Origin: Haloarcula pelagica
GTDB lineage: Archaea > Halobacteriota > Halobacteria > Halobacteriales > Haloarculaceae
Length of the DNA stretch: 64,000 bases
Reading direction: 5' to 3'
Assembly (NCBI RefSeq): GCF_030127105.1
Contig: NZ_CP126161.1
Location: 3,410,001 to 3,474,000 of the forward strand
Position 1 is the first letter of the stretch, and every line of letters begins with the position of its first letter. Both the position numbers and the translations under genes were made by a program. Positions 1 through 64,000 of the stretch are shown piece after piece. The notes below the pieces were generated by a model. The model saw nothing but the letters and a program-made list of their open reading frames with translations. It searched no databases and was not told where the DNA came from.

Positions 1-75
1 TAGTCCCGGGGGCGTCCAGACGAACGGTGGACGTGTCACTGCTGTCGTGCGCAGGCGGTTACCGTCCGGATTCGC

Positions 76-717
76 CTACTCGGTAATCCCGGTGGCTGCC
101 GGCTCCGACCGATCGGGAAACTCGCGTTCGGTATGGAGCGCGTAGCCGATGGCGAGGAACGAAAGCGCCTGCCCCGCACCCAGGACGAACGGCGCCCAGA
201 TCGGCGTCGTAGACCCCAGCGTCGCCACGCGAACGATGTTCACGACGAACAGCACGGCCGGCGCTAGCAACAGGAAGCCGACGTGTCGCGGGATGACCTC
301 GGTCCGGAGAGCAGCGAGCGAACACGTCGAAAACCCGACGACGATGCCGACAAGCAGCGGGAGTTGCAGCGCTGTGAACCACTCCGGGAGGTCGTCGACG
401 ACAGCGACGAGGACGATGGAATTCCCGACCGTCGCACTGACGGCGCCAGCGAAGCCCAGGACTGCCAAGCCGAGGGCGGCGAGCGAGAGCTTTCGGTTCG
501 CGGTCGCGATCCGTCCGGAGAGGCCGATCAGCCCGAGGAAGGCGACGGCCCAGCCGGCGGGACCGACCACGTTCTGGACACTCTCTGTGTCCATGGCCGT
601 GAACGCGAACGCACCCCAGCCTACTGCGAAGACGACGAACAATCCGCCCGCGACGAGGAACGCCGACGGACTTCGTCTTTCCAGCACTCCGGGGTCACGA
701 GTGCCACTTGCTGTCAT
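76..717 (-). CDS. Multi-pass membrane protein of unknown function
   Basis: A 213-residue protein with about six hydrophobic segments (residues ~19-40, 50-67, 78-107, 117-137, 146-165, 172-194) and short polar ends, so it should be an integral membrane protein. I recognise no catalytic motif and no family. The open frame continues upstream of the chosen start, but that part is Arg/Ser-rich and lies antisense to the next gene. I therefore start at the ATG beginning MTASGTRD, which gives a normal acidic haloarchaeal composition. It stands alone, downstream of the AbrB-PhoU gene on the same strand. Function unknown. Confidence 0.75.
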   Translation of the reverse strand: MTASGTRDPGVLERRSPSAFLVAGGLFVVFAVGWGAFAFTAMDTESVQNVVGPAGWAVAFLGLIGLSGRIATANRKLSLAALGLAVLGFAGAVSATVGNSIVLVAVVDDLPEWFTALQLPLLVGIVVGFSTCSLAALRTEVIPRHVGFLLLAPAVLFVVNIVRVATLGSTTPIWAPFVLGAGQALSFLAIGYALHTEREFPDRSEPAATGITE

Positions 718-793
718 ACGTCTGATTGAAGCAGTTCGGGTATAATAGTATGGGTCGTCCGATCGACGAGGAGAGACGTGTTGGCGGGCGCTC

Positions 794-1828
794 TCACTCG
801 ATGGTCGTGTGTTCGGACTCCTCGTTGAGCGCGAGGTTCGTCGCGATCTCAGCGTTCCGGACGGCGTACTCGGCGGTCTGGCGGAGGCTGACCAGGACTT
901 CGCGGATCTGGAGCAGCGACTCGTTGTCCATCTCCGGCAGGTCGTCGAGGATCTCGTGTTCCCGGTCGCCGATCTTGGCGTACTCCTCGCGGACCTCGAT
1001 CGCCGTGTCGTAGTTGCGTTCGACGGCGGCCTGGACGGCAAGTTCGCTGATCTCGTTGACCTTGTCGGTGAACTCACGGATGCGCCGCATCGTCGAGGAC
1101 TCGACGTTCAGCGAGTGGTCGGTCGCCTCCAGCGCGATCTCGGCGATGTCTTCGGCGTTGTCGGCGGTCAGTTCCAGGTTCTTCGCGATCGACCGGTAGC
1201 CGATCAGCGGGAACCCGTCCTCCAGCCCGATCGCCCGGGCGAGGTTCGGGTTCTGGTAGGCGGTGAAGATGAGCCGCAACAGGAGGACGAAGATCTTGTT
1301 CGCCTGGCGCTCGCGGTTCAGCGCCCGCTGAGCGAGGTCCGGGTTCCCGTGGGCCAGTGACTTGACCGCCTCGTTGCGCATAGTCGAACCGGTCGACTCC
1401 AGCCGTTCCAGGAGGTTATCGAGCGTGAAGTCCTCCGGATCGACGGAACACCGGATCGCGATCCGGTCGGGCGTCTCCTCGATCACGCCCAGCCCCATCA
1501 ACTGCGTCTCGGCGTTGTAGACGGCGTTGATGTGTGCCGAATCGAGCGTGCTGCCCTCCGGCGCTTCGACGTGGATGATCCGCCGGCCCAGGACGTACTG
1601 TGCGACGATCGCCCGCTCGACCGCGTCGGCGTTGAGGTTCTCGGCGTGGATCGTCGCCTGTGATTCCTCGGACTGGACGGACTCAGGCAACACGGTCAGC
1701 GTGCCTTTGCCGCCCATCCGTAGCGACACCTCGTCGCCCTTCTCGACGTTGTGCTTGGACGCCCACTCCGCGGGAAGCGTCATGGCGAGCGTCGACGGCC
1801 CCAACCGCTGGACTTTCCGCGTTTCCAT
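794..1828 (-). CDS. AbrB-type DNA-binding domain fused to PhoU-like domain
   Basis: A 344-residue protein. The N-terminus (~1-50, starting METRKVQRLGPSTLAMTLP) has the swapped-hairpin SpoVT/AbrB pattern. Residues ~110-335 are long helices of the PhoU type with the usual acidic, repeated three-helix-bundle character. In archaea this architecture is annotated as a phosphate-uptake regulator, in which PhoU helices sense Pst/PhoR-type signalling and AbrB may bind DNA. No pst transporter gene lies beside it here, so the link to phosphate is by family only. The start ATG is well supported by the conserved first residues. An AT-rich stretch at about 1850-1890 could hold its promoter. Confidence 0.85.
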   Translation of the reverse strand: METRKVQRLGPSTLAMTLPAEWASKHNVEKGDEVSLRMGGKGTLTVLPESVQSEESQATIHAENLNADAVERAIVAQYVLGRRIIHVEAPEGSTLDSAHINAVYNAETQLMGLGVIEETPDRIAIRCSVDPEDFTLDNLLERLESTGSTMRNEAVKSLAHGNPDLAQRALNRERQANKIFVLLLRLIFTAYQNPNLARAIGLEDGFPLIGYRSIAKNLELTADNAEDIAEIALEATDHSLNVESSTMRRIREFTDKVNEISELAVQAAVERNYDTAIEVREEYAKIGDREHEILDDLPEMDNESLLQIREVLVSLRQTAEYAVRNAEIATNLALNEESEHTTIE

Positions 1829-1932
1829 ATGTCCTTTGTTGATTGCCAGTCGCCTTAATCTTGACTATACACCCACTTATTCCGAACGGAAAATACAATC
1901 ACCGAGAACGAGTCCGGGACAGTACACGTTCG

Positions 1933-3006
1933 TCAGCCGACAACCTCGACGAGGCGCTGTTCGTACCGGCCGACCCGGACGCGGAGCCAGCCCGCGAGCG
2001 ACTCGTCGAGTTCCGTATCCCCCGTATCGACTCTGAGGCGGCCGATGTCGTCGAGTTTCCGGCTTGAGGCGACGACCTGGAGACGCGACTGGCGTATCAC
2101 CGCCGGCGAGAGCTGCTGGTTCCCGCGACCGAAGACGAAGCCCTGGCCGCCGATCGGCGAGACGACGATGACGTTCTCCTCGCCCAGCGCGTCCAGGATC
2201 TCCTGTTCGCTGGCGTCAGCGACGACGACCTCGCCGTCACACCAGACATCGACACCCAGCGCCGTCCCGTCGAACCCCAGTCGGGACTTGATCGCGCCGA
2301 CCGTACTCCCCGGCCCCAGCACGTAGGTGACGCCGGGCTCGGTCTCCTCGGCGACGGCCGACGCCAGCGCGTCGACCGAGCCGCCGCCCCGTTGCTTGGC
2401 CGACTGTCGCTGGTCGGCGACCGGGACCGTCGCCACCGCGCGCAGTTCGGTCACCACCTCGCCCCCGCGGAAGGCGTCCTCGTCGATGTCGTTGACCTCC
2501 GCGCGCTCGGTGTCGGTGAAGGTCGCGACGACGTGGCCGGCCGCCCGCGGCGTCACGCCGAACACCGAGGAGTAGACTTTCACGCCGGCCGGCACGCCGA
2601 GCATCGGCGTCTCGACCCCCGCTTCGTCGATCGCCGTGGCAACGTCGACGGCGGTCCCGTCGCCACCGACGAACAGGACGGCGTCGACGCCGGCATCGAT
2701 GAACGCTCGGACAGCCCGGTGGGTGTCCTCGCCGGTCGTTCGCTCCGGGTCCGCCGGTGTGGCGACCACGTCGGAGTCGAAGCCGGCCTCGCGGGCGACG
2801 CCCGCACCCATCGGACCGCCACAGGCGAGCAGTTCGATCTCGGTGTCTGTCTCGGCGATTGCGTCGAGCGCTTCGCGTGCCCGAGCCGGCGCACGCGGCT
2901 CCGCGCCCCGGCGCCGCGCCTCCTCGACTTTCCCGTCAGTCCCCTTGAGTCCGACGCGGCCGCCCATCCCGGCGATCGGGTTGACCACGACACCGATCCG
3001 TCGCAT
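1933..3006 (-). CDS. ATP-NAD kinase family protein (COG3199-like)
   Basis: 357 residues from the ATG beginning MRRIGVVVNPIAGMGG. The N-terminal strand with an NP-x-AGMGG loop and the central VGGDGT motif (around residue 115) are the signature of the diacylglycerol/NAD kinase fold, where GGDGT binds the nucleotide. The C-terminal half contains a conserved SPIGGQGFVFGRGNQQ-type stretch typical of the archaeal ATP-NAD/AcoX kinase subfamily. The true substrate (NAD or another small molecule) cannot be read from the sequence. An upstream GTG-initiated extension of 18 residues exists, but the NPxAG strand normally sits at the very N-terminus, so I prefer the internal ATG. Confidence 0.85.
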   Translation of the reverse strand: MRRIGVVVNPIAGMGGRVGLKGTDGKVEEARRRGAEPRAPARAREALDAIAETDTEIELLACGGPMGAGVAREAGFDSDVVATPADPERTTGEDTHRAVRAFIDAGVDAVLFVGGDGTAVDVATAIDEAGVETPMLGVPAGVKVYSSVFGVTPRAAGHVVATFTDTERAEVNDIDEDAFRGGEVVTELRAVATVPVADQRQSAKQRGGGSVDALASAVAEETEPGVTYVLGPGSTVGAIKSRLGFDGTALGVDVWCDGEVVVADASEQEILDALGEENVIVVSPIGGQGFVFGRGNQQLSPAVIRQSRLQVVASSRKLDDIGRLRVDTGDTELDESLAGWLRVRVGRYEQRLVEVVG

Positions 3007-3085
3007 TGAGTACCCGTAGGCGACCCCGCGGCAAAAGGCGACCGGGAGCGTGTGATTCAAGCCACCGGCCCCGGACAGTGGTGAT

Positions 3086-3202
3086 ATGCTCCCAGTGTTG
3101 GCAAGCGGCGTTCAGGCGGGGGTCGTGAACGGCGCCGGCGCGGTCGTCACCGTCGGTGGCCTGTTGTTGACCGCGTTCTGGCTCCTGTACCTCTATCGGT
3201 AG
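3086..3202 (+). CDS. Small single-span membrane peptide (38 aa)
   Basis: A 38-residue ORF starting MLPVLASGVQ. It is mostly one hydrophobic helix (residues ~14-36) and ends in LYLYR. It fits between two minus-strand genes, is preceded by a GGTGAT element 3-8 nt before the ATG, and its codons show the G/C third-position bias of real genes here. Single-span micro-proteins are common and often missed in haloarchaea. No function can be inferred. Confidence 0.5.
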   Translation: MLPVLASGVQAGVVNGAGAVVTVGGLLLTAFWLLYLYR

Positions 3203-3218
3203 GCACCCGTCTCGGCGA

Positions 3219-3905
3219 CTACTGCTCGACGCGCTCCCGGAGCCACGCGGCGGCGTCCTCGACGGCCGCCTCGTCGGTGCCCTTGAACCGGACGGTGACG
3301 TTCTCGCCGGGGTAGCTCCCGACGTCGACCCCGGGGAACTCCTCGCGGACGGCCGACAGCCGGTCGAGCAGCGCGCTCTCCGGTTCGCTGGTCTCGACGG
3401 CGACGACGTGTTCCGGGTCGCCCTCGAACTCCTCGGCGACCTCCTCGAACATCCGTTTCATCTCGGCTGGAACCCCTGGCAGGACGTAACAGCGCTCGAC
3501 GACACAGCCCGGCGCGACGCCCTCGTGGTTGGGGAGCACGCGGGCACCTTCGGGGACCTCGCCGGTCCCGTCGGTCAGGTCCTCCCGGGTGTACCCTCCG
3601 TTCTCTTCCAGCCACGCGAGGGCCGCCTCGCTCTCGACGACCGCCCGGCCGAACGCCGCGGCGACGCCGTCGATCGTCACGTCGTCGTGTGTCGGTCCCA
3701 GCCCGCCAGTGACGATCACCGCGTCGTACTCGGCGTGGTACTCGTTGACGACTCTGGCGATATCTCCGGTCCTGTCGGGGACCACCGTCGCTCGCTCGAC
3801 GGTGACGCCCCGCGCTGCGAGTTGCTGGCCGAGCCAGGCGGCGTTCGTGTTGACCGTGTCTCCGGCGAGCAGTTCGTCCCCGACAGTGACCACGGCGACG
3901 CGCAT
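3219..3905 (-). CDS. CinA N-terminal/MoaB-like molybdopterin-binding domain protein
   Basis: 228 residues. It has the conserved VTVGDELLAGDTVNTN start, the VIVTGGLGPTHDD motif at ~65-78 and LPGVPAEMKRMFEE near residue 150. These are the hallmarks of the competence/damage-inducible protein A N-terminal domain (COG1058), a relative of MoaB/MogA. Members lacking the amidase domain, as here, are common in archaea. Their exact role is unsettled (nucleotide-adduct pyrophosphatase activity is known for relatives). Start chosen at MRVAVVTVGDE; the upstream codons are not conserved in character. It follows the DUF5803/DUF2110/TFE run on the same strand. Confidence 0.85.
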   Translation of the reverse strand: MRVAVVTVGDELLAGDTVNTNAAWLGQQLAARGVTVERATVVPDRTGDIARVVNEYHAEYDAVIVTGGLGPTHDDVTIDGVAAAFGRAVVESEAALAWLEENGGYTREDLTDGTGEVPEGARVLPNHEGVAPGCVVERCYVLPGVPAEMKRMFEEVAEEFEGDPEHVVAVETSEPESALLDRLSAVREEFPGVDVGSYPGENVTVRFKGTDEAAVEDAAAWLRERVEQ

Positions 3906-3965
3906 ACCGCTCGTTGGACTGGGTGACACAAATACTGTCGGACGGCACTCCGCCCCGGCGGGGGA

Positions 3966-4748
3966 CTATCGCATCCCCGGCGGCGGGCCGCGGTCGCGCG
4001 GATCGTCGTCCTCCTCTTCGATGTCGATCCCGGCCTCCTCACGGCGGCGTTTGACCGCCTGAAGCTGGCGGTAGTAGTACACCGACCCGACGATGGCGAC
4101 CACGATCCCGACGGCCGTCAGCCCGCCGAACAGCAGCAGATCGCGCTGGAGGTAGTACCTGACACTCAGCATCTGCGTGTCGACTGCCTCCCACGAGAGC
4201 GTCATCCGGTCGGTCTCGGAATCGACGGCCGTCTCCGGCCCGCCAGGGGTGACCTGGGAGAGCAGCGGGATCCCGACCCGAGCGCCCGGCGGCAGCGTCA
4301 CGGCGTAGGCGCCACCCTCGACGAGGGTCGGCGTCGTGAACTGCTTGCCCGACCGGGGCGCGGTGAAGGCGACCTCGCCGGAGACGTTCTCTCCGAACTG
4401 GATCTCGGTCCGCTGACTCCCCTCGGTCGCGGCCAGCGACGAGTTCGCCGGTGCGATCACCGTTCCGTTCTCGTACCGGAAGCGCAGGCCACGGATCGGG
4501 ACGCTGCGCTCGCGACCGAGGCCGCTGCGCGTGTACACCTCGAACGTCGAGCGGTTCTCGACATCGTAGACGGCGGTGTACGACGATCGATTGACGACGA
4601 TGGTCGCGTCCTCGGTGGTGTCCCAGTCGTAGCTCGCGTTCTGGTTCAGCCGGTCCGGATCGGAAGGTTCCGGGCCGAAGACGCCGGTACAACCGGACAG
4701 CGCGAGCGTTGCGATCACGGCCACGAGAGCGAGGTGACGGCGGTTCAT
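3966..4748 (-). CDS. DUF5803-like membrane-anchored lipoprotein
   Basis: 260 residues. It has a lipoprotein signal (hydrophobic residues ~5-17, then LSGC lipobox with Cys at ~20). An extracellular beta-rich domain carries several N-x-S/T sequons (possible N-glycosylation). One transmembrane helix follows at ~208-228 (LLLFGGLTAVGIVVAIVG) and then a charged cytoplasmic tail rich in Glu/Arg/Pro. The lipid anchor plus a C-terminal helix with a short inside tail is the haloarchaeal DUF5803 pattern; I give that name from memory of the family and its usual position downstream of TFE and DUF2110. Function unknown. Confidence 0.75.
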   Translation of the reverse strand: MNRRHLALVAVIATLALSGCTGVFGPEPSDPDRLNQNASYDWDTTEDATIVVNRSSYTAVYDVENRSTFEVYTRSGLGRERSVPIRGLRFRYENGTVIAPANSSLAATEGSQRTEIQFGENVSGEVAFTAPRSGKQFTTPTLVEGGAYAVTLPPGARVGIPLLSQVTPGGPETAVDSETDRMTLSWEAVDTQMLSVRYYLQRDLLLFGGLTAVGIVVAIVGSVYYYRQLQAVKRRREEAGIDIEEEDDDPRDRGPPPGMR

Positions 4749-4752
4749 GAGC

Positions 4753-5424
4753 TCAGGGGACGACAGCGAGCAGTTCAGAGGGCATGTACTGTCCGATATC
4801 CGAGAGCAGGCCCGGCGCGTCCGTGTCCGGGTTGCAGACGATACTCTGTTCGAGCAGGCCGATACGCTCGACGGTCACGATGTCCTGTGCGTGACCGGCC
4901 CGGTTGACCGTCGCGCGGGCCTCCGAGCGGGTGACGCTGTTGGCGTTGACGCGGCCGTTGCCCCGCGACCAGTCGTAGAGCCGGTCGACGGTCTCGTCGG
5001 CCAGCCGCGGGTCGTCACCGGCGACGAACCACAGCGGCATGTGCTGGACGAGGCCGAACCGCCTGCGGATCTGTGCCGGCGACCCCTGGCCGAGATTCAG
5101 ACCGTCGGCCGGAACCCGCACCGTCTGCCCGAACCCGACATCGAGGACGAAGCCGTCGTCGTCCCACTGTTCGAGGGTCCCGACGTAGGTCTCGCCGGCC
5201 TCGTGGGTCGTGACGAGTTCGCCGAACTCCTCGCGAAGCAGGTTCCGTGCGACGGTCGCGTCCGGGCCGTCGACGGTCACCGTCGGGAACTCGTCGTCCC
5301 GGAGCCCCACGTCGAAGGAGACATCGAGTTCACCGAACCGGTCCTGAACGATCCCACGCAGTCCGTCGAGCGTACGGTCGCGGGCGTCGCCCGCGACGTA
5401 CACTTTCGTGCCGAGGACGACCAT
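4753..5424 (-). CDS. DUF2110 family protein
   Basis: 223 residues starting MVVLGTKVYVAGDARDR. The coding start overlaps the stop of the TFE gene by one base (TGATG), so the two are translationally linked. The protein has a small RNA/DNA-binding-like central part (VGTLEQWDDDGFVLDVG, OB/S1-like in character) between alpha/beta segments. The TFE-DUF2110 pairing is widespread in Euryarchaeota and hints at a role with transcription, but no biochemical function is established. I did not use the longer upstream frame because it is antisense-like and Arg-rich. Confidence 0.8.
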   Translation of the reverse strand: MVVLGTKVYVAGDARDRTLDGLRGIVQDRFGELDVSFDVGLRDDEFPTVTVDGPDATVARNLLREEFGELVTTHEAGETYVGTLEQWDDDGFVLDVGFGQTVRVPADGLNLGQGSPAQIRRRFGLVQHMPLWFVAGDDPRLADETVDRLYDWSRGNGRVNANSVTRSEARATVNRAGHAQDIVTVERIGLLEQSIVCNPDTDAPGLLSDIGQYMPSELLAVVP

Positions 5425-5951
5425 CAGGCTTCCACGTGGTCGACGTTCAGTTCGTCGCGCAGTTCCTCGATCCGGCGTTCCATGGCGTCGACGAGTCGGG
5501 TGTTCTCCATGGACTCGACCTGGTTCCCACACTCGGGACACTGGAAGCCAAACTCCATGGCCTCGCCGAACTCGAACCGGATGCCACAGTTCTCACAGAG
5601 GTAGAACTCGTTGTCGCGCTCGTACTGGCGGCGCTCTTCGAGGCCGTCGAGCAGGCGGTGCATCTCCCCTTCGAGCTTCTCGGGAATCTCGTCGTACTCG
5701 AAGGTCCAGAGGTAGGTGAGCCACCCCGAATCCTCGTCCCGGAGGCGTCGGTACGACGCCAGGTCGTTCTCGTAGAGGATGAACAGCGCGCGGCGAACGT
5801 CGTTCAGTTCCAGCCCCAACTCCTCTGCCAGTTCTTCGTCGGTCACTTCGCCGTCCGGCGGCGCGGCGGCGACCGGCATCCCTTTCGGTCCGACAAGCTC
5901 GTGGAGGTACTTCTGTATGACGGGGTCCTCCAAGAGGTCCTCAAAAGCCAT
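5424..5951 (-). CDS. tfe: Transcription initiation factor TFE (TFIIE alpha)
   Basis: 175 residues. Residues ~1-85 form the winged-helix domain starting MAFEDLLEDPVIQKYL, and residues ~117-143 form a zinc ribbon with Cys119, Cys122, Cys138 and Cys141 (CENC ... CPEC). A helical C-terminal tail follows. TFE helps promoter opening with TBP, TFB and RNA polymerase and contacts the clamp. Length and motif order are those of a full archaeal TFE alpha subunit. It heads a same-strand group with DUF2110, DUF5803 and the CinA-like gene. Confidence 0.97.
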   Translation of the reverse strand: MAFEDLLEDPVIQKYLHELVGPKGMPVAAAPPDGEVTDEELAEELGLELNDVRRALFILYENDLASYRRLRDEDSGWLTYLWTFEYDEIPEKLEGEMHRLLDGLEERRQYERDNEFYLCENCGIRFEFGEAMEFGFQCPECGNQVESMENTRLVDAMERRIEELRDELNVDHVEA

Positions 5952-6067
5952 TACTGGTCTGTCGGGGGGTCACGTGGTTAAAACCTCCGGCTCGCCCCGT
6001 CCGCGGGTCGGGGTGAGCCCACTACCGGCGCCCTGCGCTCGTCGCCCGTCGTCGCCCCTCCGAGCCC

Positions 6068-6265
6068 TCAGGAGCCGCTGTCGGCCCACGGGCCGACATC
6101 GGCGTACCGGCCCAGCAGCCATCCCGTGACGAACGGGGTCAGGACCAGCAGACAGCCCAGCCCGACCCACCGGGCGGGCGGCGGCTGTGTCGCCAGGTAG
6201 ACGAGATACACCGTCCCGAGGACGGGCACGACGAGAGAAGTCGGCGACGTGAGTCGGTCGAGCAC
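6068..6265 (-). CDS. Small two-span membrane protein (65 aa)
   Basis: 65 residues from a GTG start (VLDRLTSP), with two hydrophobic helices (~9-25 and ~35-52) and a short acidic end. A longer upstream frame exists, but it is Arg-rich and lacks protein-like composition, so the GTG is preferred. It lies between tfe and trm56 on the same strand. Small two-helix proteins of this kind are typical haloarchaeal hypotheticals. No function inferred. Confidence 0.6.
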   Translation of the reverse strand: MLDRLTSPTSLVVPVLGTVYLVYLATQPPPARWVGLGCLLVLTPFVTGWLLGRYADVGPWADSGS

Positions 6266-6303
6266 GGGTGGTGTTGGTGACGGACGCACTTTGTTCGTCC
6301 GGG

Positions 6304-6852
6304 TCAGTCCTCGTCGCCGTCGCCGGGTTCGACGACCTTCTTCCCGGTCTCTTTCGGGACGACGACGCGGTCGGGGTCCTCCCATTCGCGGTCGAGTTCC
6401 TGACCCTCGAAGAGCCGGTCGAGGAAGACGGCCAGCGAGGCCACTTCCGAGTGGGGTTGGTTGGTCACGCCGACGTTGTACTCGGCGTGTTCGTACACCT
6501 CGAAAGGGACCTTCTCAGCGCCGACGACCACCAGAAGCGGCCCGGCCTCGCGGTCGGCCCGCACGTCTTCGATCACGTCCTGGATCGGCTCGCCGTACAT
6601 CGTCAGGTGGACGACTGCCCCGTCGAACTCCCGGATGAACCGTTTGGGCTCGTCGGTCGTCTCGACGGCGAAAGGACCGCCGAATCGGTCGGTGATGTCG
6701 ACGACCGTGTCCGTCTGGTTCCGTGCCGAACCGGCCATGACGACCCGGTCAGCGCCAAGCGCGCGGGCAGTCAGGCCCACGTGGGTCGTCATCCGCTCGT
6801 CACGGCCGGGACGGTGGCCCAGTCGGAGGACCGTCACGTCGTGGTCGGTCAT
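6304..6852 (-). CDS. trm56: tRNA (cytidine-56-2'-O)-methyltransferase (Trm56)
   Basis: 182 residues. It has the archaeal Trm56 pattern: VLRLGHRPGRDERMTTHVGL at the start, ALGADRVVMAG, then the SPOUT-type SAM-binding knot region LLVVVGAEKVPFEVYEHAEYNVGV and NQPHSEVASLAVFLDRL. The enzyme methylates the 2'-OH of C56 in the T-loop of tRNAs, a modification made by this protein in most archaea. Start chosen at MTDHDVTVLR, which overlaps the stop of the upstream DsbA-like gene by 4 nt. The C-terminal tail is acidic. Confidence 0.93.
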   Translation of the reverse strand: MTDHDVTVLRLGHRPGRDERMTTHVGLTARALGADRVVMAGSARNQTDTVVDITDRFGGPFAVETTDEPKRFIREFDGAVVHLTMYGEPIQDVIEDVRADREAGPLLVVVGAEKVPFEVYEHAEYNVGVTNQPHSEVASLAVFLDRLFEGQELDREWEDPDRVVVPKETGKKVVEPGDGDED

Positions 6853-7490
6853 CCGTCGAGTGCCGCGTCGATTGCCTGCTGTACGGGACCGAACGCGACC
6901 TCGCTCCACTGGACGGCCTCGCCGTCGACGAAGACGGTCGGCGTCCCGCTGACGCCGCGTTCCCGCCCGGCGGACCTGTCCTCTGAGACCGTCGGCCGGT
7001 AGGCCTCGCCGACGCCTTCCTCTCGGATCGTCTCGCCGTCCACGTCCATCCCCTCCGTCAACTCCGCGTACACCGACGGGCCGAGACGGTTCTGGTTCTC
7101 GAACAGCCGCTTGTTGTAGGTGAAGAAGGCCTCGTCGCCGGCCCGGTCCTGGACGGCTCGGGCGGCGCTTGCGGCCTCCCAGGAGACGGCGTCGTCGACC
7201 GGGATCGGGAAGTCGTTGAACACGTACTCGATCGAGCCACTGGAGAGGTAGTTCGTCCGGATCTGCGGGTAGACTTCGAGCGAGAACGTCCGGCAGTGCG
7301 GGCAGGCGTAGTCCTCGTAGACTTCGACGGTCACGTCCGCGTCGGGGTCGCCGGCGACCGGGGCGGGGAGGGGTTGGCCCTCCGCCGTCGGGACCGACGG
7401 GGAGCCCCCAGAGTTCGAGAGACAGCCAGCAGTCAGCCCAGCGACGCCGACGCTTGCGGCCAGGAAACCGCGCCGTGTCGACCTGTTCAT
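6849..7490 (-). CDS. DsbA-family thiol-disulfide lipoprotein (TAT-exported)
   Basis: 213 residues. The N-terminus has a twin-arginine signal (STRRGFLAAS) ending in a lipobox (LTAGC), so the protein should be folded in the cytoplasm, exported by TAT and anchored to membrane lipid. The mature part is a thioredoxin/DsbA fold (DSBA or Thioredoxin_4 family) with the active site CPHC in EDYACPHCRTFS and the cis-proline segment SGTPTVFVDG near the C-terminus. It likely forms or shuffles disulfides outside the cell. It overlaps trm56 by 4 nt. Confidence 0.88.
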   Translation of the reverse strand: MNRSTRRGFLAASVGVAGLTAGCLSNSGGSPSVPTAEGQPLPAPVAGDPDADVTVEVYEDYACPHCRTFSLEVYPQIRTNYLSSGSIEYVFNDFPIPVDDAVSWEAASAARAVQDRAGDEAFFTYNKRLFENQNRLGPSVYAELTEGMDVDGETIREEGVGEAYRPTVSEDRSAGRERGVSGTPTVFVDGEAVQWSEVAFGPVQQAIDAALDG

Positions 7491-7577
7491 ACGCCCCCTC
7501 TCTCCGGGAGCCATAAAACCATTCTGTCCCGCCGCCGAGACCGGAATCTTATTTCGTCAGTGTCGTCTGGCCTCGGT

Positions 7578-8504
7578 ATGGACCTCACGGACGCCCGGAT
7601 CGTCGTCACCGGCGGTGCGGGATTCATCGGTTCTCACCTCGCCGACCGCCTCGTCGAAGACAACGAGGTAACCGTCGTCGACGACGGCTCGAACGGGGAC
7701 TTCGGTTGGGTTCCCGACGACGCGGCTACCATCGATGGATCGCTCACCGACGAGTCGGTCGTCGCCGACGCGATCACCGCGGATGTCGACCTGGTCGTCC
7801 ACCTCGCGGCGTCGAAACTGGTCGACACGGACACGCCCCGAAAGCAGTTTACCGACAACAGCGAGATGACCTACAACGTCCTCGAACGGATGGACGAGGT
7901 GGGTGTCGAACACCTCGTCTTCACTTCGTCGTCGACGGTCTACGGCGAGGCGCCCCGGCCCACGCCGGAGGACTACGCCCCCCTGGAGCCGATCAGCGTC
8001 TACGGCGCGACGAAACTCGCCGAAGAGTCGCTCATCTCGACGTACGCCCACAGTCACGACATCCAGTCGTGGGTGTTCCGCTTCGCCAACATCGTCGGGC
8101 CGCGCCTCCGCGGGGCCGTCATCCCCGACTTCGTCGAGAAACTCCGCGAGGACCCGTCGTCGCTGACGATCCTTGGCGACGGTCGCCAGGAGAAGTCCTA
8201 CATGCACGTCTCGGAGTGTCTCGATGCGATGGTGTACGCGGTCGAACACGCCGATGCAGCACACAACGTGTTCAACCTCGGGACGCGGACCACCACGTCG
8301 GTCGACCGGATCGCGGACATCGTCGCCGACGAGATGGGCGTCGACCCCAACCGGGAGTACACCGGCGGGGACCGTGGGTGGACCGGCGACGTGCCACGGA
8401 TGCGGCTCTCGGTCGAGAAACTCGCCGGCCTGGGATGGGAGCCGACTCAGTCCAGCGACGACGCGGTTCGGCAGTCGGCGGCGGAACTGCTCGACGAACT
8501 GTAG
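7578..8504 (+). CDS. NAD-dependent sugar epimerase/dehydratase (extended SDR, UDP-glucose 4-epimerase-like)
   Basis: 308 residues. The Rossmann motif VTGGAGFIGSHL lies at residues ~9-20. The catalytic Ser/Thr region is FTSSSTVYGE, and the SDR YxxxK pair is VYGATKLAEE. These place it with GalE/RmlB-like nucleotide-sugar epimerases. The exact sugar cannot be read. The ATG used lies just before MDLTDARIVV; the open frame extends far upstream but overlaps the divergent lipoprotein gene. Its stop directly abuts the stop of the convergent PEBP gene with no intergenic base. Confidence 0.88.
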   Translation: MDLTDARIVVTGGAGFIGSHLADRLVEDNEVTVVDDGSNGDFGWVPDDAATIDGSLTDESVVADAITADVDLVVHLAASKLVDTDTPRKQFTDNSEMTYNVLERMDEVGVEHLVFTSSSTVYGEAPRPTPEDYAPLEPISVYGATKLAEESLISTYAHSHDIQSWVFRFANIVGPRLRGAVIPDFVEKLREDPSSLTILGDGRQEKSYMHVSECLDAMVYAVEHADAAHNVFNLGTRTTTSVDRIADIVADEMGVDPNREYTGGDRGWTGDVPRMRLSVEKLAGLGWEPTQSSDDAVRQSAAELLDEL

Positions 8505-8960
8505 TCAGGGTGCGTAGGTGCCCTCGAGGCGGGCCTTGTCGAGCACGTGGCCGCCGGCCGCGTCGTACACGTCGTCTTTCGTGGCGTTTGGCGAGAGGCC
8601 GAGTTTCGCGTCCAGCGCGTACAGGAGGAACCGGTAGGTGTGTTCCCGATCCGGCGGGTTGGGGCCACCCCAGCCGGTTTCGCCGTAATCGTTCTGGCCC
8701 TCGCTCACGTCCTCGGCCGCCCAGCCTTCCGGGATCCGCTCGGTGTCGGGCGGGATGTTCCAGACGATCCAGTGGTCCCACACCTTCCCGGCGGGCTCCT
8801 CGGCGTCGGGGTCGTCGACGATCAACACCAGCGAGAGCGCGCCCTCGGGCACGCCGCCGATCTCCAGCGGTGGGTTCGTGTTCGCCTCGGTGTATCCGTG
8901 TTCGTGGGGGATCCGCCCGCCGTCCGCGAAGGCCGGGCTGGTCAGGGTGAGGCCTGTCAT
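8505..8960 (-). CDS. YbhB/YbcL family (PEBP-like) protein
   Basis: 151 residues starting MTGLTLTSPAFADGGRIP. The conserved NTNPPLEIGGVPEGALSLVLIVDDPDA stretch leads into DHWIVWNIP and GETGWGGPNPPDREHTYRFLLYALD. This is the complete signature of the prokaryotic phosphatidylethanolamine-binding-protein family (Raf kinase inhibitor-like, YbhB/YbcL). The fold carries a conserved anion/ligand pocket (Asp-Pro-Asp-Ala, GHP-like loop). The role in archaea is not known. Full length, single-gene unit, convergent with the epimerase. Confidence 0.93.
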   Translation of the reverse strand: MTGLTLTSPAFADGGRIPHEHGYTEANTNPPLEIGGVPEGALSLVLIVDDPDAEEPAGKVWDHWIVWNIPPDTERIPEGWAAEDVSEGQNDYGETGWGGPNPPDREHTYRFLLYALDAKLGLSPNATKDDVYDAAGGHVLDKARLEGTYAP

Positions 8961-9028
8961 ATGTGAACGTACGACTCCACCGACAAAAGGCTCGTCCCGG
9001 TAGTCATTTGAGCGGTTCCCGCTAATCC

Positions 9029-9787
9029 GTGTCCGTGCAAGTCGTCGGCTACCGCCCCCGTGTCACCGATCCGGCCGCGCTCCTCGTCGCCGAGAACGGC
9101 AGCGTCGAGCGCCGGCCGCTCGCTCCCGGAACGACTCTCTCGTACACGCTCGGCACGCGCCACTGTGCCGGTTCGGTCGACGGCGAGACTCACTACGCCT
9201 GTGACAACGAGGCGGCACCGTACTGCCCCGAACACACGGATCGGTGGCCCTGCGCGCGGTGTACCGGCAACTGCGACAAGCCCATCGACACCTGCGACGA
9301 AGAACACGCGGTGTACCTGGCGGCGTTCGCGCCGGACACCGTGAAGGTCGGCGTGACCCGTTCCTGGCGGCTCGAAACCCGGCTCAGGGAGCAGGGCGCC
9401 GACCGCGCTGCTCACCTGCGGACGGTCGGGGACGGCCGTATCGCCAGACAGGTCGAAGCCGACATCGCGACCGATCTCGGGGACCGCGTGCGCGTTCCGA
9501 CGAAGATCGAGGGGCTCGCGGACAGTGTCGACGAGCGCTGGTGGGAGTCGTTGCTCGCGAGGTTCGCACCGATCGAGAGCTACGACTTCGAGTACGGGCT
9601 GGAGCTGCGCGATCGCCCGCTCGCCGAGACGCTCGCCACGGGGACGGTCGTCGGGACGAAGGGCCGCGTCGCCGTCGTCTCGAACAACGGGAGCACGTAC
9701 GCGGTGAACCTCCGCGATCTGGTCGGCTACGAACTCGACGGGGGGACGACCGACCGGGACCTCCAGTCGAGTCTGGGCGCGTTTTGA
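9029..9787 (+). CDS. DUF2797 family protein with Cys-rich and GIY-YIG-like segments
   Basis: 252 residues from a GTG start. Residues ~45-90 contain a dense set of Cys/His (HCAG, YACDN, YCPEH, CARCTGNC, DTC), probably one or two zinc sites. Residues ~92-125 (AVYLAAFAPDTVKVGVTRSW...RLREQGA) resemble the first strands and helix of GIY-YIG/T5orf172 nucleases. The C-terminal part is beta-rich. The family is known only as DUF2797; the nuclease-like similarity is my inference and the usual catalytic residues are not clear. A second possible GTG start lies six bases downstream. Confidence 0.8.
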   Translation: MSVQVVGYRPRVTDPAALLVAENGSVERRPLAPGTTLSYTLGTRHCAGSVDGETHYACDNEAAPYCPEHTDRWPCARCTGNCDKPIDTCDEEHAVYLAAFAPDTVKVGVTRSWRLETRLREQGADRAAHLRTVGDGRIARQVEADIATDLGDRVRVPTKIEGLADSVDERWWESLLARFAPIESYDFEYGLELRDRPLAETLATGTVVGTKGRVAVVSNNGSTYAVNLRDLVGYELDGGTTDRDLQSSLGAF

Positions 9788-9837
9788 CCGATCACATCAG
9801 ACACAAGACACTTACCGCCCCCCGTGGCAGTGCCACC

Positions 9838-10851
9838 GTGCGACGCGAACTCACACTCGCCGCCCTCGCCCTCCTGCTGTCGCTGGCCCTGCTGGGATCA
9901 CTGTTCGCGATCCCGGGGGCGTTCTCCCAACCCGAGGAGGACATCCGGCCCAGCCGGCTTGACCTCCGGGAGACCACGATCGACGCACGGAACGTCGGCG
10001 GCGAAACGGTCACGCTCGCGCTCGACTCTCGCCTCGAACACCGGGGCGGGACCGCCAGCAACGTCACCGTCGAGACACGCGCGATCGACGCCGACACCGG
10101 TCTGGTGGCGACCAGCACCCGCCAGTCGCTGGGCAACGTCAGCGGCGACCGCGAGCTCCAGGTCCTGACGAACCTCACCGTCGAGCGTCAGGGCGACTAC
10201 CGCATCGAGACGATCGTCTACGCCGACGAACAGCGGCGGACGATCGGCCGAACGACCGTCCGTAACGTCGACGCGCTGCTTCCCGAATACGCGCGGAGTA
10301 GCGTCTCCTTCCAGGAGTTCGAGAACGCCGACGTTCCGCTGCGGGCGATCGCCTACCGGATCGAGTCCGTCGAGAACAACCGCACGACCATGAACGTCTC
10401 GGTGTTCCTGACGAACACGGGCGACGAGCCCGCGGGCGACCTCCAGTTGCGCCTGCGCGCTCGGCAGGCCGAGTCCAACGTCATCGCCGACGAGTCGGCG
10501 ATCCGGGTCGGCCAGATCAGACCCGGTCGGACGACGACCGTCAGCACCGAACTGACCGTCCCCGACGGCTACAACTACTGGCTCGACGGGATCCTCCAGG
10601 CCGACGGCGTCGTCATCGCCACCGAGAGCGCCCCGGCCAACCTCGATCCGACGGAGGTGCTCCAGGAGAACGTCACCCGGCGTGACACCGGCTTCCAGTC
10701 CGGCGACTTCGAGGAGCGACAGACGGAGCTGCCACAGGCCACCGACGAACCGAGGTACACGTCCGGCAGCGGCCCCGGGTTCACCGCGGTCGCCGCGCTG
10801 GCCGCCGCGTTCGTCGCGACGCTCGCCCTCGCACGGAGGCACCATGACTGA
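9838..10851 (+). CDS. Secreted PGF-CTERM surface protein (DUF7490-like)
   Basis: 337 residues from a GTG start (VRRELTLAALALLLSLALLGS). An N-terminal signal sequence is followed by two beta-rich repeats (~40-150 and ~165-290) containing several N-x-S/T sequons. A Thr/Ser/Gly-rich spacer and a C-terminal tripartite signal SGPGFTAVAALAAAF...ARR follow. The PGF motif plus helix plus basic tail marks substrates of archaeosortase ArtA, which are cleaved and lipid-anchored to the cell surface. DUF7490 is my best family guess. The end of the gene overlaps the next start by 8 nt, implying co-translation with the small membrane protein. Confidence 0.75.
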   Translation: MRRELTLAALALLLSLALLGSLFAIPGAFSQPEEDIRPSRLDLRETTIDARNVGGETVTLALDSRLEHRGGTASNVTVETRAIDADTGLVATSTRQSLGNVSGDRELQVLTNLTVERQGDYRIETIVYADEQRRTIGRTTVRNVDALLPEYARSSVSFQEFENADVPLRAIAYRIESVENNRTTMNVSVFLTNTGDEPAGDLQLRLRARQAESNVIADESAIRVGQIRPGRTTTVSTELTVPDGYNYWLDGILQADGVVIATESAPANLDPTEVLQENVTRRDTGFQSGDFEERQTELPQATDEPRYTSGSGPGFTAVAALAAAFVATLALARRHHD

Positions 10852-11161
10852 CCCGACACCCGATCCGGACGACACGACCGCATCGCCCGCCGAGTCTCCC
10901 GTCACCGACGACGCCGACGGAACCACTGATACCGCCGACAGCGGTGGTCGATCCATCGCCAGGTACGCCCAGTGGGCCGCGTTCGGCATCCTCGTCCTCG
11001 TCGCGCTCGTCGCCTCGTTGCAGTTCTACTTCGCGGCCTCGGCCGCCGTCAACGAGTTCGTCACGCGGCGGTACCGGCCGCTGTTCCGGGCCGGCTTCAA
11101 TCTCGTGGTCGTGCTGGTGGCCGCGACCGGCATCTCGCTGCTCGTTCGCCGGCTGGCCTGA
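10844..11161 (+). CDS. Small two-span membrane protein overlapping PGF-CTERM gene
   Basis: 105 residues. The first ~35 are Asp/Thr/Pro-rich and disordered-looking (MTDPTPDPDDTTASP). Two transmembrane helices follow (~43-63 and ~84-102) with a basic loop (TRRYRPLFR) between. It starts inside the last codons of the PGF-CTERM gene (8-nt overlap), so the two proteins are probably made together and may act together at the membrane. No family recognised. Confidence 0.75.
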   Translation: MTDPTPDPDDTTASPAESPVTDDADGTTDTADSGGRSIARYAQWAAFGILVLVALVASLQFYFAASAAVNEFVTRRYRPLFRAGFNLVVVLVAATGISLLVRRLA

Positions 11162-11208
11162 GACCGCGGACGGCAACCCTTTTCCGCGGCCCTACCGAAC
11201 CCGCGTCC

Positions 11209-11631
11209 ATGGCAGAGGACGAACACGAGGAGACCGCAGAATCGGACGCATCGGGCGAGGACGGCGAAGAGAAATCGTTCCGAGAGCGCGTCGAGGAGAT
11301 CCGCCAACAGCGCGCCGAGGAGCGAGAAGGGGGAGAAGAGGGTGAGATGAGCCGCGAGGAACGCATGGAAGAGATGATGGGCGGCGGCGGCGGTGGCGGC
11401 CCCGGCGGCATGGGCGGCAACCCCTTCGCACAGATGATGGGCGGCATGATGGGCGGCGGCGGTCCCGGTGCCGGCGGCCCCGGCGGCATGGGCGGTGGGC
11501 CCCGCGGCCCCGGTGCCGAGGAGGACGGCAGCGACAACGAGGAACTCACCCGCGAGATCCGAAAGCTCCGCGACGAGGTCCACGACGTTCGGCGGTCGCT
11601 CGACCGTATCGCCGACGCGCTAGAAGACTGA
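11209..11631 (+). CDS. Acidic coiled-coil protein with GGM-rich centre
   Basis: 140 residues in three parts. A very acidic, helical N-terminus covers ~1-55 (SFRERVEEIRQQRAEERE). A low-complexity segment covers ~56-103, built of Gly, Met and a few Pro, with repeated GGM units and MMGGMMGGGG. A C-terminal coiled coil covers ~110-140 (ELTREIRKLRDEVHDVRRSL). The GGM repeats recall the flexible C-terminal tails of group I chaperonins and some thermosomes, but there is no chaperonin domain. Function unknown. The ATG follows a short spacer after the membrane-protein gene on the same strand. Confidence 0.75.
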   Translation: MAEDEHEETAESDASGEDGEEKSFRERVEEIRQQRAEEREGGEEGEMSREERMEEMMGGGGGGGPGGMGGNPFAQMMGGMMGGGGPGAGGPGGMGGGPRGPGAEEDGSDNEELTREIRKLRDEVHDVRRSLDRIADALED

Positions 11632-11688
11632 GCTCCCGGTCGCGACGCCGCTCGGTCGTTTCTGTGGAAGAACGTCGACAGCGACGGC

Positions 11689-12039
11689 TCAGTCTTCGTA
11701 GGCCAGCGTCATGATCCACTGCGAGAACGTGTCGTCGTGTGGATCGACCTCTTCGTCGCCGATAAACGGCGAGAGCTGGTCGCCGGCCATCAGCAGGGAG
11801 AACTCGAGGTCCTTCGCGGCCGGGGTGAGGTAGTACGTGTTGTGGCCCTCGTAGACCGTCTCCTCGCGCTGGATGAGGCCTTTCTCGAAGAGGGACTCGA
11901 CGATCCGGCTCCCCTTCCGGGAGGACACGTCTAAGTCCTTCCAGAACTCGCTCTGGTGGATCCCCCCCGACTCTCGGATCAGCTCCAGCCCGGCCCGTTC
12001 GTCCTCGGAGAGGTCCGCCTCCGGAGTCGCAGAACTCAT
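11689..12039 (-). CDS. Winged-helix transcriptional regulator (MarR/Lrp-like fold)
   Basis: 116 residues. Residues ~10-80 form a winged helix: LSEDERAGLELIRESGGIHQSEFWKDL is helix 1 and 2, DVSSRKGSRIVESLFEKGLI the recognition helix, and REETVYEGHNTYYLTP the wing. A short acidic C-terminal part follows. It is likely a DNA-binding regulator or a chromatin-like factor. No ligand domain is present. The target is unknown; it sits alone between the GGM-rich gene and the NRDE gene. Confidence 0.8.
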   Translation of the reverse strand: MSSATPEADLSEDERAGLELIRESGGIHQSEFWKDLDVSSRKGSRIVESLFEKGLIQREETVYEGHNTYYLTPAAKDLEFSLLMAGDQLSPFIGDEEVDPHDDTFSQWIMTLAYED

Positions 12040-12067
12040 AGTATGCTACACCAGAACGGTGGGGCGG

Positions 12068-12805
12068 TTAAATCTGACCTTCGACGGGTCGGTACGTCGT
12101 CCGACAGGGCGGACCGTCGGCGTAGCGGTACGTCGTCACCGCTCCGAGCGAGATCAGCGACGACGACCGTGTCCCGAAGCCATCGCCGTGGACACAGACG
12201 CCGTAGTCGTGGTCGCTGACGACCGACCGCGCGCGGTCGAGCCACGCAGCGGCGTCCTCGCCGGGTTCGACCTGGAGTGCCTCCCGGACGCGGTCGGCGT
12301 TGTGGGCCTGCTGTTCGCCCACGTCGGGGCGGAACCCTGGAATCCGGTAGTCGCCGTCTGCGCCGACGTTGACGACGACGTGGACGCCCGGTTCCAGCGT
12401 CCGGACCGCCAGTTGGCCGTCCCATTCGAGCAGGACGGCGGCGTTCTCGTCGGCGATCACGAGGTTGAAGCCGTCGTATTCGGCCTCGCGGACCGCGCCC
12501 TCGACGGCCCGAGCGGCCGCCTCCGCGCTCTCGTGACCGAGCACGTCACGGACGAGCAGCCCGCGCGAGCGCTCGCCTGCGAGCTCCGTGTCGACCCAGC
12601 GGTTGGTGATCGCGGCGAAGACGCCGTGTTCGTTGTAACCAAGCCAGGTCCCGCCCGCTTCGGCGTCGCTGGGTGCGACGACGCGAGCGCCCCAGTGTCG
12701 CTGCCGTGGTGGCTGTGACTCCCGATCGAGCCGTTCGTCTCTGTTCGTGGCCGCGACGACAGGCGTGTCTTCGAACACCTGCCAGGCCAGGACGAGTGTA
12801 CACAC
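12068..12805 (-). CDS. NRDE family protein (TANGO2-like)
   Basis: 245 residues beginning MCTLVLAWQVFEDTPVVAATNRDERLDR. The Cys2 start and the NRDE tetrapeptide at ~21-24 define the NRDE/TANGO2 family, which belongs to the Ntn-hydrolase fold. Cys2 would become the N-terminal nucleophile after Met removal. Other conserved segments are GGTWLGYNEHGVFAAITNR and the Asn/Ser-rich core. The family has been linked to Golgi organisation and haem handling in eukaryotes; the archaeal role is not known. Full length. Confidence 0.9.
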   Translation of the reverse strand: MCTLVLAWQVFEDTPVVAATNRDERLDRESQPPRQRHWGARVVAPSDAEAGGTWLGYNEHGVFAAITNRWVDTELAGERSRGLLVRDVLGHESAEAAARAVEGAVREAEYDGFNLVIADENAAVLLEWDGQLAVRTLEPGVHVVVNVGADGDYRIPGFRPDVGEQQAHNADRVREALQVEPGEDAAAWLDRARSVVSDHDYGVCVHGDGFGTRSSSLISLGAVTTYRYADGPPCRTTYRPVEGQI

Positions 12806-12848
12806 GACCGTCTGTACGCGCCCGACAGCAAAAACGGTTGGCGCCGGC

Positions 12849-14345
12849 TCACTCGTCCGCGTCGAAGAGTCGTCGCGCGGCGTCGCGGTCGACGGTCCCC
12901 GAGGCCGTCCGTGTGAGCGCGTCGACCACGCGGATCGTCTTCGGGACCTCGTAGGCGGCGAGCGCGGCCTCGCAATGGCTCCGGACGGCCGCCGCCGTCA
13001 CCTCGCCCGCGACCACGGCGGCGACCCGCTCGCCCCACTCCGCGTCGGGAACGCCGACGACGGCTGCGTCCTCTACCCCGTCGATCGTCCGGATGGCCGC
13101 TGCCACGTCGCCGGCGACGACGGTCTCGCCGCCAGTGACGATCCGGTCGTCGGCACGGCCGACCACCCAGAGGCGGCCGTCCTCGTCACGGTAACCCAGG
13201 TCGCCGGTGTGAAACCCGAACTCACCGAACGCGGCCCCCGTGCGGGCCTCGTCGAGGTAGCCCGGCGTGACCGTCGGCCCGTCGACGACGAGTTCGCCGC
13301 GCTCGCCGGGGGCAGACGGCTCCCCGCCGTCGACGACGGTCACGTCGGTGAACAGGAGCGGCTGACCGACGGTCCCGGGGTGGGAAAACGCCGTCTGTGG
13401 CCGCGCCGTCGCGATCTGTGAGGCGGTTTCGGTCATCCCGTAGGTGGGGTGGACCGGGACGCCACGGTCCCGGCAGCGCTCGACGAGCCGTTCGTCGGCG
13501 GGCCCGCCGCCCAGCAGGACGGTCCGCACCGATTCGGGAGGTTCCCACCCGTCGTCGAGGAGGCGCGAGAGCATCGTCGGGACCAGCGAGACACCGGTCA
13601 CGTCGTGTTCGTCCAGCACCGTCGCCGTCTCGCCGGTCTCGAACGACCGCTGGACGACCACGGTGGTCCCGTACAGCGCCGCGCGGACGAACGGCGCGAG
13701 CCCGCCCATGTGGTAGGTCGGGAGCGCGACGAGCCAGCGGTCCTCGGGCGAGACGCCCAGCCGGAACGCCGAGGCGGTGGCGCTGGCGACGAGGTTGCCG
13801 ACTGTGAGCCGGACCCCTTTCGGATCGCTCGTCGTGCCCGAGGTAAACAGGACGACCTGCTCGTCGTCGCGGGCGAGCGGAGCCGGGTCCGGCGGTGTGT
13901 TGTCGGTGTCCAGCGGCGTGACGCCCTCGGACTGCGGTGTGTCGACCGAAGCGACCGGACAGTCGGCGATCTCCGCGGCCGTCCGCTCGGTTCCGCGCTC
14001 GCAGACGAGCAGTGCCGGGTCGACGCGGTCCAGTTGGGCGGCGAGGCTGGCGGCCTCCAGGTCGACGTTCAGCGGGACGAGCGAGACGCCGGCACGCATC
14101 GCACCGAACAACAGGGACGCCATCCCGACGCGGGTGTCGACGAGGGTGGCGACGCGTCCCCCGTCCACAGTCTCGGCGTCCGCCTCGGTAGCAAAGCGGG
14201 CGGCGACGGCGTCGACCCGTTCGTCTAGGTCGCGGTAGCTCCACGCTCGGCCGTTGGCGGCGTCGATCACGGCCGTCCGCTCGGGGGTACTGGCGACGCG
14301 GTGGCTCACCAGGTCGCGGGTCGGCCAGTCGACGGGCTCACGCAC
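12849..14345 (-). CDS. menE: o-Succinylbenzoate-CoA ligase
   Basis: 498 residues. It is an acyl-CoA synthetase of the ANL superfamily: P-loop LFTSGTTSDPKGVRL at ~166-180, YGMTETAS in the middle, and the hinge region FHTGDLGYRDEDGRLWVVGRADDRI near residue ~390. Neighbouring menC and menA identify it as MenE, which activates o-succinylbenzoate with CoA in menaquinone synthesis. Its GTG start overlaps the menC stop by 8 nt, and it is the last gene of the menA-menC-menE unit. Confidence 0.93.
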   Translation of the reverse strand: MREPVDWPTRDLVSHRVASTPERTAVIDAANGRAWSYRDLDERVDAVAARFATEADAETVDGGRVATLVDTRVGMASLLFGAMRAGVSLVPLNVDLEAASLAAQLDRVDPALLVCERGTERTAAEIADCPVASVDTPQSEGVTPLDTDNTPPDPAPLARDDEQVVLFTSGTTSDPKGVRLTVGNLVASATASAFRLGVSPEDRWLVALPTYHMGGLAPFVRAALYGTTVVVQRSFETGETATVLDEHDVTGVSLVPTMLSRLLDDGWEPPESVRTVLLGGGPADERLVERCRDRGVPVHPTYGMTETASQIATARPQTAFSHPGTVGQPLLFTDVTVVDGGEPSAPGERGELVVDGPTVTPGYLDEARTGAAFGEFGFHTGDLGYRDEDGRLWVVGRADDRIVTGGETVVAGDVAAAIRTIDGVEDAAVVGVPDAEWGERVAAVVAGEVTAAAVRSHCEAALAAYEVPKTIRVVDALTRTASGTVDRDAARRLFDADE

Positions 14346-15392
14346 GGTCTGTCACCTCCGCGGGGTCGAGTCCCAGTCCGTCTCCCTGTGGCACCGAGAG
14401 CCTGCCGTCGACCAGTGTCGTCGGGTCGGGCGCGAGGTCGTCGTCCAGTCGATCGCCGGTCGCCAGGCCACAGGGGGCGATACCGGGGACGGCGGCGGCG
14501 ACGTGCAGCGCGGCGAGTCGGGCGACCACGCCGTCGATGGTCGTCGTGATCACGGGCTCGATCCCGCGGTCCTGCGCCCGCAGTGCGAGCGTGTGGGCGT
14601 TACCGGGGCCACCGACGACCATCGGCTTGAGGATCAACACGTCGGCCGCGTCGGCGTTGATGACGGTGTCGACGCGGTGCTCGATCAGGCTCTCGTCGAG
14701 GGCGACGCCGACCGGACCGCCCCGGAGGGCGGCGTGGCCGGCCAGGTCGCCGGCGGGCAGCGGTTGCTCGACGTACGCGACGCCAAAGTCGGCGAAGACC
14801 GCGAGCGCCTCCCTGGCTGTCGCGCGGTCCCAGGCACCGTTCGCGTCCGCACGGAGCGTCACACCGTCGCCGACCCGCTCGCGGACCGTACGCAGGCGGT
14901 CGATGTCCGCCGAGAGCGAGCGGGCACCGACCTTGAGTTTACAGCACTCGAAGCCCGCGTCGACGGCCTCGGCGACGGCCCGTGCAGTCTCGTCCGGACC
15001 GCCGTCCCCGACGGTCGCGTTGACCGGGACCGATCGACAGTCCCGCTCCCCGTCGAACCAGCGGTACAGCGGGACGCCGTCGGCCCGCGCGTCGGCGTCC
15101 AGCAGTGCCGTCGCGAAGCCGTGACGGGCCGCCGGCACCTCGTGGGCGTCGAGCGCGAGCAGCGCCCCGGAGTGACCCCGCTGGGCTCGGCGTCCGCGGC
15201 GGCCGCCAGCCCGTCCTCGCAGGCCGACAGCGACTCCGTCCAGCCCGGGAGCGGCGTCGCCTCGCCGACGCCCGTGTGTCCGCGGTGGTCGTACCGGACG
15301 ACGTAGCCGGTTCGCTCCTCGATGGTCCCCCGTGCGGTCCCCAGCGGCTCGGCCAGCGGCAGCGAGAACCGTTCGTAGGTGAGCCCGGTCAT
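14338..15392 (-). pseudogene. menC: o-Succinylbenzoate synthase, frameshifted
   Basis: Enolase-superfamily MenC split into two frames. The 5' part (MTGLTYERFSLPLAEPLG ... EDGLAAAADAEPSG) runs in one frame from 15392. The 3' part (SGALLALDAHEVPAARHGF ... to 14338) continues in another. The 3' part carries the lysine motif CCKLKVGA, the metal-site LRADANGAWD, a YVEQPLP segment and the C-terminal Lys of LILKPMVVGG. The frame changes at the CCCC run at 15176-15179 (GGGG on the coding strand). Adding one G gives a continuous 351-residue reading frame. Either the gene is freshly inactivated, or a base was lost in sequencing; the intact neighbours on both sides favour error. Confidence 0.85.
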
Positions 15393-16345
15393 AGCCCGGC
15401 GACACCGAGTCCCACTGCGAACAGCAGCGAGTGGAGAAAGAGCGTCTTGCCGACCCGCTCCAGCGCGGGGTTCAGCGCCGCGCCCTCTGTCCGCGTGAGG
15501 ACGGTCCTGCTCACCGCGGCCGCCAGCGGGAGCGAGAGCAGCGGCGCCAGTGCCGGAAGCCCGTAGGCCGGATCGAGCGCGAAGACGACCGGGACGACGT
15601 AGGCCATCCCGACGAGCGCGAGGAACTCGACGCGGCTCCACCCGTAGCCTAGGTAGACGACGAGGGTCTTCTTCCCGGCCGCGGCGTCGGTCTCGCGGTC
15701 CCGGATGTTGTTCACGACGAGGATCGCCGTCGAGAGGCCGGCGGCCGGGAGGCTCGCGACGACGGCGGCCAGCGGGACGCTCCCCGGCGGGAGTCCCGTC
15801 GGGAACAGCCCCATGCTCTCCATGCTCGCGACGGCCTGGACGTAGTAAGTACCCGTGACGGCGACCAGCCCGAAGTAGACGAACACGAACAGATCGCCCA
15901 GCCCGCGGTAGCCGTACGGCAGGGGGCCGCCCGTGTAGAGGACGCCGGCGGCGATGCCCGAGAGGCCGACAGCTACGATGGGGACGCCCCCGACGGCGAC
16001 GAGATAGACGCCGACCACGACCGCCAGCGCGTAGGTGGCGATCATGGCGCGTTTGACCTCGACCGGTTCGATGAGTCCGCCGGCGGTCACCCGCGTGAAC
16101 CCCTCGCGCTCGTCGGTGTCGGCGCCCTTCACGGCGTCGTAGTAGTCGTTCGCGAAGTTCGTCCCGATCTGGAGGAGGAGGGCCCCGACGAGGGCGGCGA
16201 CCGCCGGCAACGCGGCCGCGACGCCGGCGTGGACCGCCAGGCCGACGCCGACGACGACCGGCGCGGCGCCCGCGGGCAGCGTCTGCGGTCGTGCGGCCAT
16301 CACCCACGCCTTCCGCTTCGAGACATCTGCCGTCGCTGTGCTCAT
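15389..16345 (-). CDS. menA: 1,4-dihydroxy-2-naphthoate polyprenyltransferase
   Basis: 318 residues, UbiA-superfamily integral membrane prenyltransferase with about nine hydrophobic helices. The first Asp-rich motif is NFANDYYDAVKGAD at ~63-76, and the second is in the NNIRDRETDAAAGKKT segment near residue ~212. The N-terminal MAARPQTLPAGAAPV is typical of MenA. It attaches the polyprenyl tail to DHNA to make demethylmenaquinone, the main haloarchaeal quinone precursor. It overlaps menC by 4 nt and starts the menA-menC-menE operon. Confidence 0.95.
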   Translation of the reverse strand: MSTATADVSKRKAWVMAARPQTLPAGAAPVVVGVGLAVHAGVAAALPAVAALVGALLLQIGTNFANDYYDAVKGADTDEREGFTRVTAGGLIEPVEVKRAMIATYALAVVVGVYLVAVGGVPIVAVGLSGIAAGVLYTGGPLPYGYRGLGDLFVFVYFGLVAVTGTYYVQAVASMESMGLFPTGLPPGSVPLAAVVASLPAAGLSTAILVVNNIRDRETDAAAGKKTLVVYLGYGWSRVEFLALVGMAYVVPVVFALDPAYGLPALAPLLSLPLAAAVSRTVLTRTEGAALNPALERVGKTLFLHSLLFAVGLGVAGL

Positions 16346-16393
16346 TGTCGTCGTCTCGGGCCGCGACGTTCAAAGCGACTGTGGTTCCGGGGG

Positions 16394-18931
16394 TCAGCCG
16401 TCGTTCCAGGCGGCGAGTTCCGCTTCGATCTCCGCGTCGAGCCGTTCGAGGTCCGCGGTCACGGTCGCGGGTGTCATGTCCGCCCGGCCCTGCTGGATCA
16501 GCGAGCGAACCGTGGGGAACGGGCCGATCTGTGCACCGTTGGTCGCCGGCGTATCGACCGTCTCCCGGAACTGGTCGAACGCGACCGAGAAGTGGGGGTT
16601 CTCGTCGAACCACCCCGAGGCCTGGAGGCGCTCGATCGCCCCCTCGCAGACCGGGAAGTAGCCCGTCTCGCGGTGCCAGCGTGCCTGTTGGGCGGGTTCC
16701 AGCAGCCAGGTGAGAAACGCGGAGACGGTGTCCTCGACCGCCGGGTCCAGGTCGTCCCCGACCCACAGGGAGGCCCCGCCGACCAGGACGCCGTTTCGCT
16801 CCTCGCGCACGGGGAGATAGCCCGTCTCCAGATCGAAGTACGCGCCGGAGGTGATACTCCCCAGCGAGGAAGTCGAGCCGATCAGCATGGCCGCGCGTTC
16901 GTCGTGGAAGGCCTTCTTCGCCGCCCCGCGGGCCTTGATCCCGGGGTCGTGGTAGAGCCCGTCTTCCGCCATCCCCGTCCACCACTCGAAGAGGTCGACG
17001 CCGAACTCGCTGTCGAGGAAGGCGTTTGTAGGCGGCCCCGCGCGACCGTTCCCGTTGTCGACGAGTTCCTGGCCGGCCTCGGCGAACCACTGCTCGACGA
17101 ACCACGAGTAGTTCGCGAACGTGATCCCGTAGTCACAGACGCCCGCGTCGACGAGGCGTTCGCTCGCCGTCCGGACCTCGGCGAACGTCGACGGCGGGTC
17201 GTCGGGGTTCAGCCCCGCCGCCTCGAACAGGTCGCGGTTGAGACAGAGGACCGGGTTCGAGGAGTTGAACGGGACGGAGTGGAGGGTTCCGTCGACCGTG
17301 TAGTACTCGGCGACGGCGTCGACGAGCGAGGCGGTCGTGTCGGACGGGACGACGTTCTCCGCTGGCTGGAACGCGCCGCTGGTCCGGGCGTTCGTGCTGC
17401 CGATCTCGTTGATCTGTGCCAGCGCCGGTACGTCGCCCGAATCGACGGCCGCCATCGTCTCCTCCAAGACGCCGTCGTAGCTCCCCAGCGACCTGAGTTC
17501 GAAGTGGACGCCACCGTGTTCGGCCTCGAACTCCCGGGCGAGGTCGTGCAACAGCAACGACTTCGCGCCGCCCATCGCGTGCCAGAACTCGATCACGGTA
17601 TCACCCTTCGAGACCGTGTGTGTCGAGCGCTCGCCGGTGGTGAACTGCTCGGAGGCCGTGTCGAGTTCCTCGGCCTGGTCAGACAGCGTCGACACCTTGC
17701 TCGCGACCTCGGTCAGCGAACCGGTCTGGGTCTGTGCCGCTGCCGTGACGGTCTGTGCCTGTGTGGATGTCTCTTCGCTGACGGAACTCACGTCGTCGAC
17801 CATCGAGACGACGGCCTGTGTCGACTGGGCCTGTTCGTCGGTCGCGCCGTCGATCTCCTGAATGCCGGCGTTGACCTCCTCGACGATGTCGACGATGTCG
17901 TCCAGTCCGTCGATCGCTTCCTGCACGGCGGCCTCGGTCTCGTCGACCACCGACCGCGTGTCGTGCATGTCCTCGACGGTGGTCTCGGTCTGCTCGCGGA
18001 CCTCGGTGACGGTCTCGCTGATCTGGTCGGTCGCCTCCTTCGTCTCGGTCGCCAGCGTCTTGACCTCGTCGGCGACGACGCCGAACCCGCTACCCGCCTC
18101 GCCGGCCCGCGCCGCTTCGATGTTTGCGTTCAGCGCGAGCATGTTCGTCTGGTCGGCGATGTCGGTGATGAACTCGGTGATCTCCTCGATATCGCCCATC
18201 AGATCGCTCAGTTCCTCGACGGTCTGGACCATCTCGTCGGTCCGGGCGGCCATCGACTCCAGATCGTCGATCGCCGCCGTCGCAGCCTGCTGTGCGGCGT
18301 CGCCGCGGTCGACCGCCCGGGTGCCGCTCTCGGCGACCTCGTTCGCGGAGGCGGCGACCTCCTGTATCGTCGCCGAGAGCGACCGCATCTCGTCGGCGAT
18401 ACGCTGGAGATCCTCGTTTTGCTCGTCGGCGCCCGCCGCGATCTCGTCGATGGAGTCGCTCACACGCTCGCTCTCCTGTTTTACCGTCTCGACCTCCGTG
18501 GCGACCTCACTGGTCGCCTCGTCGACGGTCGTACTCGACTGTTTGACCCGTTTGAGCGTCCGGTTCCACTCGTCTAACATCCGGTTGTAGCGGGACGTGA
18601 ACTCGACGACGGCGTCGACATCCGAGTCGATGTCGGCACGCCGTGTCAGATCGCCCTCGGCGTTGGCCTCGACGACGCCGCGGAGTTCCGCCAGCGCGCC
18701 TTCGAGGTCGTACAGCCGGCGCTTTCGCTCGCGGGCCTCGGCTTCGAGTTCCGCAACCCGCTCCCGGGCGTCGTCACGCTCGGCTTCGACCGCTCTGAGT
18801 CGGTCGCGAAGTTCGTCGGCCGAAGCGGTTTCGATGTCCAGTTCCGCGGTGTCTACACCGTCCCGAGACGAGACGCGGCCGCCGTCGGTCGTGGTTCGCC
18901 GCTGTCGTTCGTCCGTTCGGTTCCCGTTCAT
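16394..18931 (-). CDS. Soluble transducer: HAMP + MCP signalling domain fused to ABC-type solute-binding domain
   Basis: 845 residues with no signal peptide and no transmembrane helix that I can see. Order: N-terminal coiled coil (~35-85); HAMP-like piece (~84-132, VVEANAEGDLTRRADID); methyl-accepting signalling hairpin (~135-430) with the conserved tip DQTNMLALNANIEAARAG at 260-277; then a complete solute-binding-protein domain (~444-845) beginning TVIEFWHAMGG. The last part resembles UgpB-type glycerol-phosphate/sugar binding proteins (SBP_bac_1 or 8), which are normally exported. Here the binding domain follows the MCP directly and should be cytoplasmic. The hairpin tip would engage CheA/CheW. 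It sits between menB and menA on the same strand, with its own TATA box. Confidence 0.93.
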   Translation of the reverse strand: MNGNRTDERQRRTTTDGGRVSSRDGVDTAELDIETASADELRDRLRAVEAERDDARERVAELEAEARERKRRLYDLEGALAELRGVVEANAEGDLTRRADIDSDVDAVVEFTSRYNRMLDEWNRTLKRVKQSSTTVDEATSEVATEVETVKQESERVSDSIDEIAAGADEQNEDLQRIADEMRSLSATIQEVAASANEVAESGTRAVDRGDAAQQAATAAIDDLESMAARTDEMVQTVEELSDLMGDIEEITEFITDIADQTNMLALNANIEAARAGEAGSGFGVVADEVKTLATETKEATDQISETVTEVREQTETTVEDMHDTRSVVDETEAAVQEAIDGLDDIVDIVEEVNAGIQEIDGATDEQAQSTQAVVSMVDDVSSVSEETSTQAQTVTAAAQTQTGSLTEVASKVSTLSDQAEELDTASEQFTTGERSTHTVSKGDTVIEFWHAMGGAKSLLLHDLAREFEAEHGGVHFELRSLGSYDGVLEETMAAVDSGDVPALAQINEIGSTNARTSGAFQPAENVVPSDTTASLVDAVAEYYTVDGTLHSVPFNSSNPVLCLNRDLFEAAGLNPDDPPSTFAEVRTASERLVDAGVCDYGITFANYSWFVEQWFAEAGQELVDNGNGRAGPPTNAFLDSEFGVDLFEWWTGMAEDGLYHDPGIKARGAAKKAFHDERAAMLIGSTSSLGSITSGAYFDLETGYLPVREERNGVLVGGASLWVGDDLDPAVEDTVSAFLTWLLEPAQQARWHRETGYFPVCEGAIERLQASGWFDENPHFSVAFDQFRETVDTPATNGAQIGPFPTVRSLIQQGRADMTPATVTADLERLDAEIEAELAAWNDG

Positions 18932-18950
18932 TCTTGACGATTGTTTTGGA

Positions 18951-18962
18951 TTAATATATATG
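18951..18962 (-). promoter_or_regulatory. TATA box of the transducer-SBP gene
   Basis: TATATATTAA on the minus strand, centred about 25 nt upstream of the ATG at 18931. This is the expected spacing for a haloarchaeal leaderless transcript, so the large fusion gene probably has its own promoter rather than reading through from menB. Confidence 0.55.
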
Positions 18963-19224
18963 TACCTTCCCGTAGAGGTAGTTTCGTTCTTTATTCGTAC
19001 TGGCAGTGACAGCCACTCTCGGTAAAGAAACGTTCACTCGGTCGATAGTCAGTATTCTTACCTATGTGCCCGCGGCTCGATACAGCAGCCGGCCCCATCG
19101 GGGCTCGCCGAGACCGGTTGGACGGGTACGGCGACACTGGGAGGTCTACTACCACACTCGGAACACGGCAGAGGCAGTGCTGTCGCGGTAGCGGACAGTA
19201 GCCGGTACCGGTGAGACCGCTGGG

Positions 19225-20178
19225 TCAGTAGTGCCAGGGCACGTCGTCGAAATCCGGCGCTCGCCCTTCGTTGAACGCGTCGCGACCCTCCTGGGCCTCG
19301 TCGGTCATGTACGCCAGCCGGGTCGCCTCGCCGGCGAACACCTGCTGGCCGACCATGCCGTCCGAGTCAAGATTGAACGCGTACTTCAGCATCCGCATCG
19401 CCGTGGGCGACTTGCTGTTGATCGCTTCGGCCCACTCGATCGCGGTGTCTTCGAGTTCATCGTGAGGGACCGCCTCGTTGACCATCCCCATATCGGCGGC
19501 CTCCGCGGCGCTGTAGGTCTTCCCGAGGAAGAACACCTCGCGGGCCTTCTTCTGACCGATCTGGCGGGCGAGATACGCCGACCCGAACCCGCCGTCGAAG
19601 GAACCAACGTCGGGATCGGTCTGGAGGAACTTCGCGTGCTCGTCGCTGGCGAGGGTCAGGTCACAGACCACGTGCAGCGAGTGGCCACCGCCGACGGCCC
19701 ACCCGGGGACGACGGCGACGACGACCTTCGGGATGTGACGGATCTGGCGCTGGACTTCGAGGATGTGGAGGCGGCCGACGTTTTCGGGTGCGTCGTCGGC
19801 TTCCGGCACTTCGTCCGCTCGCGGCTCGCTTTGCTCCGCGCTCGCCGTTTCCGAGTCACCTGGCGACTCGCTGTATTCGTAGCCGCTCTCACCGCGGATG
19901 CTCTGGTCCCCGCCGGAACAGAACGCCCAGCCGCCGTCCTTCGGGGAGGGGCCGTTCCCGGTGATGATGACACAGCCCACGTCGGTCAGGCGCTTGGCGT
20001 GGTCCAGCGCCGTCGCGAGTTCGTCGACCGTCTCCGGGCGGAAGGCGTTGCGCTTCTCGGGGCGGTCGAACGCGATCCGGACGGCGCCGGTCTCGGTCGA
20101 ACGGTGGTACGTGATGTCGGCGAAATCGAATCGGTCGACCGGGTTCCAGCGATCCGGGTCGAACAGCTCAGAGACCAT
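19225..20178 (-). CDS. menB: 1,4-dihydroxy-2-naphthoyl-CoA synthase
   Basis: 317 residues, crotonase fold. Recognisable segments: RIAFDRPEKRNAFRPETVDEL (CoA pocket), GWAFCSGGDQSIRG (oxyanion hole), VVPGWAVGGGHSLHVVCDLTLAS, QTDPDVGSFDGGFGSAYLARQIG and the C-terminal FNEGRAPDF. These are MenB-specific rather than general enoyl-CoA hydratase. A ~40-residue acidic insertion (~107-147, rich in Glu/Ser/Pro) lies after the oxyanion loop, as in other halophilic versions. MenB cyclises o-succinylbenzoyl-CoA. It is separated from menA by the transducer gene. Start at MVSELFDPDRW. Confidence 0.95.
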   Translation of the reverse strand: MVSELFDPDRWNPVDRFDFADITYHRSTETGAVRIAFDRPEKRNAFRPETVDELATALDHAKRLTDVGCVIITGNGPSPKDGGWAFCSGGDQSIRGESGYEYSESPGDSETASAEQSEPRADEVPEADDAPENVGRLHILEVQRQIRHIPKVVVAVVPGWAVGGGHSLHVVCDLTLASDEHAKFLQTDPDVGSFDGGFGSAYLARQIGQKKAREVFFLGKTYSAAEAADMGMVNEAVPHDELEDTAIEWAEAINSKSPTAMRMLKYAFNLDSDGMVGQQVFAGEATRLAYMTDEAQEGRDAFNEGRAPDFDDVPWHY

Positions 20179-20260
20179 ACCGCTCGTCGGGACGGGCGTC
20201 GCAAAAAGATTCACGTGTGGGCGAAACGCTTTCGGCAGTGTCACTCCAGCGTGGACGTGT

Positions 20261-20563
20261 ATGCCCTCCGACTCGGACGAACGGACGCTCAGGACCCTCC
20301 TCGGTGTCGGTTCCATCCTGATCCTCGCGTACAGTCTGATCATCGCCCAGCAGATCCTCCTCGGCGTTCTGGCTATCGTCGCCCTCTGGGCGGTCTATCT
20401 CGTCTGGCGACTCATCTCGGTCCTCGAACGGATCGCGGGCTCGCTGGAGTACCGCATCGAGCAGTCCGAGCGGGACGCCGACAACCGACTGGCCCGTGAG
20501 GGGACCACCGAAGTGGCCGAGGACGACAGCCTGCAGGACCCGGCGGTCGAACGCGAACGGTGA
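20261..20563 (+). CDS. Small two-span membrane protein (100 aa)
   Basis: 100 residues starting MPSDSDERTLRTLLGVGS. Two adjacent hydrophobic helices (~14-32 and ~33-50) precede a helical, charged tail (~55-100). Divergent from menB. The upstream open frame belongs to an antisense reading of menB and is not used. No family recognised; the tail could be a coiled coil facing the cytoplasm. Confidence 0.7.
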   Translation: MPSDSDERTLRTLLGVGSILILAYSLIIAQQILLGVLAIVALWAVYLVWRLISVLERIAGSLEYRIEQSERDADNRLAREGTTEVAEDDSLQDPAVERER

Positions 20564-20576
20564 GAACTGGGCGCAA

Positions 20577-20586
20577 GGATTTATAC
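20577..20586 (+). promoter_or_regulatory. TATA box upstream of the J-domain gene
   Basis: GATTTATACC, a near-consensus haloarchaeal TATA element about 40 nt upstream of the ATG at 20622. This would place transcription start near 20605-20610 with a short leader. Confidence 0.45.
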
Positions 20587-20621
20587 CGACCTGTCGCCCA
20601 TCAGAAACTAGTCGGCCGGCA

Positions 20622-21500
20622 ATGACAGAGACGTACTACGACGTTCTGGGGGTCGCCGAGGACGCCTCGCGATCCGACATCGAAGCGGCGTACCGCGAGC
20701 GCCTCAAGGAGACACATCCCGACGTGAGCGACGACGACGACGCACAGACGGCCACCCAGCGGCTCGTCGAGGCGCGGGACGTGCTCGTCGACACCGAGGA
20801 GCGGGCAGAGTACGATCGCGTCGGGCACGCCGCGTACGTGGGCGAGGACTCGCAGACGGACACCGCTCCCGAGAGTGACGCCGCGACCGCCGCGCGGCGG
20901 GCGGGATACGGCGAGGCGACCGACCGCTCCGGCGGCGAACCGTCCGAGGATCGGGCCAGTACGTCGGATGCGTCGGCACACACCGGCCGCGAGCGCGCCG
21001 ACCGCGAACGCCGCGCCAGCGAGCGCGTCTCCCGGAACCGGAACGGATCCCGAGGCAGTGGCACCACCGGTGGGACAGCGAGTGCGTCGGCCGCCGGTTC
21101 GTCGGGGGCGTCCCGGACGGCGGGACAGTCGACGCAGTACTCGGTCAGACAGGAGTACGACGTGGTCGAGCGGCCCGAGGAACTGTTGCCCAGCGGCCGA
21201 GCGCTCACTGTCCTCGGACTCTCGTTCGCGTTCTATCCGGTGTTGCTCGCCAGCGCGGTGTTTCCCCCGTTCCCGCTGTGGGTGAAGGTAGTGGTCGGCC
21301 TGTGTGCCGTCTGTGTCTTCGGCTACCTCCAGTCGATGCCGCGGATCGCCGTCATGGTCTTTGGCGGGTGGAGCCTGCTTGCACCGCTCATCCTGCTCGG
21401 CCTGCCCTTCGGGATCTTCTCGATCGTCGGGATCTTCACCCTCTGTGGGACCTGGCTCCCGTTCGGGTTCTCGGTGCTGACGCTCTCGATCCTCCGGTGA
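20622..21500 (+). CDS. DnaJ-domain membrane protein
   Basis: 292 residues. Residues 1-66 are a J domain (TYYDVLGVAEDASRSDIEAAYRERLKE) with the HPD motif at 32-34, which stimulates DnaK ATPase. A long disordered acidic/Ser/Arg-rich linker (~75-180) follows, then several transmembrane helices (~198-292, three or four). It lacks the G/F, zinc-finger and C-terminal domains of true DnaJ, so it is a membrane-tethered class III J protein. It may recruit DnaK to the membrane. Substrate unknown. Confidence 0.9.
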   Translation: MTETYYDVLGVAEDASRSDIEAAYRERLKETHPDVSDDDDAQTATQRLVEARDVLVDTEERAEYDRVGHAAYVGEDSQTDTAPESDAATAARRAGYGEATDRSGGEPSEDRASTSDASAHTGRERADRERRASERVSRNRNGSRGSGTTGGTASASAAGSSGASRTAGQSTQYSVRQEYDVVERPEELLPSGRALTVLGLSFAFYPVLLASAVFPPFPLWVKVVVGLCAVCVFGYLQSMPRIAVMVFGGWSLLAPLILLGLPFGIFSIVGIFTLCGTWLPFGFSVLTLSILR

Positions 21501-22289
21501 TCAGTCGAGCACGCCGATCTTCTCCGCCGTGTAGCCGAACACGTCCTCGTACCCCTCCGGCGAGAGCAAGACGGGGTGGAACGCCTCGTCGGCGATCACT
21601 GGTCGGCCGTCGGCGGCGGCGACGGCCTCGCCCTCCGGGACCCGCTCGAAGTTCCGGGCGAACACCTCGTAGCTCTCGGCCGCGTCCTTCGGGATCGGTT
21701 CGCCGAGCTGGAACACCGGCAGCGGCTCCGTCCGAGCCCTCGGCTCGGCGTCGGTGACGCCGGTCGCCGCCAGGAACTCCCGGACGACCCGGGCCGCGTT
21801 CTCGGCGGCCGCCGGGGACCCCTGGTAGCCACACTCGACCTCGATCGTCGAGGGCACCGCAGAGAAGATCCGACCCTCGTTCGCCCCGGCGGTCCGGACG
21901 ACGGCGTCGACCGAGAGCTGTGGACAGATCTCCCTGACGAGCGGCGTCACGTCGTCGACCAGGGCGAAGAGACCGCTGTAGGACTGTGTCGAGTGGAGCG
22001 CGAGCGTCGTACAGCCGTCCAGTTCCGCCGCGAGGTCGGCCGCCAGTCGCTCCTCGTAGGCGTCGGCGTCCGGATTACCCGGGAACGCACGGTTGAGGTC
22101 GGTGTCGACGTATCGCGTCCCGGCGGCCAGCGCACGCTCGTTCGCGATCACGAACTTCACCGGCCGCGAGACCGCCGGCGGGTCCGCGAGGACCGCCTCG
22201 ATGCCGGCCGGGCCACACGGCTCGTCGCCGTGGATCCCGCCGACGACTGCCACCTCCGGCTCCCCCTTCCCCAGTTGCTCGACTCGCAT
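21501..22289 (-). CDS. Succinylglutamate desuccinylase/aspartoacylase family protein
   Basis: 262 residues starting MRVEQLGKGEPEVAVVGGIHGDEPCGP. Zinc-site motif HGDE (His20, Glu23) and third ligand His99 in LALHSTQSYSG match the AstE/AspA M14-type deacylase family. NRAFPG (~67-71) is the conserved substrate-carboxylate region, and VECGYQG near residue ~155 carries the catalytic Glu. It should remove an acyl group from an N-acylated amino acid or a related amide; the exact substrate is not readable. No arginine-catabolism genes lie beside it. Confidence 0.9.
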   Translation of the reverse strand: MRVEQLGKGEPEVAVVGGIHGDEPCGPAGIEAVLADPPAVSRPVKFVIANERALAAGTRYVDTDLNRAFPGNPDADAYEERLAADLAAELDGCTTLALHSTQSYSGLFALVDDVTPLVREICPQLSVDAVVRTAGANEGRIFSAVPSTIEVECGYQGSPAAAENAARVVREFLAATGVTDAEPRARTEPLPVFQLGEPIPKDAAESYEVFARNFERVPEGEAVAAADGRPVIADEAFHPVLLSPEGYEDVFGYTAEKIGVLD

Positions 22290-22333
22290 TGTCTCCCGAT
22301 ACGGCCCGGGACATTTATCCACTGCGGAGTCGG

Positions 22334-22816
22334 TCAGTGTTCGAGTCCCTCGGCGTAGGCGATGTCCTCGGGTCGCGCCTCGGGATAGCCGTCGTCGAGG
22401 CGGATCTGCCACCCGTCGAGCGCCGACGGGTCCGACAGCGCGTTCGTGACCGTCGTGCGAACGTCGAGCAGGTCGACGCCGTAGAAGTCCCCGGGAAGCC
22501 CCTGGAAGTACTGCAGCGAGGTCCGAAACAGCGAACGCATCCCGTCGTCGTCCTCGAAGTCGAAGTGTTTGTACGCGCCGGCGGCGACCTGTACCATCCC
22601 GTGGAGGAACTTGCTCTCGGCGCTCCCGCGGCCGTAGTTGTACCACTCGTCCTCGAAACAGTCGTGTGACTCGTGGAACTCCCCGGAGTTGTACAGGCGC
22701 ACGCCGTGGACCACGGCTTGTCTGAGCGTCGCGTGCTCCCACTGCCCGTCGGCCCGCCACCCCGTCGGGTTCCCCGCCGGCGGGTCGACCGTCGGGTCAC
22801 GCGTGTGGTCGTCCAT
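22334..22816 (-). CDS. DUF309 family protein
   Basis: 160 residues. The defining DUF309 motif is [19 protein letters not shown] (~42-60), followed by [18 protein letters not shown]. It is an all-helical small fold with a conserved His-x-x-x-x-x-Glu-x-x-Trp pocket that looks like a metal or small-molecule site. Function unknown. The N-terminal ~25 residues are polar and probably flexible. Length is normal for the family. Confidence 0.85.
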
Positions 22817-22858
22817 ACCGGCGATAGGCCGTCGGGGTGGGTCAATCCTCCGGTCGCC

Positions 22859-23077
22859 CTACAGGTCGTAGCCACACTCCGGACACGTCCCGGTCGCTCC
22901 GTCGGTCGAGTGGTGACACCGCGGGCAGACAACGTCGTCGTCGACGCCAGCGGTGCTCTGGTAGCCGGCGTCGTCCCGGACGGCAAACGCCAGGACGGCG
23001 ACGGCGATGAGCGCGAGCAACACGCCCACGACGGGCAGGGCGCCGTCGAGTTGAAGGACCATGCCAGCGACACGCAT
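22859..23077 (-). CDS. Small membrane protein with C-terminal zinc ribbon
   Basis: 72 residues from the ATG of MRVAGMVLQLDG. One transmembrane helix (~13-33) is followed by a zinc-ribbon tail with CPRC and CPEC pairs. A TATA-like TATATA at ~23100-23106 lies about 25 nt upstream of this ATG, which favours it over the internal Met 15 nt downstream. Membrane-anchored single zinc ribbons are a frequent haloarchaeal small-protein class with no assigned role. Confidence 0.65.
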   Translation of the reverse strand: MRVAGMVLQLDGALPVVGVLLALIAVAVLAFAVRDDAGYQSTAGVDDDVVCPRCHHSTDGATGTCPECGYDL

Positions 23078-23221
23078 GACCGGACCGTCACCATCGACGC
23101 GTATATACGTTCTGCCGAGAGCCCCGACAGCCACCGACTGAGTTGGAGCCTCCGGATCCGCACAGGATCGGTTCGCCTACACACTCGGAACCGACGGCGG
23201 AACGCCCGAAGTCCCGATCCG

Positions 23222-25360
23222 TCAGCCGGAAGTGCCCGGTGCCGACACACCGGGGAGATCCGGCACGGCGAGGTCGATTCGCCGCAGCAACTGCGCGTTG
23301 ATCGCGACGACGACGGTGCTCAGGGACATCAACAGCGCGCCGACGGCCGGTGAGAGGAGGATCCCGACCGGAGCGAGCACGCCAGCGGCCAGCGGGATCG
23401 CGAAGACGTTGTATCCGGCTGCCCAGACGATGTTTTCCTGCATCTTTCGGTAGCTTGCCGTGCTCAGTTTCACGAGCCGAACCACGTCCATCGGGTTGTT
23501 CCGGACGAGTATGACATCAGCCGACTGGACGGCGACATCGGTCCCGCTGCCGATGGCGATTCCCACGTCGGCCCGCGCCAACGCCGGTGCGTCGTTGACG
23601 CCGTCGCCGACCATTCCCACGAGCTTTCCCTCGTCCTGGAGCTGTCGGATTCGCTTGTCCTTGTCTTCGGGAAGGACCTCCGCGAAGACGGTATCGATAC
23701 CTAACTCGTCGGCGACTGCGTGGGCCACGGCGCGGGAGTCGCCGGTCAGCATCGCCACCTCGATACCGAGGTCGTGGAGGGCGTCGACGACGGCGTTGCT
23801 CTCCTCGCGGATCACGTCGGCCATCGCGAACGCCCCGACGAGGTCGCCGTCCCGGAGCAGGTAGACGACAGTCCGAGCGTTTTCGCCGGCGTCCTCGGCG
23901 AAGGTGGCGAGGTCGTCCGGGACCGTGACATCGAGCCGATCGAGGAGATTCGGTCCGCCGACGTACACCTCCTGTCCGTCGACGGTCGCCCGGACGCCCC
24001 GTCCTTTCAGCGCCTCGAAGTCCGTCGCGGCAGGTGGCGCGACCCCTCGCTCCACCGCCGCGTGGCGGATGGCTCGAGCGATCATGTGTTCGGAATCGCC
24101 CTCGACCGCTGCGGCGAGCCCGAGAGCGTCCGTCTCGTCGACGCCGTCGACAGTCGCTATCCCGACGACGCCGTGCTCGCCTCGGGTGAGTGTTCCGGTC
24201 TTGTCGAAGACGACGGTGTCCAGTTCGCGGGCCTGTTCCATCGCGATGCGATCCCGCACGAGCATCCCGTTTTTCGCTGCGAGCGACGTGTTGATGGCGA
24301 CGACGAGCGGAATCGCGAGGCCGAGGGCGTGGGGGCAGGCGATGACCAGGACGGTCACGACGCGCTCGACGACGGTCGCGTCGAACGCGGTCGCGACGGT
24401 CCACGCGACCGCCGTCACGGCCGCGGCCCCGACGGCGACGTAGAACAGCCAGCCGGCCGCTCGGTCGGCGAGCACTTGCGTCCGTGACTTGCTCCGCTGG
24501 GCCTCCTCGACGAGCCGCATGATGCCGGCGAGCGTCGTCTCCTCTCCGGTCGCACCGACCCGAACGCGGAGGCTCCCGTCGCCGTTGACCGTTCCCCCGA
24601 TCACCTCGTCGCCGGGCTCTTTCGAGACGGGCGCCGATTCGCCGGTGAGCAGCGATTCGTTCACGTCGGAGTCGCCTTCCTCCAACACACCGTCGACAGG
24701 GACGCTCGCGCCGGGCCGGACGAGGACGAGATCACCGTCTGCGAGGTCGCTCACGGGAACCTCCTCGATATCGCCGTCGTCGGCGATCCGCTCGGCGGTG
24801 TCGGGCAGTAGTCGCGCCAGTTCGTCCAGGGCACCGGAAGCCCGGCGGACCGACCGCATCTCGATCCAGTGGCCCAGTAGCATGATATCGATGAGCGTCA
24901 CGAGTTCCCAGAAGAACGCCGACTGCGTGGGGACGACGACGCTCGCGAGGCTGTAGCCGAACGCGACCGAGATCGCCATCGAGATGAGCGTCATCATTCC
25001 CGGCGAGCGATCCCGCAGTTCGGGGACGGCCATCCGCAGGAAGGGAACGCCGCCGTACCCGAAGACGACGACCGCGAACACGGGGGTGATCCACTCGCTC
25101 CCGGGGAACGTCGGGACGGCAAAGCCCAGCCACTCCTGGAGTGTCGGGCTGTAGATAAGGACGGGAATCGAGAACAGCACCGAGACGAAAAAGCGTCGCC
25201 GGAACATCCGCTCGTGGCCTTCGTGCATCCCGCTGTGGCCCCCGTGCTGGTCGTGACCGCGGCCACCAGCAACTCTGTGTCGAGGGTGAGCAGTCTCGGT
25301 CCCGTGGGCTGGGTGTTCGTCCGTTTCAGCGGCGTGTTCCGGGGGGTTGTTGGAATCCAT
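23222..25360 (-). CDS. copB: CopB-type copper-translocating P1B-3 ATPase
   Basis: 712 residues. The N-terminus is His-rich (residues ~16-50, many HxH/GH units), as in CopB, in place of CxxC metal domains. Helices at ~57-75, 90-108 and 122-165 precede the TGES actuator motif (239-242), the intramembrane CPH motif (342-344), the phosphorylation loop DKTGT (386-390), HP-loop Glu-His, GDGVND, and a final GYN ... MSLST pair. CPH with MSxST is the P1B-3 signature, for Cu(II)/Ag export. It acts in the cell membrane. A strong SD (GAGGAGT) lies 5 nt before the ATG. No metal-binding regulator is adjacent. Confidence 0.94.
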
Positions 25361-25365
25361 CGTGC

Positions 25366-25372
25366 ACTCCTC
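25366..25372 (-). promoter_or_regulatory. Shine-Dalgarno site of copB
   Basis: GAGGAGT on the minus strand, five bases before the ATG at 25360. Most genes here look leaderless, so this purine-rich site is unusual. Together with the TATA element about 50 nt upstream it implies a leadered transcript, and it supports the chosen start over the longer open frame. Confidence 0.6.
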
Positions 25373-25410
25373 GGACCGGAGTCGTCCCCGGAGACTACTC
25401 ACTCCGCCGT

Positions 25411-25420
25411 CAAATATCTC
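25411..25420 (-). promoter_or_regulatory. TATA box of copB
   Basis: GAGATATTTG on the minus strand, about 50 nt upstream of the copB ATG. Transcription would start near 25385, giving a ~25-nt leader that includes the Shine-Dalgarno site. The rest of 25361-25620 shows no convincing gene. Confidence 0.45.
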
Positions 25421-25623
25421 CCCACCGGCCCAGGTGAAAGCCCGAACGACAGTACCCACGCTTGCCGATGAAACCGACAGCTACGGCGTGTACGGACTGA
25501 TCTGGCCTGTCGTCTGAAGCTCTCTCGTCCATAGACACGTCTGCAACAGTGAGTGTCCGCCGCCAAGAAAAACACCAGCCACAGAGGCCGAACTAGTGGG
25601 TGCCTCTGCTCCGTGTTCGTGCA

Positions 25624-25634
25624 ACCTTTATATC
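25624..25634 (+). promoter_or_regulatory. TATA box, probable tRNA-Leu promoter
   Basis: ACCTTTATATC is the best TATA element in the interval between copB and the tRNA. Transcription would begin near 25655, about 65 nt before the mature tRNA, so a 5' leader would be removed by RNase P. Confidence 0.4.
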
Positions 25635-25720
25635 AGCGAGTACTGACATCGAAGTGCGGAACCACGGGAAGTCTGAACCGGCGCGTGATTGGCTGGAAAC
25701 GGGAATCGCGCCAGCGACGT

Positions 25721-25804
25721 GCGAGGGTAGCCAAGCCTGGAAACGGCGGCGGACTCAAGATCCGCTCCCGTAGGGGTCCAAGGGTTCAAATCCCTTCCCT
25801 CGCA
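25721..25804 (+). tRNA. tRNA-Leu (CAA)
   Basis: 84 nt. The seven-base acceptor stem GCGAGGG pairs with CCCTCGC, with discriminator A and no encoded CCA. The anticodon stem GCGGA/TCCGC encloses loop CTCAAGA with anticodon CAA at loop positions 34-36. A long variable arm (TCCCGTAGGGGTCC region) marks a class II tRNA, and the T-arm AAGGG-TTCAAAT-CCCTT is intact. It reads UUG codons. No intron is evident. Confidence 0.95.
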
Positions 25805-25945
25805 CTGACCGACCACTGTCGCCGTCGGGCGGTGTCGCCGAAGGCGACGACGCCTAGGACGTGAAAGTGGTCGGGACGAGGACCCGACGCGGTCCCTCGC
25901 ACACAGTGCGGAAGACTGCACGGAGCGGTCTTCCCTCGCAATTCC
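25805..25945 (+). repeat. Structured segment after tRNA-Leu with copies of the tRNA 3' end
   Basis: Three inverted repeats are packed here: CCGACCACT (25809-25817) with AGTGGTCGG (25866-25874); GTCGCC (25834-25839) with GGCGAC (25843-25848) around a GAA loop; GGAAGAC (25910-25916) with GTCTTCC (25928-25934). The last 11 bases of the tRNA, CTTCCCTCGCA (25794-25804), recur exactly at 25930-25940, and TCCCTCGCA also occurs at 25893-25901. No gene is visible. It could be a processing/termination region or a relic of integration at the tRNA 3' end. Confidence 0.45.
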
Positions 25946-26037
25946 TTCGAAAAATCGTTCCACAGAGTCTCCTCCCGCGGTCCGTCGTCCGCGCCCGAGT
26001 TCTGTTGAGCGGTTTCTTCACGGCTCGCTGGGCCGTA

Positions 26038-26047
26038 GATTTATACC
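26038..26047 (+). promoter_or_regulatory. TATA box upstream of the 65-aa protein gene
   Basis: GATTTATACC, the same near-consensus element seen before the J-domain gene, about 27 nt upstream of the ATG at 26070, fitting a leaderless transcript. Confidence 0.5.
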
Positions 26048-26069
26048 GATCGAATAGGTACGTGATGGC

Positions 26070-26267
26070 ATGGCAACCGACCAATCCGACGGGTCGCGTT
26101 TGCGAGTGCCGCCGTTCGAGAACACGGCGTTCTTCTCGATCGAGACGGACGATAGGTACGTCCGGATCGAGCAGTCGCTGGGGAATCAGGTCCGCTACAC
26201 GCCGGACGAGGCCGAGGAGATCGCGCGGGACATTCTCGACGCCGTCGAGGAAGCCGAGGGGAACTAA
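26070..26267 (+). CDS. Conserved-looking small acidic protein (65 aa)
   Basis: 65 residues starting MATDQSDGSRLRVPPFENTAFF. A short beta segment (FFSIETDDRYVRIEQ) precedes a helix (TPDEAEEIARDILDAVEEAE). The composition and a well-placed TATA box make it a credible gene. I recognise no family. It precedes the inositol-monophosphatase-like gene on the same strand by 53 nt and may be co-transcribed. Confidence 0.75.
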   Translation: MATDQSDGSRLRVPPFENTAFFSIETDDRYVRIEQSLGNQVRYTPDEAEEIARDILDAVEEAEGN

Positions 26268-26320
26268 CGGGTTTTGCCACATACCGAGGTGGTTTGAAGC
26301 CGGGGGTGCCAGCGGGAGGC

Positions 26321-27139
26321 ATGACCGACACACACCACAGAGCGGCGGTAGCCGAGCGAGCCGCCCGTGCGGGTGGTGCCGTCGCCCGCGAACAGTTCCG
26401 AGGAGCGTTGACCGTCGAGACGAAAGCGAACAAGAACGACGTGGTGACCGAGGCCGACAGAGAGGCCCAGCAACAGGTGCTGGCGACGATCCAGGGGGAG
26501 TTTCCCACCGACACGTTCGTCTGTGAGGAAGATGTCGGCCCCGTTCCCGGAGACGACGACGTGCTCGTCGACGAGGTGCCCGACACCGGCGCGACCTGGA
26601 TCGTCGATCCGATCGACGGGACCGCGAACTTCGTCCGCGGGCTCCCGCTGTGGACGACCTCGATCGCGGCCGTCGTCGACGGGGAGACGGTCGGTTCGGC
26701 GACGTACGTTCCGGCACAGGGCGACCTCTACGCGGCGGGGGAGAGCGCGACCCGCGACGGGACCGAACTCGTGGCGAGTGCGCGCACCGACCCCGAGACG
26801 TTCGCCGTCGCGCCGGTGGGCTGGTGGGACCGGGACGACCGCGGGGAGTTCGGCCGCCTCTGTACGGCCATCGCCGAGCGGTTCGGCGACATGCGCCGAC
26901 TCGGCTCGTTCCAGTTGACACTGGCGACGGTCGCCGACGGGGGGCTCGACGGCGCGATCTGTACCCGACCGATGAACCCGTGGGACACCGTCGCCGGCGT
27001 CCACATGGTCCGTGAAGCGGGCGGGACGGTGACCGATCTAGACGGGAACCGCTGGACCTACGACAGCCACTCGCTTGTCGCCTCGAACGGCGAGGCTCAC
27101 GAGGAGTTGCTCGCCGCCGCGGCTCAGGCGCTGACCTGA
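26321..27139 (+). CDS. Inositol monophosphatase family protein
   Basis: 272 residues from the ATG of MTDTHHRAAVAERAA. Metal-site motifs: Glu69-Glu70 (VCEED), DPIDGT at 96-101 and PWDTVAGVHMVREAGG near residue ~225. This is the lithium-sensitive phosphatase superfamily (IMPase/FBPase/CysQ). In archaea these enzymes hydrolyse inositol-1-phosphate and often fructose-1,6-bisphosphate, so the physiological substrate is open. A GGGAGG element lies just before the ATG and supports this start rather than the longer frame. Confidence 0.9.
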   Translation: MTDTHHRAAVAERAARAGGAVAREQFRGALTVETKANKNDVVTEADREAQQQVLATIQGEFPTDTFVCEEDVGPVPGDDDVLVDEVPDTGATWIVDPIDGTANFVRGLPLWTTSIAAVVDGETVGSATYVPAQGDLYAAGESATRDGTELVASARTDPETFAVAPVGWWDRDDRGEFGRLCTAIAERFGDMRRLGSFQLTLATVADGGLDGAICTRPMNPWDTVAGVHMVREAGGTVTDLDGNRWTYDSHSLVASNGEAHEELLAAAAQALT

Positions 27140-27211
27140 TCGGGTGGCGCCGGTGCGGGGGGTGCACACTGGACCGGAAGCCTGAAACCGCCTGCCACCG
27201 GTCACTCGGCC

Positions 27212-28360
27212 ATGAACGCGCTCGATCGGGTCGTCGACGAGTACGGGGCCGAGCGGCTGTGGCTCGGTTCCTTCGTCGGACTCATCGTCGTCGGCGTCGG
27301 CGCCGTCCTGGCCGCTCCCGGGCAGGTGTGGGACCGGTTCCTCTGGCACTACTTCTGGGGGCCAGTCTACGCCGACGCGAAGGCCGCAGGCTGTGCGGTA
27401 ATGACCGAGCAGGGTCCACAGGCGCTGTATCAGGGCTGTAGCGACGCGATCGCTGCCGGCCGGATCGTCGCCGAACCCGGCTACACCGTCGTCTCCGAGA
27501 TCGGCTACATGCTCATCCTGGTGTACATGCTCGTCGGCGTCTACCTCCTGCTGGAGAACCTCGACGTGGCCGAGGACATCGAGCTGTACTTCGCGCTCGT
27601 CCCGTTCATGCTGTTGGGCGGGGCGCTCCGGACCGTCGAGGACCTCGGCGACCGAGCGCTGGAGGCCGGGGTCGACCCGCTGATCACCTACCCGCTGAAC
27701 TCGCTGATAATCAGTCCGGTCATCTACGGGACGGTCTTCCTCCTGACGCTCGTGTCCCTGATCGCCTGCGTCTGGTTGGACACCAACGGCTACGTCGACA
27801 GCTACTACCGGGCGACGGCGACGCTCGGGGTCACCTTCGTCACGGTCACGCTGGCGTATCTCACCGTCGCCGCCCTCACCAGGGACTACGCGACGCTGTA
27901 CCCGTCGGTCCTGCTCGTGACCGTCGGGCTGGCGTCGGTGCTATCCTACGGGCTCTATCGGCTGTACGATTCGGTCTGGCCGGCGGTCAACGCCGGGACG
28001 GGCGCGGTCGGGCTGTTGGTCATCTGGGGCCACGCCATCGACGGCGTCGCCAACGTCGTCCTGGCGGACTGGCTCGACACGCTGAACGTCCCGCTGACTT
28101 ACTACCCGAAACACCCGGCCAACGCCTTCATCATCTCGATGACGGAGTCGCTCCAGCCCGCCGGGTTGAGCGCCGCAATCGGGACTTCCTGGCCGTTCCT
28201 GGTCGTCAAACTCGCCGTCGCGTCGCTCGTGGTCTCGCTGTTCAACGACGAGTTCCTCGACGAGAGTCCCCGCTACGCGCTCCTGTTGCTCGTCGCGGTC
28301 ACGGCGGTCGGCCTCGGACCGGGGACACGTGACATGCTCCGGGCCACGTTCGGCGTCTGA
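27212..28360 (+). CDS. DUF63 family multi-pass membrane protein
   Basis: 382 residues with roughly ten hydrophobic helices. It has the DUF63 landmarks: a conserved start (DEYGAERLWLGSFVG), FLWHYFWGPVYADA, then LVPFMLLGGALRTVEDLGDR and the WGHAIDGVANVVLADW segment. DUF63 proteins occur throughout Euryarchaeota; no function is established. It is full length, on the plus strand between the phosphatase and the convergent YcaO gene. Confidence 0.9.
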   Translation: MNALDRVVDEYGAERLWLGSFVGLIVVGVGAVLAAPGQVWDRFLWHYFWGPVYADAKAAGCAVMTEQGPQALYQGCSDAIAAGRIVAEPGYTVVSEIGYMLILVYMLVGVYLLLENLDVAEDIELYFALVPFMLLGGALRTVEDLGDRALEAGVDPLITYPLNSLIISPVIYGTVFLLTLVSLIACVWLDTNGYVDSYYRATATLGVTFVTVTLAYLTVAALTRDYATLYPSVLLVTVGLASVLSYGLYRLYDSVWPAVNAGTGAVGLLVIWGHAIDGVANVVLADWLDTLNVPLTYYPKHPANAFIISMTESLQPAGLSAAIGTSWPFLVVKLAVASLVVSLFNDEFLDESPRYALLLLVAVTAVGLGPGTRDMLRATFGV

Positions 28361-28390
28361 ACCCCGCCGGAAGACGGGTCGGCTGCTGTC

Positions 28391-30085
28391 TCAGGGGAAG
28401 GGGTGGTGTGCCCGATCCAGTCGCGGCTCGAAGCCCAGTTCCTCGGGCACCGACCGCGCTCGCTCGCCGAAGTAGCTCTCGCCGAACACGAGCGGCTGCG
28501 CGCTCGGGCAGACGACGCGGACCGCTTCGAATCCCATCGCGTCGAGGTCCCGCTGTGTCAGCCGGACGCCGTAGGGTTCGATCCCGACGGCAGTGACGCG
28601 CTCGACCAGCGTCGCCAGTTCCGCCGGCGGCTCGCCGACCCGGTCCGGACCCAGACGCCCGAGCGGGACAGCGGTCTCCGTGTCGGTCAGCGACTGAACT
28701 GACCGCGGGCGGTCCGCGTAGCGCCCGATCGCGCCGTCTGCCTCCTGTGCCTGTGATCGCCCCATCCCGCGCAGTTCCATCCAGTTCTGGAGCGCCTCGG
28801 CCAGCGCGCCGACGGCGGCCTGCCCCGGATCGAGGTCCGCCGCCATCCCGAGAGCGAACTTCGGCCACGTCTCGCCCTCGACGGCGACGGCCACGACCGG
28901 CACGTCGATGTCCTGTGTCAACAACAGCGGCGTCACCGACAGCCCCTCGGCGCTCGCCCGACGGCGGAGCGTCTCGAAGCCCTCGTGGTCGCCGACGCGG
29001 ACGGCCAGCGGTTCGTACGTCGAGTACCACGACAGCATCGCGGCGTCGCGTTCGACGATCTCGTACAGGCCGGCAAGCAGCGCGTCCGTCCCCGAACTCC
29101 CGAGTCCCAGCCCGGTCGTCGTGGCGGGCCGGACCCGTTCGGACGGCGGCGGGTAGAACACGGTCTCCGCCGGCAGCGCCGCGGCGGTCCCCGACGCCAA
29201 CTGTTCGCCCGGGACCCAGGCCACCGGCGGTTCGCTCGTGTGTGACTCGGGGGTGACGAACGCGGCGGGGGCAACGTGGTCCTCCGGTGGTCGGTTCGGC
29301 AGCGTCCCGGTCCGGTAGACGCCCCCGGCGTACCGCTCGTAGCTCTCCCCGAGTGCCTTCATGAACGCGGTGTCCCAGTCGGCACCGACACCGGCAGCCT
29401 GTCGGGGCGCGGCAGCGTCGCTGAACCCGCTCGTGTCACACAGCGTCGAGAGGTAGTACGGCGCGGGGAACGACTCGGCCTCGCCGACCTCGGTGACGAT
29501 ACCGACCCGCTCGTCCAGCCCCCGCTCCGCACGCGTCAGCGCGTCCGTGTCGGCGTCGTCGGCCCCGCGGCGGAGTTCCCAGTCCCGCTCCGGACCGCAC
29601 GCACAGCCCGGGACCGGGAGAAACGTCCGCTCGGCGTGGGGGACCTCGGTGATGGTGCCCGACAGCCGCTCCCCACCGTCGAGGGCAGTCGCGATCCGGT
29701 GGCCCGCCAGCGCACCGGCGTAGCGCTGCGTGCCCGAATCGGGTCGGTCGACGCCGTCGACGGGTCCATCGACGGCGGCAGCGACGCGGGCTTCGAGACA
29801 GTCGTAACAGCCACTCTCCGGGCCGAACCCGGTGATCGCTGCGTCGACGACCGGGGCGCCACCGACACCGCCGAGTTCGACGGCGACCCAGCGCTGGCTG
29901 TCGGTCCGTGCCCGCTCGTCGACCGTCCGGAATGTGTCGGCACCGGCGCGGTCTACGGCGACGACGAACTCGGCGTCGACGCTCTCGGGGTCCTGCTGGT
30001 GCTCGACGGTGATCGCTGCCTCGGAGAGCGCGGCAGTGAGTGCGTCAGTCGCCGGCCCGGTGCCGACAACGGCGACAGGTGTCAT
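28391..30085 (-). CDS. YcaO protein with N-terminal E1-like (TOMM cyclodehydratase) domain
   Basis: 564 residues. The first ~200 residues form an E1/ThiF-like leader-binding region with the dinucleotide-type strand VAVVGTGPATDAL and cysteines C93, C96 (CYDC) and C161, C163 (CAC), a likely structural zinc site. Residues ~205-564 are a YcaO ATP-dependent enzyme with the ATP/Mg motifs KALGESYERYAG (~243-254) and GLYEIVERDA (~339-348), and QNWMELRG. The C-terminus is HPFP, like the proline-rich tails of azoline-forming YcaO enzymes. YcaO proteins activate peptide amides for cyclodehydration or thioamidation. No precursor peptide or dehydrogenase is visible nearby. It lies 40 nt behind the TbsP-like gene. 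Confidence 0.9.
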   Translation of the reverse strand: MTPVAVVGTGPATDALTAALSEAAITVEHQQDPESVDAEFVVAVDRAGADTFRTVDERARTDSQRWVAVELGGVGGAPVVDAAITGFGPESGCYDCLEARVAAAVDGPVDGVDRPDSGTQRYAGALAGHRIATALDGGERLSGTITEVPHAERTFLPVPGCACGPERDWELRRGADDADTDALTRAERGLDERVGIVTEVGEAESFPAPYYLSTLCDTSGFSDAAAPRQAAGVGADWDTAFMKALGESYERYAGGVYRTGTLPNRPPEDHVAPAAFVTPESHTSEPPVAWVPGEQLASGTAAALPAETVFYPPPSERVRPATTTGLGLGSSGTDALLAGLYEIVERDAAMLSWYSTYEPLAVRVGDHEGFETLRRRASAEGLSVTPLLLTQDIDVPVVAVAVEGETWPKFALGMAADLDPGQAAVGALAEALQNWMELRGMGRSQAQEADGAIGRYADRPRSVQSLTDTETAVPLGRLGPDRVGEPPAELATLVERVTAVGIEPYGVRLTQRDLDAMGFEAVRVVCPSAQPLVFGESYFGERARSVPEELGFEPRLDRAHHPFP

Positions 30086-30125
30086 ACCTGCCGACTCACG
30101 GAGGGCGGGCAAAAGCCTGTGTGTC

Positions 30126-30944
30126 TCAGGCGGCGAGGATGCTCTGTGCGACCGTCGCGAGTTCGTCGGCGTCGGCGTCCTCCAGGCGTTCGTCGCCCAG
30201 GAGGAGGCGGAGCCGCGGCCGGCCGACATCGATCGGGACTTTCTCGGTGTCGATTAGCCCCATGTCTTCGAGTTTGGTCTTCGTCCGGGAGAACGTGGCC
30301 TTGCTGGCAAGCCCGATGTCCTCGCCCCACTTGCTGATGTCGTAGAGGAGTTCACCGTTCCGGGCGGCCACGAGCAGGCTGATGGTGACCTCGTCGAGGC
30401 CGTCACCGTCGCCCCGGGCCGTGGTCAGCGAACTCAGGACGCTGTCGAAGTCGGCCGCCGTCTCCGACCCGATGTCGGATTCCAGTGTCGACTGGACCCG
30501 CGAGAGCGGCGGCGTCCGCAGCGAGTACACCTCCGCGTCGGCCCACTCGGTGCTGTACTGGTCGTAGGCCTGCTCGACGAACGCGTCGTCGTCGGTCCCG
30601 AGGCCGCTGGCCGCGTCGTCGATCTCGACGATCGCGTGGACCGCCTCGGGCGTCACGGCGATGGAGTGGTTCGGGACAGCTTCGAGCACTCGGAGCGAGA
30701 GCTGATCGGCCTCGATCAGATCGGCGGCCGTGCTCGCGACGAGGAAGTCGTCCATGACATCCTTCAGCGCCCGCTCGTCGGCGAGCATTCGGACCGCCGG
30801 GGCGTCGGTAACTGTCTGGAGCGTCGAGACGAGCTCCGAGATCGTTTCGCGTGATGGGTTGACGATGTACAACGGTTCCGCCGCCTCCGTGAGTATCGTC
30901 GACAGCATCGAGCTACTATCGTCGTGGAGTAGCGTAGCACTCAT
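30126..30944 (-). CDS. TbsP-like transcriptional regulator (DUF5821)
   Basis: 272 residues. The N-terminal ~1-190 part is an alpha/beta sensor-like domain (PLYIVNPSRETISELV ... MLADERALKDVMDDFLVAS). The C-terminal ~195-272 is a winged helix (ISKWGEDIGLASKATFSRTKTKLEDMGLIDTEKV). This matches what I remember of TbsP, a haloarchaeal regulator that with TrmB controls glycolytic/gluconeogenic genes in Haloferax. The start MSATLLHDD is preferred over an upstream Met 10 codons earlier. An AT-rich stretch at ~30969-30985 is the likely promoter. It may share a transcript with the YcaO gene. Confidence 0.8.
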   Translation of the reverse strand: MSATLLHDDSSSMLSTILTEAAEPLYIVNPSRETISELVSTLQTVTDAPAVRMLADERALKDVMDDFLVASTAADLIEADQLSLRVLEAVPNHSIAVTPEAVHAIVEIDDAASGLGTDDDAFVEQAYDQYSTEWADAEVYSLRTPPLSRVQSTLESDIGSETAADFDSVLSSLTTARGDGDGLDEVTISLLVAARNGELLYDISKWGEDIGLASKATFSRTKTKLEDMGLIDTEKVPIDVGRPRLRLLLGDERLEDADADELATVAQSILAA

Positions 30945-31148
30945 GCTATAACAAGGTATGTAGGGATCTATCATATTTAATTTTATCCTCTCGAACCCAT
31001 TGATTTCTCTCCAGCAGGGTAAACTCCTGCCGACCTGTTACGATAAATGTACTCTTTCGGTTTCATTAACCGAAGGCTAATCGTCCGTGTATCAACAGTT
31101 AACAAAACCTTACCGTGCGGTGAACGAACGCGGTACGGCGTCGTCGGA

Positions 31149-33233
31149 TCAGTGGTCGAGCGAGCCCGCGAGTTCCTCCGACCAGTGGAACTCGCCGCCG
31201 TAGATGACCGGGAGCGAGCTCGACTCGAGAACGTCGACCAGTTCGTCGGTAGTGACCGTATACTCCCTGGTCCGGCCGTTGATCGCCTCGGTCCCGCCGT
31301 CGAACGGGAGTTGATATCGCTCGCCCGCGCGCCGTGGCGACACGACTTCACAGGTGAGGTCGTACCCGTCTTCGCCGTCTGAGAGCCAGAGGACTGCCGG
31401 CTCGCCCGGACTCGGGAGGATCGCGTACGTCCCGTCGCCGACGACGGCGTAGTCCTTGCTCATCACGATACGACGCCGGGCGAGTTTGAGCGCGCGGTCG
31501 ATGCTGAACCCGTGGACCAACAGGCGGGCGAACGCGGTTCCGACCGTCGCCGCGTGCTTGTCCAGCACGTCGGTGAACGTCACTGCCCCCGCGACGGCCC
31601 CGCGCTTGACCAGGTCGAGCCCCTCGTCGTAGGAGCCACAAGCGTTGAGGAAGAACGTCGGCGTCCGCGCCTCGGTGAGTTCACGGGCGGCGAGAGTGCC
31701 GTCGGGACACCGAAGCCCGTCCTCGTCACAGTGGCCGATGTAGTGGACGAAGTCGTTGGTCGCCTCGAAGACGCTCCCCAGACGGTCGGTCGGGAGTTGC
31801 TCGTGGACGGCCACGTCCATCGGGAGGCCCGCCGCTCGCTCGCGGTAGATCTCCGCGACGGCGCTGTGTTCGTCGCCCATCTCGCGGTCGTTGAGGACGA
31901 CGGCGACCTGGAGACGGTCGTTGTCCCGGTCCCGGAAGCGGTATCGGTTCTCGTAGGCCGCCGGGATCGTCTTGTGTGCGTCGATCGGTGTCCCCGAGGC
32001 GAGCCAGGCGTGGACCCGCCCGGCCTGCAGGTTCGGGGCCAGGACCGACTCGCGGTCCGCCCGCACACCCCGTGTCGGGTACGTGTCCGAGAGCGTCCGC
32101 TCCAGCAGGTCGCTCCGGTCGAGTGCGGTTCCCTCGGGCAGATAGATCAGACTGAGCTTGTCAAGCAGGAAGGGCAGACAGCGGACCCGCTCCGTCGAGG
32201 GACTCGCGTACGTCGAGAGGTGCCACTCCGGCAGCGCTCTCCTGACGCTGTCGGTCGGGACATCGAGGTACCGTTCGAGCCGCCCGGCCGGCGAGCGGTC
32301 CTGTGCGGCCGCGGGGTCAAGGCCGATCTCGGCGAGCAGGTCCGCGCCGGTGCGGTCCGGATCGACCCGTCTGACCAGACAGTCGAGATAGAAGACACGC
32401 CGCAACAGGGTCGCAGCCTCCTGCTGGAACGCCGGAAGCGGCTCGAACTCGTGGCGGACGGCGCCCCCGGTCGTGGTCAACAGGGGCGCGTCGCGGTCCT
32501 CGACGGTCACGTCGGCCCCGAGATAGTATGCCAGCGGCGCCGCCACGAACACCGACGGGAGCCCGGCGGGAAGCCGCAGTTCGATCCCGGTTTCCGTGCG
32601 GTCGCTTCGGACGCTGTCCGGGATCGACAGCGACTCGCCGACCGTCAGCAGCGGCGGGTGATCGCGCAGGCCCGGGTGGGACCGCGACGGCGCGATCGTG
32701 TGGTGGGCGGCGCCGAGCGCGGAGACGCCGGCAGCGACCCCCGCCGGCGAGTCCGGGACCGTGATCCGGCCCGGCGTCGCGTGTGTGAGCTCCCGATAGC
32801 CCACGGTGACGGGGTTCCGGTCCCACAGGGAGAGGACGACCCCCTCGTCGGTGGGGCGGAGTGATGCGGGTCCCTCGAAGCGGACGAACACCCGGCAGGC
32901 ACCGCCCGTCAGGGGATCGGCCGCGTCACCCCCGCTCGTCCGTCTCGTCGTCGTGACCAGAAACCCTCCGTCCGGGAGTTCCGACGCCGTCGTCAGCTGA
33001 TACTGGGCGTCACACGAGAGCGACGTTACCGTCGTCTCACTCCCGGGGAGGACCAGGCGGGCCGCTTCACCGCGGAAACTCTCGTCGGTCCGGCGGGGGA
33101 TCGGGCGGTCGACGGCCTCGGTGCACTGATCGAGCTGTGAGAGGATCGTCGACGGGACGGACTCGCCAGTGGCGCCACCGACCGCTTGCGGGTTCGACTC
33201 GTCAGTCGGCTCCGTCACCCCCCAGGTGACCAT
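31149..33233 (-). CDS. CHAT-domain (caspase-like) protein
   Basis: 694 residues. The C-terminal ~435-610 carries a CHAT peptidase-like core: VHYIGHCDEDG with a candidate catalytic His501, then FFLNACGSYDEG with Cys532, followed by the typical GAVAGAVTFTDV strand and a helix HAATVGTAFARLLVHG. The N-terminal ~430 residues match no domain I know; they show several beta-rich stretches and no TPR repeats or transmembrane helix. CHAT proteins are clan CD proteases in bacterial defence and cell-death systems, but catalytic activity here is inference. It starts at MVTWGVTEP, 25-30 nt after a good TATA box. Confidence 0.85.
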   Translation of the reverse strand: MVTWGVTEPTDESNPQAVGGATGESVPSTILSQLDQCTEAVDRPIPRRTDESFRGEAARLVLPGSETTVTSLSCDAQYQLTTASELPDGGFLVTTTRRTSGGDAADPLTGGACRVFVRFEGPASLRPTDEGVVLSLWDRNPVTVGYRELTHATPGRITVPDSPAGVAAGVSALGAAHHTIAPSRSHPGLRDHPPLLTVGESLSIPDSVRSDRTETGIELRLPAGLPSVFVAAPLAYYLGADVTVEDRDAPLLTTTGGAVRHEFEPLPAFQQEAATLLRRVFYLDCLVRRVDPDRTGADLLAEIGLDPAAAQDRSPAGRLERYLDVPTDSVRRALPEWHLSTYASPSTERVRCLPFLLDKLSLIYLPEGTALDRSDLLERTLSDTYPTRGVRADRESVLAPNLQAGRVHAWLASGTPIDAHKTIPAAYENRYRFRDRDNDRLQVAVVLNDREMGDEHSAVAEIYRERAAGLPMDVAVHEQLPTDRLGSVFEATNDFVHYIGHCDEDGLRCPDGTLAARELTEARTPTFFLNACGSYDEGLDLVKRGAVAGAVTFTDVLDKHAATVGTAFARLLVHGFSIDRALKLARRRIVMSKDYAVVGDGTYAILPSPGEPAVLWLSDGEDGYDLTCEVVSPRRAGERYQLPFDGGTEAINGRTREYTVTTDELVDVLESSSLPVIYGGEFHWSEELAGSLDH

Positions 33234-33255
33234 ATGCCACACTGTGCACCCTTCT

Positions 33256-33265
33256 TAGATATATA
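33256..33265 (-). promoter_or_regulatory. TATA box of the CHAT gene
   Basis: TATATATCTA on the minus strand, centred about 27 nt upstream of the ATG at 33233. The spacing fits a leaderless transcript and argues against the GTG three codons upstream. Confidence 0.55.
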
Positions 33266-33384
33266 CGTACTGATCACAGGCCCGACATCAGTCGAGGTCG
33301 GCGGTACGACGGCGAGACTGGGACGGCCTCACACGCCCCGCACCAAAGGGTAGATTATTGACGGGCCCGTTCTGAGGGGCAATT

Positions 33385-34659
33385 ATGACCTACGACACCG
33401 TCCGCGAGACGGACCCGGCAGTCGCAGACGCGCTGGAAGGTGAGCGACAGCGGCAGAACGACACGCTCGCGATGATCGCCAGCGAGAACCACGTCTCCGA
33501 GGCGGTCATGGAGGCCCAGAGCTCCGAGCTGACCAACAAGTACGCCGAGGGCTACCCCGGCGAGCGCTACTACGGCGGCTGTGAGTACGCCGACAATGTC
33601 GAGGAACTGGCGATCGACCGCGCGAAGGAGCTGTACGGCGCCGACCACGTCAACGTCCAGCCCCACTCGGGCTCACAGGCGAACATGGGCGTCTACCTCG
33701 CGGTGCTGGAGCCGGGCGACAAGATCCTCTCGCTCGATCTGACACACGGCGGCCACCTCTCTCACGGCCACCCGGCGAACTTCGCCGGTCAGGTCTACGA
33801 GGTCGAGCAGTACGAGGTCGACGAGGAGACGGGCTACGTCGACTACGAGGCGCTGGCCGAGAAAGCAGAGTCCTTCGAACCGGACATCATCGTCTCGGGT
33901 TACTCCGCGTACCCGCGCGAGGTCGAGTTCGACCGCATCCAGGAGGCAGCCGACGCCGTCGACGCCTACCACCTCGCGGACATCGCTCACATCACCGGCC
34001 TGGTCGCCGCCGGCGTCCACCAGTCGCCGGTCGGTGTCGCGGACTTCGTCACCGGTTCGACCCACAAGACGATCCGCGCCGGCCGCGGTGGCATCATCAT
34101 GTGTGACGAGGCCTACGCCGACGACATCGACTCCGCGGTGTTCCCCGGCTCCCAGGGCGGCCCGCTGATGCACAACGTCGCCGGCAAGGCCGTCGGTTTC
34201 GGCGAGGCGCTGAACCCCGAGTTCGACGAGTACGCCGAACAGACCGTCGAGAACGCGAAGGCGCTGGGCGACCAGCTCCTGGCACACGGCCTCGACCTGG
34301 TCTCCGACGGCACCGACAACCACCTCGTCCTGATCGACCTCCGGCCCTCCCACCCCGACACGACGGGCAAGGAGGTCGAGGAGGCGCTGGAGGAGGCCGG
34401 CATCGTCCTCAACGCCAACACCGTCCCCGGCGAGACGCGCTCGGCGTTCAACCCCTCGGGCATCCGCGCCGGCACGCCCGCGCTGACGACGCGCGGCTTC
34501 GACGAGGCCGCCTGCCGCGAGGTCGCGGACCTCATCTACGAGGTCGTCGACGCCCCGCAGGACGACGACGTGATCGCCGAGGTCAGCACCCGCGTCGACG
34601 AACTGACCGACGAGCATCCCCTCTACGACGCGGACGAAGAGCATCCGCTGTACGACTGA
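33385..34659 (+). CDS. glyA: Serine hydroxymethyltransferase
   Basis: 424 residues, PLP fold-type I. Motifs: IASENHVSEAVMEAQSS, NKYAEGYPGERYYGG, the SGSQANMGVY loop, DLTHGGHLSHG and the PLP-lysine segment TGSTHKTIRAGRGG. It makes glycine and methylene-tetrahydrofolate (or a halophile folate analogue) from serine; folD lies 1 kb downstream, supporting a one-carbon link. The extreme C-terminus ends with a tandem copy of an EHPLYD unit, unlike the family consensus. A TATA-like TAGATTATTG at 33351-33360 precedes the ATG. Confidence 0.97.
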   Translation: MTYDTVRETDPAVADALEGERQRQNDTLAMIASENHVSEAVMEAQSSELTNKYAEGYPGERYYGGCEYADNVEELAIDRAKELYGADHVNVQPHSGSQANMGVYLAVLEPGDKILSLDLTHGGHLSHGHPANFAGQVYEVEQYEVDEETGYVDYEALAEKAESFEPDIIVSGYSAYPREVEFDRIQEAADAVDAYHLADIAHITGLVAAGVHQSPVGVADFVTGSTHKTIRAGRGGIIMCDEAYADDIDSAVFPGSQGGPLMHNVAGKAVGFGEALNPEFDEYAEQTVENAKALGDQLLAHGLDLVSDGTDNHLVLIDLRPSHPDTTGKEVEEALEEAGIVLNANTVPGETRSAFNPSGIRAGTPALTTRGFDEAACREVADLIYEVVDAPQDDDVIAEVSTRVDELTDEHPLYDADEEHPLYD

Positions 34660-34723
34660 CTCCCGGTAGGGGCGACGACGTGCCCTGACGGTTTTTTACG
34701 CGGGCGATTCCTACCAGAGACCG

Positions 34724-35542
34724 ATGCCAGGTGGGGCGCCGACCGCGATGTATCGCGAACGGATCGACGCGCTGTCGACTGTCTCGGGCGACGGACCGCC
34801 GGTCCTCTGTCTCCACGGAACGTTGATGGATCGGACGATGTTCGAGCCACAGCGTCGGGCGCTCGCGGACGACTATCGCGTGGCGGCCTACGACCTCCGG
34901 GCGCGCACCGAACACGCCGTCGACCCGTACGATCTGGACGACCTCGCCGCGGACTGTCTGGCGGCGATGGACGCGCTGGGGATGGACCGGCCCGTACTCG
35001 TGGGGATGTCGATGGGCGGGTTCGTCGCGCTCCGGACGGCGCTTGCAACACCGGAGCGGGTCGGCGGCCTCGTCCTGCTCGACAGTACCGGAGCGCCCCA
35101 TTCGCCCACACAGCAGGAGCAGTACGCCGCGCTGGTCGAGCCGCTGGCGGGCCAGTCGACGGTCCCGGGGGCGATGGCCGAAGGGATCGCCGAGACGCTG
35201 TTCGGCGAGACCACCCGCACCGAGCGCCCCGCCCTCGTCGAGGACTGGGTGGCCCGCTGGCGGACCTACCGCGGCGAGGCCGTCTACAACGAGGTCCACT
35301 CCTGGCTCGACCGGCCCGGGTTACTCGACAGACTCGGCGAACTCGGCTGTCCGCTGCTGGCGGTCCACGGCGCCGAAGACACGGCGATCCCGCCGGAACA
35401 GGGCGAGGAGACCGCTCGGTCAGCGCCGACCGGACGGTTCGAGCTGGTCGAGGGCGCTGGCCACTCCGCGAACGTCGAGCGACCGCGGGCCGTGAACCGC
35501 CACGTCCGGGCCTTTCTGGAGGATATCGTCGGTCCACGGTGA
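34724..35542 (+). CDS. Alpha/beta hydrolase
   Basis: 272 residues. Oxyanion strand VLCLHGTLMD (~27-36), nucleophile elbow GMSMGGFVAL (Ser at ~96), acid in HGAEDTAIPPE and catalytic His in EGAGHSANVERP give a full Ser-Asp-His triad of the alpha/beta hydrolase superfamily. The substrate is not deducible; ester or lactone hydrolysis is likely. The ATG follows an AT-rich TTTTTTACGCG stretch at 34690-34701. It sits between glyA and folD on the same strand. Confidence 0.88.
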   Translation: MPGGAPTAMYRERIDALSTVSGDGPPVLCLHGTLMDRTMFEPQRRALADDYRVAAYDLRARTEHAVDPYDLDDLAADCLAAMDALGMDRPVLVGMSMGGFVALRTALATPERVGGLVLLDSTGAPHSPTQQEQYAALVEPLAGQSTVPGAMAEGIAETLFGETTRTERPALVEDWVARWRTYRGEAVYNEVHSWLDRPGLLDRLGELGCPLLAVHGAEDTAIPPEQGEETARSAPTGRFELVEGAGHSANVERPRAVNRHVRAFLEDIVGPR

Positions 35543-35607
35543 CCGGGCCGTCACTGCCGACAGGTGCATAGTGACGTTTTTGCCTCCCGGGCATCGCTGT
35601 CCACGTG

Positions 35608-36501
35608 ATGACAGAGATTATCGACGGGAACGCGGTCGCCCAGTCCGTGCGGGACGACCTCTCGACGGCGATCGACCAGCTCGCCGCCGAGGGCGTCCAG
35701 CCCTCGCTGGCGACGGTGCTGATGAGCGACGATCCGGCCAGCGAGACCTACGTCTCGATGAAACAGGACGACTGTGCCGAGGTCGGTATCGAGGCCATCG
35801 ACATCGAGATCGACCCCGACGCCGACGCCGCGGAACTGTACGACACGATCGACGATCTCAACGCCGACGAGAACGTCAACGGCATCCTCGTCCAGATGCC
35901 GGTCCCCGACCACGTCGACGACCGGACGGTCCTGCGGGCCATCGATCCGGAGAAAGATGTCGACGGCTTCCACCCCGAGAACGTCGGTCGGCTGGTCGCC
36001 GGTGACGCCCGATACAAGCCCTGTACGCCCCACGGGATTCAGAAGCTCATCGAGTCGGCCGGCGTCGACACCGAGGGGAAAGACGCCGTCGTGGTCGGCC
36101 GGTCGGACATCGTCGGCAAGCCGATGGCGAACCTACTCATCCAGAAGGCGCCCGGCGGGAACGCGACGACGACGGTCTGTCACTCCCGGACCGAGGACCT
36201 CGCGGCGAAGACCAGCGCAGCCGACATCGTGATCGCGGCCGCCGGCGTCCCCGAGATGATCGACGGGGAGATGCTCAAAGAGGGTGCGACGGTGATCGAC
36301 GTTGGGATCAACCGCGTCGACGCCGACACCGAGAAGGGGTACGAACTGGTCGGTGATGTCGAGTTCGAGAGCGCGAAAGCGGTCGCCGGCGCGATCACGC
36401 CGGTCCCCGGCGGCGTCGGGCCGATGACCCGCGCGATGTTGCTGTACAACACGGTCAAGGCCGCGAGCCGCCAGCACGGGATCGCCGTCGACCTCCCCTG
36501 A
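35608..36501 (+). CDS. folD: Bifunctional methylene-THF dehydrogenase/methenyl-THF cyclohydrolase
   Basis: 297 residues. Signature 1 is in the segment SETYVSMKQDDCAEVGIEA with the catalytic Lys, signature 2 is PVPGGVGPMT near the C-terminus, and the Rossmann part is VVVGRSDIVGKPMANLL. It interconverts methylene-, methenyl- and formyl-tetrahydrofolate. A GTG directly before the ATG is an alternative start of one extra residue. The downstream Nudix gene begins 3 nt after its stop, so the two are almost certainly co-transcribed. Confidence 0.97.
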   Translation: MTEIIDGNAVAQSVRDDLSTAIDQLAAEGVQPSLATVLMSDDPASETYVSMKQDDCAEVGIEAIDIEIDPDADAAELYDTIDDLNADENVNGILVQMPVPDHVDDRTVLRAIDPEKDVDGFHPENVGRLVAGDARYKPCTPHGIQKLIESAGVDTEGKDAVVVGRSDIVGKPMANLLIQKAPGGNATTTVCHSRTEDLAAKTSAADIVIAAAGVPEMIDGEMLKEGATVIDVGINRVDADTEKGYELVGDVEFESAKAVAGAITPVPGGVGPMTRAMLLYNTVKAASRQHGIAVDLP

Positions 36502-36504
36502 GCG

Positions 36505-36999
36505 ATGTCCATAGAGGCGTTCGCCGGCCGCGACGTGGTGACCCGGCGGGTGACGCGGGAGACCGACGCCGAGGGTTTCGCGTCGATCCGCGACCGAATC
36601 GAGGCCGGACTGGAGTGGGGCGTCGGCGGACTCGTCGAGGACGCCGGCGGTCGCGTCCTGTTCGTCCGCGAGGGCGACAGCTACGAAGACGCGACCTGGA
36701 AACTCCCCGGTGGCGGCGTCGAAGCCGGCGAGCACCGCGAGGCCGCGGTGATCCGGGAGGTCCAGGAGGAGACCGGCGTAACGGTCGCGGTCGACGAGTT
36801 GCTGGCCGTCAGTGAGGTGACTGTCGTCAACGACGGCCGCTCGGCGCAGTTTCACTTCGGGACCTACCGGGCGACCCCCGAAGGCACGGCCCTGACCGAC
36901 GATCCCGGCGTCGGCGACGAGGGGATCGTCGAGGTCGCTTGGAAGGAGTCGATCCCCGACGCCGCGCTCGACGCCGACCTCCTCCGGCGGGTCCGGTAG
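36505..36999 (+). CDS. Nudix hydrolase
   Basis: 164 residues. The Nudix box spans ~72-94 (GGGVEAGEHREAAV then REVQEETGV), matching the G-x5-E-x7-R-E-x-x-E-E-x-G pattern that binds the metal-nucleotide substrate. The N-terminal ~40 residues are helical. It hydrolyses a nucleoside diphosphate linked to another group; which one cannot be said. It sits 3 nt downstream of folD and convergent with the zinc-ribbon gene, whose stop immediately follows its own. Confidence 0.92.
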   Translation: MSIEAFAGRDVVTRRVTRETDAEGFASIRDRIEAGLEWGVGGLVEDAGGRVLFVREGDSYEDATWKLPGGGVEAGEHREAAVIREVQEETGVTVAVDELLAVSEVTVVNDGRSAQFHFGTYRATPEGTALTDDPGVGDEGIVEVAWKESIPDAALDADLLRRVR

Positions 37000-37716
37000 C
37001 TACTCCTGCTCGATCCCGGCGAGCCAGTTGTCGGCCGTGACGTACGCGGTCTCGTCGCCCTCGCTCGCGAATCGGCCGAGGTCCCGGGCCGCTCTGACGA
37101 GTCGGTTCGCGTCCGCCGGATCGACGTTCCCGTCCAGCGCTTCGATACGCTTTCGATGATCGCGGATCCGCCCGGCGAGGCGGCGTGCCTGCTCGTCGGG
37201 ATGGTCGTCCAGATACGTTCGAACGTCCCGCTGGTAGTCCTCGACGGTCGCGGCCATCGCCAGGCCGTACGGGGATCGCAGGCCCGACGGCACTTCCTCG
37301 GGCGTGGGCCGTTCTCCCGCGTCGGCACCGCCAAGTAGCTCGTAGAAGTACCTTTCTACGTCGTCTTCGATCCGCAGGCCGCGCCCGATCTCGTCGCACA
37401 GTGACTGGAGTTCGCGCGCGGCGACGAACGTCTCGTCGAGGGGGCGGAGCGTCCCCGCGTCGATGAAGCCCCGCTTGCGCGTGTAGGTTCGGCAGGCCTC
37501 CGCCGCTCGGTCGGCGAGTTCGCCTAGTGGCGCTCGATCGATCCGGTTCCGGACAGGCGTCAGATCGAGCGTCGCGGGCGAGTCGGTGTGTCGCGTCCGG
37601 TCGTCGATACCGACGCTGTGGACGCTCCCACACTCCGGACAGGCGATACTCCCGGTCTCGTAGTAAGACCAGCGTGTGCCACAGTCCTGACACTCCCGTT
37701 CACCGCGAACTTTCAT
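37000..37716 (-). CDS. Zinc-ribbon protein with helical C-terminal domain (DUF7117-like)
   Basis: 238 residues from MKVRGERECQDCG. Residues ~8-32 form a TFIIB-type zinc ribbon (CQDCG ... CPECG). The rest is mainly helical and Arg/Asp-rich with AADRAAEACRTYTRKRGF-like helices and a C-terminal ADNWLAGIEQE. The family is haloarchaeal; I recall it as DUF7117 but cannot confirm. A nucleic-acid-binding role is plausible from the ribbon only. Start chosen because the upstream 9 codons lack conservation-like composition. Confidence 0.75.
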   Translation of the reverse strand: MKVRGERECQDCGTRWSYYETGSIACPECGSVHSVGIDDRTRHTDSPATLDLTPVRNRIDRAPLGELADRAAEACRTYTRKRGFIDAGTLRPLDETFVAARELQSLCDEIGRGLRIEDDVERYFYELLGGADAGERPTPEEVPSGLRSPYGLAMAATVEDYQRDVRTYLDDHPDEQARRLAGRIRDHRKRIEALDGNVDPADANRLVRAARDLGRFASEGDETAYVTADNWLAGIEQE

Positions 37717-37875
37717 GTCGTACTCTCGACGCCCGGGACTCAAGTGCGTTCCGCGCTGCCGTCCTGTCGGAATGGAGTATCCCCGTACCGCCGCGTTCTA
37801 TTCTCCGGGTTCCCTATCGAAAACTTACACTCTCTGCCGGGGGCCGGTACATTTAAGTTTCTCACTCTCCTTCGC

Positions 37876-37965
37876 CTAAGTGACGCTTCGCTTGGAGGGC
37901 CGAAGCGTCAGCGGGGACCAATTCAGGGCGGCAAGCGGTCGTGTTTTCTCACGACCGCTTTCCAC
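37876..37965 (+). ncRNA. Candidate structured non-coding RNA with twin hairpins
   Basis: Two perfect inverted repeats in tandem: TGACGCTTCG (37881-37890) pairs with CGAAGCGTCA (37901-37910), a 10-bp stem with a 10-nt loop; AAGCGGTCGTG (37933-37943) pairs with CACGACCGCTT (37950-37960), an 11-bp stem with a 6-nt T-rich loop. ATTTAAG at 37851-37857 is a TATA-like box about 25 nt before the first stem. Strand and ends are inferred from that box. I match it to no RNA family I know; C/D or H/ACA boxes are not evident. Confidence 0.45.
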
Positions 37966-38233
37966 TTACTTCGCTGAACTGACACCGAGTAGCCCCGTCG
38001 TCGTCGTTCTGTGCTCGTGATCGGCTAGCCCGTCGGCCGTCGATTCGGCGTCCGGAACCGTGCCCAGTGGTTGCGTTTCGCACGGACAAGTACTACCTCA
38101 TCGTCACCTTCCCGAGAATGAAGAATTACTGACTCGATACGGTCGGGGAGCGAATTATCTGTTTCGGGCGATTTGTGGGCCGTATTGTCGCGTGTGTGGT
38201 GAGGTATGACGTACGGAAATCCTCTAATCCGAC

Positions 38234-38244
38234 ATATTTAAAAG
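38234..38244 (+). promoter_or_regulatory. TATA box of the PadR gene
   Basis: ATATTTAAAAG lies 34-44 nt upstream of the ATG at 38278. A self-complementary GTATAC (38261-38266) lies between the box and the start codon, where an autoregulating repressor could bind; that last point is inference. Confidence 0.5.
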
Positions 38245-38277
38245 ATTTAGACAGTAATATGTATACAGGACAGATCC

Positions 38278-38553
38278 ATGCACGACCTGACCGGCTTCCA
38301 GCGCGACCTCCTCTACGTCATCTCCGGGTTAGAGGAACCACACGGGCTGGCGATCAAAGAGGAACTCGAAGAGTACTACGAGAAAGAGATTCACCACGGA
38401 CGGCTCTATCCGAACCTGGACACGCTCGTCGACAAAGGACTCGTCGAGAAAGGCCAGCGCGACCGACGGACGAACTTCTATACGCTGACGCGACGGGGTC
38501 GTCGCGAGATTGACGCCCGCCGCGACTGGGAAGCACAGTATATCGATCAGTAA
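38278..38553 (+). CDS. PadR family transcriptional regulator
   Basis: 91 residues: a compact winged helix. FQRDLLYVISGLEEPHGLAIKEELEEYY, the RLYPNLDTLVDKGLVEKG recognition/wing junction and NFYTLTRRGRREI match the PadR N-terminal domain closely. The C-terminal dimerisation helices of longer PadR proteins are reduced to one short helix, as in many haloarchaeal members. Probable dimeric repressor; target unknown. No transporter or enzyme gene is transcribed with it. Confidence 0.9.
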   Translation: MHDLTGFQRDLLYVISGLEEPHGLAIKEELEEYYEKEIHHGRLYPNLDTLVDKGLVEKGQRDRRTNFYTLTRRGRREIDARRDWEAQYIDQ

Positions 38554-38583
38554 CGACGCCGCTCCGCTGGGTCCCGGTACTCG

Positions 38584-39015
38584 CTACTCGTTCTCGGGAA
38601 CGACCTCGTAACTTCGCTCGCCGAGTTCGTCCTCTTCGAAGACGAAGATCCGACCGTCGGCGACCGCGAAGTCCACGTCGACGACGACACGCATCTGTTC
38701 GTCACGGACAGTGACGCCCGGGAACAGTTCGTCGCTCTCGCCGTCGTCGAGGATGACGCGACCGACGCCGGTCTCTTCGAGGATGTCGTCGTGGGTCCGG
38801 AGGTCGTTGACGTACACCAGGATGCCCGTCGTCTCGGCCTCGTCGGTCACCAGGACGTGAGTGTCCTTCCCCGGCGGCGTGCGGACGCTCCCCTCGACCG
38901 CCTGGGGAACCCCGTAGTAGTAGACACGCCTGCCGTCGAGGTACTCGACGACGACGCCGTCTTCGGTGAGTTCGACGGACAGCGAGTCCGGCGGGATGTC
39001 CGAACGGTTGCTCAT
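38584..39015 (-). CDS. DUF5796 family protein
   Basis: 143 residues from MSNRSDIPPDSLSVELTEDG. All-beta, strongly acidic: VVVEYLDGRRVYYYGVP, TGILVYVNDLRTHDDILEETGVGRVIL, then FAVADGRIFVFEEDELGERSYEVVPENE. I identify it as the haloarchaeal DUF5796 family from these segments; function unknown. It is convergent with the PadR gene and divergent from the shikimate kinase gene. Confidence 0.75.
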   Translation of the reverse strand: MSNRSDIPPDSLSVELTEDGVVVEYLDGRRVYYYGVPQAVEGSVRTPPGKDTHVLVTDEAETTGILVYVNDLRTHDDILEETGVGRVILDDGESDELFPGVTVRDEQMRVVVDVDFAVADGRIFVFEEDELGERSYEVVPENE

Positions 39016-39111
39016 ACCCGACGTTTCACGCGGGTGGGGAAAAGCCACGCGCTGTCGACCCGACCGCCTGTTTCACAGGTGGTAAGTACTCCCGGGCGGG
39101 AGTAGCGGTCG

Positions 39112-39969
39112 ATGGAAGGTAAGGCAGTGGCACCGGCGGCGGGCACCGTCCTCAACGCCCTCTCGACCGGACGCGGGTCGGCGTTCGCCATCGACGAGTA
39201 CACGACCGCTACGGTGGAGCTAACGGCCGAGACGGGCGTCACCGGCGAGATCGACGGCGCACCCGAGGCCGACACGCGGCTTATCGAGCGTTGCGTCGAG
39301 TACGTCCTCGACGCCCACGGCGGCCAGGACGCCGCCGGCGGACGCGTCCGCACGGAGAGTGAGGTCCCGATGGCGTCGGGGTTGAAGAGTTCCAGCGCGG
39401 CCGCGAACGCGACGGTCATGGCGACGCTGTCCGCCCTCGGCGCCACCGACCAGATGTCCCGCGCGGACATGGCACGACTCGGCGTGATGGCCGCGCGCGA
39501 CGTGGGCGTGACGATAACCGGCGCGTTCGACGACGCCTCGGCCTCGATGCTCGGCGGCGTCACCGTCACCGACAACGAGACCGACGACCTGCTGGCCCGG
39601 GACACCGTCGACTGGGACGTGTTGGTGTGGTCCCCGCCCGAACAGTCGTTCTCCGCGGACGCCGATGTCGAGCGCTGCAAACAGATCGCCCCGATGGCCC
39701 GACTGGTCGAGGACCTCGCGCTGGACGGGGCGTACCAGCGCGCGATGACCGTCAACGGCCTGGCGTTCTGTGCCGCACTCGGCTACGAGACCGACCCGCT
39801 GGTCGAGGCGATGGGGTCCGTCGACGGGGTGTCCCTCTCGGGGACCGGCCCCTCGTTTACCGCCGTCGGCGAACGGGAGGCGCTCGAACCGGTCAAGGCC
39901 TACTGGGACCAGCGTGACGGCGAGACACTGCTGACAACGACACAGACGGACGGAACACAGATAGCATGA
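39112..39969 (+). CDS. aroK: Archaeal shikimate kinase (GHMP type)
   Basis: 285 residues. It belongs to the GHMP kinase superfamily: a substrate strand KAVAPAAGTVLNALSTGRGSA at the start, the ATP loop PMASGLKSSSAAANA (~90-104) and the third motif SLSGTGPSFTAVG near residue ~245. This is the archaeal replacement for bacterial AroK, phosphorylating shikimate in aromatic amino-acid synthesis. It overlaps the chorismate mutase gene by 4 nt (ATGA), which confirms the pathway. Confidence 0.95.
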   Translation: MEGKAVAPAAGTVLNALSTGRGSAFAIDEYTTATVELTAETGVTGEIDGAPEADTRLIERCVEYVLDAHGGQDAAGGRVRTESEVPMASGLKSSSAAANATVMATLSALGATDQMSRADMARLGVMAARDVGVTITGAFDDASASMLGGVTVTDNETDDLLARDTVDWDVLVWSPPEQSFSADADVERCKQIAPMARLVEDLALDGAYQRAMTVNGLAFCAALGYETDPLVEAMGSVDGVSLSGTGPSFTAVGEREALEPVKAYWDQRDGETLLTTTQTDGTQIA

Positions 39970-40259
39970 GTTCAGAACCTACCCCGGAAGACATGTCACT
40001 GGAGGAACTGCGCGACGAGATCCGTGCCATCGACCGCGAGATCGTCGAGAAGATCGCCCAGCGAACGTACGTCGCCGACACGATCGCCCAGGTCAAAGAC
40101 GAACAGGGCCTGCCGACCACCGACGAGGCACAGGAACAGGCCGTGATGGATCGCGCCGGCGAGAACGCCGAACGGTTCGATGTCGACGCGAACCTCGTGA
40201 AAGCGACCTTCCGACTCCTGATCGAGTTGAACAAGGTGGAACAGCGCGAGAACCGCTAA
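39966..40259 (+). CDS. Chorismate mutase (AroQ class)
   Basis: 97 residues, all helical: LEELRDEIRAIDREIVEKIAQRTYVADTIAQVKDE is the long first helix of the AroQ fold with the Arg and Lys of the active site, followed by the PTTDEAQEQAVMDRAGENAE linker and the third helix. It converts chorismate to prephenate for Phe/Tyr. The start codon overlaps the stop of aroK. A TyrA-like dehydrogenase is encoded ~9 kb away at 49.5-50.2 kb. Confidence 0.95.
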   Translation: MSSEPTPEDMSLEELRDEIRAIDREIVEKIAQRTYVADTIAQVKDEQGLPTTDEAQEQAVMDRAGENAERFDVDANLVKATFRLLIELNKVEQRENR

Positions 40260-40264
40260 CCGGG

Positions 40265-41665
40265 TCAGTTCACCGCCTTCGACAGTTCGGCTCCCGCCTT
40301 GAACTTCACGTCCTGGGACGCCCGACTCGCACTCGTCAAGTGAAGCACCGGGGCATCGACCCCCACGTGCAGCAACTCGATATCATACTTCTTCTCTCCC
40401 GGCCGCTTCCGAAGGAGGATGTCGTTCCCACCCGACTCCGAAAGTACACCCGCCTTCACCAACTCCTCAACAGTCCCCGAATCCAGCCGCGCCCCCCTCC
40501 GTCGACGCGTAACCATTCCCCGAGGTGCATCACCCCCACCCGCCACATCCTCAAACGTAGCAGTAAGCTCAGAAAGCTTAGAACGCTCGACACCGACCAC
40601 CTCTGTCGGTCCAGCCATCGACACCACCGTCGCCGAATTCCCGTACAGCGCAGCATCGTCGATGACCCACCCACCCGTGTACACGAGCTGGTCGTTGCTC
40701 TCACACCGCTGGACATAGAACAACGCCGGGAACGACTCCGGACACCGCGGCGGCTGCACCATCACCTGAAACACCGACACACCAGTCGACGATCCAGACT
40801 CCGTCGTCCGCGCCCAGACACCCGGCCCGCACCGTTCTAGTTCAAAAGGCCATTGGACACTACAGACCTGCTCAGAGCCACCGTCCGCGCCCGGCGGCGA
40901 ACTCACTACCAGCACTGGCCCGTCCTCCGCTCGAACGACCTCCAAACCACCGCCCGTCGCCGTCGGTTCAGACACCTCCGCAACGAAGTGAGGCGTCGTC
41001 CCGCACGCCGCCCCCGGGAAAATCTCCCGTTCAGTATCGTCGCAATCGCCACCCCCATCCGGGCCAGCCTTCGGCGTCCCCCAGGAGTACACTCGCCCAT
41101 CACCAGCAGACTCGCCTGTGAGATACGAGAGCAGTCGATCCGGCGTCACCGCCTCCCGGATACTCCCGTTCCCACCCGGCACCTCCGCATCCGGCAGACA
41201 GACCGTAAACCGCTCGGCGACCATCGCCTCGCCGCCAAGATAGTCGTAGACGGGCTCCAGTTCTTCGTCCTCGTCTTCAGTGCCGTCGCCGAGGCCGTCA
41301 CCGTCAGCGTCATCGTCACGAGCGTATCCTTCTCCCGGCGCGTTGCTCCGCGACGAATTGTGGTTCTGCGCCATGACCGGCGACGACGTAACCCACCCTT
41401 CCAGTTCGATCCGACCGGACACCGTCGGAGTCAGCCGACTCACGTGTGGCCGCCCAACGACAAACTCGCCCATACTCTCTCCCTGTGTCCCCGAGAATGC
41501 TGCGGCAGGCGACGCTCCCGTGTTCGTCACGGACGACGCCACTCGACTCAGACACCCAGCGAGCCCGCCGGCAGCAACGACACCACCTGCCGCGAGGAAC
41601 CGCCGCCGACTGATGGTAGCATGTGGCACGTCTCGTCCGACACCATCTGGTCTTCGTGGATGCAT
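40265..41665 (-). CDS. TAT-exported lipoprotein of unknown function
   Basis: 466 residues. The N-terminus is a twin-arginine lipoprotein signal (ISRRRFLAAGG ... LAGC). A stretch near residue ~115-135 is Asp/Gly/Glu-rich (DDDADGDGLGDGTEDEDE), like calcium-binding thrombospondin-3-type loops. Several cysteines (~160, ~210, ~270-330) could form disulfides outside the cell. No enzyme family recognised. Codon use drifts towards lower GC in the 5' third compared with its neighbours. A TTG two codons upstream of the ATG is an alternative start; a TATA-like ACTTATACTC lies ~27 nt before. It ends 5 nt from the chorismate mutase stop, convergent. Confidence 0.75.
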   Translation of the reverse strand: MHPRRPDGVGRDVPHATISRRRFLAAGGVVAAGGLAGCLSRVASSVTNTGASPAAAFSGTQGESMGEFVVGRPHVSRLTPTVSGRIELEGWVTSSPVMAQNHNSSRSNAPGEGYARDDDADGDGLGDGTEDEDEELEPVYDYLGGEAMVAERFTVCLPDAEVPGGNGSIREAVTPDRLLSYLTGESAGDGRVYSWGTPKAGPDGGGDCDDTEREIFPGAACGTTPHFVAEVSEPTATGGGLEVVRAEDGPVLVVSSPPGADGGSEQVCSVQWPFELERCGPGVWARTTESGSSTGVSVFQVMVQPPRCPESFPALFYVQRCESNDQLVYTGGWVIDDAALYGNSATVVSMAGPTEVVGVERSKLSELTATFEDVAGGGDAPRGMVTRRRRGARLDSGTVEELVKAGVLSESGGNDILLRKRPGEKKYDIELLHVGVDAPVLHLTSASRASQDVKFKAGAELSKAVN

Positions 41666-41872
41666 AATCAAGTAGTGAACGCGAGGTAAGAGTATAAGTT
41701 TTCTGATTAATATGGGGGGAAAAAGACGAACATGTGACCGTCGAAGCCGTCCGTGGTACGGTCCGGTGCGTTCTCTACGCCACCGAGAACCGTGTGGGAC
41801 AGCGAGAAGCCGAGGCGAAGGACTGGCGTGGCATCGACCGCTACAGGCTCACTCGACCACCGACACGCCCGC

Positions 41873-42553
41873 TCAGTACTCCCAGAGACGGCGGATTCGC
41901 CCCTCGATTTCGGGGTACTGCTCGCGGAGGGTCGCCACGTCGGTCTCGCCGCCGACGTTGATCACGTGGACTTCGCCACGACGGTCGCTGTAGACATCCT
42001 GGAAGTCGTAGACGGCACCGACGACATCGACATCGTCGGCCACGTCGTCGCTCGCGACGAGGAACTCGACTTGCCGATCCACGTTGTACTCGACGAGCCG
42101 ATTGATCGCGCCCGCACGGCCCACATCGTCGGGTAGCGCCTCGACACCGGGTTCGAGGTGGGGTTCGAGCAGGCTGAGACAGTGTTCGATCCCCGGCGGT
42201 TCCGAGAGTCCCTCGGTGAGCTCGTCGTAGGTCGCCGTGACGGCCCCGCAACCGGTGTGGCCGACGACGACGGCGGTCTTCGTCCCGGTGTGTGCGAGCG
42301 GATAGAGCACGTCACCGGAGACGGCCTCGCCCGACGCGGTCCGCTGGACGACCCGGTTCCCGATGTTTCCACAGGTAAAGAGGTGGCCGGGTTCGTCGTT
42401 GCCGAAGATGTGGTCCTGGAGGACCCGGGAGTCGGAACAACAGACGGTGACTGCCTCGGGATGTTGGGCGTCCTGCACGTCGCCGAACCGCGCCTGGAAC
42501 GTCTCGGCGTGCTCGGCGTTGCGAGCGAGTAGGTCGACCAGTACCTCGTTCAT
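41873..42553 (-). CDS. Beta-class carbonic anhydrase
   Basis: 226 residues. Zinc ligands Cys39 (in CCSDSR, with Asp41/Arg43 dyad), His99 and Cys102 (HTGCGA) are all present, giving a complete beta-CA active site. Other family marks are FTCGNIGNRV and a C-terminal VINVGGETDVATLREQYPEI. It interconverts CO2 and bicarbonate in the cytoplasm. The protein is full length. Upstream 42554-42598 is too short for more than a core promoter. Confidence 0.95.
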   Translation of the reverse strand: MNEVLVDLLARNAEHAETFQARFGDVQDAQHPEAVTVCCSDSRVLQDHIFGNDEPGHLFTCGNIGNRVVQRTASGEAVSGDVLYPLAHTGTKTAVVVGHTGCGAVTATYDELTEGLSEPPGIEHCLSLLEPHLEPGVEALPDDVGRAGAINRLVEYNVDRQVEFLVASDDVADDVDVVGAVYDFQDVYSDRRGEVHVINVGGETDVATLREQYPEIEGRIRRLWEY

Positions 42554-42598
42554 ACGGTGACCACCGTTCGTAGGGATATATCAGTTTGTGGTCCCTAC

Positions 42599-43189
42599 TC
42601 ACAGTGAGAGCGCGTTCGTCCCGGTCGCGAGGGCCGACGCGACCGCGTCGCTGTCCAGTTCGGGGATCGGTATCGGCGCCGACGGCGGCTCGTCGTCGTC
42701 CCGGAGCGAGCGTGCCCACCACTCTACGTCGTGCCACTCCCCGTGTTTGTAGCCCACGTCCTCGTAGGTACCGACGCGGTCGAACCCCATGGCATCGTGC
42801 AGTGCCGTACTCGGCGGGTTCGGGACGGTGATCCCGGCGTAGACGTTGCGGTACCCCTGGCGTTCCAACACGGCAAACAGTGACTGGTAGAGGCCGCCGG
42901 CGACCCCGCAGCGCCGGGCGTTCTCGGCGACGTAGACAGAGGATTCGACCGCCCACTTGTAGGCGCCCCGGCTTCGGTGCGGGCTGGCGTAGGCGTACCC
43001 CAGGACGCGACCGTCGTGTTCGCAGACGAGCCAGGGGTGCTGTTCCAGCGTCTCTGAGAGGCGTTCGGCGAACGCCGCTTCGCCGGGGAGCTCGGTCTCG
43101 AAGGTGATCGCGCTGTCCCGGACGAACGGTGCGTAGATCTCGCGACAGGCCGGCGCGTCGGCTGGTCCGGCAAGCCGTATTTCGACCAT
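42599..43189 (-). CDS. GNAT acetyltransferase (phosphinothricin acetyltransferase-like)
   Basis: 196 residues from MVEIRLAGPADAPACREIYAPFVRDS. GNAT fold with the CoA loop VAENARRCGVAGGLYQSL and the ENA-type helix, followed by NPPSTALHDAMGFDRVGTYEDVGYKHGEWHDVEWW. These match the PAT/MnaT subgroup that acetylates small amines such as phosphinothricin or methionine sulfone. The C-terminal ~35 residues are a Pro/Asp-rich extension of no known role. Divergent from the hexapeptide transferase. Confidence 0.88.
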   Translation of the reverse strand: MVEIRLAGPADAPACREIYAPFVRDSAITFETELPGEAAFAERLSETLEQHPWLVCEHDGRVLGYAYASPHRSRGAYKWAVESSVYVAENARRCGVAGGLYQSLFAVLERQGYRNVYAGITVPNPPSTALHDAMGFDRVGTYEDVGYKHGEWHDVEWWARSLRDDDEPPSAPIPIPELDSDAVASALATGTNALSL

Positions 43190-43271
43190 CTCTCCGGCGT
43201 AACGGCGGGACGGATATAAGTCCGACACTCGCGTCCCGAGCGCTTACCACGCGGACCGGCGTACCGGACGT

Positions 43272-43832
43272 ATGCCCTCGGAGAAGGAGAAGATGCTGGC
43301 AGGCGAGCGGTACGACCCGAGCGATCCCGAACTGGTCGCCGAGCGCGAGCGAGCACGCGAACTGGTCCGTGCGTACAACCGGACCGACCCCGGCGCGGGC
43401 GACCGGCGGCGGGACCTGCTCGACGAGCTGTTCGGGTCGGTCGGCGAGTCGACCGTCGTCGAACCACAGTTCCGCTGTGACTACGGCACCCAGATCCACG
43501 TCGGCGACGGCTTCTTCGCGAACTTCGGCTGCGTGTTCCTCGATGTCTGTCGGATCGAGTTCGGCGATCGGTGTCTGCTGGGGCCGGGCGTCCACGTCTA
43601 CACGGCGACACACTCGCTCGACCCGGCCGAACGCGCCGCCGGCATCGAGTACGGCAAGCCCGTGACCGTCGGCGACGATGTCTGGATCGGCGGCCGGGCG
43701 GTCCTGAATCCGGGCGTGACGGTCGGTGACCGCAGCGTCGTCGCCTCGGGCGCGGTCGTCACCGAAGACGTTCCCGCGGGCGTCGTGGTCCGGGGGAACC
43801 CGGCGACGGTCGTCCGCGAGATCGAGTCGTAA
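43272..43832 (+). CDS. Maltose/galactoside O-acetyltransferase-like protein
   Basis: 186 residues. A helical N-terminal Mac domain (SEKEKMLAGERYDPSDPELVAERERA, ~1-50) precedes left-handed beta-helix hexapeptide repeats (~60-180) with the catalytic His in ATHSLDPAERAAG. Full-length LacA/Maa family. It would acetylate a sugar or similar hydroxyl using acetyl-CoA. The 83-nt gap to the divergent GNAT gene holds both promoters. The stop lies 3 nt from the convergent nikR stop. Confidence 0.92.
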   Translation: MPSEKEKMLAGERYDPSDPELVAERERARELVRAYNRTDPGAGDRRRDLLDELFGSVGESTVVEPQFRCDYGTQIHVGDGFFANFGCVFLDVCRIEFGDRCLLGPGVHVYTATHSLDPAERAAGIEYGKPVTVGDDVWIGGRAVLNPGVTVGDRSVVASGAVVTEDVPAGVVVRGNPATVVREIES

Positions 43833-43835
43833 CCG

Positions 43836-44225
43836 TCAGTCGTCGCGTATCATCATCACTTTGACCCGACCGACGGCGTCGAAGTCACGCAGTCTGTTCG
43901 TCAGCGCCCGGACCCGTCCCGCCGGGCCGCGACAGAACAGCGACTCCAGACACCACTCGCCCTGGTGGGTGTGACTCGTGTTCAGAATCACGTCCTGATA
44001 CTCGTGTTGGACGGTGTGCAGGGACTCGATGACATCGTGATGCCGGTAGTCGAAACCCAGGAGCGCCACGACCTCGCCGGACTGCTCGTCGAACCGGGAG
44101 TGGGCTTCGATGTACTCACGCATCGCCTCACGGACCGCCCGCGAGCGGTTGTCGAGGCCCTGCTCCTCCCAGACGCGGTCGAACTCCGCCACCGTCTCGT
44201 CGGGAATGTTGAAACTCGTTCGCAT
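43836..44225 (-). CDS. nikR: NikR-like nickel-responsive regulator
   Basis: 129 residues. The N-terminal ribbon-helix-helix (MRTSFNIPDETVAEFDRV, ~1-45) binds DNA; the C-terminal ACT-like domain (~50-129) carries candidate nickel ligands His74, His85, His87 and Cys92 (HTHQGEWC). In E. coli NikR the last His and the Cys are six apart; here they are five apart, so the site differs slightly. Divergent transcription from a NicO nickel transporter 120 bp away strongly supports the call. It would repress nickel uptake when nickel is plentiful. Confidence 0.9.
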   Translation of the reverse strand: MRTSFNIPDETVAEFDRVWEEQGLDNRSRAVREAMREYIEAHSRFDEQSGEVVALLGFDYRHHDVIESLHTVQHEYQDVILNTSHTHQGEWCLESLFCRGPAGRVRALTNRLRDFDAVGRVKVMMIRDD

Positions 44226-44345
44226 CGTCGGTGTGTGCTCGCGCCCGCTACATGAACACCGCCGGCTCGCCGAAGCGCGTATGACGATCCCCCCAAACAG
44301 GTATTAACTACCCTTAACCGACCGCTGGCGCTACGTCCACCCGTG
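44226..44345. promoter_or_regulatory. Divergent nikR-nicO control region
   Basis: The intergene contains GTATGA (44279-44284) and, 16 bases later, GTATTA (44301-44306). The classical NikR site is GTATGA-N16-TCATAC, so the spacing matches but the second half is a direct, not inverted, repeat. CCTTAACC at ~44311-44318 is a TATA-like element about 25 nt before the nicO start. Confidence 0.35.
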
Positions 44346-45197
44346 ATGATCGACGGCGAACTGACCGGACTCCTGGCCGGAGCTGTCGTCCTCGGCGCGG
44401 TCCACGGGATGGAACCGGGCCACGGCTGGCCGGTCGCGGCCTCCTACGCGCTCGACCAGTCGAACAAGTGGGTCGCCGGGATCGCCGCGAGCACGATCCT
44501 CGGGCTGGGACACCTCGTCAGCAGCCTCGCGATGGTCGGCGTGTTCTTCTACGCGAAGTCGTACTTCTCGCTGACGCAGGTCAACGAGCCACTGACCGTT
44601 GCCGGTATCCAGATCGGCGGTCCGGTCAGTGTCGTCGCCGGGCTCCTCCTGATCGTCCTCGGCGTCCGGGAGTACACCGGCGGACACAGCCACGGCGGCG
44701 ACGTAGACGACCACTCACACGACCACGGTGACACACACGATCACAGCCGTTCGCACGATCGGTCCCACTCACACGAGCACGGTGGTTCTCACGCGGACAG
44801 CCACGATCACTCACACGGCGAGCAGGCCCACGAGGGTGGCCTCCGCGCTCGCCTCGGACGCGCGTTCCCGTTCGCCGGCGGACACGACCACGGATCGCTC
44901 TCGGACGCGGCCGATCGCGGCCTGCTCAGTATCGCCTGGGCGGCGTTCCTCCTCGGGTTCGCCCACGAGGAGGAGTTCGAGATCATCGCACTCTGTGCCG
45001 GGTCGAGCTACTGTCTCGAACTGATGAGTGCCTACGCCCTCACGGTGATCGCCGGTATCGTCGGCCTGACTGCCCTGTTGCTGGCCGGGTACGAACACTA
45101 CGAGGACGAGGTCGAGCGGATCACGCCCTACCTGCCGGTGTTCTCCGCAGCCGTGTTGATCCTGCTGGGGGCTGGCTTCGTGACGGGTCTGCTCTGA
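44346..45197 (+). CDS. NicO/RcnA-type nickel-cobalt transporter
   Basis: 283 residues. Membrane helices at ~5-25, 40-65, 85-108 and, after a large His-rich loop (~113-180, over twenty His in HSH/HDH units), three or four more. AVHGMEPGHGWPVAAS in helix 1 and GFAHEEEFEIIALCAG in the second half are the conserved HxxEPGH-type nickel motifs of the NicO family. It moves Ni(II) or Co(II) across the cell membrane; family members work in either direction, but pairing with NikR suggests uptake. A GTG one codon upstream is a possible alternative start. Confidence 0.92.
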   Translation: MIDGELTGLLAGAVVLGAVHGMEPGHGWPVAASYALDQSNKWVAGIAASTILGLGHLVSSLAMVGVFFYAKSYFSLTQVNEPLTVAGIQIGGPVSVVAGLLLIVLGVREYTGGHSHGGDVDDHSHDHGDTHDHSRSHDRSHSHEHGGSHADSHDHSHGEQAHEGGLRARLGRAFPFAGGHDHGSLSDAADRGLLSIAWAAFLLGFAHEEEFEIIALCAGSSYCLELMSAYALTVIAGIVGLTALLLAGYEHYEDEVERITPYLPVFSAAVLILLGAGFVTGLL

Positions 45198-45201
45198 GCG
45201 C

Positions 45202-46125
45202 TCAGTGGCGCTCTCCGGCCGTCCGGCCCGCCCCGAGGAGTTCGTCCCTGATCGCGTCCCGTTTCAGCAGGATGAATCCGGCGAAGATGAGCGCGAACCC
45301 GGCGACGGTCGCCGCTGTCAGTTCCTCCGGCAGGAAGAGGACGCCGGTGATGGCGGCGACGATCGGCGCGGCGTAGGAGACCAGGTTGATCTCGATAGGG
45401 CCGAGCCGTTCCAGCAGGTCGAAGTAGATCAGGAAGCCCAGGGCGCTCGCGACCACGACCAGATACGCCAGCGCGAAGAGTCCCCGCGGTTCCCAGCGGA
45501 CGGCTGCGACGGACTCGCCGATGGCGAGGCTCGCGACGTGCATGAGAGCCGCGCCCAGCAACATCGACCACGCCTCCATCGTCTCGATGGGCAGTTCGGC
45601 CTCGACACGGCGGGTGAGGACGCTCCCGAGCGCGAACGCGGCCGCGGCCAGGAAGACGAGAAACAGCGAGACAGTGCGGCTCGTCACTAGAGCGCCCCGT
45701 CCGGGATTGCTCAGGACGACGACGCCGACGAAGCCGACGAGCAACCCGACCACGCCGACGACGGTGAGACGTTCCTCGGGGAGAAACACCCGGGCGAACG
45801 CGGTCGTGAGGACCGGCGAGAGGCTCACGACGATGGCGGCGACGGCGCTGGAGACGCCCAGTTCGCCGACAAACAGCAGGGCGTGGTAGGCGGCGATCAT
45901 GAACAGGCCACCGACGCCGACAAGCGTCCACTCCGGCCTGCTCCGGGGCCGCCAGCGGTCGGTCGCGTACACGGCGTAGCCCAGCATCAAGAGCCCGGCG
46001 AGGTCGTATCTGAACGCGGCAAACAGCACCGGTGGGAAGTAGTCCAGCCCGGCCTTGATCGCGGTGAACGCGCTCCCCCAGGCGACCGCCAGCGCGACGA
46101 ACAGTGTTGCGTTCCTGAAGCGCAT
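45202..46125 (-). CDS. EamA/DMT family transporter
   Basis: 307 residues with ten predicted helices in two EamA halves. N-half begins LFVALAVAWGSAFTAIKAGLDYFPP, and C-half starts around ~150 (VSLFLVFLAAAAFALGSVLTRR). Both halves carry the family's Pro/Gly-rich helix ends. Probable exporter of a small metabolite or amino acid; no substrate evidence. Its stop falls 4 nt after the stop of the convergent nickel transporter gene. Confidence 0.92.
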   Translation of the reverse strand: MRFRNATLFVALAVAWGSAFTAIKAGLDYFPPVLFAAFRYDLAGLLMLGYAVYATDRWRPRSRPEWTLVGVGGLFMIAAYHALLFVGELGVSSAVAAIVVSLSPVLTTAFARVFLPEERLTVVGVVGLLVGFVGVVVLSNPGRGALVTSRTVSLFLVFLAAAAFALGSVLTRRVEAELPIETMEAWSMLLGAALMHVASLAIGESVAAVRWEPRGLFALAYLVVVASALGFLIYFDLLERLGPIEINLVSYAAPIVAAITGVLFLPEELTAATVAGFALIFAGFILLKRDAIRDELLGAGRTAGERH

Positions 46126-46176
46126 CGGATCGGTGTCTCCCAGTTCGTGCCCGGCGGCAAAACGTTGGCCATCGAC

Positions 46177-47226
46177 TCACTCCAGTACGCGCCAGATCGA
46201 GGCCGAGAGATACGCGGTCGCGAGCCCGCCGATCGAGAGGACCAGCCAGTAGGTCGCGAGCCGATAGAGCAAGACGCCGGCGGCGGCCTGTTCGGCGCCC
46301 GCCCCCGTCAGGAGTGTGAGGACGGCAGTGAGGCCGACCTCCGACCCGCCAAGACCGCCCGGCGTCGGGAGCAGTGTCGCCAGCCCGCTCGCCGGCGCGA
46401 GAAACAGGGCGAGCGCGAACGGGACGGTCACGCCGACGGCGGCCAGCCCGGAGTACAGTGCCAGCGAGAGCGTCAGCCACCCGAGGACTGCCAGGGACGC
46501 GCCGACGGCGATCCGCCGTTCGTCGCCGGTCGCGGCCCCGAAGCCCGCGAGAAAGGAGTCGACGTGCGGGGCCACGCTGTCGGGGTGGGTGTGCCGGGCG
46601 AGCCGCTCGGAGACGGGGGCGACGAGCCCGTGGACGGCCCCAGCCACCCCGACGACGGCGCGTCCGAGCACGGCCCGCCGGTACGCGACGAGCGCGACGC
46701 CGACGACGAGGACGAGCGTGACACCGGCAGCGAGCGCGAGCACCATCGGGCCGCCGACGCCCGCCCGCGGGTCGGCGACGAGGCCGACGAGGCCGAGCAC
46801 GGCCACGCCCAGCGAGGAGCCGAAGATGAGCAACTCGCTGGCGGCCACCGGAGCGAAGACATCCCTGAACTGCCGATCGAGGTCCTCGGCGATGACGTAG
46901 GCCATGATCGCGGTGCCGCTGACCGTTCCCAGCGGGAGGATCTGCTTGCCGAAGGTCCCGGAGAGGTAGCCCAGTTGGACCCGGTACGGCGGGAGGCCGC
47001 TGTCGGCCGCTGTCAGCAGCGTCACCGTCGTCAGACTCCAGACGAGTTGTGCGGCGAGCGCGGTCACGACGGTGCCCGCGACGAGTGTCGGATCGGAACC
47101 GGCGATCGCTGTCGCGACCGCAGCGGTGTCGAGCCCGAGCAGTAACAGCCCGATCAACGCCAGCGCCAGCGCGGTGCCGGCGAGCTGGCGCCGGCCGAGA
47201 GGTGGGCGATGCCGTGTGGTCGCCAT
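46177..47226 (-). CDS. Lysylphosphatidylglycerol synthase transmembrane-region (UPF0104) protein
   Basis: 349 residues with about eight hydrophobic helices. The diagnostic segments are SGTFGKQILPLGTVSGTA, GFGAATGDERR and LLPTPGGLGGSEVGL (~300-315), the latter being the PGGxG motif of the LPG synthetase transmembrane/flippase region. Archaeal members may act on lipid-linked sugars or lipids. It lacks the catalytic soluble domain of MprF, so aminoacyl transfer is unlikely. Precedes the EamA gene on the same strand. Confidence 0.88.
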   Translation of the reverse strand: MATTRHRPPLGRRQLAGTALALALIGLLLLGLDTAAVATAIAGSDPTLVAGTVVTALAAQLVWSLTTVTLLTAADSGLPPYRVQLGYLSGTFGKQILPLGTVSGTAIMAYVIAEDLDRQFRDVFAPVAASELLIFGSSLGVAVLGLVGLVADPRAGVGGPMVLALAAGVTLVLVVGVALVAYRRAVLGRAVVGVAGAVHGLVAPVSERLARHTHPDSVAPHVDSFLAGFGAATGDERRIAVGASLAVLGWLTLSLALYSGLAAVGVTVPFALALFLAPASGLATLLPTPGGLGGSEVGLTAVLTLLTGAGAEQAAAGVLLYRLATYWLVLSIGGLATAYLSASIWRVLE

Positions 47227-47269
47227 CGTCCTCTCTGGCGGCGCCGACGGGCTTGAACGTGACGGCGAG

Positions 47270-48067
47270 TCAATCGGTCGGGTCGTACGTCTCCGCGAGC
47301 GCGTCCAGCGCCTCGTGGTGTTCGGTGGTGTGTGGCGCGGTCAGCGGGGAGACACTGACCTTCCCGTCGACGACCGCGCGCCGGTCGGTGCCCTCCGGGT
47401 CGGGGATGTCGCCGTCGGCCATGTGCTCCCAGATCCGGTCGTGCAGCGTCACGGCGTCGCCGTCGTGGACGGCGTCCATCTCGTAGAGCCGCGACGGGCG
47501 GGTGATCTCGATGTCCGCCGGGCCCCACTCCGCCACCGGGGCGTTGACGTTGAGGTAGTCACACTGCTCGAAGACGCCGGCACCGAGCGCGTGGTCGGCG
47601 AGGTACGTCGTCGCGCGCACCGCCTCGCCGTAGCTGTCGCCGTTGGCCTCGATGTCGGAGAACGCGGCGTCCTCTCTGACCGGGATGTACATCGAGACGG
47701 CGATGGCCGGCACGTCGAAGAACGTCGCCTCGACGGCGGCGCTGACGGTGCCAGAGCGGCCCAGGACGTACGCGCCCAGGTTCGCGCCCCGGTTACAGCC
47801 GGCGATCACCAGGTCGGTCTCGGGGACCAGCGCCTCCAGCCCGGCCACGACACAGTCGGTGGGCGTCCCCTCGACGACGTAGCCGAGTTCGTGTTCCCGG
47901 ACCTCGACCTCGTGGGAGATGGCCCGCCCGACGGCGCTCTGGTCTTCGGCCGGAGCCACGACGGTGACATCACCGACCGTCGAGAGCCCCTCGTACAGCG
48001 TCTGCAACCCGGTGCTGTCGATGCCGTCGTCGTTCGTCAACAGGATCGCCGGCTCGTCGTCGTCCAT
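47270..48067 (-). CDS. surE: 5'/3'-nucleotidase SurE
   Basis: 265 residues. N-terminal LLTNDDGIDSTGLQTLYEGL holds the DD metal dyad, and VVAPAEDQSAVGRAIS and the NRGANLG loop complete the site. SurE dephosphorylates nucleoside monophosphates in a metal-dependent reaction. Start chosen at MDDDEPAILL; the upstream GRPDGG codons overlap the gap to the next gene and are not conserved. Length is normal. Confidence 0.95.
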   Translation of the reverse strand: MDDDEPAILLTNDDGIDSTGLQTLYEGLSTVGDVTVVAPAEDQSAVGRAISHEVEVREHELGYVVEGTPTDCVVAGLEALVPETDLVIAGCNRGANLGAYVLGRSGTVSAAVEATFFDVPAIAVSMYIPVREDAAFSDIEANGDSYGEAVRATTYLADHALGAGVFEQCDYLNVNAPVAEWGPADIEITRPSRLYEMDAVHDGDAVTLHDRIWEHMADGDIPDPEGTDRRAVVDGKVSVSPLTAPHTTEHHEALDALAETYDPTD

Positions 48068-48103
48068 ACCCCCGTCGGGCCGTCCGCGAGAAAAGGCCAC
48101 CGC

Positions 48104-49504
48104 TCAGCGAGCCCGATCCACGACGGTCTCGCCGTCGACGACGACGTTGTAGGCCGCTTCGTCGTCGTTCCAGAGGACCAGCCCGTTCTGTATCGACAGG
48201 AGGTCGCCGTAGTCGGCCTCGACCAGGTCGGCGTTGAGCATCGAGGCGTCGGTCCGCACCGCGAAGTGGTCGGTCGCCTCGCTGCCGTCGCCGATCAGGA
48301 ACAGCGGGTTCCCCTCGCCCTCCGAGAGGTCCGGGCTCAGTTTGATCGCCAGGAGGTTCACCCGGTCGGTGACGTAGGTCTCGGCGTCGGCCATCGGCGC
48401 GTGGACGCCCCGGTCGGGGGAGATGTCGATACGAGTCTGCCCGTCCGTTCTGAGGACGCTGTAGGCGTACTGCACGTCGGTGTTGACGAACTCGCCGGTC
48501 CCGCCGCCGGCGTCGTCCAGCCGGCGCTGGATGTCGGGGACCGCGATGTCGGATTTGCGGTCGAACGACCAGCACTCGCCGCCGGGCCGCTGGTGGGGCC
48601 AGAGCCGGACTGTCGGGGCGTAGACGGTCGCTGGGCCGTCGTCCGCGACGGCACGTTCGGTCGTCCGGAGGTCGATCGCGGTGTTGCGGTCGGCCGGCGC
48701 GACCGCAAGCACCGTCCCGTCCTCGGCCAGGAAGTCCAGGTATCGCCGGACCGTCGCCGCGGGGTCGTCGAGTTCGCTGAGGACGTTCCCGAAGAGGATC
48801 AGGTCGAACGGTTCCTCGGCCTCGAACACCTCGGCACGCTCCCGGTGGATCGTCGTCCCGACGTGTGGCGGCGCAGTCTCCAGGAGGTGTGCCAGCACGT
48901 CGGCGGCCGCGCTTGGCTCGACGGCGTGATAGTCCAACAGCCCGTCCTCGGGCAGGAGATCCAGCAGCCCGAGCGCCGGCCCTCCGACGCCGGCACCGAC
49001 ATCCAGCACCCGGAGTCGGGACGGGAGCAGTCCGTCACGGGCGAGGTCGGCAAGCAGGTACTGGGCGGTCGCGTAGTAGTCCGGGAGGTGATAGATCGCG
49101 TAGCCCAGCGCGGTGAGCCGGTCGTACTCGACCGATGCGCCCTGGAGATACCGCTCCTTGATGTCGCGGATACGCTCGCGGAGGCGGTCGCCGCTGTCCC
49201 CGCGGTGCCAGTTCGGTCCGAACTCCTCGACGAGCAGGTCCTCGACGGCGCGGGCGTACGGCGTCGGGAACGACTCGACGCCGTGGAACCGGACCGACAG
49301 CGGTTCCTCCGGGGCCGGCACGAAGGTCCCGTCTCCCTGCTCGACGATCGCGAGGTCGAACGCCTCCTCCCGGAGGACCCGCCGGACGACCGCCGGGTGG
49401 GGTTGTCCCTCGACGTACTCGTGGATCTCCTCGGGGTCGAGCGGTCGGACGCTCCTGAGGTACTGGGCGTTCTCGCGGATCTGTCGGCGTGTGTCGGCGT
49501 TCAT
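48104..49504 (-). CDS. Rsm22-like small ribosomal subunit methyltransferase
   Basis: 466 residues. SAM motif I is RLRVLDVGAGVGGPAL (~163-178), motif II is DYHAVEPSAAAD, and motif IV is FDLILFGNVLSEL. GGECWSFDRK follows. The N-terminal RENAQYLRSVRPLDPEEI and the mid-region PDYYATAQYLLADL match the Rsm22/METTL17 family, which acts with the small ribosomal subunit. The C-terminal ~130 residues form a beta-rich domain. RNA target not provable here. It overlaps the TyrA-like gene by 4 nt. Confidence 0.85.
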   Translation of the reverse strand: MNADTRRQIRENAQYLRSVRPLDPEEIHEYVEGQPHPAVVRRVLREEAFDLAIVEQGDGTFVPAPEEPLSVRFHGVESFPTPYARAVEDLLVEEFGPNWHRGDSGDRLRERIRDIKERYLQGASVEYDRLTALGYAIYHLPDYYATAQYLLADLARDGLLPSRLRVLDVGAGVGGPALGLLDLLPEDGLLDYHAVEPSAAADVLAHLLETAPPHVGTTIHRERAEVFEAEEPFDLILFGNVLSELDDPAATVRRYLDFLAEDGTVLAVAPADRNTAIDLRTTERAVADDGPATVYAPTVRLWPHQRPGGECWSFDRKSDIAVPDIQRRLDDAGGGTGEFVNTDVQYAYSVLRTDGQTRIDISPDRGVHAPMADAETYVTDRVNLLAIKLSPDLSEGEGNPLFLIGDGSEATDHFAVRTDASMLNADLVEADYGDLLSIQNGLVLWNDDEAAYNVVVDGETVVDRAR

Positions 49505-50232
49505 AGCTCCTCGTAGATGCGGGCGAACTCCTCGGGGTCAGCGTCGGCCAGCCGGCGGGCGGCGTCGGCCACCGCGTCGGCGCCGTCGAAGGTCCGCTGG
49601 ATGTCGGCGTAGACGCGGGGGTCGCCCCCGGTGACGCCGTCGACGAGGTCGGCCAGGCCGGCCGAGATCGGCGTGTGGAACGACTCGGGCACGTCCTCGG
49701 CGGCCAGCGCGAACGCCAGGACGGCGGTGTGGGCGGCGGCCTGGACCGTCTCCATGGCGGTGTCGTGTTCCTCGACGGTCGTCTCGAAGACGGTGTTGCC
49801 GGCCGCCGAGAGGGCGGTCGTGAGCCGGTCGGCTGTCGGCCCGTCGGCGTCCGTGACGGCGGCGACGTTTCCGGGTGCGTTGGCCGGCGCGAACAGCGGG
49901 TGGAGACTCACCCGCTCGCTGTCGGGTGCGGCCTCGCGCATGGCTGCGACCGGCTCCCGCATACTGCCGGTCACGTCGACCACGGCGCCCGTCGCCAGTG
50001 GGGCGTACTCCTCGATCGCGGCCCGCGCGACCGGCATCGGGACGGCCACACAGACCACGTCGAAGCGCTCGTCGGTGTCGGTCGCGACGGCGCGGCCGCC
50101 GACGGCCCCGGCAGCGGCCTCGGCGGCGGCCTGGTCGGTGTCGGTGAAGGCGAGCGTCGCGTCGGCGTGGTCCCGGAGCGTCCCGGCGACCCACCGCCCC
50201 ATCGCGCCCGCGCCGACGACGAGAACGTTCAT
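49501..50232 (-). CDS. tyrA: Prephenate/arogenate dehydrogenase family protein
   Basis: 243 residues. NAD-binding GAGAMGRWVAGTL (~7-19), then VVDVTGSMREPVAAM and SLHPLFAPANAPGN with the catalytic His region of TyrA. C-terminal all-helical dimerisation domain. It converts prephenate to 4-hydroxyphenylpyruvate in tyrosine synthesis, complementing the aroK and chorismate mutase genes in this window. It is shorter than bacterial TyrA (about 280 residues and more) because it has no ACT or mutase domain. Confidence 0.88.
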   Translation of the reverse strand: MNVLVVGAGAMGRWVAGTLRDHADATLAFTDTDQAAAEAAAGAVGGRAVATDTDERFDVVCVAVPMPVARAAIEEYAPLATGAVVDVTGSMREPVAAMREAAPDSERVSLHPLFAPANAPGNVAAVTDADGPTADRLTTALSAAGNTVFETTVEEHDTAMETVQAAAHTAVLAFALAAEDVPESFHTPISAGLADLVDGVTGGDPRVYADIQRTFDGADAVADAARRLADADPEEFARIYEEL

Positions 50233-50404
50233 CGACCGGGCGTAGCCCGCGGCGTCTCAAAAGGCGTTCGGTCACCCGCGGGACCCGAGCAGCGGGGAGG
50301 TTCCCGCTCTGACGATACCGACGTAGACGCCCGTCGAAACCGACCGACGGCGTCCGGGGGACCCCTCCTAAACGCTTATCCGTCGGCCGAGAGTGAACAG
50401 AGCC

Positions 50405-51178
50405 ATGAAGCGCGTTCGATTCCGTGACTCCGCGGGGAACGTCCGCGGCGGCCGCTGGACCGTCGAGGACGGCGAGCCTGTCGTCACTGCCGCGGCCGGC
50501 CCGTACGGCCGCATCGCCTTCGGGGACGAGAGCTACGACCCCGACGAGGTCGACATCCTCCCGCCCTGTGAGCCCACGAAAGTCGTCTGTATCGGCCGCA
50601 ACTACGCCGATCACGCCGACGAGATGGCGGAAGAACTCCCGGATCGGCCGATGCTGTTCCTGAAAGCGCCAAACGCGATCGCCTCGCACGGCAACACGCT
50701 CACGCTGCCCTCGGGCAAGGAGCGGATCGACCACGAGGCGGAACTGGGCGTGGTCATCGGCGAGCAGTGCAAGAACGTCTCCGAGTCCGGCGCGATGGAC
50801 GTGGTCGCGGGCTACACCTGCGTCAACGACATCTCGAACCGCGACGACCAGAACCGCGAACAGAACTGGGTCCGCGGGAAGGCCTTCGACAACGCCTGTC
50901 CGATCGGTCCGCTGGTCGCGACCCCGGAACACGTCCCCGAGGACGCCACGATCGAGTGCCGCGTCAACGGTGAGACTCGCCAGTCCTCCTCGCGTGACCA
51001 CCTCATCTTCTCCATCCCGGAACTCATCGCGGAGATCACCGAGTACATGACCCTGGAACCGGGCGACGTGATCGCCACCGGAACGCCCGAAGGCGTCGGG
51101 CCGCTGGCGGACGGTGACACCGTCGAGATCGAGATCGAGGGCGTCGGCACGCTCGAACACTCGGTCAAGATCCCCTGA
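50405..51178 (+). CDS. Fumarylacetoacetate hydrolase family protein
   Basis: 257 residues from MKRVRFRDSAGN. FAH fold: KVVCIGRNYADHADEM, the metal-ligand pair EAELGVVIG, VNDISNRDDQ, then GDVIATGTPEGVGPL. Metal sites (two Glu, one Asp) are in place. It likely hydrolyses or decarboxylates an acylpyruvate-type substrate, as in aromatic breakdown or oxaloacetate tautomer repair; the substrate is not readable. Alternative in-frame Met four codons upstream. Confidence 0.93.
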   Translation: MKRVRFRDSAGNVRGGRWTVEDGEPVVTAAAGPYGRIAFGDESYDPDEVDILPPCEPTKVVCIGRNYADHADEMAEELPDRPMLFLKAPNAIASHGNTLTLPSGKERIDHEAELGVVIGEQCKNVSESGAMDVVAGYTCVNDISNRDDQNREQNWVRGKAFDNACPIGPLVATPEHVPEDATIECRVNGETRQSSSRDHLIFSIPELIAEITEYMTLEPGDVIATGTPEGVGPLADGDTVEIEIEGVGTLEHSVKIP

Positions 51179-51225
51179 CGCGGATAACAACGCATAAGTT
51201 TAGGATCGCCTAATCCTTCGACGAG

Positions 51226-52859
51226 ATGGAGGAGCGCGAGCCGTCCGACCGTGCCGATGTCTGTGTCGTCGGTGCCGGTCCCGCAGGTGCACTCGTCGCC
51301 AGCCGACTCGCCAACGACGGCCACGACGTAGTCGTCCTGGAGGCCGGTCCCCGGTTCGACTTCGAATCGCGCCAAGAGCGCATGGAGCGAGCGATCAGGC
51401 CGGGCGGCAGGGGCGATGTCTGGGAGATGGGGGCGAGCGGGACGCCTACACCTCCGGCGGCGACCGGTTCTACCCGCTCAACGTCACCCGCGTGAAAGGC
51501 GTCGGCGGGTCGACACTGCACTGGCAGGGGATGGTGATGCGGTTCCACCCGACGGATTTCGACGGCGGCCACGAAAACGCAGACCCGGCGTGGCCGATCA
51601 GCTACGAGGACCTCCGGCCCTACTACGCCGAGGTCGAGCGGGCGATGGGGGTCGCCGGCGATGCCGACAACCCGTTCGCACCGTCCCGGGAGAACCCCTA
51701 TCCCATGCCGGGGTTCCCGCCCTCCTACAGCGACTCGCTGTTCGCAGAAGCCTGTGAGTCGCTGGGGATCGCCACCCACTCGGTCCCCAACGCCCGCAAC
51801 TCCGAGGGGTACGACGGTCGGGGCCAGTGTGTCGGCTACGGGACCTGTCAGCCGGTCTGTCCCTCCGGCGCGAAGTACGACGCCAGCGTCCACGCCAGGG
51901 ACGCCGAAGAGGCCGGCGCCCGCATCGTCGATCGCGTGCCAGTCCAGCGCCTGGAGACCGACGGCGAGGGCCGGGTCACCGCCGCCGTCTACGCCACCCC
52001 CGACGGGACCGAGCACCGACAGACGGCCCGGGAGTTCGTCCTGGCCGCCGGCGGCGTCGAGATCCCGCGCCTCCTCTTGCTCTCCCGGTCGGAGGCCCAC
52101 CCGAACGGCCTCGCCAACTCCTCGGGGCTCGTGGGCCGGTACTTCATGGAACACCTCTTTGCCGGTGCCGGCGGCACGCTCGACCGGGAGACCCGCCAGA
52201 ACCACGTCGGCTTCATCACCAGCGAGACCCACCAGTTCTACGACGACCCCGGGCAGGCCGTCGAACACGCCGGCACCGGGGAGACGGTCGTCGAGTCGAC
52301 CGGGGAGTCGTTCTCGCCGATCAAACTTGAGTTCCTGAACTACGCCGGCCCCTCCCCGGTCGAGATCGCCCTCGACGGCGAGACCTGGGGTGACGACCTC
52401 CTCGCCGATCTCCGGTCGGCCTACGGCACCCACATCGCCATGGGCGGACTGGTGGGGCAACCGCCGCGGAAGGAAAACCGTGTGACGCTCGACACCTCCC
52501 GGACCGACGACCACGGGAACCCCGTTCCGGACATCCGGTGGTCGCTGGGATCGCGTGTCAAACGGTCGCTACGCCGGGCCAACGAGATCCAGGTGGCGAT
52601 CCTGCGGGAACTCGGGGCCGAGATCGGCGGTACGGTCGGACCCGAACACACCGGCCCGGCGTACCACCACATGGGGACGACCCGGATGGGGACCGATCCC
52701 GCCGAGAGCGTCGTCACACCCACCCTTCGGACCCACGATCTGACGAACCTCTCGGTCGCGTCCTCGTCGGCGTTCGTCACCGCCGGATCGCTGAACCCGA
52801 CGCTCACGATCGGTGCCCTGGCGTTGAAATGTGCCGACCACGTGGGGCAGCGGCTGTAG
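51226..52859 (+). pseudogene. GMC-family FAD oxidoreductase, frameshifted
   Basis: A glucose-methanol-choline oxidoreductase split in two frames. The 5' part has the FAD motif CVVGAGPAGALVASRL (~13-28). Translation should then continue ERDAYTSGGDRFYPLNVTRVKG in another frame, followed by GVGGSTLHWQGM, a Cys-rich CVGYGTCQPVCPSG insert and the GMC C-terminus HHMGTTRMG ... ASSSAFVTAGSLNPTLT with catalytic His/Asn. The break is at the five G run 51429-51433: one more G would restore a 544-residue protein. Missing base, or a real recent mutation. It likely oxidises an alcohol or sugar. Confidence 0.85.
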
Positions 52860-53308
52860 TAGAGCCCGAGGATCGCCCCGGCGTCGAGCAACAGGAGGAC
52901 TGCCACGACGGCGGCCCCGAGCAGGAACGGCCGCGCCTCGCGGGCCGGTTCCCCGACTTTCTTCCGGTCGAACCCGTCCGTGAGTTTCGACGCGCCGACC
53001 TCGACGAGGCCGGCAAGCAGGAACCACAGCGCGACCATCGTCAAGACGAGGTGGCCCCGTCCGGTGCCGGTCAGCGACTCGGCGGTGTACCGCGTCGCGG
53101 CCATGTGCCCGCCGGTCAACAGCAGCGCCAGCGCGCTCACTCGCGAGACGGTCTTGAGTTTACCCGTTATCGGTTCGAGTGCGCGGACCCGCGCGTTCCC
53201 GTTCATCGCGACCGGCAACACGGCGTAGACGGTAAACAGGACACTCCCCGACCAGAGCCCAGCGAACACGAGGTGGGTTCCGAAGATCGCGGCATCGACA
53301 GTGCTCAT
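52421..53308 (-). CDS. CopD family membrane protein with read-through tail
   Basis: The first ~152 residues are a normal CopD-like protein: helices at ~8-32, 52-70, 86-108 and 130-150, with HLVFAGLWSGS, TGGHMA and DAGAILGLYY. Members handle copper transport in the membrane. There is no stop codon at the usual family end; the frame runs on for ~143 residues antisense to the GMC gene, with atypical composition (Arg/Ser/Pro). I keep the ATG at 53308. The tail may be non-functional, or a stop codon may be lost through sequence error. Confidence 0.6.
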   Translation of the reverse strand: MSTVDAAIFGTHLVFAGLWSGSVLFTVYAVLPVAMNGNARVRALEPITGKLKTVSRVSALALLLTGGHMAATRYTAESLTGTGRGHLVLTMVALWFLLAGLVEVGASKLTDGFDRKKVGEPAREARPFLLGAAVVAVLLLLDAGAILGLYYSRCPTWSAHFNARAPIVSVGFSDPAVTNADEDATERFVRSWVRRVGVTTLSAGSVPIRVVPMWWYAGPVCSGPTVPPISAPSSRRIATWISLARRSDRLTRDPSDHRMSGTGFPWSSVREVSSVTRFSFRGGCPTSPPMAMWVP

Positions 53309-53531
53309 GGGCGGTGGTTGGACGGCACTGTCTTGAACGTCCTGCTTCCGCGCCCGGCGGTCAGGAACCGCCGTCGTCCGAGGGATCGGCTTCCGCGAAC
53401 ACGTCTCGCGCTTCGACGTTCGCGGCGTCGCCTCCGGGGTCGCCGCTGTCGCTATCCGGGCCGTGGTGACCGACGACGGTCCCCGGCCGTCATGTGAAGA
53501 GTTTTCACCGCCGGCGTCACCACGGACAGGT
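53309..53531. other. Intergenic region with possible broken small acidic ORF
   Basis: On the minus strand, 53493 (ATG of MTAG) to 53361 encodes an acidic 43-residue stretch ending VFAEADPSDDGGS in haloarchaeal style, but only if one base is removed from the four-base run at 53481-53484. As it stands the ATG frame stops early. No other gene is evident. The short promoter of the 109-aa gene must lie at the right end. Confidence 0.25.
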
Positions 53532-53861
53532 ATGCCTGGTGACATCGACAACACGGCCGACGCGCTGTCCCGCGTCCGAACGAACGGGAACCTCGATACG
53601 GTCGAGATCACGGACGTGACCGAGGAGGGACACGAGGTCGCGGTCCACATGGAACTCCCCGGCGGCGCGTCCTTCGAACAGTGTTTCAAGCGCCCGCCGG
53701 TCTGGGGCGCCAACTGTGACCTCAAGCGGTTCCTCGACGCCTACGAACTCGCACCGGACGAGGTCGAGGAACTGATCGGGAAGCGCGTCCCGGTCAACCG
53801 CGAGGTCGTCGACGATACGCTCCGGTTCGAGATCGATCTCGACGCGCTGCCCATCGACTAG
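53532..53861 (+). CDS. Haloarchaeal hypothetical protein (109 aa)
   Basis: 109 residues from MPGDIDNTADALSRVRTNGNLDTVEI. A beta-rich first half (VEITDVTEEGHEVAVHMELPGG) with Cys-containing ASFEQCFKRPPVWGANCDLKRFLDAYEL and a helix, then KRVPVNREVVDDTLRFEIDLDALP. Acidic and well biased in codon use, so surely coding. Family unknown to me. It precedes the Azf-like SDR by 40 nt on the same strand. Confidence 0.75.
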   Translation: MPGDIDNTADALSRVRTNGNLDTVEITDVTEEGHEVAVHMELPGGASFEQCFKRPPVWGANCDLKRFLDAYELAPDEVEELIGKRVPVNREVVDDTLRFEIDLDALPID

Positions 53862-53901
53862 ACGGGGGAAGGCCTAACCCGATCCGGACCGCCCGGCCCG
53901 T

Positions 53902-54738
53902 ATGGACGTTCTCATCACTGGCGCACACGGGACCGTCGGGACGGCGATCACCGACCACCTCGGTGACGACGACCGGTACAACTTCACGTTGCTGGACGTG
54001 GACGACGCACCGAGCCCTCACGAGACAGCCGTCGCGGATGTCCGGGCGTACGACGAGATCCGCCCGCACTTCGAGGGACAGGACGCGGTGGTCCACCTGG
54101 CGCTGATCCCCGGGACCGGCGGCCCCGACTCCCGGGCGCTGGGCTGGAACGAGCCACAGGCCGACAACCTCGAAGGCATCCACAACGTCACCGAGGCGGC
54201 CGTCGACGCTGGCCTGGACAGCATCGTCTTCGCCTCCTCGAACCACGCCGTCGGGATGGTCGAGGGACGGAACGCGCCCGACGTGTACCACGACCGGGGT
54301 ATCGTCGCCGGCCACGACGAGCCACACCGTCCCGACTCCCGGTACGGTCTGACGAAGAGCTACGGCGAGGACCTGGGGCGGCTCGCGGCCGAGGCACACG
54401 AGATCAGCTTCTACGGTCTCCGTCTCGGCGCGATCCGGGATCCGGCGTACGACCACCCGTACGGCGACGCCGAACGAGGTGTCGACGAGGGCCGTTGGGA
54501 GCGGGGCAGCGACGCCTACGAGGAACAGGTCGCACGCATGAAAGGGCTCTGGCAGTCCCGCCGCGATCTGGCCCACATGGTCGCGTGCTGTCTCGACGAC
54601 GAGTCGGTCGAGTGGGACCACTTCTACGGCGTCAGTGGCAACGAGCGCCGCTGGCTCGACGACCTCGAACACGCCCGGGAGACGATCGGCTACGAGCCCC
54701 AGGACGACGGCGAGCAGTGGGACGGCCCGCCGGCGTGA
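53902..54738 (+). CDS. Extended SDR, Azf-like glucose-6-phosphate/uronate dehydrogenase family
   Basis: 278 residues. Rossmann start MDVLITGAHGTVGTAI, catalytic Ser in VFASSNHAVGM and YxxxK in SRYGLTKSYGED. The pattern resembles the archaeal zwischenferment Azf of Haloferax and the uronate dehydrogenase/NAD-epimerase group rather than the nucleotide-sugar epimerases. Which sugar is oxidised is not certain from sequence. Full length; no further gene of an oxidative pentose pathway is nearby. Confidence 0.85.
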   Translation: MDVLITGAHGTVGTAITDHLGDDDRYNFTLLDVDDAPSPHETAVADVRAYDEIRPHFEGQDAVVHLALIPGTGGPDSRALGWNEPQADNLEGIHNVTEAAVDAGLDSIVFASSNHAVGMVEGRNAPDVYHDRGIVAGHDEPHRPDSRYGLTKSYGEDLGRLAAEAHEISFYGLRLGAIRDPAYDHPYGDAERGVDEGRWERGSDAYEEQVARMKGLWQSRRDLAHMVACCLDDESVEWDHFYGVSGNERRWLDDLEHARETIGYEPQDDGEQWDGPPA

Positions 54739-54769
54739 GTGTGACCGCAGTCCTGTGAACGAACGTGAA

Positions 54770-54780
54770 GATTTATCTAC
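54770..54780 (+). promoter_or_regulatory. TATA box upstream of the small zinc-finger gene
   Basis: ATTTATCTAC about 27 nt before the ATG at 54802, consistent with a leaderless transcript for the 68-residue protein. Confidence 0.4.
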
Positions 54781-54801
54781 CGAAGCGTGGTATCGTATGT
54801 C

Positions 54802-55008
54802 ATGGCAACGAACCGTAAGGGCGGCTCGTCACCGCTGGCACGTATCCAGAACCGCTACGAGGGAACCAAAAAGAAGTGCCCGGAGTGTGGGTTCGTCGAC
54901 GAGGCGGGCAACTGGGACAGCCGGACCAACGGCGGCAAGATCGTCTACCGCCACACCTGCCCGAGCTGTGACGCCGAGCGCGAGCACACGTTCTCGATCC
55001 TCGGATAG
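54802..55008 (+). CDS. Small zinc-finger protein (HVO_0649-like)
   Basis: 68 residues starting MATNRKGGSSPLARIQNRYEG. Two CxxC pairs (CPECG and CPSCD) form one zinc site with a beta-hairpin between. The N-terminal RKGGSSPLARIQ and the overall length match the haloarchaeal HVO_0649 family zinc-finger proteins, as I recall them. Micro zinc-finger proteins of this class influence stress and biofilm traits in Haloferax; the role of this one is unknown. Confidence 0.75.
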   Translation: MATNRKGGSSPLARIQNRYEGTKKKCPECGFVDEAGNWDSRTNGGKIVYRHTCPSCDAEREHTFSILG

Positions 55009-55071
55009 CCCCGTCCCGTCGAGCCAGCCCAGGTGGTCACTCTTAAGCCGCCCCACCCGCTTGGCACATCC

Positions 55072-56154
55072 ATGGAGCCACGCGATCTCTCGTCGCACAC
55101 GGTCTACCGGGCGGGCCGCGGTATCGAAGAAGTCGCCCGGGAACTGGGGGTCGAGCCCGACGACCTCGTGAAACTCGCGTCCAACGAGAACATGTTCGGG
55201 CCGAGTCCCGCCGCCGTCGACGCGATCCGGGAGTCGGCCGCCGGGATGCACTCGTACCCGAAGGCCTCCCACGCGGACCTCGTGGCGAGGGTTGCCGACC
55301 ACTGGGACTGCGAGGACGAGCAGGTCTGGCTCGGGAACGGCGGTGACGGGGCGCTCGACTGTCTCGCCCGGGCGATGCTGGACCCGGGCCAGCGCGTGCT
55401 GGTGCCCGATCCCGGTTTCGCCTACTACCCGATGAGCGCCCGCTACCACCACGGGACCGTCGCCGAGTACACCCTCTCGAAGGCCGACGACTTCGCACAG
55501 ACGGCCGAGACGGTCCTGAAAGATTACGACGGCGAGCGGATCGTCTACCTAACCAGCCCGCACAACCCGACCGGCGCGGAGTTCTCGACGGACGCCGTCC
55601 GAGAGATCGCCGAGGAGACCGACGAGCAGACCCTCGTCGTCGTCGACGAGGCCTACGGGGAGTTCTCCGACCGGCCGAGCAAACGATCGCTGCTCGACGA
55701 CCGCGACGACGTGGCGATCCTCCGGACGTTCTCGAAGGCCTACGGACTGGCGGGGGTCCGGATCGGCTACGCGCTGGTCCCCGAATCGTGGGCCGACGCC
55801 TACGCCCGGATCAACACGCCGTTCTCGGCGAGCGAACTCGCCTGCCGGGCGGCGCTTGCGGCGATGGACGACGACGAACACGTCCGCAAGTCCGTCGAGA
55901 CGGCCGCCTGGGCCCGGGAGTACATGCACGACGAACTCGCGGCCGACACCTGGGAGAGCGCCGGCAACTTCGTGCTCGCGTCGGTCGGCGACGCCGACGC
56001 CGTCGCGGAGGCGGCACAGGAGGCCGGCGTCATCCTCCGGGACTGCTCTTCCTTTGGCCTGCCAGAGTGCGTCCGGATCACCTGTGGCACGCGCGAGGAC
56101 ACGCGCCGAGCCGTCGAGACGCTCAACGAGATTCTCGGGGTGACAGAGGCGTGA
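55072..56154 (+). CDS. hisC: Histidinol-phosphate aminotransferase
   Basis: 360 residues, PLP fold I. Motifs LASNENMFGPSPAAVDAI, YLTSPHNPTGAEFS, VVVDEAYGEFSD and the PLP-Lys segment TFSKAYGLAGVRIGY, plus the C-terminal RITCGTREDTRRAVETL. It transaminates imidazole-acetol phosphate in histidine synthesis; no other his gene is in the window. The AK6 gene starts at its stop (GTGA overlap), followed by a CDP-alcohol transferase, a set of unrelated genes in one transcript. Confidence 0.94.
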   Translation: MEPRDLSSHTVYRAGRGIEEVARELGVEPDDLVKLASNENMFGPSPAAVDAIRESAAGMHSYPKASHADLVARVADHWDCEDEQVWLGNGGDGALDCLARAMLDPGQRVLVPDPGFAYYPMSARYHHGTVAEYTLSKADDFAQTAETVLKDYDGERIVYLTSPHNPTGAEFSTDAVREIAEETDEQTLVVVDEAYGEFSDRPSKRSLLDDRDDVAILRTFSKAYGLAGVRIGYALVPESWADAYARINTPFSASELACRAALAAMDDDEHVRKSVETAAWAREYMHDELAADTWESAGNFVLASVGDADAVAEAAQEAGVILRDCSSFGLPECVRITCGTREDTRRAVETLNEILGVTEA

Positions 56155-56657
56155 GGGTCGCAGTGACGGGCACGCCCGGGACGGGCAAGACCACGGCGAC
56201 GGAGCGACTCGACACCGATCTCGACGTAGTCCACCTCAACGACGTTGTCACCTCGGAGGGGTTCTCGACGGGCCGCGACGAGGAACGCGGGAGTCTCGTC
56301 GCCGACCTGGACGCGGTGGCCGACTGGCTCGACGGGCGCGACGACGTTGTCTTCGAATCACACCTGGCACACCACTTCGACGCCGACCGGGTGATCGTCC
56401 TCCGTGCCCACCCCGAGACGGTCGCGGCCCGCCTTCGGGGGCGGGGCGACGAAGAGGCGAAGGCAGCCGAGAACGCCGAATCGGAGGCGTTGGACGTGAT
56501 CCTCTCGGAGGCCGTCGACCGCCACGGGATCGACTCGGTCTACGAGGTCGTCACGACCGACCGCGACCCCGACGAGGTGGCGGCAGCCATCGAGGCCGTG
56601 CTCCGCGGCGAGCGTGACCCGAGCGCCGGCACCGTCTCGTACGTCGAGTGGCTATGA
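56151..56657 (+). CDS. AK6/Fap7-like adenylate kinase
   Basis: 168 residues from a GTG start overlapping the hisC stop (GTGA). P-loop TGTPGTGKTTATERL (residues ~6-20). Then HLNDVVTSEGF, VFESHLAHHF with the catalytic/base-binding region, VIVLRAHPETVAARLRGRG and a long helix EAKAAENAESEALDVILSEA. This is the archaeal AK6 (Fap7/hCINAP) family: adenylate kinase with a role in small-subunit ribosome assembly in eukaryotes. Full length. Confidence 0.9.
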   Translation: MRVAVTGTPGTGKTTATERLDTDLDVVHLNDVVTSEGFSTGRDEERGSLVADLDAVADWLDGRDDVVFESHLAHHFDADRVIVLRAHPETVAARLRGRGDEEAKAAENAESEALDVILSEAVDRHGIDSVYEVVTTDRDPDEVAAAIEAVLRGERDPSAGTVSYVEWL

Positions 56658-57262
56658 CACTGGACAGGTTCAGACCGCTCGCCGACCGTGCGCTGGGGCC
56701 GTTCGTCAGCGCCGCCCGCATGACCGGGCTCTCTCCCGACGGCGTGAGCGTCATCGCCTTCCTGCTGGCTGTCGGTGCCGGCGGCGCCTACGGCGTGGCG
56801 GCACGGGACCCGCTGCTGTACGTCCTCGGTGCCTTTCTGGTCCTGGGGAACGGCTGGCTCGACCTCGTCGACGGCGCGCTCGCCCGGGAACTCGACGTTG
56901 CCTCCTCGGGTGGTGACCTGCTCGATCACGTCCTCGACAGGTACGCCGATATCGCGATCATCGTCGGCCTGGCCGCGGGGATCGGCCAGTGGGCGCTCGG
57001 CATCGCCGCCGTCACGGGCGTGTTGATGACCTCGTACCTCGGCACCCAGGCCGAAGCCGTCGGCCTGGATCGGGTGTACGGCGGCCTGCTCGGCCGGGCC
57101 GACCGGCTGGCGCTCGTCGGCGTCGTCACCGGCGTGGTCGCGTTCGTCCAGCCCGAGGTCGCGGGGCTCTCGCTCGTCGGCTGGCTGCTGGTCGTCTTCG
57201 CCCTGGTGGGTCATCTCACCGCCGTCCAGCGGTTCTATCACTCGATGCGCGCGCTGGACTGA
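56654..57262 (+). CDS. CDP-alcohol phosphatidyltransferase (archaetidylinositol-phosphate synthase-like)
   Basis: 202 residues, five or six helices. The signature D-x2-D-G-x2-A-R-x8-G-x3-D-x3-D is present from DLVDGALAREL to LLDHVLDRYAD. It transfers a phospho-alcohol to CDP-activated archaeal lipid to make a phospholipid head group; the alcohol is probably inositol phosphate or glycerol phosphate, but not certain. Starts within the last codons of the AK6 gene (4-nt overlap). Confidence 0.9.
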   Translation: MTLDRFRPLADRALGPFVSAARMTGLSPDGVSVIAFLLAVGAGGAYGVAARDPLLYVLGAFLVLGNGWLDLVDGALARELDVASSGGDLLDHVLDRYADIAIIVGLAAGIGQWALGIAAVTGVLMTSYLGTQAEAVGLDRVYGGLLGRADRLALVGVVTGVVAFVQPEVAGLSLVGWLLVVFALVGHLTAVQRFYHSMRALD

Positions 57263-57278
57263 CAGGGCGGCCGGCACA

Positions 57279-57290
57279 CCATTTATACCC
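57279..57290 (+). promoter_or_regulatory. TATA box of the MBF1 gene
   Basis: CCATTTATACCC, a near-consensus haloarchaeal TATA element about 27 nt upstream of the ATG at 57312. It fits a leaderless transcript and makes the MBF1 gene independent of the hisC operon. Confidence 0.55.
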
Positions 57291-57311
57291 TCCCCTCTCC
57301 AACCCGGCAGT

Positions 57312-57839
57312 ATGGTCCAGTGCGAGATGTGCGGCAAGGAGGTCTCGTCTCCGAACCGCGTCAAGATCGAGGGCGCTGAACTCGATGTCTGTGACGAGTG
57401 TACCGACTTCGGCACGGAGGTCAAAACCGAGGACAGCTCCTCGACATCGACGAAGTATTCGACATCCTCCAGCGGGTCGAGCGGGTCGTCCTCGTCCTCA
57501 CAGTCGAGCTCGTCCAGTTCCGGCGGGTCGAGCCGTCGCCGCGACATGTTCGACGAGATGGACGAGGTGGCCCAGGACTACGACCAGCGGATCCGGGAGG
57601 CCCGCGAGTCAAGCGGGATGAGCCAGGAGGACCTCGCACGGAAGCTCAACGAGAAGGCAAGTCTCATCCGGAAACTCGAACGCGGCGACACGCTCCCGAC
57701 CGACGAGATCCAGAAGAAACTCGAACGCGAACTGGGGATCTCGCTGAGCGAAGGCGGCAGTAGCGAGGAGACCGAGTGGTCGAGCGGTAGCAGCCAGGGG
57801 AGCTACACGCTCGGCGATGTCGTCGAACGCAAGGACTAG
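57312..57839 (+). CDS. Multiprotein-bridging-factor MBF1 family protein
   Basis: 175 residues. N-terminal zinc ribbon (Cys4, Cys7, Cys27, Cys30). Then a striking serine-rich linker (~42-74, more than 70% Ser) and a helix-turn-helix of the MBF1/HTH_3 type: SGMSQEDLARKLNEKASLIRKLERG (~104-128). The tail is again Ser/Glu-rich. MBF1 bridges transcription factors and is also ribosome-associated in archaea. The Ser linker is much longer than is typical as I recall the family. Stop overlaps the convergent HalX gene by 4 nt. Confidence 0.93.
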   Translation: MVQCEMCGKEVSSPNRVKIEGAELDVCDECTDFGTEVKTEDSSSTSTKYSTSSSGSSGSSSSSQSSSSSSGGSSRRRDMFDEMDEVAQDYDQRIREARESSGMSQEDLARKLNEKASLIRKLERGDTLPTDEIQKKLERELGISLSEGGSSEETEWSSGSSQGSYTLGDVVERKD

Positions 57840-58399
57840 AGTCTGAGGTCTTCCTCTTCTACGTCGAGTTCGTTCGCGAGCGAGTCGACGTTCGTCTCGA
57901 TGTCGCTGATCTCCGACTGGAGCCGGTGGTACTGGTCGCTCTCGCGGAGTTCCGATTCGGTCTTCTCCAGTTGTAAGACGTTGCGCTTGAGTTTCTTCGT
58001 CGTCAGTTGCCGGAGCTGCTCGTTGTAGTCCGAAATCATCTCCAGCCGTTCGACGACTTCGATCAGCTCACCGCGGGTGACCGGTTTCACGATGTAGTCG
58101 TCGACGCCCATATCGATGATCTCGAAGTCGGGGTTCACCGCCGTGACCATCGCGATCCGGCAGGGGAAGTTCCTGTCCTCGATCTCGGCGAGGACTTCGT
58201 TGCCCGAGACGACGGGCATCCGCCGGTCCAGAAGCACGATGTCGGGCTCGCGGTCGAGGCGTTCGAGCGCCTCTTCACCGCCGTAGGCCGTCACCACGTC
58301 GTACTCCGCCGCCGCGAGATAGTCGGTGTACAGGTCTGCCAGATGCTGTTCGTCCTCGACGATCAGGACTGTCGGTGGTCCCCCGGAGCCACGGTTCAC
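57836..58399 (-). CDS. Response regulator with HalX domain
   Basis: 187 residues from a GTG start ([20 protein letters not shown]). Receiver domain: acidic pocket ED (15-16), phospho-acceptor Asp58 in IVLLDRRMP, Thr85 and Lys105 in [10 protein letters not shown]-terminal ~115-187 is the helical HalX domain ([22 protein letters not shown]). The family is haloarchaeal and acts without a classic DNA-binding domain. No kinase gene is adjacent. A TATA-like TATTAAG at ~58431-58437 lies about 33 nt upstream. Confidence 0.9.
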
Positions 58400-58501
58400 G
58401 GTTCGATAACTGGTGACGACGCGGACCGTCTTAATACCCCCAGCTTCCGTGTGGCTCCGTACCGCACAACCTATTTGACTGCCGGCCGAGGTGATAGTCG
58501 T

Positions 58502-59149
58502 ATGTTCGTTCTGGTCAATCTGAAGGCGTATCCGTGCGATCCGATCGAGGTAGCGACCGCCGCAGCCGACGTGAGCGACGACTCCGGCGTCCGCGTCGCG
58601 GTCGCACCCCAGGCGGCCCACATCGAGTCGGTCGCCGAGACGGGCGTCGAGACGTGGGCACAGCACGTCAGCCCCGTCGAGCACGGCAGCCACACCGGGA
58701 GTACGCTGGCCGAGGCGGTCGCCGACGCCGGCGCCGTCGGCACGCTGTTGAACCACTCCGAGAACCGACTCAAACTCGCCGACATCGACGGCTCCCTGGA
58801 CGCCGCCGATCGGGTCGACCTGGAGACGATCGTCTGTGCCAACAACCCCGCACAGATCGGTGCCGCCGCGGCGCTCGGCCCGGACGCCGTCGCCGTCGAG
58901 CCGCCGGAACTCATCGGCACCGGGACGCCGGTCAGCAAGGCCGACCCCGACATCGTCACCGGTGCCGTCGACGCGGCCGCACGGGTCGACGGCGACGTGG
59001 ACGTGCTGTGTGGCGCGGGTATCTCTACCGGGGAAGACCTCGTCTCCGCGAGCGATCTGGGCGCGACCGGCGTCCTGCTGGCGAGCGGTGTCGCGAAGGC
59101 CGACGACCCCCGTGCCGCGCTAGAAGACCTCGTCGAGCCGCTGGTCTGA
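58502..59149 (+). CDS. tpiA: Triosephosphate isomerase
   Basis: 215 residues, the short archaeal [12 protein letters not shown] with the active-site Lys, [12 protein letters not shown], the catalytic-His motif LLNHSENRL, then the Glu motif [11 protein letters not shown] and the phosphate loops [11 protein letters not shown] and [11 protein letters not shown]. It interconverts glyceraldehyde-3-phosphate and DHAP in glycolysis and gluconeogenesis. Divergent from the HalX gene, convergent with the herA-like gene; no pathway partner is next to it. Confidence 0.96.
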
Positions 59150-59155
59150 CGGCTC

Positions 59156-60951
59156 TCAGGACTCGTTGTCGACGATCTGTCCTTCGAGCCGGTCGGCGTA
59201 CTCGTCGCGCTGCGCGGCCGGGAGGTCGGTCGCCGTCTCTTCGTCGATGAGCGCGCCCAGCCGTACGTCGTAGGAGCCTCTCCCGACGTGTTCGACGAGC
59301 CCACGGAGCCTGAGCGTCCGGTTGCGCGCGTAGGCCGCCGTCCGGTCGCCCGAGCCGCCGGCCGAGAAGTGCGCGTTCAGCGGCGTCCCCGGCCCCTGTT
59401 CGACGTAGAACGCGAGCATCCGCCGGGTCTTTCCCTCCAGGTCGGCGATATCCGCCGCGAGGGCCGCGACGGCCTCCGGAACCGAGTCGTCGATGGGATC
59501 GATCGGTGCCGCTCGGGTCCCGCCGCCGGTGTCGGCTGCGACGCCGCCGTCCGACGACGAGCCGCCGGAATCGACAGACGCCATCGCCGCGGCGAACGCC
59601 GTCTCGGCGTCGTCGCCCTCCGCCTGGCCGTTGGCCGATGCCGCGTCGGGCTGGCCGTTGGTGGCCGTCGCGTCCGCCTGGGGTGGGCCGGCGTCCCCGC
59701 CGGACGCGGGCGGACTGTCCATCCCCTCCTCGGGCGCGAAGTCGCCGAACGCGTCGCCGAAGCCGCCACCGGAGGCCGCCGCCGGCTCCGCGTCCTCGGC
59801 AGGCGAGTCCTCGGCCGTCTCGGACGGCGAGCCCTCGCCGGCCTCCGCGAACCGCTCGCGCCGTCGGCGTTCTTCCTCCTTTGCGGTCCGCCCGGGGTTG
59901 TAGTCGTCGACGTGGTCGACCAGCGCGTCGGTGAACTGCTCGGCCATCCGGGAGAGGTCCCGTGCGTCCTGGAGTTCCCGCTCGGTTCCGCGATGCGTGA
60001 GTTCTTCTTGTCCAGTTCCTCGCGGAGTTCCTTGATGCGGTTCTCGGTGGCCTGTTTCTCGTCGCTGATCGTCTCCAGTTCCGAGACCAGGTCCTCGCTG
60101 ACGGACTTCAGTTCCGGGCGCTCGAAGTCGTCGAGGCCGGGCGTCGCGCCGGCGTCGAACGTCTGCTTGCGCCGGAACTGGACCCGGTGGACGGCCTCGG
60201 CCCAGTCGGTCATCAGGAACGCCTCGCCGTCGCCGAGGTCCTCGACGGCGTCTGCGTAGTCGTTGTCGAGGATCCGCCCGACGACCTTGGTGTCGTTGTT
60301 CCAGGTCAGACGGTGCCAGACCAGCCAATCACACTGGGTGATGTAGTCTTTTTTCACGTCGGCCGGGCGTTGGCTGATGCCGACGATGCCCAGCCCGTGT
60401 TTCCGGCCGCGTTTCCCGATCTTGATGAGCATCTTCCCGACCTCGCCCATCGACCCCTTCTCGGGCATCCACTCGTGGCACTCCTCGACGAGCATCAGGA
60501 ACGGCTGTTTCTGCTTTTTGGCCTTGGCGAACAGTTGCTTCGAGACTTCCGTCAGCAGCGTCTCGGCCTCTTCCTCGTCGAGGAACGACGAGATGTCCAG
60601 GATGATGGGGACGTTCTGCTCCAAGGCCAGCGAGGCGATCTTGCCCGCGTGGTCCTCCGTGACCTGGATGTCACACTCCTCGTCGCCGCCGACGTGGAGG
60701 ATCTCGTACTCCTCTTTGAGGCCGTAGTACTCCCCGTCGATGTCGACGATGAGCAGCCCGAACCCGTTGTCGAGCAGTTTCTCCGCGATGACGCTCGCGG
60801 AGTTGCTCTTCCCGCTCCCGCTCTTCCCGGTGATGAAGCCGCGGCCAGTGAGCAGTTCGACGACCGGCAGGTTCACGGGTCTGTCGGGGTCCGTGTTTCC
60901 GCCGACGCCGGCGCTCGTGTCGGCGACGGTTATCTGTTCGGTCTCTGCCAT
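59156..60951 (-). pseudogene. HerA-like ATPase (DUF87), frameshifted
   Basis: A HerA/FtsK-type ATPase split into two frames. The 5' part (MAETEQITVADTSAGVG ... ELDKKNSRIAE) has Walker A GKSGSGKS at 42-49, Walker B LMLVEE at ~152-157, then GISQRPADVKKDYITQC and a coiled coil (~290-322). The 3' part (ERELQDARDLSRMAEQF onward) holds Ala/Asp/Pro-rich linker and a C-terminal winged-helix-like domain. The joint is near 59984-59985, where one missing base shifts the frame; adding it gives ~598 residues. HerA family members act with nucleases in DNA end resection or in bacterial defence; no NurA gene is visible here. Confidence 0.85.
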
Positions 60952-61024
60952 TCGTGTCCCGACGGAGACACGCACACCTCATAACTCTCCGTCAGACAGG
61001 CGTCTTCCGTCCGCTGACGGGCTT

Positions 61025-61052
61025 GGTGGAGCAACCGCTATTGCGGTGGAGC
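61025..61052. repeat. Direct repeats flanking a small palindrome in divergent promoter
   Basis: GGTGGAGC occurs at 61025-61032 and 61045-61052, a 20-bp (two-turn) period, and ACCGC (61034-61038) pairs with GCGGT (61043-61047) across TATT. It sits between the divergent herA-like and 115-aa genes, so it could be an operator for either. Confidence 0.35.
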
Positions 61053-61080
61053 CGTAACTATTTTTGTGGGTCGGTGACAG

Positions 61081-61428
61081 ATGACACGGTACGAGACAGT
61101 CGTCGAGAACGGGAGCGTCTCCGTCGGTACCCCCGACGGTCGCATCGAGATCGCGCCGCTCGACGACATCGTCGCCGCCGTGGGCGGGCCGGCCTGGACG
61201 ATCGAGTACACCGAGGCCTATCGCGAGCAGTTCCCCGGAGTCGACACCTCCGACGAGGGACTCACCGTCGACGTGGTCGATATGCTCCAGGCGATGACAC
61301 ACAGCGAGCAGTTCGTTCGGACGCTCGCCGCACAGCCGACGGCTGTCCCGCCCGACGACGTGCTCTCGCCGCGTGCGGGACTGTTCGTCGGGAAACTGCT
61401 GGAGAATCTGGAGCACGGGGTCGACTGA
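61081..61428 (+). CDS. Haloarchaeal hypothetical protein (115 aa)
   Basis: 115 residues starting MTRYETVVENGSVSVGTPDGRIEIA. It has a beta-hairpin start, then VAAVGGPAWTIEYTEAYREQFPGVDTSDEGLTVDVVDMLQAMTHSEQFVRTL and a helical end. Acidic, codon-biased and clearly coding. I know no family for it. Divergent from the herA-like gene, so their promoters share ~130 bp, and convergent with dinB (1 base between stops). Confidence 0.75.
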   Translation: MTRYETVVENGSVSVGTPDGRIEIAPLDDIVAAVGGPAWTIEYTEAYREQFPGVDTSDEGLTVDVVDMLQAMTHSEQFVRTLAAQPTAVPPDDVLSPRAGLFVGKLLENLEHGVD

Positions 61429-61429
61429 G

Positions 61430-62764
61430 TCAGCCGAATTCGTCGAGCGTCGTCTGGCCTCCCCTGTCGCCGTCGGCCACTCGGTCGGTCCCCGCCCGCT
61501 CCTGGAAGGCACCAAGCGGTGCCTGATCGACTGCCCTCCCCTCGCCGGGCTCCGGGCCGTCGTCGTCGGTCGTCTCGAACCCGTCGAGACTCGCCTGCTG
61601 GCCGGCCGAGAAGTCCAGGTTCGAGACGCGCACGCCGACTTTTCGGACCGCCGCACCGTCGAACTCCGTCAGCAGGTCTAGCGCGACCGACTCGACCAGA
61701 TCGGCGTCTTCGACCGGCCCTGGCAACGACTGAGCGCGTGTGTTGACATCGAACGGGGGCGTGACGACCTTGATACCGATCGTCTGATACCGGGCCTCCT
61801 GTCGCCGTGCGCGGTCGGCGACGGCGTCGGCGAGCGTGCGGACGCGACGCCGGACCGTCTCACTCTCCTCGGTCGCCTCGGTGAACGCGGACTCCCGCGA
61901 GAGGCTCTTGGGGTCGCCTTTCGGGGTCACGTCGCGGTCGTCCTCGCCGCGGGCGAACCGGCGGATCTCCCGGCCGCGCTCGCCGAAGGCGTCGTCGAGG
62001 CGGTCCGGATCGGCACTGGCCAGGTCGCCGGCCGTCTCGATCCCCATGGCGGCGAGTTCTCTGGCCGTCACCGGCCCGACGCCGTGGACGGCCTCGACGG
62101 GCAGCGGCGCGAAGAAGTCCCGGACCTCACCGGGCTCGACGATGATCAGTCCGTCGGGCTTGTCGTGGTCGCTGGCGACTTTCGCCGCGCTCATCGTCGG
62201 GGCCAGGCCGACGCTTGCGACCACGCCGACCGACGCCTCGATCCGGTCTTTGAGATCGGTTGCCCACGCCCGAGCCTCGCTCCAGTCGACGGTGTCGCTG
62301 ACATCGAGGTAGGCCTCGTCGATGCTCACCTCCCGGACGGTGTCGGCGGTGTCGTGGAGAATCGCCTTCACGTCTCGTCCGACCGACTCGTAGTAGTCCA
62401 GTTCGACCGGCCGGTAGAAGCCGGCCTCGGACACGTCACGCTCCGGGTCGTCGACGGCGTCGACCTTGCGCGGGAGGCGTTCGAGGGCGTCGGTTATCGG
62501 CATCGCCGACTCGACGCCGTACTCGCGGGCCTCGTAGCTGGCGGTCGCGACCGCCCCGTGGGTCTCTCCGGGTTCGTAGCCCATCCCGACGACGAGTGGT
62601 TCGCCCCGCAGCGCCGGCTCGCGCTGTCGCTCGCAGGCCGCGTAGAAGCAGTCCATGTCGACGTGGGCGAGGACCCGCTCGCGCCGGCTCGATCCCGGTA
62701 GTCCCAGCCCGTCCATGGCCGAGGGTAGATCCCCCCGCGCAAAATCGATGTCGCTGTCAGTCAC
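61430..62764 (-). CDS. dinB: DNA polymerase IV (Y-family)
   Basis: 444 residues from a GTG start that overlaps the stop of the upstream gene by 8 nt; an ATG at 62716 (MDGLGLPG) is a shorter alternative. Catalytic motifs HVDMDCFYAACE (~34-45) and SIDEAYLDV, thumb and little-finger regions complete. The C-terminal tail (~385-444) carries three Q-x-x-L-x-x-F motifs (QASLDGF at 390, QAPLGAF at 414, QTTLDEF at 437), each like a PCNA-interaction PIP box; one is usual. It performs translesion synthesis in the replisome. Confidence 0.95.
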   Translation of the reverse strand: MTDSDIDFARGDLPSAMDGLGLPGSSRRERVLAHVDMDCFYAACERQREPALRGEPLVVGMGYEPGETHGAVATASYEAREYGVESAMPITDALERLPRKVDAVDDPERDVSEAGFYRPVELDYYESVGRDVKAILHDTADTVREVSIDEAYLDVSDTVDWSEARAWATDLKDRIEASVGVVASVGLAPTMSAAKVASDHDKPDGLIIVEPGEVRDFFAPLPVEAVHGVGPVTARELAAMGIETAGDLASADPDRLDDAFGERGREIRRFARGEDDRDVTPKGDPKSLSRESAFTEATEESETVRRRVRTLADAVADRARRQEARYQTIGIKVVTPPFDVNTRAQSLPGPVEDADLVESVALDLLTEFDGAAVRKVGVRVSNLDFSAGQQASLDGFETTDDDGPEPGEGRAVDQAPLGAFQERAGTDRVADGDRGGQTTLDEFG

Positions 62765-63272
62765 GGTCGGCGGTGTAGACGGCCGTCGTCCCGTCGAGGC
62801 GGTCGAGGTTCGCGGCGAGTGTGTCCCGCTGGGCCTCGCTCGCGCCGGCCAGGAGTGTCACCTCGGCCACGCCGTCGAAGGGGTGTGCCTCCAGTTGGCT
62901 CCGGCCCTCGAAGAGCCGACCGTAGCCGTCGCTGCCCCACTCCACGTCCGTGGTAAACACCATCGCGTCGAACGACTGGCCGTAGTTGGCGTCGGCCTTC
63001 GTCGAGAGCGTATCGAGGCGCTGGCCGACCGCGGACAGTCCGCGCGTCTCCGGGAGCGCGAGGAGCAGGTCGGTCACCGGATAGGCGGGGTCGGCACCGA
63101 AATCCGGTGCGTACGCTCCCGGAATCCGTTCGAGTTCCGGCCCGTCGGTGACGCGGAACGCGACGAACCGCGCCAGTCCACCCCCGTACAGGTGGGCCTC
63201 CACGAGCGGGACCATCCCCTCGCCGAGCGGCGGGCGGTCGCCGAGTCGAACGACGGCACGCAGCGTGGTCAT
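62757..63272 (-). CDS. Haloarchaeal hypothetical protein (171 aa) upstream of dinB
   Basis: 171 residues beginning MTTLRAVVRLGDRPPLGEGMVPLVEAHLYGGGLARFVAF. Beta strands, then a central acidic segment (AYAPDFGADPAYPVTDLLLALPETRG), FDAMVFTTDVEWGSDGYGRLFEGRSQLEAHPF, and a C-terminal beta-alpha. No recognised family. The 8-nt overlap with dinB suggests co-translation, so a DNA-damage link is possible but not shown. Confidence 0.75.
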   Translation of the reverse strand: MTTLRAVVRLGDRPPLGEGMVPLVEAHLYGGGLARFVAFRVTDGPELERIPGAYAPDFGADPAYPVTDLLLALPETRGLSAVGQRLDTLSTKADANYGQSFDAMVFTTDVEWGSDGYGRLFEGRSQLEAHPFDGVAEVTLLAGASEAQRDTLAANLDRLDGTTAVYTADRD

Positions 63273-63437
63273 CTGGAACGACGGACAGCTACTGGTCGTG
63301 TCCGTATAAGAGTAAAGTTACCGGCGGGGTGGCCGTGCCCCGCAGGTGATCGGTCGGCCGCCGGTGCCAATCCCGGAACGATACGGCGGTGGTTCCCGCC
63401 GGGAGTCGTACGCTCCACGTTACCTATTGTCACGGTG

Positions 63438-63833
63438 CTACTTCAAGTTTGCCCTCGCCGAGACCGACTCGGATGTCGAGGGCGGCACGATGCCGGACGC
63501 CGAACGCGCTGTCGTCGTTTCGACCTGGTAGTCGCCCCGGGTCGGGTCGTCGGCTGTGTCGTCCGCCAGGACGCTGATCATCCGTTCACACCCCATCTCA
63601 CACAGCTGGCCGCGAGCGCGAACGAGCGGTTCGACGACCACGGTCGAGTGCGGGTCGAACTCCGAGACATCGGTGATGACGGTAAAGCCCGGACTGAGGT
63701 GCCGGGCCGACGTGACCGCCTCGACAGCGAGGCGCTCTACCTCGTCATCGGTGAGTTGCCCCTGGAGAACGAGATGGAGTGTGTTCTGTCCCTGATCGGC
63801 GATAACGTCGTAGCGCGCTTGCGTCGGTTCCAT
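63438..63833 (-). CDS. STAS/SpoIIAA-like hypothetical protein (131 aa)
   Basis: 131 residues from MEPTQARYDVIADQGQNTLHLVLQGQLTDDEVERL. Pattern beta-beta-alpha: LHLVLQGQLTDDEVERLAVEAVTSARHLSPGFTVITDVSEFDPHSTVVVEPLVR, which resembles a STAS fold (anti-sigma-antagonist/SpoIIAA-like), followed by CERMISVLADDTADD. The fold match is inference. The C-terminal ~25 residues are Ser/Thr-rich. Start at MEPTQ preferred; an upstream Met 10 codons earlier exists. Confidence 0.55.
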   Translation of the reverse strand: MEPTQARYDVIADQGQNTLHLVLQGQLTDDEVERLAVEAVTSARHLSPGFTVITDVSEFDPHSTVVVEPLVRARGQLCEMGCERMISVLADDTADDPTRGDYQVETTTARSASGIVPPSTSESVSARANLK

Positions 63834-63964
63834 ACAAGCGAGGACACCCGCGTGGTGCCTCACTCCCCCTCCTTACTGGTAAGGGGCGGCTCGGCCGGGC
63901 CGCGCACACGAGGTCCCAGTCCCGGGTCGTGCCGACTCCGGGCCTGTGCCTATCGGCACCCGCC

Positions 63965-64000
63965 TCAGTCGCTCCCCTCCAACTGGTCCGGTGAGAGTTC
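63965..64000 (-). CDS. C-terminus of a gene running off the window (partial)
   Basis: The last bases read, on the minus strand, as ELSPDQLEGSD followed by a TGA stop at 63965-63967. The codons are biased like neighbouring genes, so this is probably the end of a minus-strand gene whose body lies beyond 64000. Too short to name. Confidence 0.4.
   Translation of the reverse strand, partial: ELSPDQLEGSD

Follow-up and report, generated by a model that had tools for sequence, protein, structure and literature searches.

How a chemotaxis transducer of the MCP type comes to carry a solute-binding protein (SBP) domain at its C-terminal end, on which side of the membrane that domain lies, and what it might sense are questions raised by a single gene in the window (the whole 64,000-nucleotide stretch of Haloarcula pelagica DNA analyzed here). 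The gene, at positions 16394 to 18931 on the minus strand, is one uninterrupted ATG-to-stop frame of 845 amino acids with its own upstream region, and it is kept as one frame in relatives; the plus strand across the same interval contains a stop. A preliminary description, which did not give the strand, had read this frame as an MCP signalling hairpin followed by a UgpB-type fold, and frame analysis, Pfam, NCBIfam, and AlphaFold modelling all bore out that reading. The AlphaFold model, built on a 32-member alignment (mean pLDDT, 81), placed a coiled coil at residues 38 to 91 (18659 to 18820, minus strand), followed by a weakly defined HAMP-like segment at about residues 85 to 125; the two hairpin helices at residues 106 to 275 and 277 to 428 (17648 to 18616, minus strand), with the tip QTNMLALNANIEAARAG at residues 261 to 277; an unconserved linker of 16 residues, 429 to 444 (17600 to 17647, minus strand), of low confidence, particularly at residues 433 to 440; and a confident two-lobed domain at residues 445 to 845 (16397 to 17599, minus strand). 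The last of these was assigned to the UgpB type by its NCBIfam match, its PDB matches, the model, and its ligand residues, confirming that hairpin, linker, and a complete binding fold reside in one chain.

No transmembrane segment, signal peptide, twin-arginine motif, or lipobox was found in the window protein by hydropathy and motif searches, in agreement with the preliminary description; the best 19-residue hydropathy over the entire protein was 0.89. The separate haloarchaeal UgpB relatives start with a twin-arginine (Tat) motif and a lipobox cysteine, whereas the fusions have neither, so that the export signal is missing just where the UgpB domain comes after an MCP hairpin. Contact with CheA requires the hairpin tip to face the cytoplasm, and with no transmembrane segment after the hairpin, the binding domain must be cytoplasmic as well. 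Fusions of Halohasta and Halonotius (L072, L079, L080, L083, and others) open with an N-terminal hydrophobic segment, with 19-residue hydropathy of up to 2.2, that is missing in other lineages; judged from its sequence, this segment could anchor the receptor in the membrane with the binding domain still inside the cell.

The binding domain was recognized by Pfam as SBP_bac_8 (residues 464 to 781, E = 1.2e-33) and by NCBIfam as UgpB (residues 442 to 814, E = 3e-58), the latter at 197 bits, under the equivalog cut-off of 411. Its closest solved structures were those of UgpB (4aq4, 6x84, and 9lff; E of about 1e-44), and UgpB structures were also the top PDB matches of the whole model in Foldseek, with target-normalized TM scores of 0.82 to 0.89. 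Structures of UgpB with glycerol 1-phosphate (G1P) and sn-glycerol 3-phosphate (G3P) show the ligand hydroxyls contacted by Gly303, Arg393, and Glu88, the phosphate contacted by Tyr64, Ser143, Ser266, and Tyr342, and a clamp formed by Trp188 and Trp191 that has been linked to the small ligand (PMC12718374). When the sites of the Phaeobacter protein were carried over by pairwise alignment, Y64, E88, S143, S266, G303, Y342, and R393 corresponded to Y485, E509, S558, S686, G719, Y758, and R809 of the window protein, and the clamp residues W188 and W191 to N607 and W610. All seven polar ligand residues, together with W610, were invariant in 32 diverse fusions sharing 43 to 70% identity with the window protein; given 69 invariant columns among 405, the chance of finding eight of the nine listed sites invariant is about 4e-6, although some of these columns may be structurally fixed. 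The position of W188 is occupied by N in 29 of the 32 fusions and by T in the other 3, leaving the two-tryptophan clamp incomplete, and most of the close separate haloarchaeal UgpB proteins share the same site pattern, including the N. The site thus resembles a functional glycerophosphate pocket whose clamp has been altered, and its affinity and exact ligand may differ from those of bacterial UgpB on account of the change at N607.

Gene neighborhoods in relatives point to the same class of compound. Glycerol kinase (glpK) lies within 4 kb of the fusion gene in 24 of 41 well-assembled fusion genomes, an arrangement expected by random placement in well under 1% of cases per genome (3 to 4 Mb). 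Mere co-occurrence with glpK was rejected as evidence: glycerol kinase is nearly universal, being found also in 32 of 35 genomes lacking the fusion, and for that reason it is adjacency, not presence, that is informative. In Haloarcula and Halomicrobium, glpCBA diverges from a fusion-glpK pair; in Halonotius and Halohasta, glpK is followed by two conserved genes, the fusion, and then HPr and/or PtsI, with DhaL nearby in Halohasta; and in strain SHR40, 2.4 kb separates the fusion from glpK, and glpC and glpB lie farther out. Linkage to glpK must have changed at least 4 times across the tree, and gene order differs between lineages, so that a single inherited arrangement does not explain it; the linkage has been retained or rebuilt. 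In 17 of the 41 genomes, that of the window among them, the fusion gene is away from glpK.

Two other features of these glycerol loci were observed. A 391-amino-acid Cdc6/Orc1-like AAA ATPase, a relative of replication initiators that scores far below the family cut-off, is a conserved neighbor of glycerol catabolism genes across many haloarchaea, H. pelagica included (L065:10068-11243, L123:4537-5712, and about 15 loci altogether). Directly after glpK is a conserved, apparently hydrophobic protein of 330 to 380 amino acids (L065:8880-10013 and L123:5765-6892) that matched nothing in Pfam or NCBIfam and is a candidate glycerol transporter.

Together, the invariant ligand residues and the linkage to the glp operon strengthen the earlier guess of a glycerol phosphate as the predicted ligand. 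In the reading that we favor, at a probability of roughly two in three, the fusion would act as a soluble transducer in the cytoplasm, informing CheA of intracellular G3P, or of a close glycerophosphate, and thereby mediating metabolism-dependent glycerol taxis, its ligand, coupling, and behavior all being predictions. Glycerol would enter the cell and be converted by glycerol kinase to G3P; G3P or a close glycerophosphate would then close the two lobes of the UgpB domain, which the short linker would hold at the end of the C-terminal arm of the hairpin, beside the HAMP-like end and well removed from the tip. Lobe closure would alter the packing there and, through it, the activity of CheA at the tip, and the output would be taxis toward glycerol, read through a metabolite made inside the cell and not by sensing outside it.

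Archaea make G1P for their lipids, and a receptor of the same type could instead respond to this precursor, to a glycerophosphodiester, or to another phosphorylated polyol in the cytoplasm, an alternative that we consider unlikely though deserving of weight. Phaeobacter UgpB binds G1P besides G3P, the affinities of the bacterial protein being near 2 uM and near 1 uM, respectively, and relatives that bind GPC retain the phosphate ligands (PMC12718374); the exchange of W188 for N removes half of the clamp tied there to a small ligand. Affinity is the main difficulty for the favored reading: a cytoplasmic sensor that bound as tightly as bacterial UgpB could already be full at ordinary pool sizes and might fail to tell G3P from G1P. 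The genome of the window also has a separate UgpB gene with a Tat/lipobox start, in a locus with ABC permease and ATPase genes and an adjoining GDPD-family phosphodiesterase gene (L124:4977-10142; C1, about 3.12 Mb), likely a glycerophosphodiester uptake system to judge from its gene content. Against these alternative ligands stands the fact that the glp catabolic operon (glpK and glpABC), a frequent site of the fusion, handles G3P.

In the MCP part, Pfam MCPsignal (PF00015) matched residues 212 to 384 with E = 8.7e-44 and 149.8 bits against a cut-off of 34.6; the tip DQTNMLALNANIEAARAG is canonical, with many of its columns invariant across the 32 fusions; and motif matches mark two candidate methylation-type pairs, at residues 190/191 and 366/367. 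The C-terminal arm of the modelled hairpin spans 156 residues, or 22.3 heptads, a length consistent with the 44H class of about 22 heptads per arm. Because the arm has this length, the binding domain is attached where both arms begin and end, and from the model we infer that its input would enter the signalling rod at the customary end, the one on which ordinary sensors act by way of HAMP. The domain order that had been noted as reversed is so in sequence, where the sensor comes after the hairpin, but it is less odd in space: the ends of an antiparallel hairpin lie together, away from the CheA-binding tip. The HAMP-like segment itself is plausible from its motif, ANAEGDLT..YNRML, and from an alignment that pairs it with the second HAMP-type segment in a membrane transducer from the same genome, but Pfam HAMP was absent among the matches listed for the window protein (E up to 1; 25 of 44), and the assignment is weak.

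The pattern of conservation bears on whether the SBP domain is a relic or a structural tail, with the transducer sensing something else or working by clustering with other transducers. The N-terminal region of the fusions is poorly conserved, the linker region (residues 425 to 446) has no invariant column among the 32 fusions, and membrane anchoring varies, as in Halohasta and Halonotius. Conservation in the fusions is highest, however, in the SBP domain, where 69 of 405 columns are invariant, compared with 33 of 341 for the MCP part, and where the ligand residues do not vary, making a relic quite improbable. A further possibility, rated lower still, is that the fusion controls a process other than swimming, such as glp expression or glycerol uptake, through CheA or by contact with GlpK. 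Its embedding in the glp locus of many species would suit such a role; set against it are the canonical MCP tip, the adaptation-type motifs, and the presence of CheA in all 41 fusion genomes tested, compared with 8 of 13 other genomes checked.

The same architecture was found well beyond H. pelagica. Full-length fusions are encoded by 22 of 32 genomes of the genus Haloarcula, by about 36 of 146 genomes of the family, and by 29 of 243 genomes sampled from the order; in a sample of 247 genomes from the phylum, all matches at E of 1e-90 or better fell within that same order. Carriers include Haloarcula rara, H. vallismortis, H. japonica, H. amylolytica, and H. argentinensis, Halomicrobium katesii, and Halapricum, and further Halonotius, Halohasta, Halorubrum, Haloferax denitrificans and Haloferax larsenii, and Halobiforma nitratireducens; the nearest relative of the window fusion is 70% identical. 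Many genera thus have the MCP-then-SBP order in one frame with coinciding domain boundaries, and since full-length fusions occur in so many independent genomes, the window gene is not an assembly artefact. A chimeric assembly, or two genes read through as one frame, is thereby refuted. Likewise, none of the findings that would have spoken against the preliminary description was made in the window protein, which has neither an N-terminal membrane segment nor a junction artefact and whose fusion is intact in dozens of relatives. When 61 binding domains were placed in a tree, the 45 from fusions fell on one side of a branch with 94/96 support, recovered in 96% of 200 bootstrap trees, which by sequence phylogeny shows a single origin of the fused domains; the deepest rows are long-branched, and the outgroup side is less certain.

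Damaged and spurious forms were also encountered. One locus (L044; G004 C4:76332-77153) is a remnant that has lost most of the MCP hairpin, so that a fusion-type N terminus leads into the binding domain, and a second damaged copy in the genus, with a split frame, is in a 58%-complete genome. A 2,402-amino-acid frame in L071 that would unite glycerol kinase with the fusion was rejected, as it crosses a run of N, and long open frames in G207, G164, and G238 that hinted at further fusion types all proved to be separate Tat lipoproteins.

The window copy itself sits among menaquinone genes. Upstream of it is menB (1,4-dihydroxy-2-naphthoyl-CoA synthase; 19225 to 20343, minus strand) and downstream menA (DHNA polyprenyltransferase; 15389 to 16345, minus strand), followed by menC and menE; both neighbors were judged incidental. 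By blastn against L168 and by tblastn, a stretch of about 2.8 kb carrying the fusion (16415 to 19214) is absent from G006, the genome with the most similar menA (94%), which aligns to the window up to position 16414 and again from 19215, with about 85 bases between. The window fusion is a lone single-gene insertion between menB and menA, for which G006 provides the empty site; menB adjoins menA in several other Haloarcula genomes as well. A functional tie to the menaquinone genes was rejected: other Haloarcula fusions lie outside the men locus, and the menB-menA pair of G006 is intact without a fusion. The glp locus of the window's genome is 3.26 Mb off in record coordinates, with no gene between glpK and glpABC, and the window copy was probably relocated or acquired. 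Separately, menC (14338 to 15405, minus strand) looks frameshifted, with relatives aligning mostly from about residue 78 of the annotated frame and a MenC-like N terminus (MTGLTYERFSLPLAEPLGTARG...) lying in another frame; a frame at 14859 to 17105 (minus strand) overlaps here. The sequence appears to reflect either a sequencing error or a damaged gene.

These comparisons support the idea, put forward from the one sequence, of an internal sensor derived from a captured binding domain. An earlier description of an MCP-UgpB fusion was not found in the open-access literature (most subscription papers fall outside that scope), and the claim of an undescribed class stands to that extent and no further. 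We lean slightly toward the fuller proposition that an extracytoplasmic binding protein has been turned into a cytoplasmic, C-terminal G3P sensor, in a chemoreceptor class that is undescribed in the literature searched, has been conserved in several haloarchaeal families, and sits within a glycerol catabolic locus. Glycerol from Dunaliella is a main carbon source in salt lakes, and no haloarchaeal glycerol receptor was found described in our literature searches; the fusion family offers a concrete candidate, with a named candidate ligand and mapped predicted binding residues. If the proposal is true, cells steer by what their own glycerol kinase makes, and the reuse of a soluble binding-protein domain inside the cell, at the C-terminal end of an MCP hairpin, would allow input at that end to be studied without a membrane.

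Among known systems, Car (Htr11) of Halobacterium salinarum is a cytoplasmic arginine receptor (PMC3579733). Like Car, the window protein has no transmembrane segment and lies inside the cell, as a soluble haloarchaeal transducer for what would be an intracellular metabolite; it differs in its ligand and in the UgpB fold that comes after its hairpin. To our knowledge, Car has no fused binding protein. BasT and CosT, reportedly described by Kokoeva et al. in 2002 (cited in PMC3579733) as working with separate binding proteins, likewise rely on SBPs for recognition in haloarchaeal chemotaxis; there, as generally understood, the transducer is membrane-bound and the SBP a separate exported lipoprotein, whereas the fusion joins the two in one cytoplasmic chain lacking transmembrane segment, signal, and lipobox. 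The fusion domain resembles UgpB, the G3P-binding protein of the UgpABCE transporter (4aq4 and 9lff), in its fold, with about 27 to 29% of residues identical across the full domain, and retains each of the seven polar ligand residues and one clamp tryptophan of the two. Unlike UgpB, it is fused to an MCP, has no signal peptide or lipid anchor, lies away from ABC permease genes (its neighbors in the window being men genes), scores under the equivalog cut-off, and has N in place of W188. The cyanobacterial ATPases NrtC and CmpC carry a C-terminal solute-binding regulatory domain (PMC13249358, PMC8601584) and, like the fusion, reuse a periplasmic-type binding domain within the cell as a C-terminal metabolite sensor; theirs belongs to a different SBP family and controls a transporter ATPase, not a chemoreceptor. 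By analogy with these systems, the fusion would combine cytoplasmic sensing, as in Car, with the sensor of an SBP-coupled system.
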